Assembly (NCBI GenBank): GCA_017591395.1
Contig: WEDG01008815.1
Location: 1-64,000 of the forward strand
Length of the DNA: 64,000 nt
Source: Schistocephalus solidus
Taxonomy: Eukaryota; Platyhelminthes; Cestoda; Diphyllobothriidea; Diphyllobothriidae
Direction: 5' to 3'
Positions within the stretch are counted from its first letter, which is position 1. The number at the start of each line of letters is the position of its first letter. Below are positions 1-64,000 of the stretch, piece by piece. Below the pieces are notes generated by a model. The model was not told the origin of the DNA and ran no database searches. It worked only from the letters and a program-made list of their open reading frames with translations. Made by a program: the position numbers and the translations under genes.

Positions 1-84
1 CTTCTTGACTCTGTCTTGAGACCGTGCTCAGGTGCGGGAGGAGGAGTGAGTGCGGTAGCTGCAGCGCAAGGCTACTATCACTTA

Positions 85-185
85 AAACTAATTCATGCGC
101 ATGTCACCGTCCCTGCACCACCTGGTGTGGAGCATACGGTGGACCTCGTCGAAATCGACGGTCGAATTGTCACATTCACACAAGT
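85..185 (+). repeat. Dispersed repeat family R1, copy 1
   Basis: This stretch shares an 18-base block (GTCACCGTCCCTGCACCA, 103-120) and a 17-base block (TGGAGCATACGGTGGAC, 128-144), at the same spacing, with a second copy at 25150-25245. The similarity then fades through related 'ggtcgaa' sequence. An open frame of 117 codons runs across it, but it shows no recognisable domain and I do not treat it as a gene. The family is not identified. It could be part of a non-autonomous retroelement. Confidence 0.6.
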
Positions 186-369
186 TTATTACACATCATT
201 AATTTGGAAAACTTATTTTTTGAGACTGAATCTGACCTTGTTTTTCCGAAATCAATGTGATCTCTCAAACCTGCATTCATCTGATTTTTATGAAAACAAG
301 ACGAAATTTTCCGTTCTCCGAAGGGATACATTCCAAATGTCTCAGGCTTATTTTAATGTTCATTCATAG

Positions 370-2690
370 TTTTGCGCTCAAAAAAATGCTTTGATCCGTA
401 GCTTTTAATAGCGGAGGAAAATTCCTGGATAGCATGAAACGTCGGATTTTGCCCCATGTAGCACCGTTTTTCCATCAATAAACCTATCTGAAGTGAACTC
501 TATATTATTCAACAGCTTTCTTTGCATCAATACAATAAAACAAACAAAAATAATACCTTAAAATGCGTGTCCTGCTACTTCCTCAAATTCTGATGTAGAC
601 ATTTTATGAGTTAGGCCATCTTCTTTACCTGTATCACCTAGGCTCCGGTTGGCAGCGTGCCAGGATGCCCAACTCTTCGTCTGCTATAAAAAGGGATAAA
701 AACCGTGATGTGCCATATTCTGCAGGGCTATTTCTCAGCACTACTGCTGTCAGATTCCTCCTGCTGAGTGCCAGGTCGTCTTTGGACAAATTTTTTATTC
801 CTTAGTGGTTTTTTTAAACGTCATCTCTATCCTACATGACTGTCCCGGCATTCTTATTTGTCTGCCCCACTACCTCACTCTTTTTCGGTGACTATCTATC
901 TCTGTGATACGTTCGAGTGAGAATTTGAGCCGTCAGGCCGATAAACTTCTTGTTCCTGCGATAACCTCTTCTGCTCCTGAACTTATCGATCTGTTGGAAT
1001 TGCAGGATGAGATACAGGCTTTCGGTCTAAACCTTCACTTTTCCCGGCCCAGGTTTTGGACAATGGCTGGCTAAAGATCGCGATTAAGCCAGAACTAGGC
1101 ATTCGAGGCTTATGTGTCTTTGTGACTAACACTTTTAAACTTCCAAGCTTTTTCTATCCAGGCCAGATCATATAAGCTTGGTTAAATCAGTTAAGAGCCA
1201 AGTTTCATTACTATGCTGATTTTTCTTTCGCTATCTGAATCTTTTTCTTGAGCGTTACGGAAAAGCGTTTAAGATAGTTCGCCTAGCAAAATTAAACAGA
1301 AAAAATGAAGGAATTTTTAATACGCCAGTTTTATGCGCAGGAACTAAATCACGATTGATTTGATTGATCATCGTAAAGTTTGTGAAATTTAGAGTAAATA
1401 CCTGCTTGTCCATCCCATTAAGCAACGGACAAAGGATAAAACCGAATATTTTCGCCCACTTGAAATCAAAATTACTTTCATAATGCGTACTCTGTCAATA
1501 CCCGTATAACTAGCTTAACCGAATGGAAAAAAATTCATATATTTTATTCCTTAACATATCATTCTGCGATTTCTTCTAAAACGTTCAGATTATTAGTAGA
1601 GTCCTGTGGTGGTATTGGATCGATTTTTAACGGGGTTCTTCAAAGAGAAAACGTGATATTTTCGTTTAATTTCAGATCTGTGCATTGCAAATTAGAGAAA
1701 TGGGTTTAAATGACTTCCTTGGGAGGTTGACCGCAAATTCCATTCAAAATGACGTTTTGTCTTTTTCAACTCGCTTGAGCGCTGCTTCTTCCATTTATTT
1801 TGGGTTCGTCATCATCAGAGGGAAAAGCTTTCTCATAAATGATGAGTTCCAGTTTTTATACGCAGAGAGGGATGTAAAAGAGGTCGGCTCCAAGCTAAAT
1901 AGCTTCGTTGGGTTCTTTTCAGTCGCACGGATAACCGCACAACCACCGTGTTGGTGACAGATTCCCAGTTTTCTCATCATTGTCACACAAAATCACGTCA
2001 TGCATGATAGGAAAACCTATTTTTCAGTCAATTGCAATGTGGTTACGCATATACTTCTAAGTGCTAGCTAGTGCCGTGTTCCAACCCGATGTGTTGCTGT
2101 TTCGAGAGAACATTGCTCGGGCTGCTGAGCTTCGCGCGCTGCTAAACGTCAACTAACAATCCTCAGCTATCTTATGAAACGTTGATCGGATCGAAGAATA
2201 GCATCTTGTATCAAGGGGCATCATAAATTACCACTGGACCACGTGTATGATTTTAAAAAGAAGTATTTTTCGATTTTATTTTTTTACTTCGCACTGATAA
2301 TGTTATCGCAGTCCTCTTTAGGTTTTGTGCTTTCAGTCTTGTCCAAAACCATTTCATGCCAAGCCTGTTGTATCACCAAAGAAGAAACGTACAAGTCAAT
2401 TTCCGATTTTTATATCATTATGCCGTCAATTTAATACAGGCGAAATGATATTGAGAGCACCCAGCCTTGCAATATATCTTATCGGAAAACTACTGCTTTC
2501 GTAATTAAGTGGTGTGAATCCAAGCACCTTTTCTGCGATTCCGTCTAGACAAGCTCTAGGAGACTGTTCTGCTATAGATGGAACCGCGACTGGTTTGTAA
2601 GACGTTGTTCTAAAACTTGGATCGTTAACTGGGTCAGACTGACTCAGCTGCCGCTGGTAAGACAGACACATAGGAATCCCGCACCGTGGT
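370..2690. other. No gene seen
   Basis: This is AT-rich sequence with only short stop-bounded frames. The longest is about 90 codons near 1685-1957, with no splice-flanked coding signal and no motif that I recognise. It reads as intergenic or intronic DNA, possibly with old repeat relics. Confidence 0.4.
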
Positions 2691-2840
2691 CATACAGGTA
2701 GCGTTGCACTAATTTCCAGGAGGGGTAACTATTGTCGTTTCCTAATCTTAACCTTAATAATAATCCAAATATTAACCGTAACCTAAAACCGAAGCCCTTT
2801 GAGAATTATCGTAACAGGCCCGGAACGGGGAGATCCTCAT
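2690..2840 (+). repeat. Dispersed repeat family R3 with degenerate telomere-like core, copy 1
   Basis: A block reading roughly 'ctaatttccaggaggggtaac' leads into an irregular CCTAA/TTAACC-type run at 2742-2795. The same order (a 'ctaaattccag..gggtaac' lead-in, then CCTAA-like repeats) occurs near 28630-28710, so this is a dispersed family and not a chromosome end. Confidence 0.45.
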
Positions 2841-2987
2841 TCCCATGATTTGCCCTGCAGCTGGTTGGCAATCTTGGGCAAACTTTGGCTTTCATATGCT
2901 TGTACTTGTTACAGTGGTGGACACGCCTGATCTAGCTGGCTTACATGATGTCGTGAATGGTAACTCTTCACCCGTGTTTGTCTGCAG

Positions 2988-3358
2988 CAGCGGACCTCGA
3001 TCATCCTACCCATTCTTATTCAGCGACCATGATCCAATACCGAAGTAACAAGATCCAACCAGGTGTAAAGCTAACCTTTTCTCCAGATCCTCCAGGTGGG
3101 CAGCGGTTTCGAATCGAGGGCAGAACCACTGCACTCACCCAGCAGAAGACGATGAAGAATGTGCTCAAACCAACTCAATCGGCTTTCTTCAAAGGCCTGA
3201 TCTATCCTTGCAAGGCAGGCACAGCGGGTAGGGTCTGTCTTATTCTAAACGAAGACGGTGTATTTCACTCGAACTATGATCTGCAGGCCACAGCGTTCAA
3301 ACATCCGTTCTCGTACGAGGGTGCTTACACTTATCCACGCTTCTTCGGTCTTAAGTAA
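2988..3358 (+). CDS. Unidentified coding-like exon, probably 3'-terminal
   Basis: A good acceptor (pyrimidine-rich, ending TCTGCAG at 2987) opens a frame of about 123 codons that ends in TAA at 3356-3358. The frame enters in phase 1 and starts AADLDHPTHSYS. Base composition is richer and more codon-like than the flanks, and the translation is compositionally normal, with no low complexity, no membrane segment and a tail ending in GLK. I do not recognise the family. It may be the last exon of a + strand gene lying mostly upstream of the window. Alternatively it is an internal exon using a donor such as the GTAGGG at about 3230. It is not clearly connected to the abLIM gene further right, although the entry phase would match. 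No clear AATAAA follows closely. Confidence 0.42.
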
Positions 3359-3359
3359 A

Positions 3360-5845
3360 AGCGATATCCGCAACTTTATCCTGCCCTGTAGTGCCTAACC
3401 TACATAATGTCACTCGTGCAGCAACAGCCGTCATTTTTGCCTCAGCTTTCAATTTATTCGTTTTTTGTGGTGCTGTGACGATTCTTTCGTTTACTTTATC
3501 CAAGACGTTTTCGGGAAAAAAGTAAGTTTTAGCGCAACTCGTTCCCTCGTCTGCTCGAGTGGTAACGATTTGTGGCTGTTTCTCTTCAAATTCCTATGTT
3601 TGTGCATTTGGGGATTGTTGTCTTGTAGTAAAGGATTTTGAGTGATGGCCTGTCTTAGGATCGTTGTGAGGACGTAATGGGTGTCTAACATTCCATGTGA
3701 ACTAGTTTGATTTAGCGACTGTAAGCTCCTTTTGCACGGGCATACTGGTTTGTGAGCCGTATTTTAGAAGTTTCCATCTAAATCATGTAGTCTTGCACAA
3801 GCCTTGGCTATCTTCCTTTGCACGGGCTCACAATCCTTACCCAATCTCGCCCAGTGAGTTTGATTGATTATTCTGGTTTCGGTGACCACTACCTAGGTAA
3901 ATACTTCATTCCAGGTAACTTTTTGGAAGTTGGAAACCCTTCTTCAAGGAAGCTTAATTGCATTATTTTGATGATTTCCTTTTATTAGGCTATGCATAAT
4001 TTCAGTCTGACTGGTGAATGTGATCCTCCTGAACTATGCTACAATGCTGTGTAACGTCGTTAACTCGTCTTTCAACCCCCGTCCCTTTTTACTGTCCTAC
4101 CGGACTGCGATTTGCTTCCGGAATTTAGGTAACGCACCCGCTGACTTGTATTTTGCTTCGGAAGGGCAGTAAATGTCGCCTCTTCTATCCAAAAAAGTCC
4201 CCAGTGCTTTTATTCCTTTAAAGGTTACTGACATTTAAATGGCTAGACGAGGTTCGTCGGTAAAATTAACCCGTGGGTCGTCTGCAGGTGCCCTGTCCCT
4301 GGTACCCTGTTCGTATTTGCTTTTGTTCGGGGCATCCTTGGAAAACGCTGCTCTTGACCAATAAGGTCATTTCTTGAAAGCATGTACATTGATTTCCCCT
4401 CGATCGCGAGGTTTATATTCCAGAACCATCACGAAAGGTGAAAACTTTCAAGTTGAAAAGGATATGCTTAGGTGCTTATTTTTATATAATTAAGTTCTTA
4501 TAAACTCACCCGCTTTCCTTTAAACATTTCCTGCACAGTTAAGCAGCATGAACCCCTTATATTTTGTGTGATATACGGTAAGATCCGTTGATTCTATGCA
4601 TAAAAACGCACGGCTTATACGCTTCAAACAAATATACCTACTGTTTATCATTGAGAAGTTACAGTTAATACGTAAGACAGCCGTCTGCCAATAGTTTCCA
4701 GTGTATGAAATCAACTAAGGTAGCAAGTATCAGGAAGGAAAAAGCCCATTGACCGCAGGGACGTGCTAACTAGCCAACAAATCTACGATATATATTTAGA
4801 AGGTCGAAGTGCGATATAGCGAGGGACTACTGTATTGGTAGAACATCGCATGTGGTAAACAAATTGGTAGCGCACGCAAGTTCACTTGTTTGTGCTGCTT
4901 TTAAACTTTTTTAAAATTCTTAGTGAGATGCACCAAGAAAACAGTTGCGTTTTTTCGAGGTTGTTTTAAGAATTCCTAAATCGGTGTAAGTCTAAAGAAG
5001 CAGTCTTCATGTTGCCCATTGAACAGTGTTCATGCAAGGTAAAAGTCATGTGAGGCTTAGTTTTTTTGTGTTTGGAACCTAAGTGGCATGGGCGGATTCT
5101 GCTATAACCATAAGCATCCTGATGATGTTCCTAGATGGTGACTCTTTATTGCAGATTCCGCATATTACGCGCTACCCGCTTTTTGTCCGTCTACTCAGCT
5201 TAACTGCAAATAGTTCGGGTGTGCCGGTGCGTTAGCATCGCCACATCGTACATCCGGCTAAGCTTTTCCTTAGTATGCCTTGGACAGTAATGTGTAATCC
5301 TTGATAATTTTATCGGCGGAAGTAGTCCTCCCATGGGCCTCTCTCTGTCTGTTTCAACATGCCGCCACTGGATGCCCGGCTCACCATCTGCGAATCGGTC
5401 ACAAATAAAATATTTAGCGTTTTATCTGCCGCAAAATCCGCAGTAGTAAAATCCAGTCTTGGTCTAGACCCTGACAGTCCTCGCCGAAGCTAGTCGTAGT
5501 GCACGTGTATATACCTTCTGTCGGCCAATTGGTGGTATTCATCGTTTTTCTAGAGGGTTTTTATACTAGGAAATTTTGAAAATTGGCTTGCAGAGGCGCA
5601 TGTGTTTGTGCATTGCCGTGTTGCGCAACATTAAGTTTCTATAGATATACTTTTACGAGTGAGGTTTCCTTGGCAAGACTAATCAGGGTTCTCGAAGCAT
5701 AACAATTTTATCTGTCAAAAACGCTCCTTAGCCGTTTACCGGAAATTGTCTCTCAATCCTAGACTCGAAAATGAAAATATCTGTCTACCTGTCAAACATC
5801 TTCAGAATTCCAGATTATTTGGGGAACTAGGGTTGATAGCAATAC
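3360..5845. other. No gene seen
   Basis: Only short frames of 60-66 codons with no domain are present. There are no clear splice-bounded exons, RNA genes or repeats related to the families elsewhere in the window. Confidence 0.4.
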
Positions 5846-5851
5846 ATATGT

Positions 5852-5930
5852 CTGAGGTGGGTGGAGCGTTTGTTGTAATAAAGCCTTCCCCTTCCTCTAA
5901 TCGGTTTGAATCCCACTGAGGTTGCCGTTT
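5852..5930 (+). repeat. tRNA-derived SINE, degenerate copy (S1)
   Basis: The sequence keeps the second half of a tRNA-like unit: an 'aagccttcccctt' anticodon-side segment, then a B box (CGGTTTGAATCCC) and the acceptor side 'actgaggttgccg'. It is followed by the 'ttttttaagaattgagtcaac' tail seen in the other copies. The A-box half is badly decayed, so this is a fossil of the SINE family at 7381-8675 and 59020-59225, not a functional tRNA gene. Confidence 0.6.
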
Positions 5931-6004
5931 TTTAAGAATTGAGTCAACTTATTTTTTCTAGCCTGCCAAACGCCTACTTATGTATTCCCGTGTCATTACT
6001 CTAA

Positions 6005-6115
6005 AATAAATCTAAACAGGTAGACCTAAGCTTACTTCTAGCCCAACTTACACCCCAAAATGACCGTTAACGATAACCCTAACTTACCCTAACGCTAACC
6101 TTAACCCGAACCATA
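6005..6115 (+). repeat. Degenerate telomere-like CCTAA patch (R3-like)
   Basis: At 6068-6112 there is an irregular run of 'ataaccctaac', 'taccctaacg', 'ctaacctta' and 'acccgaacc' units. It resembles the CCTAA cores near 2745 and 28690. The units are imperfect and the patch is under 60 bp, so it is an interstitial repeat relic. Confidence 0.5.
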
Positions 6116-7380
6116 AATGCAACTCCATTTTCCCTGAAACTTGGTGGCAAATCACCTGTATTGCGAGTTGATTCTGTTCTTGAGAAGAAGTAGCCGCGAT
6201 CGCTGGGACGAGAAATTTATTCACCCGCCGTTCCGGAATCACGCTCAAACCCATCATCAGAGACAGCATCAGATATCAGTTAGATCTAATCCTGTATTGA
6301 ATGGTGGGTTCGAGCATAAATCTGAAACCTCGGGTGAATTAAGTTCTTGTCCCAGCAATCGCATTTACTTCTTCCTTATTACTTCCTGGGACTCGTATTT
6401 TCACTGGTATCGGTTCCTGTTCTCGCGTCCAGTTAACTCGTAAGACAATAAAGCGCATTTTTGGCAATTCTGTAGACGGATATCCTGCCGCAAATTGTAC
6501 ATGGAAGCTCTATCAGTCCTAATCTGAACTTCTTCTGGCTGTGTGGGTTTTCATATTTCCTGTAGTCTTCCCTACAAACGCATTTTAGCTTTTATTGTTA
6601 GCCTTATATCTTGATTGTCTTAGGCATATTCGAGTATAATTCTGAATATTTACTCTTTCGCATGTTACTGTCTTTCTCCCCCCAACGAATAACTCATCAG
6701 ATTTCGCCGAAACTGTTTTCCGTATGGTGTTTTTGTGTCTTCTCAAATGCTTCACCTTTTTTCTCTGCGCGTATAGATATGATTAGTGGCCGATTGTGTA
6801 AATTTATTTATGTTGACTTAAAGAGCGTGTCTCGGCAAAGCACACCACAGTTGACGATTTGAACTAATGTGGAAGAGTGAATTTTCATTGACCTAATCGA
6901 TGCAGCTTTGACTGCGTTTCTGTTTGTTTTGGAAAATGCGAATCGGGAGGTAAAAAAGCCAAACTCCCAAGCGAGATCCACGGTTTCCAAAAGCAGCGCG
7001 ACACTCCATTTATTCTAAACTTTGCAAGGTCTTAAATTTACTTACTTGGTGTAAGGAAAACTGATTACACGATGAGTACCTTTATGCTGTACATAAGTGG
7101 TCAACGTCCCTGATGGTAGAGGAGCTTGAACTTCAGATCGATATATGTCAAATTCGATATCGTTTTTGATAGACTCTTTAATTTGGCAACTTTTTAGATA
7201 CCTACTCGTCGTACTCTACGCCAAACGTGAATTCCAAACGTGGTAAGTCTTCGAAGTCATTTTCTATTTTCTTCTTTTGTACTTCAACCGTCTTAGGACC
7301 AAAGGTATGAGGTGCAAAACGCAATTGCCGGTGTTTTGAAAGCTTAAATACTTCATTTGAGCAGGTTTTGGAAAAACTCG

Positions 7381-7690
7381 GAAGCCTCGAGGGAATTCGA
7401 ATTCATGACAACATGGGCAAAGCTTGAATAGTCCACGCTCTAACGATCTTAGCTACGAGGCCCCACTGGGAAGCGCGGAGTTTAGTCATACATGGGCAAA
7501 GTTTTCCGCCCATCCTACTGCAACATATAGAATCCAAAAAATGATACATTTAGTTGACTATCCAAGCAGTATTTCATGAGTTGAATACACTTGATGACTA
7601 CCAAGCTAACTAAATTAATAGGTGCCTTTGAAAGTTTGGAATAATTTATTCGACCCAAGTTTAAAAACCTCGGTGGCCGCAGTGGGCCCA
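7381..7690 (-). repeat. tRNA-derived SINE, tandem pair (S2/S3)
   Basis: The reverse strand carries a tRNA-like unit at 7381-7463, with A box 'CTCGTAGCTAAGATCG' and B box 'GAATTCGAATTCC'. It is flanked on the tRNA 5' side by the family's 'gttgcagtaggatggg' segment. About 280 bp on, at 7640-7690, the family tail recurs ('gaataatttattcgacccaag...aaacctcggtggccgc') and is truncated there. The spacing and order match the pair at 8335-8675, so this is a dimer of one SINE unit. Confidence 0.65.
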
Positions 7691-8334
7691 TAATCAAACA
7701 GTTAACTTCCTTTTACAAACGGGACTCCCTTTCGCAAACACTGCAGCAGAGTTAACGGCAAATGGAATAACTACGCCTGGATTTTTTATCGGCAGTGATG
7801 GACGTCCAACCTCAGACTGGGGCCGCATATGAGTATTACCAACAAAGTGTGAACCGCAAATCCGTAGCTCCAAGTAAAAACAGAACAATTTTACTTTACT
7901 TCCTGTAAACATCGTATTTTTGAACACCGCCATCGCATTGAATATCTTGCCCCGTATTTAACAGACCACTGGAAGTAAAAATTTCGCAAAGGTCATTTCA
8001 TGTACATGCATTATTCGGCTTGCAGCTATCACTGAAGTTCAGAGCATGAATTGGGCTTGAACATACCCCCTGTCTTCGAGAAAATATGCAATAGGTGGGC
8101 TGCTTAAATAAAGCTGGGTAATTAAGTCCTTCCTTTCGCGTGCCTTTTAAAATTTTCTCTAGAGTTACCGCCCATCTATCGACCTATGCTTCAACCGTTA
8201 ACGCTTACAGATGTCTTTAAGGACCTCGAGACGCTTGCACTAGCTTTCATGTTCGTCGGAGTACGCTATTTCCAATAAGGGTTTCGACAATAAATTGCTT
8301 CAGGTGCCAAATCGTCGATACAAGACTAATTTGT

Positions 8335-8675
8335 CAGAATATGCTTAATTCATTTGACCAACTTGCGAAAAACACGGTGGCCTTTGTTGTATTCGAACCC
8401 ACGCTAGCAAGGGGAAGGCTTAAGTAGAGCCAACGCTATAGCCAACTGAGCTACGAGCCCCCACTGAGAGCCGTGAGTTTTAGCACACTTCGGTCATGTT
8501 ACCCCCCCCCCAAGGCTACTGCAACGTATGGAATTCACCAATTCTGATAAAATAAACTGGCTGCCCAAGCAGAATTTACTAAGCACCTGTGAAAAACGCG
8601 GCGGCCTCGGATGGATTCGAACGCACGTCAGGAAGGGGAAGGCCAACGTTCTAAATATATCAGCTACGAGGCTAA
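8335..8675 (-). repeat. tRNA-derived SINE, tandem pair (S4/S5)
   Basis: The first tRNA-like unit (8376-8463, reverse strand) has a clear A box (TAGCTCAGTTGG, 8442-8453) and B box (GGGTTCGAATAC, 8389-8400). The anticodon-arm region reads 'gttggctctacttaagcc'. About 227 bp further right, a second degenerate unit (8603-8672) repeats the B box as 'gttcgaatcc'. The link between them ('acgttgcagtagcc...', 'gcttgggcagccag') matches the region before the tRNA-like part at 59020-59110. A ten-base C run (8502-8511) lies in the link. The boxes imply an ancestral RNA polymerase III promoter; present activity is doubtful. Confidence 0.75.
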
Positions 8676-8699
8676 ATATTGACAGAAAGCCCAGAAAAT

Positions 8700-11600
8700 A
8701 TTTTGAAGTGAAACGGAATACTCGAGACTACAAAACTGAAAGGTTTTTAAAGTTTTAAAAATTCAAAAATGCATTTATTAGCTGGGCGATTACATGAAAA
8801 ATCACACTTTCCAACTGTGCACATGGAATACTTTCCGCCTCGCCAATGGTCTTTTTGAAGATTTGATTTCTTCTAGTAAGGAGCTCCTGTCTTGTCTTTT
8901 AATCGCCAGAAAAAGAGCGGTTGTTTGAAAATTAAGGTTTCTTGCGTCATCCACACGTCACTCGAGAACTAGGAGTTCGTTTCACGGCAATCAATAAGTC
9001 ATTTTGTTTAATCGTACCAGCAATATCAGAGACATTCAGTTTGTTGATAAAAGTCCGTGTTTAGAATCTGATTTTCCCCTAATTTGTAGTTTTTTGTTAT
9101 CTCGACTAGGGAGTTATTTGGCCCTAACATAATTTGTGAACATTCTTGCGAATTCACAGCGATGTAGTACAGGCGGGATCCTCGATCCTGCCAGGTATAT
9201 GTCCTTAGTACTCTATTGATAATAAGCTTCTCTCAAGACTCTGTGTGGATAAGTGAAGTACCATCATCACGCTCAGCGTGTTTAATTGAATACGATTACA
9301 CGTATGTGACTGCTGTAATGATATCTTTAACTATTTAGTCTGTAGGTAGACATTTATGCCGTTATGATACATTGCAATCAGTGGAGTCACTTGCGAATCC
9401 TCTTCCCCCCGTGTTTCCGAGGATGACTGTGAGCTGATTACTGATTCTAGCCTTCCTTTGTATGTCGCAAATACACCATGCTATGCTAATTGCGGCGCAC
9501 TTGTGAGCGCGAGAGGCCGAATAGTTCATTTGCATCCACGCGGTCAGCCCACAGTCACTTACTCTCTCATACCGAGAGCGTATTTTTCAGCCAGTGGTTC
9601 TTTGCACCAGTTAGTGAAGCTAACTGCAAACACCCCACACTGTTTACTTGGTACACTAAAAGGTGAAGTGTAGACGGTTAAGGAAAGTTTCTTTGTCAGA
9701 AGCTTTTTTGTCCAATTTACCACCTCGGCAGTTCACAACTTATCTCTCCTCAGTGTGTTAAACATACTTGACCTCGCTCTGCTACGCTCTTTCGGTCGGC
9801 TAACGAAAACGCCTGTTTTTTGCGTGAGATGCATCTTTAATCCGGATGCCAGCAGCGTTTTGAAACCGCTAGGACTCTCGTCAGTGAAGACGACCAGACC
9901 ATTATAAATGTGTTCATTTAGGCTAATTTTGGTACGATGAAATATTTCGTAAATTGCAGAATTTCAGTTTTTGCAATATTAATGTAGCTGCATTAAATAG
10001 GTACGCTATTTTATTTAACCTGTCTGCTACCGTGGGATTAACTGGACCGACTGGATCCGTACTCACTGGAGCGATGACAACCTACTGCGATAGTTGTTTT
10101 ATTTGGCTTCGGAAGACAGTGTCTGTAAGTTTAAATCACAGCCGTTGCCCTTCGGGTGGAATATAAGTGTTCACTCCTACAGATTATTCTCCTGTTAAGA
10201 ACTATTACACAGGTAACTAATGCTAATTTGTGGGTAACATCAGCTACCTGGGGTCTTTCTGTCTTCAAAATTGCACTGCAACCTCGTTACTGTTCGTGCT
10301 GAGGCAAAGAATCAATGTCTCTCACTGGCGAAGATGAAAGACCCGATCTGATTACAGGATAAACTTCTTGGTTTGTGGCTAAAAAGGCTTGATGAAGGTT
10401 GAATTTATAAAGCGATCAACAATCAATAAGTGCGAAAAACAAAACAATTTAGACCTAAATGTCTATTGTTGGTTTCTTGGCCGTCACCTATACCCCAACC
10501 CCCAGTCCCGGAAGTGCTTACCTTGTAATCCGATTCAAGCAGATTATTGGATTTAGGTTCAAACCAGTCGAACCACAATCACAAGTTCTGTCGGTTACGA
10601 TTAAAACTCTTGAAGTCACATTAGTTTACTTTGCGTGTCTTCCTGACTGGATTCCAGGATGGAACAAGTCCGCTACTTTTTCTCTTGCAGCTCCAGTCCG
10701 GGGATCTCGCTGGTAGTCACACAGTAGGGGGTGTTCAAAGTTTTATTATATTTCCCACAAAATGTTGATATCTTTTTACCGGTAACAGTGAAGAATTTTA
10801 TCGGAAAGTTGCGTTTTAAGGCACGCTAGGTGCATAGGAAGCAGTAAGACTGAATATGCTCCTTACCATATCAGCTGCAAAGGTTACAGCCGAATGCGCC
10901 CTCGTGCTCGTGACATCTGTCTGCGAAGTTCTTTGTCGTGATACAATACGACTCATCCTTTCGTTTTTGACGCCTTAGTCTTTCCTTTGTTGTGATGCTT
11001 CATGTGCTAATTTTGATGTTTCTCTGCGTTTTCTATCCCCGCCGCCTCACATATAGGTATGCGAGTACTTGGTGAGACCCGACTTATTATACGTCATCAT
11101 TCTGTTCCCGTTTTCCTTCCTGCATGCCTTTCGGGATCTGTTTGATTTTATGGGACTCGTTTTTATATCTTGTCTCATCAATCCTCTCTGCTTGATTCCG
11201 CTCATTGTCTATTTGCGTGTGTATCAATGTTCTCATCTGTGATTGCCTGATTCTGGTGGCTTTTATGTGCCTGTCTGTATGAATTCGTTTATTTCTTTAC
11301 ATTCCATATTCGCTTTAGACACCTATTCACCCGAATTGAACTTGCATTCTTTACACATGGCGTGCCTGACATTTCGTTCTTATAGCTGAACCACCGAGCA
11401 CGGATTAGTGCGGATAGGCCACTCGTTCATGCATTTACTTGTTATAACTTAATTTTTCTGTGAAGATAGACTTCGGATGCAGTTCAACAATCAATTTTCT
11501 GCTGCGTGAATTCTTTACCGTGGCCATTCTATTACAATTTATTTAGTATATACAATGATATGTGTATAATGTTACTTAGTGTCTTAATTTTTTACGAATT

Positions 11601-14600
11601 CCATGTTGTTTTTTTGTTGCTTTTGAAGTCCTTTTGCCTCAGGTAACAGTCCTTTTTTGGAAGGACGGTAAAAACTTTAGAGCATACAGTTCTTGTCAGC
11701 GAAAAAAAGGCACTCTATGATCGACCACCTGGTCTTGTTTGAGAAACGGCCACTTATGCCTTCATTTCATTTAGCAGTTGGACTGCGATGCTTGCAGTCG
11801 AAGGTGAAATATTTAAGAAATGCAGAAACAATTAATATTTTATTTGTCACTTTTTGTTTTTCTTTTATATCTGTTTCCACGAGCATCTTCTCAACATTTT
11901 TCCATCTTTTGCTTCCGAACTGGTGGCTCGGCGCATTTTATCGCCTACCGAGTACCAGTTTGCTAAGTTACCGTGGACGAACAAACACGTTTTCTTTGTA
12001 CGACTAACCTTGACTTTGGAATCGCCTGTTGATGTGCCTTTATTTGTATTTCCAGTGGGTATTTTTCATAATACGAGATTTCACTAAGTTTAAAATCTTG
12101 TAAAGTTACGGTAAATAAGGAGTTTACATATGCCTAACTATCGTCCGCAGCTATCTAGCAAAGTAACTGAAATATACATAGACCTACAGGTTACTGGCAT
12201 AGTCCCTCTTGCAAAACTATCTTCTGTCTGCGCTAGGTTCAAACAGTATGAATATAGAGAGGTCATGTTCATTTAGGTTGTGGCTTCGACTTCGGCAATA
12301 GCCTCAACCAAGAACGGCGTCTAACTTTTACCATCATATGAGGAGGGGAGATCTCGCTGGACGATGAAACAGATGCCGGTGGAGTATTAATTCCCTCCGC
12401 TGAAGTTGCTAATCAATGCCCTGCCCATGGTGCTTGGACGATCGGCCAAAAGTCCTAACAGTTTTGGACTCAGAGCAGGAACACGAGAGCATGCATGTGT
12501 GAAAAGAATACCATGCACTTAGGGTGCCAGCCATGTTTGCAGCGAAAATCTGGCGCTTCTCAACACGGATCGCGACAGTAAAGAACCGAATTATGTCAGT
12601 CCAACAAGTAACTAAGCTTTCATGGGCCAACCTTATATTCATTTAGTTCGTTTGATCGGAAATTAAACGCTTCTGGGGTGAACCGGATACCGTGCCATTT
12701 CAAATTCTAATAAAATGGGGTCAACACTGATACACTGAAGAAACTCGTGTTTCTCTGTCGCGTTTTTATGAAATCTTGAAGGGCCATCGTTTAAAAACTC
12801 GCTTAATCTGTGGGTGCTCTGTTAAATAACGGTTAGTTCCGTATTATAAAAAACTTCGAAGGACTATTTTTAACTCCTCAAAAATTATCCTATTCTAATT
12901 ATATGTCAGTCCTGAAACACGGAAGCGTTCGGTGGCATTCTTCTTCATGGAACAGCTGCCTGCACCAAACCTCATTAAACGCTAATCCAAATTTTTGGCT
13001 ACACTTCAGATGGGCAAATATAACTTAATTTCACTAATTAAACTGAAAAATAGGAAAGGTTAGCGTAATTATATACCTTAGCTTCATACACAGTGGCGAG
13101 TTGACTTTTGAACTAGCAATGTTTTAACTGAATATTCCAATATCCTGTCCATAAAATGTGTGGTTTTCTTTTACAATTCCTTGGTGTCTGCATAGCCACA
13201 AGTTTTAATCAAAGAAATGCAGAAAATAATAAATTTGGGTACTCTATTTGAACGTTACCATCTTCAGCATTTTCACTTAAACTGACGAAATATTTTGGTT
13301 TTGAAAGGCCTAGACTTGCTTAGTTTTTTAAGCATTCTTTTTTGTAGTTATCCTCAAAAGGTTTAAGGCAACTTTTATATATTGTCAAGGATGGATGTTC
13401 CATTATTTCTTACTAAATGGCCATCGGCAGTTGCCATGGGCCGCACAATACGATTTGTAAGCAGCATAGATACATTTTGAGATAGTGGATTACGAGAATA
13501 ATCATGATGCTGACTCAAACTCTCAATACTTTCGTCTTAAGGGTACAAGATCTTCTTTATGTGTAATTTGCCCTAACGAATGTGTAATAAATGTATTGTT
13601 CCATCTTTTCGGTAAAATATTACTAAATCTATGTGGCTATTAAAATCAGCAAAATGCGTAGGTACTGCCTACAGGCTACGTTTTGGTCTAATATTCGATT
13701 CGTTGAAATGGCTCTCATTTGAATCATCAGCGTGCCGGCATATGTTGTCAGTTTTGCAATCTTGTTTAAATAATCTTTCCATTTAAATGTGTTTCAGCCC
13801 ATTTCGGTGAAATCTGTATGAATTTTCAAAGAAAGCGTATTTTTAGAGTTGAGTTCTATTCCGACTTAACATTCATAGGTAGATGGGAAAACGGTTTTCT
13901 CGTACCATGCCGAAAATCTACGAAGCATGAATAATGCTGTTGACTTATAGTGATTCAAGTAGCGGACTTATATTCGTTATAGGTAAAGAGTGGTTTAACA
14001 TTCTAGGATCCTAACAATGTCCATATTCATATTTTTGAGAAGTTCTAAATTATCCTCCTTCGTAATATCTCTTGTACACTGCAAATTTCTTTTACCTTAT
14101 GAGATTGGCATGCTTTTTATAACAATTACACTCGATTAGCCATTTCCGAAATCCATCTTTTGTCTTGCGCTTTTTATTGGATTGTTTGTGAAAATATTTG
14201 ATCCTATGGGTAACCAATATCAGTTGAATTTCTTTTTATGCGGAGAGATAACTTTCTAAAATATTGTGTCCAATCACGTTCGGCTAAGTGACTCCTTCTG
14301 GTCAAAAAATAATGTTCTCGCTTCAGCAGTGAAGAAGCACATGGTCAGTCAAAACGCTACTGGGTGCTAACTGGGTCAGTAAACTGGATAATGTAAGCGA
14401 GGTAGTTAGAGAGGTCGCAGTCCCTAGCCTGCCGGTTTTGGTGTAAAAAATGTATTTTGTTCGTCCCACAGACCTAACAGAAGCAGAAGCACTGGTCCAT
14501 GATTGGCTAACACTGTCCCTATAATTTTAATTTGGTTGCACTAAAATGGAAGTTTAGTATCTCGTTCGCAAACTTATCCATCATAAAAATCGTGAGGCCC

Positions 14601-15316
14601 TGAAACTCTTTCTGTCTACATTTTTCGTGTGGGTTTAACTCATGTTCTCTTTTAGATTTTTGCATCTTTTTTATCTAACTCACACAACCAGAGCACCGTT
14701 CTAGGTAGGCCTTTTTGGTACACTGTATATCCACTTGGAATTAGAAGAAATTTCTTTGTAACATCGTACAATATTTTTCTGGTATTTTAACATGTCCCAA
14801 CTGGCTAGTCTTCTACGAAATAAGAAGATCTAATTATGTTTCTTTGCTCTTGTTCTGTACCTGTTTTTGTCCTTCGGTGCTTGTTCTAATTAATCAGCAC
14901 GAGCCCAGTAGTTCTGCTGCCCAAGAAAAGACCAAATTAAACGAGGTACGTGGGATGAATGATGGCACTCCAGGGCGAAGGTTGCTGCTTACCCAAGATT
15001 TGCCAAAAATCTTCGAATCTGCAAAGCCAAGCTATTATAAGAAGGAATGTTAACGTGTTCAGAACGCAGCAGCAGAACATGCTTAAAAGAGCTGCACGTT
15101 TTGTGCTGCATAATATTTCATAATATATGAAGCTGAAAATGAAAACATTATTCCTTTTAAATATTTTAAAAAAGAGGACTATTTAGCGTTGTAGTGATTC
15201 TGACTCGCTCTATTTAAAAACTGCCCTTTTACATTCGTAAATGCTGAGCAGACTTTTGGATGACTTTCTCTAATCGCTCTCAATTAATTTGTTAAATTAA
15301 ATGTCGTTTGATGCAG
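8700..15316. other. No confident gene; one weak exon candidate
   Basis: There are only short, stop-rich frames. A slightly GC-richer block at about 12290-12650 may be an old repeat, but I see no match within the window. At 14898-14945 a 48-base open stretch (HEPSSSAAQEKTKLNE) lies between an acceptor (TTAATCAG) and a donor (GTACGT). It is in phase 0 at both ends and therefore does not join directly to the phase-1 exon at 15317. I list it as a possibility only. Confidence 0.3.
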
Positions 15317-15508
15317 CTGACTCTATTATGCGAACACCACGGGAGCCACGATCCTGCAGTCCGGATACTGCAGCCCTCTACCAGGCCGAAGCACGACGTC
15401 TCGCCGCCTATCCGAGCGCTCGAATTCCTGATGCCAATAGTCTCCCTGTCATTGATCGATATGACTGGCCTGCACCTCCATCACCTGCTGTCGTTATGAT
15501 TGACCGTC
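15317..15508 (+). CDS. abLIM-like gene, exon a (linker region)
   Basis: This exon runs from an acceptor (GATGCAG, 15316) to a donor (C|GTAAGT, 15508/15509), entering and leaving in phase 1. It encodes about 64 residues, with the segment VIDRYDWPAPPSPAVV near its end. That resembles the conserved linker motif of vertebrate actin-binding LIM proteins (a DHWPGPPSFAVV-like stretch upstream of a charged coiled segment). The product should be a cytoskeletal adaptor that binds F-actin through a C-terminal headpiece. An in-frame stop just before the acceptor shows that the exon cannot extend left. The next exon restores the frame exactly across the junction (CGT completed from C|GT). Family assignment rests on this motif plus the headpiece exons downstream. 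Confidence 0.8.
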
Positions 15509-18500
15509 GTAAGTATGATAAAGTTACACGTTTTTCTTGTAGCCCCGCCTCTTCGATCTTTTTCCTTTGTTGTTTTGTCTTACCAGTCCTTGCATTCTTC
15601 CTGTATGCTTTGAAACGCATTACACTGCCTCTTATTACTGCAGTTTTCTTATCCCCGTGCGACGTTTGCTGCATTCGTTTCTCCCTCATCCCTCCTTAGT
15701 TCATTCTGCAGCCGCCCCTTTCCTATTTGTTTTCTAATTCTTATTCCATGGTAGATTTGTTTCCCTTCATTTTCAAATACTTTTTAAGTTCTCTTCGTGC
15801 GCTTTTTGTGCCAGCTCAAGTCTTCCGTTTGTCATGTCTTCTGCCTCTTTCTACGTGGATCACTTAATGTCTTCCCTTAATTTCCCTGTTTTCGTTTTTC
15901 ATCTCCTTTCCACGACTGTTTAAGATTTTGCTCTTTTTCGACCTACTCATCAGCCTTTATCTCAAGTGTACACTTTTCTGGTATTTGTTGTTGATTATCA
16001 GAGGAAATATGCCTGTTTTACCTTTCACTTTTTAACCCCCTATTGCTTTGTGCGTTTATCTGTGCAAAATGGGTGCTCAGCCGTTAACCGAAAGTGTATG
16101 GATGGTATTTTTGGCCGTTTACCCCCAGTCTGCTTAAAATGTCTTTCAGAAAGGTGTTTCAGGAGTTTGACGTAGAGTTCATTATTTCTTATTAATAAGG
16201 CCAGACACTGCGGCAGAATCTTTCGAAAAGTCACAAACCTCTTGACCACTATCTTAAAGACTCCTTTTAAAGTAAAGCCTCCGCAGATCATAAAAACTTA
16301 TATTTTAAGCTGGCAGTATGCAGAGAAACGAATATTTGGGGTGGTTTGCACTTCCTTGGAATGACAGATCTTCGTTTCCTTGTCTGCCTAGCATCTATAA
16401 CTTCTCAGTAAGCCTCAATGCGGCTATTATGTGGTCTTTGCGGAGTAAGGCTATTGCAAATCAACCTTACTCCTAGCATCTCTCTATAACCCCCTATCTG
16501 TTGGCTGCTATATTATTGCCCGGAAAGAATGAATTCCCGGGCTTCTTAGGCAAAGCAAAAGTATCCTTTTCGTCCGCGACCATGATGGATCGGTTAATGT
16601 TACTCCTAAGTGACAATAAATAATCCCGGTCGCAACCAGCAGGCAGTGATCTCGACACCCAAGTCGTAGAACATCTAACGTTTAAATGTTTGCTTGCCTG
16701 GAATTTCAGCTACCCGCCTTAAAATGAGCATGGTTTGTTGATGAAGGAAAATAAGTTCAAAGTGACTTTTGCCAGCCAAATTTTGGTGTGAAAAATTGCT
16801 CAATACCAAATATTGGTAGGTTGGCTAAGTTGTATTCCTTAGATTCTCGTAGACATTTTACTGTGAATACTCTTAAAAAACTACAATTGTTTTGATGTTT
16901 CGTAGCAGTCCACCAATGAGAAATCTTTTAGGGGTTCTACATCGTTAACCAGAGGATCACTAGTTAAATGGAAGTTTTTTAAACTTTATTCTATCGTAGT
17001 TCCGTTCTTTCACTAAAGCACTCCCCTGCCTAGCCTTCATGCTTAATGCTCTCGGGGTTAGCGGAACTCACCGAATTTCCCGCAATACGGACATTCAAAG
17101 CAATTACTATGCTTCTTTACTCCGCTTCCCTCAGTTTTAGTAAATGATATTTGTCCCAAAACCTAAAAAGTTGATAAAAATGAAGACTACTCTTAAAGCT
17201 TAGAGAATATTGCAAATACTTTATTTTTAGGCGTGAGCACTCATCAACTTCAAGATCACACTAACTCTATTGTGGTGACTTTTGGACATAAATACTTTTG
17301 CGTCCTTACACACTACTTCTGTACGTACGCTCTATGAGCGTCTGCGGGTGACTTTTCTTGGACGAGTTTTCCTTTGCCCCTTTAACTGAGCATGTTTGGT
17401 TTCGCTTCTTGTAATTTCCATTACGTCTCTCTGAAATGGTATAAAACAGCAAATGTTCTAGCGTCCATTTTGTAGTTGAATTGAACTTCAACGTTATCCA
17501 TGGTTGCTTTTGATGAACACTTCTGTTAAGATCAGTATCTGTATAACAGTCGATAAACGAATATCAAAAGCAAGTTTTTCACCGTTCCATTTTATTTTCT
17601 TTGTAACTTTGATAACGATGTCAAGTTAGGTTTGATGTCCCACAGTTTTTTTCATGCATTGCATCGTCCTTAGACTGAATACGCGAATATGAAAGTGAAC
17701 CCACCAATACATTCGCAAGTATCCTGAGAAAAATTTAAGACGTTAAGTCTCTGTCCTGGCGAAATAAACCCGAGGTCAGACAAATTGGTGCAGACAGGAA
17801 GTTTGGATTCCTCCCTGAATGTTCAATTCTCGTCCAAATTGTGATTCGAGCTTGATAATGTTCAACTTGGTGTGCAATTAAAAGCTTTACGGTCTATTTT
17901 AACTTCAATCCATTCAACATTATATCTTCTACCACTTGATATCCATTCCTTAGCAGCTTATATATTCGCATACCTGCTCTTCGTAATCTCATCGCTGCAC
18001 ATTGCTGCTCGATACTGGTAGACTTACAGCGCCTAATTGTTAAAGATTTTATCGACTGCATTATGATTCTATGGGAAGTCGTCGGTTTTATTGGAAGACA
18101 CGAGGTAGAATTGACCTAGTAGATCATTGCTCCTAAATTTCACTTGGAGCGATGGATTTACAAATTGTGGTTAGGAGGAAATTAATGGGCGTTCGATCTA
18201 GTTTATGTGAGGATGAGGAATGTTTCTACCTTGAACCCATTTCGTACTCAACTGACGGATTTCTCCAGGAATGCCAAATAGTGCTTATTGTTGAATGGAT
18301 AACTGTACATCTTTTCTCCTTTTATCAGTTCTTTTAAGCCTCGAGGTTCCAGAAATTATTTGTAATTTGAAACGCATTTACCCATTCGAAGCTGCAGTCC
18401 ATATGTTTTGAGTTTTTAGTCGCTGTTTTCGAGATTCCGAGAAGTTTCAATTGAAATGATAGAACAGATATGGCAATTTTAAGGTATCATATCCTAAAAG

Positions 18501-18815
18501 AAAGCAACACAGCTGGAGATGTGGCTAATGCCGTGTTTGAGCATATGTCTGCGCACAGCTCACAGAACAACAAACGCGTTTTGCACGTGCATCGCGCCCC
18601 GGTACTCATCGTAACACTACGACTGCTGTCTATCTTCCAAAGGAAATCTGCCTGTTTATTTATATTCTTTGCTTTATTGTCGTAATCCAAATATTTACAT
18701 CATATTTTCTGATGACGGGTTGTTGTCACAAATTTTGAATCGACGCAATAGACAAGTTTTTATTTTAAAAAAATACTAACTGATAACAATGACGACACTG
18801 ATTTGCACTTTATAG

Positions 18816-19033
18816 GTCGTGAACGGGCCTCGCGTCGTTGTCTGGCAGGCGCCGGCGATACCCTCGATAGTACTCTACCGAAATCAGTGGGCTCTCAATC
18901 CGACGACCAAACCCTTTCGCCAGCGCACTCTCCAGCACGCTCCATCTCGCCAGACAAGGCCTCTGAGGCGGCACGCCTTGAGGAGAAAATTGCCACGCTT
19001 AAAAAGGCTACAGGCAACTCAGGGATGTCGTCT
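18816..19033 (+). CDS. abLIM-like gene, exon b (charged helix)
   Basis: The acceptor is TTTATAG at 18815 and the donor is TCT|GTACGT at 19033/19034. The exon enters in phase 1, matching the previous exon, and leaves in phase 0. About 73 residues are encoded: an arginine-rich start, a serine/proline-rich middle (LSPAHSPARSISP) and a charged helical end (ARLEEKIATLKKATGNSGM). This order matches the basic and then coiled segment that follows the W-P-G-P-P motif in vertebrate abLIM proteins. SP sites suggest phosphorylation by proline-directed kinases, which is inference. Another donor a few bases on (C|GTAATT) would give phase 1, but the phase-0 donor fits the following exon. Confidence 0.8.
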
Positions 19034-19589
19034 GTACGTAATTTGGTTCGGCAGAACTTTGTCCGTTTCTATTCACTGCTGTTATCCTTCGTCTTTTTTT
19101 AATAGAAAGATGAAAGATAAATATCTCATGTCATGTCATGATAAAACTCTGGATTTATTAAGCCTCAAAGTTTATTCGACCAGACAAACTCCTCTTATGT
19201 TTTAAGCTGTTGTTCTGCTTGTGTATGCTTATACTTCTCCTCAACTAAGTTAATCAGAACTGAGTACAATTTTTTCCTCTGGGGAAGTGTTCGAAAGAAA
19301 AATGCTATCTAAAAGATTCATAGTTTAATCATTTAACTTTACTTTAACCGATAATAGATAAGTGGTGGATGTTCCAAGATCTCTGGAAAAGTTTGAGACA
19401 ACTCTTTGGCAACAACGCAGCCTTAGTAACTAGAGGACGCTAGAGTATCTCATGGGTGTTTAACATATTTATGCCTTCATTTTCTTCTTTAAGCCTACCA
19501 CGTGGCCTTTGTTAATTCCATAGGTCACATTGACAAAATAAAGGCAACTGGTTGATCGCAGCACATAGAGGGCCTGTGTACTACGTACT

Positions 19590-19715
19590 TATATGCCCTA
19601 CTGACAGGGCAGGTACTAGCTTAAAACGCAAACACGCATGTTTCGTTGAGCTTATGCCCTCGTATGACGAAGCGGCGATGTATTTGGCTCATCAGTGGGT
19701 CCCCCAGCTTTCCCG
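19590..19715 (+). repeat. Dispersed repeat family R2, copy 1 (intronic)
   Basis: The pattern 'ccctactgacagggcaggtactagc' then 'cacgcatgtttcgttgagctt' then 'ggctcatcagtgggtccc' recurs at 47375-47500 and, partly, at 63931-64000, always in the same orientation. No protein motif is recognisable. It may be an LTR or the end of an unidentified retroelement. Confidence 0.55.
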
Positions 19716-19879
19716 GTGTTTTTTCGGTTATTTGAACTCCAGTTTTTCTCCTGCCATGTTTAATTTTCCTTGTTTAGCTCGGGCTCCTCCTCCTCATACT
19801 CTTCAAACGTCAGCCATGCTCGCAAACTGTACTAAATTATTCTTCAAGTTAGTGGTAACCTCTTGTAGTGAGTGACTCT

Positions 19880-20960
19880 GTTCGCATTGTGATTGAGGGC
19901 TTTATGGCAACAAATCCGAGCTCCAATAACTGTAGACTGTGGTGTCGTGGATGAATGAGATCGATAAATTGGTTGGCCTGTCCATAAAAGATTTACCGCC
20001 AAAGTATTATCAAGCTGCATGCCGACATCGGTGGCGGCCACTTCAATTAGTGGAGAGTTTCAAATAACTGCGGTTGCTGCTAAATAGCTCGATTAAGAAC
20101 GATATCATCTCTCCACTCAATGCCGCTCGTATGGTTTTCTCAATCTTTTCGAAATATCTATGAAACTGACTTGAAAGCTGCACCTTAAAAAAGTCTATGC
20201 ATACAGGTATGCGTCTGCTCAGCTCTCCTATTTGGCTGCTATTGGAAGATGGACGAAAACTTTAGTCGTTTGATTACCACTGCCAGAGAAACATCCATTG
20301 CCGACTTCGTCCGGACTTAAATAGCTGCTGCCTGCTGTGAAAACACTGCGATGATATATCCGGCCGTATAAGCAAGCCGACTGAGATTCTTTGGGCAGTC
20401 TTCGTCGCCTGCCTAATAAACGGAGTGTTGCTGCATCCAGTCCAACGCCGCTGCCCACGTAGGGACGCTGAAGAAAATTTCAACTCAAAATCTTGCTCAA
20501 CACCCTCGGGCAATACCCACAGGTGTGGTTCTTGTGGTTCTTATTTGATCTCGATCATCAGAGAAAACACTCCATAGAGCTCTTTCAGTCTGCTGCAGAA
20601 GATCGCCACTCATAAAGGTACCGGTTACAACCTTCAAAGACAGGCAGGAGCATACTCGCACGATGTGGGTTCAAGTACTGCCCTTCTCACACCCACTGCG
20701 TTTCAGAACATCTGACCGAAGATGGGTCCGGACGCTGTGGTGAACTAGGTGAAACAATCTGTCTTTGATCGCCACACACAATATGGTCGCTAACTCTGAA
20801 GATAGTAGGCTTTAGTGAGACCTACTCGATTCTGACAGAGGTAGAATTGCCATTTAGGCAATATTACAAGGAGCCATTACATCCTGTCACACTGTAGCCT
20901 TGCAAGCTGCTATTGGTTTTGTGTGAAGAGAGGTGGACATCTTCCTTTGTTCTTTATGAG
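19880..20960 (-). other. GC-richer intronic block, probable decayed transposon
   Basis: This block is richer in GC than its surroundings. It has several overlapping short frames on the minus strand (20228-20513) that switch frame after 60-80 codons, as expected of a decayed coding repeat. I recognise no reverse transcriptase, integrase or transposase motif. It lies inside the intron between exons b and c of the abLIM-like gene. Confidence 0.3.
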
Positions 20961-21599
20961 GAGGACAATTGGCACTGAATCGGGCCATGGCTGCCTTGTT
21001 TACTTTCCGGCATTTAAGTCAACCATCTGACTCAGGTCGCATATAAATTGTATTTTTGGCGCAGTGGCTTACCTGTCACGGCACCGCCGTCTATTGCCTA
21101 TCACAGACGGCCTTTAGCATTTTAAAAGTGATATTTTTCCTAAAAAATTATGTTAAGAAGGTGTGTCTGTTGTCTGATCTACTCCTAAAGGAGGATCGAA
21201 TCCCACCGTCAACTTCCACCGCCAATTTCCATGTCTGTTTAGTTTAAGACGCTGCTTGTCATGAGGGAGCCTTCCTTTCTCCCTCGTATTTGTGAGTAGT
21301 CTGTCAAAATACAACCGATGGATGCAGAAGTTTGGCCCGTTGGGGGGACATGTCTTGGGCCTCCTTCTAACGCATAACCCACACAGATACGAAAAGTGGA
21401 GACTCGTTTAAAATTAGCACAGTCTGTGTAAGACATATCGTAAGCCAATCTACCCCTGTTTTTATCTAAAGAAACAGCAGGGTATTCCTTTCAGGCTCCC
21501 TGGGATCTGAAAACCCAAATTTGCCCATATTTACCACGCAGTTAGCCCTACGATTAAGTCTGCCAGTTGGGATAGAAGGTCGTCCTTTAGCTTATCTCA

Positions 21600-21925
21600 G
21601 CTTTCGTCCACCTCACTCACCACAATAGAGGATACACTAAAATTGAATGTACATCAAAACGGCCAGGAGCAGGCTTTGGTGGGTCAAAGCATGCCAACAA
21701 CTGGTAGTGTGGCCTTTCAAGAATGGTTGGCCCAGCAAGCCAGAGCATTTTCGGGGCACGTTTCTGTTGCATGCGGCGCCAATTCTCGCATTAAGCGATG
21801 CACCAGTGGCGCCGAGAAGCAAGCTGTGAATTCACAGAGCGTGTGGACAAGGGAATCGGTGTGGTCTTGCAGTGGTGGCGTGCCGAAACAGGCCTGCTCA
21901 ACGCTGCATTAGGGCGCAGTGGTAT
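21600..21925 (+). other. GC-richer intronic block of unknown origin
   Basis: An 89-codon frame (21643-21912), rich in G, A, S and Q, occupies most of this block, and a second frame overlaps it. There is no recognised domain and there are no convincing splice borders. A repeat relic is more likely than a host exon. Confidence 0.25.
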
Positions 21926-22506
21926 GGGCAGCGTATGAATTAGCCTATTCCGAATTTTCTCTGCTAGATTTTAAAGTATTTCGATACTGATAGGTATTAA
22001 GTGGAGATTTATAAAGTCACCGCACCACATTTACATGTACGGAACTACTTTTCATGATCTAAACTTCAAGCTGACCAAGAACGAGGTCCTTTTTGCGATC
22101 GAAAACTACATTTTCAGCATTTTGCAACCGTTCAGGATATTTAACTTTTGCTCGGGCTTAGATAAACAGAGTCATATCAAAGTGTTACGTAATAAGCGCT
22201 AAGGGTGTTCTTGGCGCCTGCCTGAGGTTTGTGTTGGCGGCATATTCACAATCCACGAATCACTTGTTTTTACCCGTTTCGCTACATAGTTCCTCAGGTT
22301 GCAATCAAAGTCTTTTTGGTAGTTAGTGATTAAGGCGTATGAAGGGTAAGAAGACTATTCTGTAGCGTAGCTTAGTTGATCAAACCTGAAGTCGATGTAA
22401 TCTTCAGATGTATACCAGATCTTAGTGAGCAAGAGGTGTTTTTACTGGGCCTTTGTCCTTGTTGAGCAACAGGGTTTTTATTGGGCTTTCTTTAAATATT
22501 CGACAG

Positions 22507-22620
22507 GCGGTTGTTCAATACCTTCAGGAGAAGCGAAAACGTGAAGACACTCCTATCCTAGATCCGGTCTCCGCCTCAAGGTCACCGAACGCGAGTCGAG
22601 AACCCCCCCTATGGCACGCG
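22507..22620 (+). CDS. abLIM-like gene, exon c (coiled/serine-rich linker)
   Basis: After the acceptor ATTCGACAG (22506) a phase-0 frame reads AVVQYLQEKRKRED and then a serine/proline stretch (DPVSASRSPNASREPP). The preceding exon ends in phase 0, so the join is in frame. Together they mirror the charged helix followed by the S/P-rich spacer of abLIM proteins. The 3' border is uncertain. GCG|GTACTC (22620) gives phase 0 and CCT|GTATGT (22643) gives phase 2, but neither meets the phase-1 start of the 31826 exon. A C7 run just before the border could also hide an indel. Confidence 0.6.
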
Positions 22621-25149
22621 GTACTCCAATCACCGATTTGCCTGTATGTTCATTGGATAGAATTTTGCTTTATAAGGCCGAGTTTCTGCTGGAGTTCCTC
22701 TACATTACTTGATATGAGTGGTAGTGCGTATTATGAAATCCAATTTCACAGGTTTTTGCCTACAGACACTGGCAACAACTTTTGCTATCCTTTTTGATCT
22801 TTTTCAACCTGCACGTGTACTTCGCATTTTTTAGACAAAATTATTGGTTTCCTGCATAGTTTCGTTTTCAAGTTTGCAGAATGCTTCACAAATAAATGTA
22901 CGTATTGTCCTTAGCAAAACTGAAAACCGAAAAACATAAACTTAACACATTACTCTAATTGCACCTGGGTATTACTGCTAAATTTTCATTGCTGGAAACC
23001 GACTGCCTACGTTTGGACCCTACCTCTGCTTAACAGCATTCAAATATCTGGACCGACTTTTTCTCACGTATCTTGCTAAAATATACTTTTTATCTTCGTT
23101 TTTTCATTTGAGTATCCCTTCGGCTCAAAGGTTTATTTCGTATTATTTTTAGTCCAGATTCCATTCTAAAACTTGCAGTAGGCACTGAAACTCGTTAGAT
23201 ATAGACCGGACAGGCTTGAATTACTTTAAAATAATGGATTATTAAAGTAAACGGACACAATCCAGGAATTGGTCCTGCAAGTAAGCACAGTTGTTTGTGA
23301 ACAAAAACTTTCAAACCACTTGTTTTAATTTACCTGAAATGATAAGTTTTTAATTTTTGTGACCTCTAACTGCGCTTATTCATGGTTAATATAAATCACT
23401 AGCTTAAAAATACTTTATCGTGCTCATTTTATAGCAAAATGTCTTCTTCTCTTAAAGAGGTACTGTGGCCCCGGAAGCTTTGACAAAGCGGGGTTTTAAC
23501 TATTTTTCAATGGTTTTGAAGGCTGGATGCTCTCCATTTTCTCTAACTAATTTTCTCAGAACCCTACTTGCTCTATCAAAGAGGGTCTCCGGATACTCAG
23601 GCAGTGTTATAGTGGATGCGAATCCCGTGTATCCTTTTGATTGCCATTCATAAACCAGAGGACAGTTCGTATGCTCATGCCGGCGTTTCAAATTTACTTA
23701 TAACCATGATGCACGCTCCCTGCAAATACGACCTTCTAAAGACGATTTCTAAACTCTAAACTAAGTTCTATAATTGTGGTTATTTACATAATTTCTACGA
23801 ACTGTTAATCTGACATATGCGTCAAAAATACGTGAACAAAGTGCCCATCACATATTTTTACCTAATTTTGACAGAGGCTAAGTCAAGAACTATCATGCTG
23901 CGGTATAGGATTATACCTTATATTATTTTTTATCTAATCCGCTTTGTAATTACATCTGAGTACTCGTCTTTCCCTTGAAAACGCACCAGCGTGGATTTTC
24001 CATCTTAATCACCGAAGTTGTGGAGACTATTTACAGGGATATGTGGGCCTTGATATATTTGTACAAAGTATTTATTCGTTCAGGAGCTTCATTTGTGTTT
24101 TCATTTTGTGTCTTATGGACCACTCCTGTACTTCTATATTCAGCTTAAGAGATCTTTTAATTTTGGGATCAAAATGAAGTTCCGAATTAACCCGATGGTC
24201 CTGAAACCATGCTGTTGTAAATATTCAGTGCCTCTGAAGGATGGCAGTGATGTAGATTAAGTGATCTGGTCCTTTATTTTTACGATTTTGGTTATTAGAG
24301 CTTTTATTTATGACACTTATTGTCAGATCGACTGCAGCAGACTTTAACGGTGATGCACCAAATAACTACTATAGCCATGTATGCCAATTGCGGCCATTGT
24401 TCAAGTCTTTAGCATTGATGACTCTTCAGCTCTTGATGACTCTTCGCTCTCAATGTGACTATGGCAGGCCTAGATATTTCGGTCGATTCTTTCCAGCCTC
24501 TGAATCTGTCAGTCTTCAAAAAGTTGCCTTACCCTCGAGTTAGGTAACGCAATATTCCATAGAACTGAGACGATAATTTTTCACTGTCCTTAAATGTCAG
24601 CAGTGTTATACATTCCCAACGTGACCCTTCAGAGAAGATATTTTTCCTTAGGGGTACTCTTTTTCGAACATCTGCACGTCTTTCCGACACCTATGCAGGC
24701 AGACCGCATGTTTAAAGGAACAAACCTTACAAAAGGCTATTTAACCGAGCCTTGGTTTCTCCTTATTTAGAATACAGACAATTTTTAAGACGGCTTTTCC
24801 TGCCCATTAAAATTTTGCATGGATGCTTTCTTTGTGCTTGAAAGGGTGCAGTTGATAGTAGACTTACAACACTTCTCTCCATTTTCTCGTCTTTCAAAAC
24901 CGTAATAAGATAACTGTTGTAGCCTTATGACATTTCTTGGCAGTTTAGTCTTTTGAGTATTTTTAAGGTAGACCTGTGCTATTCAGTGACTAAGCTGTCA
25001 GGGCTGATCGAGTTTCTTTAAGAAGCCATTTTTGAGGACAGAGATGTCAGAGTAGCCAAGCATGGAATGAGGTGAGTGAGGTGACTTTGCCTTGAAATTG
25101 GGCCCCAATGGGAGAGTGGAACAGAGAGTGCGTTAGAAGCAGTACAATT

Positions 25150-25245
25150 CTAGTCTCACTATAATCCAGCGCAAGTCACCGTCCCTGCACCATCATGTCG
25201 TGGAGCATACGGTGGACATGTTCGGACTTCGGTGGTCGAACTTTT
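25150..25245 (+). repeat. Dispersed repeat family R1, copy 2
   Basis: GTCACCGTCCCTGCACCA (25175-25192) and TGGAGCATACGGTGGAC (25201-25217) repeat the blocks at 103-144 in the same order and nearly the same spacing. The flanks differ, apart from a short related 'ctagtctcactataa' lead-in. Confidence 0.6.
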
Positions 25246-28200
25246 ACTGCTATGCTCAGCGCCACGTATACTTAATCATGAAGGGTTATTGCTAGGAAGC
25301 CACCTTACTAGGCACTAAATTTTATGCAGAAGTATTCTCTTATCCTGTCGTTTTTCCGCAACGTATATTTTGGGCTGCTGCAATACTTCCTTCTTATCGG
25401 TGGAATTTATATTTACATACCATACGACTTCAGTATGCTTGGAGCACTCCTATATCAATATGCGATATGCAGGCATAAAATCAGGATGCCGTTTATTCTG
25501 TCAGAAACTATGCTCATTTTTCAAAATTTGGTTAATGAAAATTTTTTGCTTGTCGCGGATGAAGTGTCCTTGCTTCTCCCTTGACTCAACATTTTAAGGA
25601 TTGAGAAAACTTTAGTAAGATGGTCGCAGAAGTCATCGTGGGGATTCCCAAAAAATGGGGACTGGTCCATCTAACCTAATCTAATTATCGTTTTTTGTAG
25701 AAGAGCGTAAAGCCAGTATCTCTGTCGTGTGAAATGGATTTGATTTTCGAATTTCATGGAAATTGTCTTTGCGATTTTCGCCAATTTTATTTAGCAAATT
25801 GTCCATTCGTGGCATCCTGGCGATCGCGTCTACTTCGTCACGGAGTGCCATTTCATATAGCATTAAACTGTCTAAATTATATGAATTACTAGATCTCCGT
25901 GCTTTTCTTAACCTGCTGACGAATTTTCGTTGTTGTTACTCTGTTTGTAGCTAGGAAATTTCAAACGATTAAATCCTCCTTAAATATCTTTTAGTATATA
26001 TGGTCCTTTGGGTGCTGACCCCAGCAGCTACTCTCGATCTCGTATAGCCCTAGCTGACGGCACTTCATGCCTCGCTCATGATTTCCGTATATTTTATCGT
26101 CTCCAAAGAATCTTCTGCTTCTTATCACAGGGCTTCAGCATCTACATCTATCCTCTTGGATAACAGAACCTTAGTATCCGCAAACAATCTTGCTCGAAAT
26201 TCAGTATTTTTACTTCAGTTTTTTTCATTCTTGCTCGTTTTCAGCTCCATCTCGAAGTACTCTGCGAGAGCGACCTCCCTATCACCCATTCAACACTGGA
26301 ACTGTCCTTTCGCGCACCCTTGCTAGTTCACCATGTTGTGAGTCAATGATTGGTCTATGACTTAAGACTTACAAACTGAGCTTTTCAATTTTCCAACCGT
26401 AGTTTCAAGGTGGCTCTCTGTGTTGTTAAAATTCAGCTACCTTAAAAGCACTACTAGCATTAAGCAGACTGTGTTTTCAAAGTCTTTTACCTTACGGTTT
26501 TTAAAACGAGCTAAAGAAGCACCGGGATGTATGAGACAGAGTGAGAGCACCTGGATGGCTACTTCTGAAATTCTAGCTGTAATCAGCCCATGAGCATCTG
26601 CAAACCTAGGGTTTGAATCCAGATCAAATTAGTCATTGAATACTCAAAGACGGAAGCATGGGATTCGCGAGGTTGCGGTTTCTACTGCATCTCCCTCACG
26701 CCATAATGCGGCGTCTAATGAAAATAAGTGTAACCTTTCAAATACGAATGAAGGGCGCAGCTGGTCTTTGTTCAGAGCGAGTCTGAGTGAAATGCGTTAA
26801 ATGGCTAAGAGAACTGCCTGAAGTTCAGAAATGGGGTAAATAAACATACATTGACTCGAAGAATTAAACTTTCTAGAAGGAATTGTATTAACAACAAGGC
26901 CTTTTGTGGATAGTTTGGCATGTATGAACAGAAGGTGCGAGTGTTGGCACTGAAAAAATTAAATCATTCGTATTATTTTTATCCACATTATTTCACAAAC
27001 CTTTTAGGGAGCGTTTGACTTCTCCAGTAAATCTACGGGAAATTAAAACTAACTACTTTTAGTTTCCCTCCCCCACTTGCTTCATCTCTTGATTCTATGT
27101 ACCTACCAGATCTTTATGGATAAGCTGTAAGTGTTAATTAACTGTGGCAAAGAATGAAAACATCTTTTGGTTTTTGAAAAAATAATATCTCTACGAATAG
27201 TTTTCTTCATGGGATTGGTCCTTAGTTTTAGCTGCATTCATATGCAGCATAATTCTTTAACTCACTTGGCAAAAATGAAATCGTAGTCGAAAATCCTCGT
27301 TGTTTACTATAGTCATTATCTGACTTAAAATTTCGAAAAATATATTTTAGGAAAGGTACTGCCCTACTTCTTTAAATAAGCCAGTCTTTATTATCCTACA
27401 AAGCCTTCTGTGGCCAATCTTGTTAGTAGGACCCCGCACTAATTAAAATCTTGGAGGTATTTCGCTTTATGGGCACGGATTCTTGTCAAATAGCGGCGCA
27501 TTCGAGTGCTTTTTCAAATCACTTGGAAATTTACCTTAGCCTTTTCTTGCTGGTGTCAGTTACCTATAAAATGTTTATTCCAGCAAGCAGGTGTATATCC
27601 ATGGCTATAAATGTGCAAATTTAGATAATGCAATTTTTGGTATACCGGCAGATTATCTAAGTCGAGTTGAAATCGTTGATTTTTTGTCTTTTTCTATTTG
27701 AACTGGCGTCAGTCTCAGGAAAATCCAGGTGTGGTTTCCAGTCAGTCGTCCTACCGTCGAGTGATTATAGGAACCAGATATCTCGGGTTCTGAAATTGCC
27801 AGTAGTTATATTTTCCTCTCGCACATCTGTTTGTTACGTTATTTCCTATTGCTTACCATGCTCACCTTCAATCCTAGCGGTTATGAAGCAACCGTTTCAA
27901 GGCGAAGGGACTAACCACCACGTCCTCAACTATTTTAACCCCCTGCGGTTATAGTTAGCCATCACGCAGATGCTGTTAATTTATGGGTCTAGCTTTTTCA
28001 ATACAAGTCAGTGACACTCCTTTACAGCCTAAGTTCTGGTTTGAAAAACAGGAAAATTATTATTATCCCTTTGGGTTATCAGCACCTGGTACGTTTTTGT
28101 CTTCTGCAAGGACTTTCCCGCTCTCACGCTCTTCTGCGCTTCAGTAATATTTACCTCAAATGTTTCATTTGGTGTGCATTATTCTGTTAAAATTTTCAAC

Positions 28201-28589
28201 TAACCCAGTGGAAGAATAGCCACCAAATGATAAAGAAAGTGCAATTCACAGTGTCAGTGCGTAGTGGCAGTGAGGCAGCATTTAGTTTAACTCGTTTGTA
28301 TCACACCACCTTGTCTATTTACTATTTGTCTATCTTTACGAATGGATTCTGTCGTGTCAAATTGTTATTTAAGTGGTGCTTGTAGATAATCAAATGCAAT
28401 CGACTGCATTTTTGATCAAGAACTTCTAATGCACAGAATGTGAGTCATTTGCTACAAAAAACCACAGTTAACTCAAACTCAACGATTCTTACAACATTCC
28501 GAACCCATTAACAAGCGCATTCGTCTCAGTATTACCTTCTGTGTGGGCGGAAAATTCCACAATTTTATTTGCACTCAGGATCTTGGAAG

Positions 28590-28730
28590 GGGACTAGGGT
28601 CGCCCACTTTAGACCGGTGGCTATGGTCTAAATTCCAGTGCGGGTAACCATTCCAGAACGTTGAGGTTAAATTTAACCGTAACCCCAACCCTAAACCTAT
28701 CCCAAATCTCTCTAGAATTGCCTCTTTAAA
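28590..28730 (+). repeat. Dispersed repeat family R3, copy with CCTAA core
   Basis: The lead-in 'gtctaaattccagtgcgggtaacc' is followed by 'aaccgtaaccccaaccctaaacctatccc' (about 28676-28705). It corresponds to the block at 2690-2840 and is an interstitial, degenerate telomere-like patch within an intron. Confidence 0.45.
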
Positions 28731-31700
28731 TCTGAATGACATGTTTGAAACACTTGAACCGGGCTGGAAAGGAAACCTTCATTTACTTTGTACAAAACGG
28801 TTTCTGAGTTTCATCGGTGACGTAAATATCTAATTATTTTAGTTACTAATCACATGAAAGTTCACCTGCACTGAACTAAGCGGAAGGCTGCGCGTAGTGC
28901 AGAATGCGTAAAGGGAATTTGCTGCAAAAAAGACTAAATTTAGATGCATATGCTTGTTTATAGTTGTTGTGCAAGTCTCTGCGGCCTTCAACATACGTCC
29001 TTCGAAAATGGATTTCTAGTCAGTTACCCCGACTTCATTTTCAGCTTTGTAAGGAAACTTTTTATTTTGGGTGGTTGCCGCTGCAAATATTTACGCAGCA
29101 AAACACAGACGGACTAAAAAGCAGATAGCGCAGACTGGAAAGCTTGCTAATCATCCATAGTCATGTTAGTCGTGCGAGCTCAAAGGGCGTAGGCTCATTC
29201 AGGGAAGTAAAGACTGCCGAAAGAAAGTTAAGAAAGCAAGCACCGAGGTACTGAGTCCTAGTCTGTAGTAACACGTCAGATTTTACTACAAAAGGTAGGT
29301 GAATACAGATTTAACGGTAAACACATTTTAAGTGCACTTCGATTGACCAAGCGGCCCAGAAATATGTCTTCTTTGACTTCTCTGGCATTTCCACAATACA
29401 ATATTTATCTTAAGGCTTCTTCTCATACTTTGTACAAGCAGGCCAAAAATAACTTATGGGTCATAAATTTGCATGAATATCACAGGTTAAAGTTTGTTTG
29501 TAGTTGTTTAAGCCCTCGTATCGCTAAAATAGATCACATTTTTAAAGTATTCATGGGAGTACATTTTTGGCCCTCATTCTTAGGTTAAATTTAAGCTTTG
29601 ATCTTGGTGGTGGCTGTATAATTAATAAACGCTCTGTGATGCGTACTTAAAAGTAAATTTACCGAAAAATAATATTTTTGCAGAACGTCTGTTGGCCATG
29701 AGCGTCGTTTGTGGTTTCACACTGGTCTAATTTTGTGCTTATGATTTCCCATCAATCATTGCAGGGCATGTTTTTCACAGTAATGGTTGAAAACGAAATT
29801 TTGAATGGTCAAAGTTTCCTAACTTAAGCTTTCCTGTTAATTATTTATGCATTCTGTTAAGTTATTGGTTCCCCTTACTTGCAATATATGCTTTTCAACG
29901 TACTTAGGCAAAAGGTTTAAAAAATTTATCATGCATCTTAAGACATTTAATTTTGTGAATCGGCATACGTCCACAAACAAATAAGCAAAGTGGAAGTATA
30001 ACTGTTAGTAGAATTTTAAAGTAAACTTCTAAAAACATTCGTGTTTATGTTTGTGTTTAGTCAGAGATTCTCAATTATTTCATTTTTATTTGAAACATTC
30101 GGCACTGTTCACTTGCATGTTCATAAATCAACATTTACCGTGTTGATGGTAAATGTATTACACCGACAAAATCAAAGGCTGGAAATTGAAAAGGCATAAA
30201 TTATATTCGTCTTAAACAAAATCTCTTCTCTTTTCTATGTTCCCCTCACCTTAAACAGGCTTTGCAAGGAATGTGAAAAAAAATCGAAAAAAATCGAAAG
30301 CAGAATTTCTGATAAGTTTCGCTGTAAACCACAATCATAGATTAACGGAGACAAGCAAGAATTGTACAAAGGTTAGAATTTAAGGCTTGCCTTTGAAGTC
30401 GATCAACTAACTTTGAAATTAAATGAGTCGAGAGCTACAACAATTGCGTCATGGTAGGTGGAGCGCTGTCCATAAAATCAACTTGCATCATACTTATAGG
30501 ATTATCCAGCTGGCCGTACTCGTTATACGGACGCTAACTGGGCGCTAACGAATGTAAAGTGAAAAGATCATTACTCATCGAACAGCAATACTGCTCACAT
30601 TATCCAGCTCAAGCGGATAAAATTTAATCCAACTATTAATATCATCGATGGGATAGGACTTGGAAAAGCTGGTCCGAGATTATTGATCCAATTTCATATA
30701 TTCATTTTTTACGAACTTGAAAACCCAGCATTCTTCAGGTTGCCTAAAAAGGAACGTCAGAAGATGACCATGAGATGTGTCAAAGATAGGTGCACGATCT
30801 GCCTCAGACAAAAAGGATTTACTTAGCCACAAAGCGCTCTTTCAAGACAGCTCCGTTCGCATGATTTCTTTTACGTGACAACACTCATTGCTTATTTTTT
30901 TCGTGAAGAACTTCATATTTTGGTCCAGAGGTCGAAGTAGATTTCTATCTTTAATGTTTTTCAAGAGGCTTGATAAGCTCTTTTGCCATGTGGGCCATTA
31001 CTAATATCCAACGAAGCCACGCTGCTGGTTATTATCTCATTGTGGAGAAAATAGGAATGTTTGCGGGGCACAATCCAGTGCAATTCCAGCACATAGCACA
31101 CCACACCATCACAAGCAGTCTAACATCAAGTGGCCATCAAATATGGTGAACGGAATACTGCCTGTGATGTGTAGTTCCATAAAGGAAGATTTCGAATACT
31201 TTATGACCTCAGAGTAACTGAAAGGAACCTATGTTTTATAATTCATAAGATTTCTTGTAGGCAATAATGAAATTTCGCGTGCTTCAGAATGGTAATATTA
31301 ATTTTAAATTGTGTTTGAACGATTATGTGTTGCTTATTGGCCCCATGACTTTGAATGACTGTCAAATATAATCAGATGAACAATGCAACTCATGAAACGG
31401 ATAAATAAGTGGGAAATTTTTCACGTAAATGTCCTTGGAATGGAAAATTGAGCTACTATGTTGTCAGATATTTATAAGGCGCATATCCGCTCGCTGGAGT
31501 AGGACGACGGTAGTTACCGTCTAGGAGCAATTATACCTATAGTTTGTGCCTTTGCCTGTAACTGATTTTATTGACCTTGTACTTTTACTAGTCTTCCTTT
31601 CCGTTATTGCGTTAGAATTCCCTTTCAACTATGGCACAACTATCCGTTGAATACTCATTATTTTTGTACTATTTTAAGCACACATGATTGGAAAATACGC

Positions 31701-31825
31701 ATGAATAACTACTCCTCACTTTTAATAGCCAAAACCGGATGGGTGCTTACACTCTATTTTAAGTAGATATATGGGAGTTATTATCTTTCATGAACCACTA
31801 AGATTTCAATAACCGTCTGTTACAG

Positions 31826-32068
31826 CTCCGCGACCTGGTTACACAACGGGCATCCTTTCCCCTCGCACCAATAGCTTGCCGCGTCCTCAGGTGGACGACT
31901 CTGCCGATCTACTTTCTCGAGGAGAGGAAGACGGCCACGCCTCCAAAATGGGACCCTCACAGCGCAGAGTCATGACGCACGCACCACTTACTAGTACCCT
32001 ACCCACTGACACCAGCACTTCTTCGGTAGCTGGTCGTCAAAATGACAGATATGGCTGCGCTCCCTCAG
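31826..32068 (+). CDS. abLIM-like gene, exon d (PGY linker)
   Basis: The acceptor is CTGTTACAG (31825) and the donor TCAG|GTGGGT (32068/32069). The exon enters and leaves in phase 1 and encodes about 81 residues. The beginning, PRPGYTTGILSPRTNSLPRP, resembles the L-P-G-Y-G spacer seen upstream of the headpiece in abLIM proteins. The remainder is hydrophilic and S/T/D-rich, consistent with a disordered linker. The last base joins the next exon as G|GG. The intron that follows is about 10 kb and contains PLE copies A and D. Confidence 0.75.
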
Positions 32069-33283
32069 GTGGGTTCAGTAGTGGGCCCATGTCAGGAAAC
32101 GCACAACGAGTACATAAATATTTGCTGCTTCTTAACTAAGTGTTTATTTTTTGTTTCCTGTTTTCTTTTGGCTCGGTTGATAGGACTTTTTATTCCCCCT
32201 TTTCAGTAATTATTGTTAACTTGCAGCACCAGTGTATATTATCCCTGTTACTCATTTCTTTACCCTCATCAGTTACCAAAACCTTTTGCCTGTACGACAG
32301 AAACTGTGCTTTGACGAGGTTAAACTTGGAAACATATCTTCTTTGGTATTTTTTTGTGAATACATCTATTCATTCACGGCTTTCGGGAAAATAACTACTT
32401 AGTCTTTATCTACTTGAGACTATGGAGCCAAAATATCAATTAATGCTCAATTACCAAAGTATTATCGAGAGGAGTAAAAGTACTCTTCTAAGTCATTATA
32501 CAGTCCAATTTCTCGCTTTTTTGGTCGCAGATCCAACATTAAAATGAAGGTATATAAATTGGTTTTAGAAAACTATTTGGCTGACTGTAAGTAACCAACT
32601 GGAGGATGGGAGTGCCTACAGATATCTTTGCTAGCTGATAGTTAGGACGTTTTGCAAGGACTGTTTAGAAGGATAATGCTAAAGCTTTTGGTGACAACGA
32701 AAAGACAGTAATTAGCGCAAAACCTGAGACTGCATCCTCAGGAGCCTAGTCAATCCAACCCCTGGTCTTGAAGTTCATTCCTCCTACGCTTCAATAAACC
32801 AGGCAGAGCAAACGTTTGCATTTGTTTTGATTGGACAACAAGCAGATCGGGATGAAGCCAAGTGAGGTGTTGACTTGAACGTTTCGGTCAGTATTGCCTA
32901 GTCAAGCCCGTCACAGTTTTTCACTCTTTTCGCCTTCATATTTTCTACTCTACCCCTCATTTACTTCTCCCTTCTCGGAGCTTAAGCCAGTTTGGGTGTT
33001 GAGGTGACGTGCTATTACAGCTGTTTAACAAGAGACTAAAAGTCGAATTTCTGTTCGTCTCTTGGCTTTACCTTCACTGGAAACTTTTTGGGTGGTTAAG
33101 CATCATATTGCAAATTTCAAGACAACCCGTGATGATACCTTACATTTGTCCTAACTCTAAGAATCGTCGTGACAAAGAGGGATTTTCGACTACAGACTGT
33201 TGTTTCTGTTACTTTTAAATGGATGCCAGGTCATGGCTTGGGTGTAAAATATTGCTTTTTAAGTATAATGCAAAAGACAATTT

Positions 33284-33323
33284 GGTGAGCATAAGTTAGC
33301 TTTCAAAACATTCTCGTCAGGCC
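33284..33323 (-). ncRNA. Hammerhead ribozyme-like motif, PLE copy A
   Basis: Read on the minus strand: GGC, then the core CTGACGA, a short stem II (G/T closing pair, loop AATGTTTT), then GAAA, a 3-bp stem III (AGC/GCT) around an 8-base loop, the cleavage nucleotide C at 33287, and ACC. The catalytic core residues are all present. Stem I has one C-A mismatch next to the core (GGC/ACC) and stem II is weak, so activity may be low. Hammerheads at PLE termini are established; this instance is read by eye. Confidence 0.6.
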
Positions 33324-34746
33324 TTTACATTTATATCACTGTGTGACTAAGTCAAATATGTGGGTAAGTAGAACAAATCGTATGGTTTTTAGGTTGAAGG
33401 AAGCAGGCGAAAAGGAATAAAATTGCAGTCCATCTTCTGATTATCGTCAGAGGGATGGCGGTCGCCAGGACAGGCAATTAGATGCGGGCGGCTGAATTGG
33501 TGGCTTTCGGCCACGGTAATTGCGGCGACTGTATAACGTTTTTTGAGTGCACAGGACCAGTTTGCGTAGCCTGATTACAGCTGTTTCTGCCGTAGCCAAC
33601 AGACGCTGTCCAAGGAATTTTTACTAGCTTGAGGGGACCTTGTAAATTACCCGGAAGGCTTTTTTCTCATCTATAAGATAGTCTGTGTCTACCACATGCG
33701 CGAGGATAGAGCTGTTTATGTTCTTTATCTGCCCCTTTCCTTACCATGCTGGAAGGTGTTCTCGTACTCTTTTGGACAAACGCCGGCTCGTGCGACCAAT
33801 ATATTCTGCCCCACAGGAGCATGTGAATGAATACATGCACATTGAGGTGGTTTGGATTGGCAGTTTGTCCTGGCCCCCTCCGTATAGACTAAGAGTAGTC
33901 GAGAACAGTACATGGGCATGGAAAAGTGCTCAATACAGTTTGGCTTAGGTGCCTTCGTTAGAGTTCACATGCTTGAAATGGACCCTGATGAATAGATTTT
34001 TCTTGTTTGCCGTTAGCAACGGCAGCTTTGGTGGTCTTTCGCTCATATTCTTAGTAATAAATCTATCTGGATATCCATTCTGTCAAAAATTGCTTTCTAA
34101 AACCTTAAGTTCTTCATAAATGCTATCGGCCGAGCAGATCCTTTTCGCCCTTTGTGTCAGACAGCTTACTAAATTACGCTTAAAGTTCAGCCGTACGAAA
34201 ACTCCCAAAGTGGGTGTATTGTCCGGACCGTGTCTTCTTACGATAGACACTACGTCGAATACTCCCGTCAGGCCTTCTACTCAGGAGCACGTCCATGAAA
34301 GGGAGCGATCCGTATTGTACCTCTTGTAGTGTAAATTTGATTGACGGGTGTGCCTGATTTATAGTATCCATTTCAGCCGAAAGTTCCGCTTGTTCAGATG
34401 CAAGCGCAAAGATATCATTCACGTAGTGCTTATAATATTTTTGACGGTTTATCTGCAGATGAAGTATACATTTTAAGATTTCGCATGAAGAGTTTATCAC
34501 ACAGTTCCGAGGCATGTGTTTTCTACAATATTCCAATCGCGCTGACCTACGTACGCCGTTTCCGTTGGCACCTACTAAAAGAAAAATATGTGTTCCAGCT
34601 GCGCCTGTGGTGTGCAGTCGTGGTATGTTGCATTTTTGTTGGGTTCTTCTTATTTTGGGCATAACCAAACGGATGACCTTATATGAGTAAGCCACTTCAG
34701 GATCCCGTAAACCTCTACAGATAACCACTACGGAATAGATTTTCAC
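33284..34746 (-). mobile_element. Penelope-like retroelement copy A (degenerate, 3' part complete)
   Basis: On the reverse strand this stretch encodes the end of a PLE reverse transcriptase. The frame at 34180-34746 includes HYVNDIFAL, the YxDD catalytic box with the first Asp replaced by Asn, then SIKFTLQEV and LPFMDVLLSRRPDGSIRR. The C-terminal GIY-YIG endonuclease region follows at 33650-33900, broken over two frames (pieces such as KGQIKNINSSILAHVVDTD). The element ends at a conserved 3' terminus that holds a hammerhead-like fold (33284-33323). Upstream of about 34480 the homology becomes unclear. Stops, frameshifts and the lost Asp make it inactive. It lies antisense in the 32069-42107 intron and is nearly identical to copy B over its last roughly 480 bp. 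Confidence 0.85.
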
Positions 34747-35024
34747 GAGCCAAATTTAATTCTTAATGCGCAGGCTTTAGGTGCTATTTTATAACTGCTT
34801 GCCTTTGGATCCAGTTTATTGCTGCAGCCGATAAATCAACTAAGAGATAGGCATTATGCGAATCATTGTAGAGCACATGTAACAGGTTTGCTTGCCCTTT
34901 TTATCTCAAATGCCACGAAATAAAAGTTGATTGGGTTAGTGTTTTAAATAGTTCGCAATTTCGTGAGAAAATATTTTTTGTCTCCACAACCTCAGGTCGG
35001 CTTCAACATAATTCTAAATTTGAA

Positions 35025-35345
35025 AATGTTTTTTTTAAACCGAAGGATAACCATAATTCAAGCCTTAATATTGAGGTTGGCATAATTTTGTACTAGTTAA
35101 GTACAAGAAAGAGTATTTTTTCTATGAAATCTATTTGAATTTTTAAGGGCATTAAAAATCAAGGAGAAAAATCCGTACTACTTAAAGAGCCGTTTTTACA
35201 GATTTTCGTTTTTCCAGGCGGTTGAGAGGAGACCAATTCAAAAGCCAGCATCCTGATGTGACTGAAATATCTTCGAATTATGCCATGCACTAACCAACCT
35301 TGCAAACTGAGTTAGGTAATATTTTTGGAAACGAAAACACATTTA
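35025..35345 (+). repeat. Direct repeat left of PLE copy D
   Basis: This stretch aligns with 38388-38705 in the same orientation. Blocks run in the same order: 'ttaagtacaagaaag', 'ctatgaaatctatttgaatttttaagg', 'gagaaaaat', 'tttttacagattttcg', 'aaaagccagcatcctgatg' and 'gaaacgaaaacacatttaac'. Divergence is appreciable. The pair encloses PLE copy D and could be its terminal repeats or two copies of an older host repeat. Confidence 0.55.
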
Positions 35346-36142
35346 ACAATCTCGATTAACATCCTACGAGATGGCGAATCTACTGTACTGATTTTATTTT
35401 TTAATTAAGCCCGTGCAAATTCAGACTGATTTTTAAACTAGTAGTGAAATATAATGCACATTTTTAAACAGCTTTTTAATGCCTTTTCTTCTAGTATTTA
35501 ACCGATGGAGCCGTCTCGTGTGCGCGCACGCTGGTTTTATGCCTACATTTTTTCCAAATGCGCATCTGTAACCGAACTTTTCGGGACGCCACCCCGAGAT
35601 GGCGTCCAGTGGCGCCAATCGGAGTCATTGTTTCATTTGGTAGTGTTACTTATGCAACTCTAGGTTGCAAAGTGAATGCGGTGTTCGAAGATTACCTTCG
35701 CAGTGACAGCCTGTCTCCTTTGGCCTTTATTGACGCCCTTATATACATCCAGTACGTATATATTACAGGTACAGATAGGCCTTTTTGGCACATCTTTTTT
35801 ATCCTGTTATGTCTCTTAAAATAGCACTCCGTGCATGGGCTAAGATCCCTATCGACATCCATTGCAAGCTCTGGTCTCCACAATCTCAATTTTATAACAG
35901 TTGCATGTGAGGAGATTTTGCAGATGTATCAGTCAGTCAGCTTTAAGGACGGCAACAAAGCAGCAAATGGCTTTATTGTCAGCTATTGGATCCTAGACCT
36001 GATAACGCGATCCATTCTTTCTTTGTCATCAGACAGTACATATGGGATGTTCTCGCAAGTATTGTGAGGATTTTTTCGGTTGCAGAGTGTTTACTGGAGT
36101 TTTATTTACTTTTTCGATTACCTCCATTAGATTCCGTATCTC

Positions 36143-37640
36143 ATGGAATGTCAACCCAAGTTTTCCAATGTGCTATCGATTCGCACAAACTACTTAAGTA
36201 GAGTTGTTACTCCTACGTGTGGTTTGACAAAATGGATGTATGGGCACTTTAAGTACCTGGCAGTAGGCGCATCGAAAACCTTGGCTTCTGCCTATCGGTT
36301 TCTTGAACGGATAAAGCATGTGAAGTTAGAGCTATACGAATTCATGGTTTCCTTTGTTGTCGTTTTACTCTTCACCTCCATCCCATGGCAACAACCAATT
36401 AATGATGTGAGACAAATTCTAACAGAAAGCTACAAGGAGAGGGAAAAGCTCCTAAAGTCTGAAAATTTGCGTGAACTTCTACGTCATTGCCTCAAAATCT
36501 ACTTCACCTTTGGTGGACAAATGTAGGAACAAATAAAGGCACTTCCCTGGGCTCCCCCTGTCAGATCTGATTGTTTATGTGGGCCTCCAACGGACAGAAC
36601 ACTTAATCTTCATAAAATATCAACCAACGTTTTTGGCTCGTTATTTCAATTATACTTATGTCATTCTCAAAACATCTGGCATCGAGCACCTCAAAGAATT
36701 ACTAAACTTGGTTGATCCAAATATCCAATTCACGATGGCAGCTGAAACCAACAACCAACTTTCCTTCCTCGACGTGCTTGTGCGTCCGGTGTACAAATGG
36801 ACAACTGCAAACTACAGTATTCAGAAAACGCCAACAGCACGAAGCAAGCATTACACTTCAACAGCAATCACGTAGCTGCGTCTAAACTCTATTCCAAAGG
36901 GTATAAACACATCGCAGCACGCCAGTTGACAAAAGAGCTGAACGACAGTACCCTCATGGCCTCTTCCGAGCTTATGATTACCCAAGATCTTTCATCAACC
37001 AAAGCAAGCGCCGAGTGAACAGACGACGGCCAAAAGGACAATAACCCGAAGTCAAGATGGCTGTTCCCTACATAAAAGTATTCTCCGAGGCAGTCTCTCG
37101 ACTGTTATCTCCCACCAGAGTAGGGGTAGTTCATCGACTTCAGGTGACAATTCGTCGTCGTTTAATGCAACCCAAGGATAGACTGCCCCTACCGAATCGT
37201 CCGCAGTTGTCTACCAAATATGTTGTAATTATGGGGACTGCAAGCAAGGTGGGCAAACTGGACGATAATTTCTGACACGCTTACATGAGCACAAACTGGT
37301 GGCTCGTAGAGTTTTACCAAAACGCACAGCTTGCAGCTCATATTGGAGAGACTGGCCACACTTTTGGCATTCAAAGATCGACCATCATAGGCCGAGGAAC
37401 CTCAAAAGCCGTACGACTTACGCTTGAGGCATGGTATTTAAATGCAAACGCTATAACAGGTATCTAAACCTACTAACGTCCTATAAGGTCCTGTGTCATT
37501 ACATGCATAAAGAGGAGGACAAGATGCTTACACCGGAACTAAGGCATAAAAGGGTAGACGGCCCCACGACGAGCACACCGGAAGAGGAGGCCGGCTTACA
37601 GGTACCCTCAACCGATTTTTAGTTTCCCAATACCAGCGGC
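36143..37640 (+). pseudogene. Penelope-like retroelement copy D, decayed RT and GIY-YIG endonuclease
   Basis: The forward strand shows a PLE polyprotein broken by stops and frame changes. It begins with a segment like the conserved fingers region (PTCGLTKWMYGHFKYLAVGA). RT motif A follows with the catalytic Asp lost (FVVVLLFTSIP where DVTSLFTSIP is typical), then LRHCLKIYFTFGGQ. After a frameshift come FTMAAETNNQLSFLDVLVRP and a cysteine-rich linker. The GIY-YIG nuclease comes last, in two frames: GQTGR-stop-FLTRLHEHKL, then IGETGHTFGIQRSTIIGRG. The TRLHEHKL and ETGH signatures place it in a different PLE lineage from A, B and C. It lies in sense within the 32069-42107 intron, between direct repeats at 35025 and 38388. 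Confidence 0.85.
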
Positions 37641-38387
37641 CGTCAAGCTGTACAAATGTCCACACAGAGGCCGACGCAGCGAATGAGAGACAAATCGATC
37701 AATCCAAAGTTGAAAAGTTCAGTCTGTCATTTAAAACACTAGGTGATATTAGCAGCAGACGCTTTGAAAATGGAGAACCGGCCAAGCTATCTTAAACGTC
37801 AGTGAAAAAAACAAAACATCTCTGGTGATCACTTTACATGTATGTGAATTTCATCCCGAAACACTTATCTTTGCTTATCAGAGTTGTCCCTGAAGGTGCA
37901 GCTGAATCTCAAGATATTTTAGTCACATGAGGATGCCCGCTTTTAAACGAACTACTGCGCGACCATTTGCCAAAAAAATACTCTCAAAAATGGTTACTTA
38001 TGTAGTATGAATTTTCATCAGGGATTTTGGATGGTCATAAAAATTTAAATATATTTTACAGAAAACACAGGCAAAAATGTTTTTTCTTGTACTCATTAAG
38101 TATAAAATAACACCGTCGTATTTTTACAACTGTAGAGGTATATCTCGAATTTAATAAAAGCTTTCTCCATTTTTCAATAATCTCAAACCCTACTGGCCTT
38201 TACACTTGCATTCAAGATTTAAAATCTGCATGCTGTATATATTCCTTCTAAGGAAAATCACACAATTCTCTAAAATTCTGCAATTTTTGTGGATCTTATT
38301 GTACGCTTTACAGGTAACATTAATAAATAATCTGACACGATGTTTTATGAATACACTTTTTACTATCTTAAAAACTCTCGTACTTGG

Positions 38388-38705
38388 ATGTTCTTTTACA
38401 CTGAAAGATACCCTTACTTAAAGTATATAATTAAGGTTTTTTTCTTACAAATAAGTACAAAAAAACTTTTGAATATGTTTTCTATAAAATATATTTGGAT
38501 TTATAAGAGCATCTATAAGCAATGAGAAAAACGCTTGCTTTTTGTGTAGCTATTTTTACAGAGTACGCACTTTGCGCGCAATCAGAAAGAAATGTTTAAA
38601 AGCCGACATTCTGACATGGCTTAAATATTTTCCCATTAAACTGTATGATACTAAATATGACAACCCATCTTAAGTATTTTTTTTCGAATCGATAGAACAT
38701 ATAAA
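38388..38705 (+). repeat. Direct repeat right of PLE copy D
   Basis: This is the partner of 35025-35345 (for example 'ataagtacaaaaaaac', 'ctataaaatatatttggatttataag', 'aaaagccgacattctgac'). The alignment covers about 300 bp with many substitutions, so the pair is old. I see no hammerhead core in it. Confidence 0.55.
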
Positions 38706-41700
38706 AATTTCGGTGATGTCATATGCAATAATTATAACAGAAGCACATGATAATTAAGATGTCTTCTATTTATGTGTACATATGTGTATATATTTGCATG
38801 CAGCAAACCGTAAACTCTTACCACGTTCTGACGTCAGAAACATAATCATGTGCACGCGGAAATCATGAATTATCTATGGACACTGTCCATTGCAAGCACT
38901 TTTTGTAAGCTAATTCCATCCCTACGTCGCCGTCGGACATTCTATATGGCTGTAGATTGTGTGTTTATTCACACGTTAATGGGCGTAGTTTGATGCACTT
39001 GTTGTTTGAACCTTGCTTTATTCCTAGAACTTTCATTTTCGTTTCATTTTTAGATTAATCTTCATATACTTTTTTCCGTGAAATTCGCCACTTGTATGAC
39101 GGTGAACATTCTAACATTCTTATATTTTCGAATTGATCAGACAACACACGTGTTTCTTACGATGGGTGTAAAATGAAACTTTAATTGGGTGGCACGGGGT
39201 ACGAAATATGCGTATGTATCCTCAGTTAATTGCTCAAGGAAAGATTACTTTTGTAATTTATTTTCCTCAAACCATTCAAATTACGACGAATCCTGAAAGC
39301 TTTTACCTATGTAGTAGGTAATTGCACTTCCTTTTTGTGCATGTGAAGGTTTATACACTTATCGAAACATGAAGCGTCCTCAATAAGCGTTCCACTGGAA
39401 AACGTTGCCAGTAAATGTGCACGTTTTTTATCCTCATAAGTAAAGTCAGGAACAACAATTTCAAACGTTTTACCCTCTTATGCACTTACCTGAGAGATAA
39501 AGATATTTTTCTGTAAACATAAGCGTCATTTTTCTCTTGGAACTGCTTTTCCTAACTGCTTTCTTTTAGGCTCCGCTTCATAATTAAACATGACCTGCAG
39601 AATGTTCACCTTAATACTCAAATATTTTAGGGTACTAATGTTAATGACCGTTTTATTTCTAGATTACTTTTTTTCGAAAATAATGCGCGCAAGTGTCTTA
39701 CTGTGTACTATGTATATAGTGGGCCCTCTCACAGTTAACTGTGCAATGTTTGCCTGTGTGTGAATATAACGTGTGTCTGATCGATCTATTGTTACCCTTT
39801 AGAACATAGAATCATAAACATTTACGACCCGGAAGGAAATGATCATATTTTTTTGAAAATAACATGCTTATTCACATCTTGCCCCATCTGGTTTCAGTGG
39901 AGTAAAAAAATTAAGTTTTATGTGAGGAACAGTTGTTTTGATAAAACCTTCTCCCTCTTATTTTCGAAGTAAGGATAATCCGTAGATATGGCTTTTGATC
40001 TTTCTTATTACAGGAAATATTTCGTTGATGACATAAATTTTAAACATGGGCTGCTTGAAAATAAGGCCTTATTTTCATAACACGTAAGGCCACTAAGTAA
40101 ACCACGCAACGGGCTAGGAAGCACGGACCGCTCCGCTAAAATTGAATCATCATTTGTTCCAATTTTATCCACCATCGGTACAGGTAAGTGAATACTAGTC
40201 CACAAATATGTGAACACGCATTTCATCAAGTGCTCGGGCAACTTATAAAAGCGTCTCTAAGCGACTGTTTTTGAAAATTTAACTACCCTATACTTCAAAG
40301 TGCCGCATTTCATAACAATAGACACGCCTAACAGCAGTACATTTTTAAATTTAGTTCACTTAGATAAGTAATCAGCTCAAAAAATTGTGATTCTCACAGT
40401 TGGGCTGGGAAAATAGGCAGTGAAATTCCAAAGGCTTCAGGCTAAAAGGATTATTTGAAACGATGCTCTGTCGTTTTTATTTCAGCTAGGCATTAAAGGT
40501 TATTCATAAAAATTCCACCAGTTTAACTTGTGGATTTTAGCAGAGTTTGTGATCTGACTTTAACTCCGTGTGTGGAAGTTGATTTAATTGCGTTGTTTTA
40601 CTGTTTCTTTGACTGGTTTTTCATGACTGTTATATGTATAAATCCTCTCCAGATATGCGCTTTAAATGTATCTTTCCAACTGTGGTTTGTGCGTATCTTA
40701 GACTCTTGAATTGATCAACTTGGCACACAAGTTGCACAAGGAAATTGCACAACGCGAAACGGTTTTAATCCTAAAAATATCAGTTTCGTGTGGACGTGAA
40801 GCAACTGTTATGTTTTACCCTTACTAAATATTTTCTTAAATGTTTTTCGCTAACATTTTATTTAGTACCATCCTGTCGTAATTTTTACTCGCGACACTTT
40901 GGAATGCATTTGGTCAAATGTGGGTTGCTTGATCCTGGTATGCAGACTTTTTTGGGATGCGAATTCTTTTCACGTTTTTGACTAAATATTTTCTCCCAGT
41001 CGGTGATATATAGCTAACGGCTATAAGAAGGGCTAACCTTAGACCCTTGCTGTGAATGCGAGGTGTTAAATATCCAGTACTTGCATTTTCCACTCTGCGT
41101 TAGAATGCGGTTGTAAACAGCGGAACCGTAGGTTCACAGGAAACTGGTGGGGTTTCCTTCTTTCTTTCTTTGCGCCTTGAGCTTCTTGCTTTATATAAGA
41201 AACCGCGAATGGACCGAACCTTAGTGTGAGACATGTATGTGGGCAAGGCATGTTATATGCGTGAAACGAGGGGGCAGTATGTCACATCAGCCGCTGTACC
41301 TTATTTCATTTTCGCTCGGTTTTGCTCAAATTTTTTGCTAGTGCTTATGGAGACAGGGAAGCGTAGAGTAGATAAGCCTGTCAAGTAGCGGTTTTTTTCA
41401 ATACAGAACCTGATGTGACTTTTTACGTTAGTACGACACCCTCGCTAATTCAGCAACGTTTACGTGGGGGGTCGTGTCTACGTATAGTGGCTTTATGTAA
41501 TTTACTTTTAACTTTCAGTCTGTTAAGGGGTCATTATCTGGTTGTTCCTTTTTCATCCCTTTCTTTCCTATCAGAATAAAATATTAATGGCCCTTTCTAG
41601 AGGTCATTTCTTCATGTTTAAAGGGGTTTTATTTACCTTAGACCGTTATTTGACCTTCTTTTGAAACAGCTTTTACCGTGAAACTGATACGTTTGGAGGA

Positions 41701-42107
41701 GATATTGCGAAATGTTTAAATAAAAAATCGTGCTGTTCCTCAAAGTTCGTGAACTATTTTCTTGTGGGTTACGGAGCTAAAGATTTTCGTTAATTAAATT
41801 GTCTACTGTCCATTTACTGATCGCGTTGGCAGCACACTTGATCTTTCTACGAAACCCACTGCAACAACTGAAGAAATAAATTAGAAAAAATAAGTACGAT
41901 GCCATTGATTGTCATTTTACCTCCTGCTTATAACGTGCGATTCAGATTCAAATCCTATGTCAATTGATAGCTGTTTTGTAGATGGTAAGACCCTGTAATT
42001 CCAATAAGATCAACAGTTTTTAGTCCAGTTTTCTAAAAATGAACCATATTCCGAGCGACGACGTGAAAATCAGGAACTGAAAAACTTGTATCGTTGTTGC
42101 TTGATAG
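38706..42107. other. Intronic stretch, nothing assigned
   Basis: This is AT-rich sequence with only frames under 80 codons and a few simple runs (TATGTG near 38775, CTTT near 41155). I see no exon, RNA gene or member of the repeat families described elsewhere. Confidence 0.4.
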
Positions 42108-42460
42108 GGGGTACGTCAAGCCACTTTACGGACGGCTTCCCGGCCACAGGATTCGGCTACCGGAATCACTCCGACGCAATGCAATACAGAGTTCGCTCAA
42201 GCACACTCATTGGTGGCTTACCTCCACCGTCCATCTCGGGGCTCCGGCCGGTTAGTCGTTCACCGGGCTACCACTTGTCATCTGAGAGTGGCAGCCGTAG
42301 TATGGCCCTTAACGGTGGAGGCCGTAATCGCTTTCCAAGGACTGCATCTGAGGGTCGCCGTACCGCCACTGCCGAAATTACACCCACTGCGCTGAGTGAC
42401 ATGGACTTCCCTACAGTGCAGAGCTGGCTGCGGTCGCCACTGCCCGCTGGCCAACAGAAA
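42108..42460 (+). CDS. abLIM-like gene, exon e (Ser/Gly/Arg-rich linker)
   Basis: The acceptor is GTTGCTTGATAG (42107) and the donor AAA|GTGAGC (42460/42461). The exon enters in phase 1, completing GGG from the previous exon, and leaves in phase 0. About 117 residues are encoded, rich in S, G, R and P (SHFTDGFPATGFGYRNHSD, then PVSRSPGYHLSSESGSRSM). It ends with a more conserved-looking stretch, LSDMDFPTVQSWLRSPLPAG. It sits where abLIM proteins carry a variable disordered linker before the headpiece. A second frame is also open across part of the exon, but it has no splice support. The exon is flanked by inverted PLE copies A (left intron) and B (right intron). Confidence 0.8.
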
Positions 42461-43811
42461 GTGAGCTTTTTCCAGTCTGCTAATGTATCAGAGCTCTTAT
42501 CTCCTTAAAAAATTACTTAATTTGCGAGTCCTTATGACTTGAGGGCTGATTTTGCAAATGAGTACGTTTTTCCGTCGAATGCGTGATTCGGGATCAAACT
42601 GTAATTTACTGCAATGTTTCTACACAACTTCCAGATGCAAAAATTGCGCTTTATTTGTTAACAACCTCAAGCTCATTTATTAAAGTGCGGCATTTTTTAT
42701 TTTTATCCCTGTAATTTGAACTTTTGTTATTGACCTGGTATGATCATGATTTGAAACGGCTCTGAAGGAGTGTTGCATTTCAGGTGTTTGAACAAGTAAA
42801 GAAGAAGGCTGTTCGATTGCCACAATCATTTTTATTCAGTTAAACTTTCCGACTCGTACTGATGTACATCCCCGCTTTTATCTCTGAAATTGACCTTCAT
42901 TAAGAATCCGAAAGCTCAAATGAATAAAGAAATGATTCAGGTGATCGAACAGGCTTCGTTTTCCTTAATTATTGAAACGGTACTACGTAGCATGGTTATC
43001 ACACTGGTCCGTCAGTGGGTTTGGGGTGACTAATTGCTGCCTAGAAATTTATGCATTACATCACCCGTTTAAATCGCTGAACAGATGAATGACGTGTATA
43101 TAGTAAATAGCTGCATAATTTACTAAATGTGTGAATCATGAATCGATGTTGGTTACTGTAAAAGACTGGAAAAACCAAAAGCCTGTTTCTTCCCTATTTA
43201 GCATCTTCAAATAATGATGCGCAACTAATTAAGATGCCTAATATTAGAGACTGAGCGTTGTTCAATCTGTTGTGATTTGAGCTATACAATGCCAAAACTA
43301 AACCCTCTTTCTTTAATGGAATGCCTAAACTCGTTATCCGTGAGGCATATTCGCAATTCGTTTTTATTACTATTTTTGCTCAATGCGATATCAAGCTGAT
43401 TTTTGAACCTCTATGAGCCGAATCATTTCATGTGTACATTTCGAGGCTATTGGCTGAAGCTTTCTTTCGAATTCTTAATAACCTCAGCATAATAGTAATA
43501 TGAAAAGCTGTTTGCATACAGTTAAACAAGGCACGAGTTAGTCGAGAATGAACAAAAAACTATGATCCTTCGATTTTTTTATCTGCGAAAACTAAACGGT
43601 GTCTTTATATTAGGCATTTTTTAGAAAAGCATTGAAAGTGATGATATCACGATTTTATAACTTTCTTGTAAAGCAGGAAGTTAAGCTTCATCTTCCTGTG
43701 ATCTGTAGAATTACTCAAGTGTCTGCCAGTTTCAAACACTGGTCCGCTGACGATTGTTTGCTCAAGTAAATGCATGCGCTGTTAGAATCCCCATAAATGC
43801 TACTATGATCA

Positions 43812-44310
43812 AAAGAGTATGAGAACACTTTACAGGATGGCTAGGAAAGGGGCAGATAAAGAACATAAACAGTTCTATTCTCGCGCATGTGTTAGACACA
43901 GACCATCGTGTAGATGTCAAAGAGTCCTTCCGGGTAATTTACAAGGTCCCTTAACCTTTTCAAAATTCCGTGGAAAGCGTCTGTTGGCTACAGCAGAAGC
44001 AGCTGCAATCAGGCTACGCAAACCGGTCCTGTGCTCTCAAAAAAAACTGTATGCAGGCGCCGCAATTACCGTGGCCGAAAGTTATCAATTCAGCTGCCCG
44101 CATCTAATTGCCTGTCCCGGCGGCCGCCATTCCTCCGACGATGATGAGAAAACGGACCACAATTTTGTTTCTTTCCCCTCGCTCCCCACCCTGACAACCG
44201 TACGATTTGTTCTACTGGCCTGCATATTTGACTTAGTCACACAGTGATATAAATGTAAAGGCCTGACGAGAATTTATCGAAAGCTAACGTATGCTCGCCA
44301 AATTGTCTTT
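43812..44310 (+). mobile_element. Penelope-like retroelement copy B (5'-truncated 3' end)
   Basis: This is a sense-strand insertion in the intron between exons e and f. It starts abruptly within the GIY-YIG region (GKGQIKNINSSILAHVLDTDH in frame) and runs through the C-terminal coding remnant (TAEAAAIRLRKPVLC) and 3' sequence to the hammerhead-like terminus at 44260-44299. Nucleotide by nucleotide it follows the reverse complement of 33284-33770 with modest divergence. A 142-codon frame across it (43819-44247) is in the wrong frame and is not a gene. The abrupt 5' end is typical of incomplete target-primed reverse transcription. Confidence 0.85.
44260..44299 (+). ncRNA. Hammerhead ribozyme-like motif, PLE copy B (intronic, sense)
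   Basis: From 5' to 3': stem I strand GGC (44260-44262), core CTGACGA (44263-44269), stem II closed by G44270-C44278 around AATTTAT, then GAAA (44279-44282). Stem III is A44282-T44295, G44283-C44294 and C44284-G44293 around loop TAACGTAT. The cleavage base is C44296, and GCC (44297-44299) pairs perfectly with GGC. All invariant core bases are present, giving a type I layout with the minimal stem III known from PLE hammerheads. It lies on the same strand as the host gene, so it would be transcribed inside that intron. Confidence 0.68.
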
Positions 44311-46061
44311 TAATTTTTTTAATAAGAATTTTTTTGCTTCTTTACAAAGAATTACTTAACTAACAGAAGCCGTGGTACTTCTCCTACCTTGTAAAACATA
44401 TGTTTTCCGTTATGACAAGGTGTGAACTATGATCTCTCACTATGAGAAAACATTATACAACCTGTGCTGGTCCCCTCAGTTATTTAAAACGTCAGGACTA
44501 CATCGAGTAGGGATGCCAGGCCTATACACGACACTTAACATTCCTATGCGAACTTTTAAGCTCTAGTGAATGCAGGCACACCAAACACATGTAAAGATAA
44601 TGAGTATCCTGAGAATTCATAAAAACCACAATGACTTTTATAGCGGCAGTTTCAATATCATTATTTCAACGTTTATGCATGTCTGCAGGGTAACGGCAAG
44701 ACTAGCGTCCATGCATCCGCTATACCAATTTGCGTAGAAGAGGGGCGCAATCGAAAACAATTCAAACATTCAAATAAGTAATTAACACCTTCACCTCTGC
44801 CATGGAAGCATTCACATTTTTCGTACTTCCACAGTTTTCCGATAGTTCAGGACACCGACTCCCTTCCCATTTGTTTCGTTTCTGCCTTTCTTTTTCAGAC
44901 TTTCTTTTTGGATGCCTGAAGTTTTCATTAATTTCGTCGCAGTTTCCTAAGGATATCCCACCTATTTTACTGAGTGTCCCATTGAGGGCCCTTGTTGAAA
45001 GAAACACTTTTTGCCGCTATGCCTGTTTCATTTAAGTACTTCAAATTGACCTGGTTGTTCACGTTCATTCTGGAATCCGTTTCACTGGCGTTAGTGTATT
45101 TCATCCATAAGTTGTGGGAGACCACAGAAAGTTCGCAAGGTTATCTATAGCAGAAAAGGTCTTGCCTAAAGCACTTTAACACCGACTGCCTTCATCCATA
45201 AATACTTCACGTTAAGTCATTTACCAGTACCCATATCCAACGATCCCAAATTCTTCCCATTTTTGAAAACACCCACACTTTTGTCAGCTATTCTGGTTGT
45301 CTTATCATGTTATAAGCTTGATGTCTAAGTAAATGAGGTAATTCGTGGTATTTTATGATCTCTGCTCAATGCATCAACTTCTGCTTTCTGGTTTTGGGTT
45401 ATCCTAAAATGGACGATACTATATTCGGACACATTGTCACAAAAGTTGCTCCTGTGTGTCCCCTGTTGATGATGGTCCAACAGTTCACAAGAAGCAGAAT
45501 ATGAGAACCTTCTTTTGTTCGCCTTTTATGCTCAGTGCAGATACTTCATTATTTTGCGATGACAATTAACATTCCTAAGGAATCTAATGGTGTTTGCCTT
45601 TTGAATGGTGCTATTTGCGATAGCCCCTTTCGATAAGATGCTCAAGAACAAAAATAAGATTGTAGTATTGGGCGCAGTGACATCCTGCAAGTCTAGACTG
45701 GAGCTCTGTTATAGGATAGCCATTGCGTCTGCATCCAATTTTCTATTGTCCTATGAATGAGTGGTATGGGAAGTTAGATTAGGGTCGGCGTTCTGGAGTC
45801 TACTCAATCATACTCAAAAGAACACGTAAGTTATCGTGGATTTGCATGGCCCTAGCGATCATCGTTGAGTTCGGGATAAAACCTGTTAGTCAACTACCGT
45901 ACTTTGACACCTTTTGCTGGATATAATAAGATCGCCATTTGATTGTCTGGTTTTCTTGTCCAAGCTTTGAACCGATTTTTTTACTTGTTGTGCACTTTTC
46001 AATAGAACTTTAATACACATCATCCGCTATTTGTCATATAGCCTTCCTTTCCGTTTTTTAG

Positions 46062-46133
46062 ACTTACTCCTATGAGCAGTTAAAAGTATCTTCTGGTGCC
46101 CGGTTGAAAGGGATCAACGTTGACCATCGTGAG
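46062..46133 (+). CDS. abLIM-like gene, exon f (villin headpiece, N-terminal subdomain)
   Basis: The acceptor is CCGTTTTTTAG (46061) and the donor GAG|GTAGGT (46133/46134). The exon is exactly 24 codons, phase 0 at both ends. It encodes TYSYEQLKVSSGARLKGINV and then DHRE. The Y-P-Y-E-x-L-x-V-like start and the I-N-V-D turn match the N-terminal headpiece subdomain of abLIM and dematin, just before the helical C-terminal part. Relative to villin-type VDPSRKENHL, the linker here (VDHRENHL across the splice) is two residues shorter. Confidence 0.88.
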
Positions 46134-47374
46134 GTAGGTAGATATCGCTCATATATGTTTTGAATCCAGTAACGTTTGGTAAATTGCACCCTGTAAGTTA
46201 TGTTCTTTTCCTAAACTGGGAATTCGTGGCACATTGATGCTTTTTAAAAGATATCCGGGGCTATTGTTTTTGGTTTCAGAAGGTTTCCTGATTAGAATTA
46301 GCAAATCTCCTATTTTTCAAGAAGCAATATGGATTTCTCTGGGTTGTGTGTAGAGATATCGGCTGTCTTGAGTAGAAATTATCCCTACTTAAGTTTTGCT
46401 GTTTTTTATGTCTTGTTGGATGTAATTTAGTCTAAATATTCATAATTTCGACGATTACATTTGTGACCAATTGTTATTCGCGTTAGGTTTCTCCTCTTCT
46501 CGCTTATTCATTACCCCTATAATTGCATTCCCATTCGCGCCAAATGGAAATCCTTCCGTCGTTACGGAGCGACAGCTTACGTGAGGAAGATCGCACCAGA
46601 GTAAAAGGCATGGGAATATTGGTGAAAAGGGTTTAGTGTCACAACCTCAGTTGATTGGATGTAGCCCTAGGATGCTCATTTTCACACATTCTGAAGCGCA
46701 GAAAGACATCAGTTCCCTGTCCGAGAGCCTGCTGCGCGTGAGAAAGGCTGTACTTTAAGTTCGAGTTAACGTGACGGAGGTCACGCAATACTGAGAATTA
46801 TTTGATTAAAGAAGTTTTGGCAAGCGTACTTTTTCAATTATTCATTGTCAGACTATTCCAATTAAACAAGGTGGACTGGATGTCAAAGTCTTGCCAACTT
46901 TTCATTTCTTGATGCTCTGCTTATCCTCCGAGCGAAAACGCCTTGGCAGTGCTCAGAAAATTCAGGCTTTTTTTCCCGTGCATGCAGGTATTCGTCTTCA
47001 ACCAAAACGTTATTCTGTTGCTGTCATTGTCTGCTGTGTTTGCTTTAACCCCTAATTTGAAGTTTATTTTCCTTGAGAGCACCTCCAGAAAATGAATGTA
47101 CGTGTATAATTGGAATGTCTAAGGCTTCGAGTTTGAGCTGCACCTTTAGGCAAACTTCCAGAACAAGTAATGTGACGGTTTTTCCTGCCTTGTTTGATTT
47201 CCGAGGAAATGACTGCGCGAACTCAGAGTTACTTCTTCGGAACAGACCTTTTTGGGCTCTCGCCGAAAGTTGATATGGATAGTTGAGCCTGCTATCCACC
47301 AGCTACTGCAAAATAACCGCGTTATAATCACAAGCTGCCAACAGGCAGTCAGTAGTATACAACAACCTAATTAT

Positions 47375-47500
47375 TTACCACACTTACAGCACAGGTACTA
47401 GCAAAAAGCCGAGCACACGTGTTTCGCTGATTCTGTGCGGCTGCCCGACTCAGTGGACAGAGGTTCGGCTCAGCAATAGGTCCCACAGCAGTTCGGCACA
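47375..47500 (+). repeat. Dispersed repeat family R2, copy 2
   Basis: 'ttacagcacaggtactagcaaaaagccgagcacacgtgtttcgctga' (47383 on) and a later 'cagcaataggtcccacagc' repeat the order seen at 19590-19715, in the same orientation. It lies in the intron before the last abLIM exon. Confidence 0.55.
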
Positions 47501-48172
47501 GAGGGTGAAGCTAAGAATGCAAACTATCAACGTTTGGCTTATCACACTCATGTCGGTAACGGTCGTACATACACGATTTTGTTTATAATAAACCTTTATA
47601 AAATTAGTATTTTATCACTTTTTACACTTGGACCATATTAGATGGGTATTTTAAATTTTTACCGTACGACAACGAACTGTTCGGCTTTTGAGCGTAACTG
47701 GACTCTGCGACGTTCTGATTCATGTCTGAAATCGCATCAAATCCATGCTGCGCTTAAACATAAACACAGTACTCATGCAGCAAGTAGACCTTAACAATTA
47801 AGAAAAGTTCTAGACAATTCCAGTCCTGCTTCTTAAACCCAAGGTTAATTTAGTTTCTTACTATGAAGGTTATGAAGCCTTCGAGGTATAGCGTTTTCCA
47901 GGGCGTTGATTCTGCAATGTTGATTTGTCCTCGAACTGTCCTCGAATTGCTTCGTTGTGAATTCTATCCACAGTTTTCCTGGCTTTACCCAGGAAACTGC
48001 CATTTCTCTTATTGTTCCGTGTGCACGACAATATTCGTTCATCCTTGCGCGTAAGTATATGGGTGACGCTGATTTTCACAACTGCCAATGCTCATCAGAG
48101 GAAAGATTTGGCTTTTTTGTTCTTGCACTGGAGACTAGATGGTTAATACAGGCGTGTTTTCATCTCTTACAG

Positions 48173-48286
48173 AATCATCTCTCACCCGAGGAATTCGAAC
48201 GTCTTTTTGAGATGACGCCTGCACAATTTCACCGTCTTCCAGAGTGGAAACAGAATGACCTCAAGATGCGATTGGACCTTTACTAA
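48173..48286 (+). CDS. abLIM-like gene, terminal exon (villin headpiece C-terminal subdomain)
   Basis: The acceptor CATCTCTTACAG (48172) is followed by a phase-0 frame of 37 codons and TAA. The peptide starts NHLSPEEFERLFEMTPAQF and continues RLPEWKQNDLKMRLDLY. It is a clear villin headpiece core with the three hydrophobic-core phenylalanines (EEF, RLF, AQF) and the W-K-x-N-D-L-K motif that binds F-actin. The usual K-K-x-x-L-F end is replaced by MRLDLY, so the last aromatic is Tyr. Preceding splice phases agree, and this is the end of the gene. A candidate AATAAA lies far downstream (49295), with no close one obvious. Confidence 0.92.
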   Translation, partial: NHLSPEEFERLFEMTPAQFHRLPEWKQNDLKMRLDLY

Positions 48287-49559
48287 TATCTAAAATCGCA
48301 TAGTTAAAACTCAACTTGGAGCCCCTTTTACCCCCAACTGCATTGTATCCTGTGGACTGCTGCATGTTTTCAATGCACTTCGACTTGGATCCATAAACCA
48401 GCAATTTTCTGACAGTTTCTGTGGGCACTGCTGCTTCACTATGCATAGCAACACATTGCAAACGTCCTTCAACCGAAATACGTAGGACATAATGGTTCCC
48501 TGTATCCTGCTTTATTATGAAGTTGTTTCTGCTCCTTCTCTTAAGGGTGAGTTTGTTTCTCTTGAAGTTAGGTTTCATGAAGTTTCCAGCAGTTTGCTCG
48601 TGTCCCTTGTACCGCTCGGCCCCAAAAACCTACTTTTAAGAGCTTTCGGTATTCTTGGAAATTCTGCCTAATGCATTTGTCTGTGAAAATTCGGTGCCGC
48701 GTAGTCTCTCGATACATTTGCATGAAACCCCGTAGATGTCCCTTAGACCTCTGTGATACCCCAGGGCCTAAACTGTTTTTTTCAGTATGGTTGCAGTATC
48801 ATCCCCCTCTCCTTACTACCTTCGTCGCCTTTTTCGTTCTCTGTGGATAAAGACTTGGTTTCTTCCCAAATCGTCACCGGCGTCGATGGAAAATCGCGAA
48901 GACTTCTCCATCCCTCTGTGTGCATTTCTGTTTACGTCAAACCCAGAACGGACTGGTTATTTCGAGGTCAATGTTCCACACTAGTTTCCTTATTTTTCGA
49001 ATTATTTAGGCCTCGTTCATGACACTGATACTAAACCTGCGTTTGTTCTATTTCCTTTTCTGCTGCTGTTGCTGTAATTTGTCCTGACATTTGTTTCTAC
49101 AAACGGAGTTTGTAATCCTTCTCTGAACCCTGCTTGTTCCTGAAACTGCTATCAGTTTGATTTAATTAATGGTTTAATTTGATGGCTATTATAATTGCTG
49201 ACATGATGAAACACACTATTATATCAGGATAGCCCTGGTAAGCTTAGAGGATATTACGACTTCTACTCGAGACCGGAGAGAGGGTAGTTCTGCTAATAAA
49301 AATGACAACACCAGGCTACCAACTAGATGAAAGAATAATTTGACTGGAGGGATGGTGAGATGCTACCTAGAAACTGTTTACAATCTAGTTTAAAAAATAA
49401 GTTTGTTCACAAAACAAACAAAACAAAAACACTAGAAAAAGAAGGGTCATTTATTTATTGAACCAGAAATTTGTGAAGGATTTATCTCAAACAACCCTGG
49501 TTATCTAGTTATTTCCTCCTGAGCCATTGGTAAGCACAGTGACAATTACTTTCTCAAAA

Positions 49560-50510
49560 ATATGTGGAAATCTACTAGAGGAAGCGACAGCAATCCAACG
49601 TTCTTGGATCTGCTTGAATCTGCTTTTTGAAACCTTGAAGTCGACTTATATGTTGGTTTCCACCGATTGTCCACAGCCGCACTTGGCTCACGAGCACGCA
49701 TACGCAACGCCTGGCTCTCGGCGCGTCAGAATCTTTGCTATCGTCAACCTCTAAATTGATTTTACTCCGCTGTGGTGAGACTTTTTCTACCAACCCTTTC
49801 TCCCTGACGTTTGCTGGGGAAAAATCTTCTGTCGGCCTTTCGGCTCTACAAGGGTGACCAGTATTTCTCAGTTCTAGCCATTGGTATAGTCAGGTGATGA
49901 CGATATGTAATGTTCCGCCAGAAGTGCTCCAAGTCTTGGTGCCCGCTTTTGGTTCTCCTTCGGCTGCTTGACTGGCTGATGGAAATGCATGGCCTAGCCA
50001 GGCCCTCGCTAACCCATTTCCAATTTATTAAGCTTCCCCGTCGCCTCCCTCAGACTCGACGTCACATAAGGCATAAGGCAAGTAATCTGCTATGCAGCCC
50101 ACGACTTAACGATGCCATCTAGCAGGCAAATTCAAGCCACTACTTTGTCTTACCCCAGCGCGACCACTGCAGGTCGTAACCGCACCACCTTTTGTGCCAT
50201 AGTCCGTCTCGGCATCTGCCTATGCTCTTGCTCTTCCAATTAAAGCCGACCTCTACTATTGGCTGGCACGAAGAGCATGCAAACAACCGCCCCGGTAATT
50301 TGGATCTCCTTTAGGCTTTTTGCACCAGTGTCAACCGAAATGGCAGACGTTTCATTGTAAATACTGAAGCAGCTCGATGACACTCCCCCAACAGCAACTG
50401 ACTGGGGATACCCAACTCTGGCTTCTTCCTTATGGCAGTAACCGCTTCCCAAATCGTTCGCGTTCCCTCTCCTTGGACATTGGCAAATGCACACCTAGTT
50501 GATCTGACAA
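49560..50510 (-). pseudogene. Coding-like reverse-strand block of unknown family
   Basis: This block is GC-richer than its surroundings. The reverse strand reads as a coherent peptide for about 60 codons near 50330-50510 (pieces such as IWEAVTAIRKKPELGIPSQ and FTMKRLPFRLTLVQKA). It is then interrupted by stops, with further open pieces at 49575-49793. I recognise no domain. It could be a decayed transposon protein or a processed pseudogene. Confidence 0.3.
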
Positions 50511-53500
50511 TATGCTTTTTAAGTACTCTGAGAAAATTTACTTGCGAATGGGTCCTCGTAAAGCGGGCGAAATTCGTGGGATAAATACCGAAACGTGTCG
50601 CATAGATAGGAGCGCTGAGTCAGCGTGAAGCGCCGCATCATCCAAGGTGTTGTTTTCCAGGTTATAATCACATTCTTGAGGGTCATACAAGAGACACATG
50701 GCAAAGTTGGCTCGAAATGGACGTACCCTGCAACGGACTCGAATTCGTCCAAAATACTAATCTGATGAAATTCTTGGAGGTTTAAGGTCTTCCGTTTTGA
50801 TATCTAACGAAATCTAAGGTGTTGAATATCGTAGAAGTAGAGATTATGTTATTTCACGTTGGGGCAGGTGAAAATGGAGGAACATGGCTATTGGACAAGT
50901 GCAGTGTCATCCACATATCGGGCAGAAGTATATCCATCTCAGTTTCATGTCCTAGCATTGAACTGAATAAATTTGTAACAAATGATGGAAGCAAAGAGGA
51001 AATATCAGCCGCGGGATGATGACGTTTTTCAGGTGCAGACGAAGCAGAAGAAAAGAGGTCACTGAAGAATTTCCAGTTCGATTAAACTAGGTTCATTTGC
51101 TAATATTCCATGACTGAAGAATAACCTGGTTTACTCGAGTAAGGATCAACTGTAATCTTATCACCGATATATTAAGACTTATTTCGAAATATTGGTGGAA
51201 GAGCTGGACTTAAAGACCCTTCACGAAAATGTTAACTAGGCTCACCCAACGTCACATTTCACTAATTAAGTACGAATGAGAGTGCATTGACTTTCCTTCA
51301 CTCCGCCAAAAGGCCCTGTTTCGTCATAGACCTTTAATCGAATGTGCTCCCAAAGGCTTATACTCAAACCAATTAGATCATAGTACAGTACGGACGTTCT
51401 TTTGTAGTTTTTCCGGCTCTGCGCTTTTGCAGGCAGTGTAGTTCTGTATTCATCCATCACTAATTACTTGCAGGTCAAAGCAGATGAAGCCAGTATGTTG
51501 CTTTGTTGCTGAATGAAGCTTTGGACATGTTGGCATAAAAGGTTGTTTAACTTAGTTTTATCACGGCCAACTCAACCTAGCTCGAATTATAATATACAAT
51601 TACTATTATAGAGCGACTCAAATAACGCCGACAATACATAGTCCATTTTTCGAAACTTTGCATCTAATTTCAATTGGTTTTCCCAACTTATTCCTCTTCA
51701 TTAATTCATAACTATAATTTTATAATTTTCTTGATATGCCTTTTTTACCCATCTCTGTTTTCAGTCTTTCTTTTTCTTTATGTTCGCATTTTTTGTTTAC
51801 ATTCCTAATTTTTCTGTTTTTTGGAGGCATCTACATCATATTTTCTTTCCTTTTCAGGCTCATTTTATTAAAACTAGGTTGACAGCTGCGAGGAATTAAC
51901 TCAAAATTTTTTTCTTATCATACTATTTCGTTGCACTAAAAGTTAATGACAGCAAATGTAATTTTTCCACTTGGGACATAAATATCGCCGTAATTTCTGT
52001 TGATAGTCATCGTATCCTTATTCTTTTTCCTCCAGTCACCTCCCAGTTTCTGATCATAAAACGCAATTCGGGCAACAGGTAACGTTTCTTTGCTCACGTT
52101 TGGATCTAAGAGAAGTTAATTCACTTTGGTTTTTCGGTGGATTTCTAGTGTTGATGACACATTGTAGCAAGAATTGTTACACTGTCCACGCATCTTAACC
52201 TTATGTTTTTGCTCCTGATATATTCAACCAAGAAAAGCAGATTTTACCTGAAAATACTCATGTATCGCAAATTCATATACTTATACGGATTTCCTTACCG
52301 TGGAAGTTTTCATAAAAAATTCCCCATTTCTTTCCAAGCTACGGTTACCTACATACAAATACTGCCCAGTTTAACTTGAGCCGCCAGCCTCCGAGTCTCT
52401 GAACTTTTAATTTACCGCCTAGAAATATGCAAGATTTTACACCTACTGTATGCTCCTGCTGCTGCTGCCAGTAGTTCAGATTAACTAGGGCCCTTTTGAT
52501 TTTGCACTTGATTTTTGTTGATTAATCAATTTCCACAATGGGAAGCCACTCATTTCCCAAAACAAATGGAAATTTAAACTTTTTTGGGTCTTTAGATTTT
52601 CCATCCCTTATTTGCAAAAGTTCAACGCCCCCTAAAGGTCTCCAGTATCCTTATATAGCCCCTAGCTACTGCTTGGGTCATGTACACATTTTTATTGCCT
52701 AAAATCATTTTCTACTAAATTATATGGTAATTAATTTAGATATTTTATTATGCCTTTTGGCCTTCTGATAAACGTGATGGCCTAAGGACTTTAATCATCG
52801 TATTTACTTCCATAGATTAATTTAATTTAAAAATTAGTTAAAGTCTGCCTTTCATCGATTTTTTGCGAGGAATATATTTAGACTACGTTTGTTTATCTTC
52901 CAACGATTACGCATTTGAGATATTTATACTTATTTACGTGCAATTATTTATAAAAATGCAAACCTGCAAGAACTGATTACTTTAACATGTTAAGCAGTTT
53001 ATATCTCAGGGATTATTTGAGCAACTATGTTTTCCTGAGTACTTTGAAAATCCCGATACAAACGGGATCTTTTACTCTATCACAGCTTCGTTCATCGTGA
53101 TTTGTTATTGACCAAACAAACTCATCTCATTTTTTAGTTCGAGCTTTAAACACTGAGATGTGACCAGGTTATCTGCACATCTTACCCTAAAGTTCCTCCT
53201 TTGGGCATTTTATTTGAGCCCTAGCCAACTTCAAAGATAACACAGCCTTGTCCGGAGTAGAGGAACATAAAGGACTTAATGAAAATGAACAACGTGCTCG
53301 TCAACTATTCTTGTGCCGAATTTGTCATTAGGATTAAAGTGAGGTCGAGTGCTGTTCGTCCAAATTTTTGTTCGTATGCAAATCACCTTTGCTTGCATTA
53401 TGTTTAAAAAACATCCTCGCCGTTTTAAATAGGACTACAGAAATATTAATATTACTTCGGCCTATATGCATAGAATAAAATTTATCTTTTAAGTTTTATA

Positions 53501-53671
53501 CGGCCTAACCATCCCTATTTATTAACTATGTTAAAACTTTAAGAGTAAGCAACAAAGTAAATCAACTAATCTTTTATAGCAACTTAACATAAAAGTGTAA
53601 AAATTCGTGCAAAAAAGGCGAGTTTTACAGTTTTACGCTTGGCAACGAGCATTATTTCAAAATAAGTTTGG

Positions 53672-53735
53672 GATCGATTGTGTTTGAACCCACTTTCAAT
53701 TATGCCTTGCGCCTACCAGCTACACCATGGTCTTG
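53672..53735 (-). repeat. Possible tRNA-like relic of another family
   Basis: The reverse strand reads 'tggtgtagctggtaggcgc' (A-box-like) and, about 25 bases on, 'gtgggttcaaacac' (B-box-like). The spacing suits a shortened tRNA, but no complete acceptor stem is visible. It is probably a tRNA pseudogene or SINE fragment. Confidence 0.35.
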
Positions 53736-54486
53736 CATGCTGTGTACGCTCCTCCAAACTTGAATTTTCACACCTGATCTGTTAAAATACGTCTTTTATT
53801 TATTTTCCTAGGTTGAAATGTTTTCTAACGTGAAAGGAAGTGAAGGGTCTAAAACAAGATATAAATATACTGAATCAAGCCCAACATTGAATGCGTCTGA
53901 CGGGTACTTTGTTAAGATAATCTACTAGCAACATGATACTTATTCGCAGTCAAGATATGGAGTAAAACAATGATTACACCTAGTGACTTTATCAGTATTA
54001 ATTTCCTACGGTTCCTTTTGGAGCATATTATGCCTTAGTCAGTTTACATAGGTTTCACTGAACACAAATTTTAGTATAACAAGAAGGTTCTTTTCGGTCT
54101 GAAGGGTTTTTGCACCTCAAAGGATGTGCAAGAATGAACAAATAGATATTTTAAATATATTTTTTCCATTTACTCTTGCCCGCCACTTAGGAACTTTTCC
54201 ATGCAACTTCCATTTTAGCAAGATATATGAAGAGTTGTTTGAATCAACATGTGCCTTTAGTGGTATGACATTCCTAACACCCAGTAAGTCAGGTGGTTTC
54301 ATCGACGCCCAGTCGGATGAGTGTTACTGTGACGATACAGGTTTAAATCAAACTAGTATCCAAATAAGAAATCAGCAATGTCATTCAGTGAGTAAAAGGA
54401 AGGGACACGAAGATAGGGTGTTACCATGCCTTTCTTCCACTGGGCATTTAAATTAGGAACTAGTTTGTATGATTCAGAAGACGAGT

Positions 54487-54526
54487 TGGTGAGTCTGCCC
54501 GTGCCTTCGATAAATTCTCATCGGGC
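54487..54526 (-). ncRNA. Decayed hammerhead-like 3' terminus, PLE copy C
   Basis: On the minus strand the order GGC, CCGATGA, GAATTTATC, GAAG, GGCA..., CTCACC lines up with the hammerheads of copies A and B. The invariant U4 is changed to C and the last A of GAAA to G, so catalysis should be lost. It supports common descent of the three termini. Confidence 0.5.
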
Positions 54527-55925
54527 CAGTACATTTATATGGGAACGGGGTACAAGCTAAAACATACGATCTAAAATGTCCGTCTAGTCTACAAGTAAGT
54601 CGTGTTAATAGGGGGGGGAATAGGAGGTAACTGGTTAAGTGGCAGTGAGGGTTTGGTGGAGTTCTTCACGGAGGGAGTGGGAGTGGGGAAGAGGATTAGA
54701 TACGGCGTGTAGTGCGTGTAGTTAAGCCGTCATTGGCCCTGCTACGTGCGGAGCTTGTAGCAGGTTCTTTTGTGCGTACAAGACCGGTTTTCTCAACCTG
54801 AAGGCGGTGGTTTTTGCTGTGGCTAACAGCCACTGAAAACACCTTATGATTCACACGGAAGGCTTTGTTAGGATCCACTTGTTTCCCGGAATCAATTATG
54901 TGTGCGGGAATAATGCTATTTATGCTTTTAACTTCACCTTTTCTTAACCATGCTAGGAGGTATTCCCTTATTCTTTTGGATAGGCGCCGACGCGTGCGAC
55001 CAATATAACCCGCTCCACAGGAGCAAGAAATGAGTAGATGCACATGGAGATGGTCTGAGTCAGTCACCTATCCTTACCTTCTCCGTGTAAAACCGGGTTG
55101 GTTGAGAATAGTATCTGAATTCTCACAAAGTTATCGTTACCGTAGCGACCATAGTGTTTAAGCATATTGATCTGATCGCTTAACTGGTATTTCTCCGGCT
55201 TGCCTATGAGGACGCTGACTAACAGATTCCCAGTGGGTGAGCTCAGAGCAAAGCCATCTATTTTTCTGTAAAGTTGGTTGGCAAAAAGAAACTACGCGCT
55301 TATTGGGGATCTTTGTAATAGTTCATTTAGTGCATTCGTCTGTATTCCTATTTCTTGCTGATTTTTCGCTAGAAATTCGCAGATGTAATCGACTGACTCA
55401 GTGACCAGCACGTTTGTAAAAAGTGATTTGACATCTTAAAAGAGCACCATCATACCGTTTAAGTTTATGTCTTCGAAGTCATCAATAAATTCGAATGTAT
55501 CCAGCTGTAAGGGCTTGAGTTTCTCTGACAACCATTTTGATATTGCATGATACGGTGAGTTGCGCATGCCTAAAGTCGAACGAACTGGCAGGCCCTCCTT
55601 GTGGCTTGTTGGTAGACCGCAGGATGTGTGTGCCTACTGGTTGGCGGCACTCGAAGTCAAAGTCATTTATGACACCCTTTACGTGCAGTCTTCTTAAGCA
55701 GTCGGTTTGTACATCAAGACGAAAGTTAACGTATTTATGGTGCGTAGAACACATAAGGAATGCATTATGTATTGCTTTTCAGAACTCTCCCAATATTGTG
55801 ATGACGTTGTGGGGTTGTGTATGTCAGTTAGGTCAAATGATGAGTATTTCGCGCACAGTCCTTCGCGATCTCCTTTGAAAATGTGGACGTGAACTTGTTA
55901 AATTCAATGCAAGTGCATGTAGTTT

Positions 55926-56567
55926 GGACATTTGAAGCTGACGTGAATTGTCGGATAGAGGGAAATTTAGTTTCATAGTTTCCCTTGCTATTTTAGTCTT
56001 TTTCCCTTTGCAGCAATCAAACCTTTTCTGCCACAATGTCGCAATTAAAATGTTCAAACTGATGGGAGGAAACAGGCAGCGCAAACCTCTATGTGGTTTA
56101 AAAGAAAAATGCATGTGTGTGTCAGGGCGACAAGCGACACCCTGAGTTCCGTATTGACACATCAGAAATGAAACCAAATCTGATTTGCTGAAGTTGGCTC
56201 TCGACATCTGAACTGGACTAAGGATCTGAGCAACAACTCCAAGCATACCATTAGCGAAGTGTCAGCTAAAATGCCGTCGTAAGGTACTGCCGATTACAGA
56301 GCAAAATTAAATGCAATCAGCGTAATGGAACTTACAACGAAAACCTCCTGGAACGATTGTATTTTAAGTAAGTCAGAGTGGCTAACAGATGAATCCTAAT
56401 GGTCAACAGGGTTCGTGCAATCATCTGCATATTGCCAGATTCGAGGTTGATGGAATGTCAGCGTTGAAATAATAATAAAATTAATGGCTTTTGCTAAAGT
56501 GAGAATTTCCATGAAAATTCCATTTGAAATTTGAAGAGTTTTGAATGCAGGTATCAGAAAAATCACG
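55926..56567 (-). repeat. Left arm of 640-bp inverted repeat
   Basis: This arm is inverted relative to 59293-59930. The match is close over the whole arm, from 'gacatttgaa' at the outer end to 'tgcaggtatcagaaaa' at the inner end. A shared frame on the minus strand includes KGKKTKIARETMKLNFPLSD. It runs on at 55926 into the RT region of PLE copy C, so I interpret it as that element's 5' end. Confidence 0.8.
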
Positions 56568-59019
56568 CAAAAATCAAAACTTTAACTCGCAAACCAAAAG
56601 ATAACCCACAATAAAACATGGAGAAGAGGGTAACGACACTATTTTGGGTGTCAAGTTCAAGGAATTTATGCAGGGTTCCCAGAAAAATTATAAATGCGTG
56701 AATATATGTCATATCTAATGAAATATATATAATTGCTTAAAGTTATGATTTTCCCTGGCAAGATTTTAATTATAACTTATCTTTAAAATGTAAAAATGCA
56801 GTCTAGGTTTATTATAATAATTTATTATTTCATTTTGTTGGAATAAAAGTGCACTTGATCAACCTACTGCCATTTAGGGCATAACATTCTTCAGAATATA
56901 CCTCCACGGGACTTATCGAACCAAATATGCTTTTGCTTGCCTATAATGCGTATGGAAACATAAAAGAAATGTGCTCTTTGACTATAGACCGAAAGCAAAA
57001 TCGGTAACAGTCAAATGAAGGAACAGAAGGAAATAAGTACGAAGACATAAGTCGAGGAATGTTTAATCTCCGTAAATGAACAAACTGATCGTAGTAAATA
57101 GGAATCATGAATAAAATTTAGTTTGGACGCTATGTGCGAGATTACAAACTGAACTGATTGACTGCATTCAACGTTCTGGACGCTTATCGTACCTTGGAGT
57201 TCTGCGTCGTCTCATTATGTAGACAGGTAATTAATGAAGAATTCTTTACTAAGGTCAAGGGAGACCAAAGGAGATATAAATGTATGTTTGTGCTGTCAGT
57301 CATGCCTAATGACATTGTGTTAAAGGCTCATATGTTTCCGTAGCCTACTGCTATTAAGGAGGCCAGGAAAGGAAAGGGAACTCAAATTGGCTAACATTTC
57401 TTTTTTATTTGTGCGAAGGTCAGTTTGATGAAGGTAGAACATTGTTATGAAAAAAGATTCAATATGAGGCATTGCACGTGACAACTACATAAAAGAAAAA
57501 TAATAAGGTCGTCTTAGGATTAAGTCAAATTAAGCAGCCGGAGAGGAATGCGAAAAGGGCTCATCAGAACAGGTGTATCGTAATGTTGACGCTTTAGGGA
57601 CATTTATCTGCGCACCACTGTTAGCATACCTAATGCAGAAACATCAAACAAAAATTTTAATGATTGTTCGATGTATTCCTTCAGGAAACGCAGTCAATAA
57701 AAACTAAAAATTAGGTTAAAATAGGAAATGACTTTAATTCATACTTTGTGTTTCCAAAGATGAACAGCTACCTTAATGCAACAGCAATCTCCATTAATGC
57801 ACCATTGATTTTTACACATATAATGATAAAAAAATAATTGTTCGAGCGTGAATTTATCAAATTTTTATTATGAGATATTCGTATGTATAGCTAACTGGCA
57901 ACTTTTATTTCCTTTGATTGATTTTTAAATTGCGAGATATTGATTATTTTAAAGACTACCTAATGCCAGCTTCACTCATCGTAAATACTGCCTGAGGAAC
58001 ATTTTATTCCGGAAATGCATCTTCAGAAGATCCCTTTCGTATATGAATATAAATAAATGATTTTAAAAGGTTGTTCAGTTTTTTTGCACATTAAGGAACC
58101 CAGTGCGTACTTACTTATTAAAAGGTTCCAAACACAGTCAAATATATAGTTAAAGCACTCAAATAAAGTGAATCCTGGAATCATCACCAGGAAATTTTCA
58201 TTTCAAGAAGCCCCAAACAGGAAAAAAACAGATCAAGTTGCAGAGGTTATGCAAACTTTGAAATGTCTTAAAAATGAAAGTGAAACAGTTACTTAAAATG
58301 AAGAAAATATGTACGGCGTGATTGTCCGGAAGACAAAATTTAGAGACATGGTGTCAATTGTTTTTTTGTTTGCATCAATACATTGTAAAAAAACCTCGAA
58401 ATCAGTCCAAATCAGTCGAAAATGAGTCGTTAACCAGCGCATATTACAAAGGATGATGAAGAAGATTAAAGATAAATTGGCGCAAATGATCGATATGACG
58501 ATCTTCTAACAAAAGTTAATTTTAGTGACCCCAAGTAAGCGAGGTGGCCATTGTAGTATCCTGCTCGTTTCCTCTCATTTTCTGCATTGTGTACTCGTTT
58601 TGCCTAACCTTACCAGCCATAGCTGAGGCCCATTACATCGGTGGGCCGATGCGCCTGTCAGAAGTCTTAACGTGGGTTCTTATACGTAAGCATGCGCATT
58701 TTTGAACTCACCCGTTGCCTTCAGCAATATTCCTCTCGAACTCAAAAATAAAAATAATAAAGTGCCATTCTTTCCGGTGAGCTTTCCCTTAGTTTACAGA
58801 TTATTTATCCTCCCGATCGTGATTTGTCGTCTGACAAAGCATAATTCGAATTTATGGGAAGATATTTGTGCCGTACGTTAAAATGTTTATCCCATCCTCT
58901 TACTTCTTTTGGTTTCATGCTTATTACATATGGTCATCTAATTTCCAATGCTGCGTTGGTGAGAATGCCAAAAATGATGCCGACCTCCAACTTCTTAAGC
59001 AGGGCTTGAAACATTCACC
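56568..59019. other. Spacer between inverted arms
   Basis: About 2.4 kb of very AT-rich sequence with only short frames. No gene is recognised. A SINE follows at the right-hand end. Confidence 0.4.
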
Positions 59020-59225
59020 AGCCTGCTTGGGCAGTCAGCTTGCTGTATCAGAATTGGTGGATTCCATACGTTGCAGTAGGCTGGGCGGGTAACTTGAGCC
59101 CAACACACGGCTCCCGATGGGGCCTCGAACCTCAGTTGGCTAGAGCTGGCATGGGTTCGAATCCCACCGAGGCCGCCGAGTTTTTCACAAGTGGGTCAAA
59201 GGAATTATTCAAAAATTTTCTGTTG
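59020..59225 (+). repeat. tRNA-derived SINE (S6), best acceptor stem
   Basis: The head 'gcttgggcagtcagcttgctgtatcagaattggtggattccatacgttgcagtagg' is followed by a tRNA-like unit with acceptor strands GGCCTCG (59121-59127) and CGAGGCC (59168-59174), perfectly complementary. It has an A-box region (CTCAGTTGGCTAGAGC) and a B box (GGGTTCGAATCCC). The anticodon arm is deleted. A 'gagtttttcacaagtgggtcaaa' tail follows. It ends about 65 bp before the right arm of the inverted repeat. Confidence 0.78.
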
Positions 59226-59292
59226 AATAATAATATATGGTGACTTTCATGCAATTAAAAGAAAGTTCAAATTTCTTTGAATAAATATTTGC

Positions 59293-59930
59293 ACTTTTCT
59301 GATACCTGCATTCAAAACTCGTCAAATTTCAAATGGAATTTTCATGGAAATTCTCACTTTAGCAATAGCCATAAATTTTATTATTATTTCAACGCTGACA
59401 TTCCATCAACCTCGAATCTGGCAATATGCAGATGATTGCACGAACCCTGTTGACCATTATGATTCATCTGTTAGCCCCTCTGACTTACTTAAAATACAAT
59501 CGTTCCATGAGGTTTTCGTTGTAAGTTCCATTACGCTGATTGCATTTAATTTTGCTCTGTAATCGGTAGTACCTTACGACGGCATTTTAGCTGACACTTC
59601 GCTATTGGTATGCTTGGAGTTGTTGCTCAGATCCTTAGTCCAGTTCAGATGTCGTGAGCCAACTTCAGCAAATCAGATTTGGTTTCATTTCTGATGTGTC
59701 AATACGGAACTCAGGGTGTCACTTGTCGCCCTGACACACATGCATTTTTCTTTTAAACCACATAGAGGTTTGCGCTGCCTGTTTCCTCCCATCAGTTTGA
59801 ACATTTCAATTGCGACATTGTGGCAGAAAAGGTTTGATTGCTGCAAAGGGAAAAAGACTAAAATAGCAAGGGAAACTATGAAACTAAATTTCCCTCTATC
59901 CGACAATTTGCGTCAGTTTCAAATGTCAAC
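59293..59930 (+). repeat. Right arm of 640-bp inverted repeat (truncated PLE 5' end)
   Basis: This arm is the reverse-complement partner of 55926-56567. It carries the same frame on the plus strand (KGKKTKIARETMKLNFPLSD near 59850-59910). Beyond 59930 the sequence diverges and no RT follows, so I read it as a PLE 5' fragment pointing right, that is, away from copy C. Confidence 0.78.
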
Positions 59931-60239
59931 AGATATCAAAATCTTCACTAACACCATCTATTTGAGGCCAAGATATCAACCATAGTGACAATTGCTGTTT
60001 CATGAGGTCATTGGACCCGCCAGTATCTAGCCTGTGCCATGGATAAGTTTACATTTTTTAAAATCTGCACTAGGTACATAATAGCAGACAGTTCCTGTCA
60101 GCTGCAAAGTACTTGACTTTGAACAAAGCTGATGGTAAAAGGAAAAAAGTCAGGATCTACCAAGGGTACGCAGATTTGACACCTCCATCACTTGGCCTCT
60201 TTATTAACAGCGTCTGGGATGGTACACCAACACTAACTT

Positions 60240-60600
60240 GACGACATATGGATAGAAAAATGGTGAAATAACACACCGGTAGTGCCGGTTGACATTCTGG
60301 ATGCTAAAAAGCTCGGAACAAACTTAAAAATTAGCTTTAAGGACTGGGAAATATCTTGATTTTCTGAGAAGTGCAATAAAATCCCCCCGAGGGCATATTC
60401 ATGGACAGGAATGTCATTTTCCGACTGATGCCTTTGTCGGCTGCATCTATATACACTGCTGAAATGTTATTCTGACGGAAATGATCGATAAGCTCATCGC
60501 ACATGGACATTGAATAGGAGTCAGCTGTTTCGATTGAACGTAAACCATGTTTTTGGCTGAGATAAAACATGATTAATCGGTTAATGAAGTAATATGTGGC
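60240..60600 (-). other. Short coding-like reverse-strand frame, unidentified
   Basis: A 77-codon frame (60337-60570) has a normal-looking composition (pieces such as CDELIDHFRQNNISAVYIDA and KGISRKMTFLSMNM) and no stop. I do not recognise it. It might be a piece of a DNA transposase or a chance frame. Confidence 0.25.
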
Positions 60601-63600
60601 TTTATTATAAACAGGAATCTAATTTTTGTTATTTTGTGATCTTATAATTAGTCAAAATACTATTTTCTCAACATAAGCAATAACTGCAAGTGTCTTGCAT
60701 CACACTGTCGTTATACGTGCTCAAACAATGACGTAGACAAACCATAAAAAATAATTAAGAACAAGGTTAGATGAAAGTTTTGCGTAGTGCCCCATTTCTA
60801 CGGAGATATACCGGTATTTTTACTGCGCTATTCCTTGACTTTTCATTTGTTATTATGGGTTACATCTCTTGCATGAAAATATTTCGTTTACTTTTAGCGC
60901 ATCCTTCGATTACAACATAGCCTTGTTTTCTGTTTTCTACCTAAAGCAATTTCGTTCCTTCAGGTTATAAACAATATAGGCCGTAAGACAAAGTAAAATT
61001 TATCGACTTTTGAAATCATAGCCACCCTTTTCGAAGGTTTTCAAGGTCTCTTGACAAGAAGTGTGCTGCGCCATTAAAAATTGTCATCAAGTGTATGGTA
61101 GTCTTTATAGGTGCACTCCGTTTACGATCATGGTTCTCGTGTGTCATGGGGCATAACCCTTAAGTGTGCCAAGCGGACCTTTGTTGTCATGGACAGGCAG
61201 TCCGTACAGTCCGTTCAGCAAGTTTAAAGAGGCGCAGAAAAGGTTTTTGTCAAAGAACCTCTGAAAATATTCGGAAATTACCTATATAGTTCAACTGCTG
61301 GGCCTAAGGCATGAACTTCGTTAGAGTTTACATTTACCAGAGCCCGAAACAGATATAGGTTTTGTAAATCTGACTGTCAGGAGTTAAAGCAGAGATATCC
61401 AATTCTAGTCAGCGTGACAACAGGGAATTGCTGAGAACTCATATTATAATGCAACTGAAACGTAATGCCGATGTCTTGCAGCTTGCAGTGAATTTGGACA
61501 CAATTTTTTGAATGAGATGACGCTTTTTTCGTATCTAACTTAGAAAAAGATGTGTCAAGCAGTCAAATTCGTTGAATTAACTCCAAACTTAGAACTTTTG
61601 GAAAAGATCTTAAAGAATAATGAAACGATTGAAATCTTTCTGTATAAAATTGACAAGGAAAATATTTGAGAAATCTGGCAATGGCTAATCGTGCACCAGA
61701 ATTAATGAAAGAGTATATTTAACGCGGTTTAGACAAATACTTAAAATTATTTAAAAGCGAGGGAAATTTTCAAACTTAAATCTGTTCTATGCAAATGGCC
61801 TACTACCTAAATAACAGCTAGGCACATTATGATTTCAGTTTCATTTTGCCTATAGTTTCCAAAAGTCTGGAAATAAGCTGTAACTCGTGTATAGCACAGT
61901 AGATTGAATGGCAACAATATTGTCTTATTTATTGAAGGCTTTTATAAAAGGTCAAGTCTATATTAACCAGAACGAGTAAATTGGCTTAGAATTGTGTTTG
62001 TAGATTTTCTCAGCTTATCGCGAGGGATGTGCAAGCCTATTGGGCACCGCCCCTAACACCATTTTTTCTCGCCACCTGATATTCCTTTTTATGGGCGCGG
62101 TGTGAGGATTCAGCAGAAGAACTGAAGTCCACCCTCGCGGATTATGTGAAAAAGACAGGTGTTTTAGCAGGTGATTTATGCGAAAAAACTCCTGAATGCA
62201 AAAATCTGCAAATCTGGTGAATTTTTTTCACGTCTGCAATCCAGGATTTTGCATTGTAAGGTGTATTCAGAGTTTTAAAATTCTCGGGTTCTAATATATG
62301 TCGTTCCAAACGGATACCAGGCGCACCTCGAGTTCGTGTGAAATACTCATTGCATCCAAACTGTTCATTTTAAACTTAAGAGCGTGGCGTCGGTCTGCTT
62401 TATGCAAGTTTTCTAACCTTGACGAAATTCCGTTATTGAAGCTGGGATCTACGGCTGTACTGATGAAAAAAATATGGATCCTAAAAACTTTGGGGTATAC
62501 TGGCTTCATTAACGATCTGATATTTGTGATAGATATCGGCAGTTTATTTATTCTTTTAGAAGAATGCCCATGTGCACACCGAAAATTTCGCACCTTCTAT
62601 GTCGAAATTCCGGGCAAGAGATTTGAAGGCTGAAGTTTTTCCGCCAAATGTCCGTTTACCAACTAACCTCGGTTTTCAAAGGTAACAGTTGCAAAACTAT
62701 TCCCAAATTAAAAACTTTCAATCAAGTAAACCTCCTGCGTTAAAGTAGGTTGATAAACTTCCTCGGAGGAGTGAACGACTAAAGCCTTCCGGTTATTTTT
62801 GCAATTCTAAAGTCAGCGTCAAATATAAAATACCAGTTCACCGTCTGCAGAGTTTTAGCCGCAATTGCTTTACGAATTGATAAAAATATGGAAGGGAAAT
62901 GGAACTATGCCTTCAGATCCATGCAAGCACAAAACTGCGTAAGGAGTTAAAAAGAAAGTTTAAATGATCTGTACTTACTGTAGTAGTTGCAAACATACCC
63001 TTTATGGGTGTGAGTGGTTTCAGAGAACTGAAAATTAGATGCTGTTCATGTGCCCATCGGGCATCATGATGTAAGGATAAACCTTATTCGCATTGCCTCT
63101 TTCCTTGCATGTGACAGTTTGGCGAAAAATTTAAATTTTTAGACTAAGGGAGAAGCCAAACTGGCTCATTGCATAGTTTTTTCAGGCTTTGTGGAATTTT
63201 TATGAATCTATAATTATTGCGATATACTTGAAGCAGGCTTAGAGGAAAGTTTGTACAAAACTTCAGCTACGGCGAACGATCTTCTCATCTTTCATGGATG
63301 AGGGGATGAGCCATTGAGATCGAGTCAACGCAGGTCCAGGGATGACTTCCCCTTTATTAAAAACCAAATGCGCTTAAGAACTATAGTGACCTGCCAACAG
63401 TATTGGCTTGGGAGGTGGCCACCCGACGAACTACCTTGGTTGTACTCAGGACTGAGAATCAGGCTGCATTGGTACCTTCTCAAGTTGGCCTTTATGTAAT
63501 TCTCCCATTAACTCAAAATCATTCTTCTAAATGAAGCCTTTTGCGCCTGGCAAAAGTGGCGGATTGTTTAGATTTCTCCGCCAATGTTTCCATGCTGATG

Positions 63601-63930
63601 TTCGATCATAGTGACATTTGTTTACCATTGAAACGTGCATATTGTAAAAAGAGGTAGTCAAAAGGCCACCTTGTTATAAACAGATGTAGTCGCAAGTTAC
63701 GACTGCGTCCATCTCACGAGGTGGTGGTAGACTTGATCGTCCGTGATGATCGAAATATCGGTAGAAGACGCTCAATTATGCGTTACGTTTTAAATAGCTT
63801 TCCATATGAATTGAGTTTGCTTTTTCTCGATAACTTCTCAAGCTTTTGCAAAGTTTGCATTTGCTACTAGGAAGTGCTGTTGCGACAGAAACGAAATGCA
63901 CACTGTGAAATGACTGTTATATAAAATTTG
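60601..63930. other. No gene seen
   Basis: AT-rich sequence with overlapping short frames on both strands (the longest is 111 codons at 62298-62633) and no domain or splice-bounded exon. Confidence 0.35.
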
Positions 63931-64000
63931 TATTTATTTACCCTACTGACAGCATAATACTAGCTTTTTCCGAGACACACATGTTTAATTGACCTTGTGC
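63931..64000 (+). repeat. Dispersed repeat family R2, copy 3 (cut by window end)
   Basis: 'ccctactgacagcataatactagc' followed by 'cacacatgtttaattgaccttgtgc' matches the start of the copies at 19590 and 47375. The element continues past the window. Confidence 0.5.

Follow-up and report, generated by a model that had tools for sequence, protein, structure and literature searches.

A Penelope-like element hammerhead motif lying sense in a probable headpiece-gene intron of Schistocephalus solidus

A complete hammerhead core on the strand of a host gene raises the question of whether the gene has acquired a self-cutting intron or whether a retroelement has left its own ribozyme there. Such a motif occurs at 44260-44299 (+) in the window, which here means the whole 64,000-nucleotide stretch of contig WEDG01008815.1 that was analysed. 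The reading favoured here with high confidence is that a Penelope-like element (PLE) supplied the motif as its own 3'-end hammerhead, through an insertion probably copied from uncut template, and that the host pre-mRNA carries it as a probable passenger.

The motif was recognized as a minimal type I hammerhead from its letters, from a descriptor evaluated with shuffled sequence, and from 671 places in the genome. On re-reading, the letters and coordinates given in an earlier note on this DNA were found to be correct. The 5' strand of stem I, GGC (44260-44262), is followed on the same (+) strand by the core CTGACGA (44263-44269), GAATTTATC (44270-44278), the core GAAA (44279-44282), GC (44283-44284), the loop TAACGTAT (44285-44292), GC (44293-44294), T 44295, C 44296 and GCC (44297-44299), with the cut predicted at 44296/44297. 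The invariant core bases are complete and a U-H precedes the predicted cut, here and in the family consensus; the list of invariant hammerhead bases used is the familiar one and agrees with the papers cited below. Stem I has 3 bp (GGC/GCC) and stem III has 3 bp when A15.1-U16.1 is counted, so that the core and stems that had been described are borne out by the letters; stem II, which had gone unmentioned, has just 2 bp (G-C and A-U) closing a 5-base loop. The sole difference from the family consensus hammerhead is at position 7, which is free in hammerheads. The predicted cut site lies within a CpG (TC/GCC), and the variants TTGCC and TCACC recur among copies, as CpG decay predicts. Just 5' of the hammerhead is a TATAAA-like string (44248-44253, +) found in both PLE families described below, with a putative promoter role; were it a TATA box, transcription beginning some 30 bases downstream would start within the motif.

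The motif belongs to an insertion designated copy B (43810-44332, +), which is 5'-truncated and comprises the end of the coding part, the pseudo-LTR (pLTR), the hammerhead and a tail. Aligned to the unit junction of a tandem locus elsewhere in the genome (L009), copy B showed 88.4% identity over 524 columns, and the alignment stops 36 nt past the cut; the tail (44297-44332, +) matches the start of a following PLE unit. Two further copies are present in the window. Copy A (33267-34173, -), of the same A/B family and antisense to the host gene, has a hammerhead at 33284-33323 with 6/40 sites altered, and copy C (54472-55057, -), of a sister family, has a hammerhead-like motif at 54488-54527 with U4C and with GAAG replacing GAAA. 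In a self-comparison of the window, 43810-44311 (+) matched 33774-33272 (-) at 86%; a second link, at 87%, joins 38 bases covering the 5' part of the copy B hammerhead to 54540-54503 (-). The comparison revealed no second sense copy, copies A and C both being antisense. A Pfam search of eight frames from the window, one a putative exon and the others PLE fragments, gave nothing above the curated cut-off. Separately, an open frame at 36537-36875 (+) resembles by eye the end of another PLE reverse transcriptase, and no Pfam family scored above cut-off on it.

The A/B family was then sought across the host genome (603,688,359 bases, or 604 Mb, in 8019 contigs). Of the 1851 first-look candidates obtained with a 201-base query, 40 were scored. 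With up to 3 mismatches allowed, the 40-base family hammerhead was found at 671 places, all perfect among the matches listed, and a 36-mer of copy B at 823 places, 20 of them exact including copy B itself; the reversed patterns gave 0 in both cases. The motif is therefore not a chance string, given 823 genome places against none for the reversed control. In L009, two hammerheads lie 2658 bp apart, each unit having the hammerhead at the pLTR-ORF junction, and contig C3034 contains three at spacings of 2656 and 2658 bp. Tandem units thus carry the hammerhead once per ~2658 bp, as seen in one pair and one triple. Between the two L009 hammerheads, a 623-codon frame (1382-3253) contains a reverse transcriptase domain (RVT_1, E 3.4e-13), and the next frame (3178-3891) includes the letters CSCGAEYIGRT, of the GIY-YIG type; this second frame had no Pfam match, and the NCBIfam model grpIintron_endo matched weakly (E 0.038).

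To locate insertion ends, A/B-family copies (L002-L098 minus L044, plus the window) were aligned to the unit junction and de-duplicated, and 4 matches were dropped with the end of the locus too near. At 105 distinct places the alignment crosses the cut; in 4 of these it continues for over 200 bases, and in the other 101 it stops. The stopping ends fall into two classes, one with its mode at 18 nt past the cut (37 ends at 18-21) and the other at 49 nt (44 ends at 40-53), with 51 ends at 10-30 nt, 49 at 31-60, one at 61 and none at 0-9. In the window, copies A, C and B end 20, 19 and 36 nt past the cut, respectively. PLE insertions characteristically end either with a tail of about 30 to 40 bp or without one, and the two classes show this pattern. 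Most sampled copies had been found by similarity that included the motif; 40 were picked via a flanking 40-mer alone, and in 38 of these the alignment extends 10 bases or more beyond the cut. In the remaining two, L091 and L098, it stops 1 base before the cut, and the only further match to stop short, by 44 bases, is an inverted piece in L014. Reading of L091 and L098, which are different places, led to their rejection as cleavage-made ends: they have about 85 bases past the motif in common, including a ATGGGAATTT string like the family's, and then diverge, which suggests a diverged subgroup. They also have altered motif bases in common and perhaps form a third subgroup with its own end. At six loci (L005, L010, L011, L017, L018 and L021), another hammerhead-bearing piece is found nearby in inverted orientation; it ends 18 to 26 bases past the cut, and the direct copy 41 to 58.

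With its reverse transcriptase domain, its tandem units giving pseudo-LTRs and its two classes of insertion end, the element is Penelope-like, and the motif is its 3'-end hammerhead; the PLE origin that had been proposed is backed by the copies, the tandem units and the domain. The end positions fit reverse transcription beginning inside the RNA, beyond an uncut hammerhead, and an insertion made in this way would therefore usually carry a complete hammerhead near its 3' end. New copies would arise by reverse transcription starting mostly 18-21 or 40-53 bases past the hammerhead, and most insertions would retain the whole motif; the ends are observed, and the mechanism is proposed by comparison with the element of Anolis. 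Copy B would then be a 5'-truncated insertion that landed sense in what is very probably an intron of a headpiece gene. A seemingly striking intronic ribozyme is thus explained by the PLE insertion mode, in which reverse transcription apparently starts just past an uncut hammerhead and most copies bring one along.

The closest parallels are in PLE systems, as far as the portions of the literature consulted describe them. PAc, a Poseidon PLE of Anolis carolinensis, likewise has a hammerhead at the pLTR-ORF junction and a reverse transcriptase; its insertions also stop beyond the hammerhead and may bear an extra 30 or so bases, and its GIY-YIG domain has a candidate counterpart in the GIY-YIG letters of L009 (PMC11167929). 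In that element, reverse transcription begins internally and a tail of 30-40 bp is optional (PMC11167929). In PAc, however, most reverse transcription begins 111-118 bp inside the ORF (PMC11167929), whereas A/B-family ends lie mostly 14-61 nt past the cut; for the A/B family, cleavage is a prediction. The minimal type I hammerheads of PLEs (Cervera and de la Pena 2014, via PMC6155905 and PMC7761336) resemble the present motif in their type I order and very short stem III, as well as in their location in the pLTRs of tandem units and their many dispersed copies; from these accounts no difference in kind is apparent, the sequence being particular to the A/B family. Animal non-LTR retrozymes also carry a type I hammerhead in a dispersed element, but they are non-autonomous, whereas the 2658-bp units of the A/B family are coding (PMC7229834, PMC7761336).

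Whether the hammerhead would cut was approached by predicted folding. For the lone 40-mer of copy B, the hammerhead fold was calculated at -1.9 kcal/mol against -4.6 for the best fold, with an ensemble probability of 0.0036 that falls to between 2e-4 and 6e-10 when 10 to 150 flanking bases are included. The family consensus 40-mer folds worse (3e-4) because a predicted hairpin covers the core. The copy B monomer is thus predicted to fold into something other than a hammerhead. Within the loop of stem III, ACGU is self-complementary. A double hammerhead formed by two copies was calculated at -9.7 kcal/mol against -3.8 for two monomers; the unrestricted best two-strand fold, at -15.1, is not a hammerhead, so the dimeric form is not the optimum. 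Weak predicted folding does not imply inactivity, because energy models omit tertiary contacts and protein. The hammerheads of PLEs are described as minimal, of type I and possibly cutting as dimers (PMC6155905, PMC7761336), and that of PAc cut only with its PLE protein present, according to the part of the report consulted (PMC11167929). Cleavage within transcripts of the element itself is probably dimeric or assisted by the PLE protein, and the motif carried by the host pre-mRNA is a probable passenger, slow-cutting or inactive.

An unlikely alternative is that the hammerhead is a dead relic throughout the family, kept through overlap with a promoter, with the start of the ORF or with a binding site for the protein that initiates reverse transcription. 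The TATAAA string adjoins the hammerhead, the stop-to-stop frame of the L009 ORF (from 1382) passes through it (1383-1422), and the hairpin predicted over the consensus core points the same way, as does the observation that hammerhead mutants of PAc left insertion in vitro unchanged (PMC11167929). The spread of the sister family with U4C in its core would also suit a relic. Against this, the A/B consensus retains the core bases and all three stems together, and PLE hammerheads have been reported in other animals (PMC6155905, PMC7761336).

A genome search for the sister family, to which copy C belongs, gave 1057 first-look candidates, 40 of them scored. The consensus of 30 aligned copies (loci L100-L128 plus copy C) reads GGC CCGATGA GAATTTATC GAAA GC ACGCGTAT GC TC GCC. 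Core position 4 is C in 29/30 copies and G in 1/30 (L128); the remaining core and the stems of the consensus are identical to those of the A/B family, so no compensatory stem changes were found between the two, and away from the motif and its immediate surroundings their pLTRs hardly align. The sister 40-mer was found at 308 genome places when up to 3 mismatches were allowed, 17 of them exact, against 0 for the control, and a few places among the matches listed carry the canonical T. A U4C variant of a viroid was reported to be much less active in vitro and yet to support infection (PMC3088659). The role of PLE hammerheads was called open by a 2020 review (PMC7761336), and the pair of families, one with a canonical core and one with U4C, forms a natural contrast that could help to show what these hammerheads do.

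A more speculative and quite improbable proposal is that PLE hammerheads here are protein-gated, the core hairpin shutting the ribozyme in ordinary transcripts and the PLE protein or a second copy opening it. If so, hundreds of intact copies, including copy B, would be tolerated in introns as scissors that work only where the element is active, and the near-fixed U4C core of the sister family would represent a slower form of this gated ribozyme.

The last exon of the host gene (48176-48286, +) encodes the C-terminal half of a villin headpiece (Pfam VHP, 5.8e-16) in 48176-48283, followed by a stop codon at 48284-48286, and this downstream exon supports the placement of the motif on the host-gene strand. 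Among solved relatives, the ABLIM2 headpiece scores best (4e-7), with dematin just behind it (5.4e-7 and 9.1e-7), a gap too small to decide between them; the description of an abLIM-like gene therefore holds as far as a headpiece gene of abLIM/dematin type on the + strand, and does not extend to ABLIM2 over dematin. Upstream, an inferred exon at about 42108-42460 (+) is an open frame bounded by an AG and a GT that resemble splice sites, and had no Pfam match; among five putative exon frames searched, nothing but the headpiece scored above the curated Pfam cut-off, and a search for the N-terminal half of the headpiece found no convincing exon among the candidates listed. The earlier placement of the motif between two exons is thus supported on its downstream side by the headpiece exon and on its upstream side is suggested by open-frame reading. 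It is very probable that the motif lies sense inside an intron, upstream of the last exon.

It had been proposed that the motif, if active, could act on this pre-mRNA, and in its fullest form the proposal is that of a co-opted ribozyme which cuts the headpiece-gene intron and tunes splicing, as has been proposed for the hammerheads of RECK and C10orf118 in amniotes. This is very unlikely, even with a sense orientation upstream of the headpiece exon and an intact core. Copy B differs from the consensus at 1/40 motif sites and 14/161 upstream sites and its surroundings have thus decayed by roughly 9% while the motif has otherwise stayed the same, but the contrast is not significant (Fisher p=0.31, or p=0.076 with the free position 7 dropped); for copy A the counts are 6/40 and 22/163 (p=0.80). 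In 35 copies pooled, counting only matches that covered both the motif and the preceding 50 bases, 33/1400 motif sites were changed against 267/4877 outside the motif. This difference was set aside as a sign of selection, most copies having been picked by similarity that included the motif.

Intact cores are also common in the genome. A set of 80 places was chosen by flank on contigs up to C3742, and 31 of them have a perfect consensus hammerhead. From the other 49, 39 were fetched and 10 left out; the core is complete in 22 and altered in 15, and 2 carry an indel, so it is retained in 53 of the 70 places examined. Another perfect copy, L060, lies beyond C3742, and 19 of the 20 places identical to copy B over 36 bases have an intact core, copy B included. 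Copy B is ordinary among family copies. An intact sense copy had been singled out as the point of interest, and it loses that standing among hundreds of near-identical copies, most of those examined keeping the core and ending past the motif. Conserved intronic hammerheads of amniotes have been published (PMC6155905, PMC3088659), and those of RECK and C10orf118 share with copy B an intronic position, very probable in its case, and a probable origin from repeats; cleavage in vitro and conservation across species are described for them (PMC3088659, PMC6155905), whereas copy B is minimal and known from the sequence of one genome. With no significant extra conservation, a disfavoured monomer fold and a PAc hammerhead that needs protein, regulation of the host gene by the motif finds no support here, and the preferred reading remains a PLE hammerhead carried in the pre-mRNA as a probable passenger.

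The possibility of a chance hammerhead-like string at 44260-44299 is negligible: core-only matches are fairly common and Rfam is silent, but the full descriptor is rarely matched in shuffled windows, the reversed controls gave 0 against 671 and 823 genome places, and aligned copies carry the motif at the same PLE position, so that the genome-wide copies rule out a chance origin. The bare core CTGANGA..GAAA gave 13 matches in the window against a mean of 5.63, a weak excess, and this pattern was rejected as evidence for being too loose. The full descriptor of core and stems averaged 0.017 loci per dinucleotide-shuffled window (300 shuffles, maximum 1), and in the real window it found copy B and one A/T-rich place at 13279-13343, for which self-comparison of the window gave no repeat partner. 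The Rfam hammerhead models, a check that the earlier note had proposed, had no match on the window or the locus (241 bases) at any threshold tried, with E up to 10, which formally speaks against the motif. They were equally without a match on the perfect family copy in L009 and on seven whole family loci. Their silence on copy B consequently says little, as the family copies tried were also missed; the Rfam models appear blind to this minimal class, and the copy B motif is confirmed as real and far from chance. Apart from the PLE copies, the window contains an inverted repeat, 55927-56561 (+) and 59927-59295 (-), of 635 bases at 97.5% identity, which may represent a recent duplication or a mobile element.
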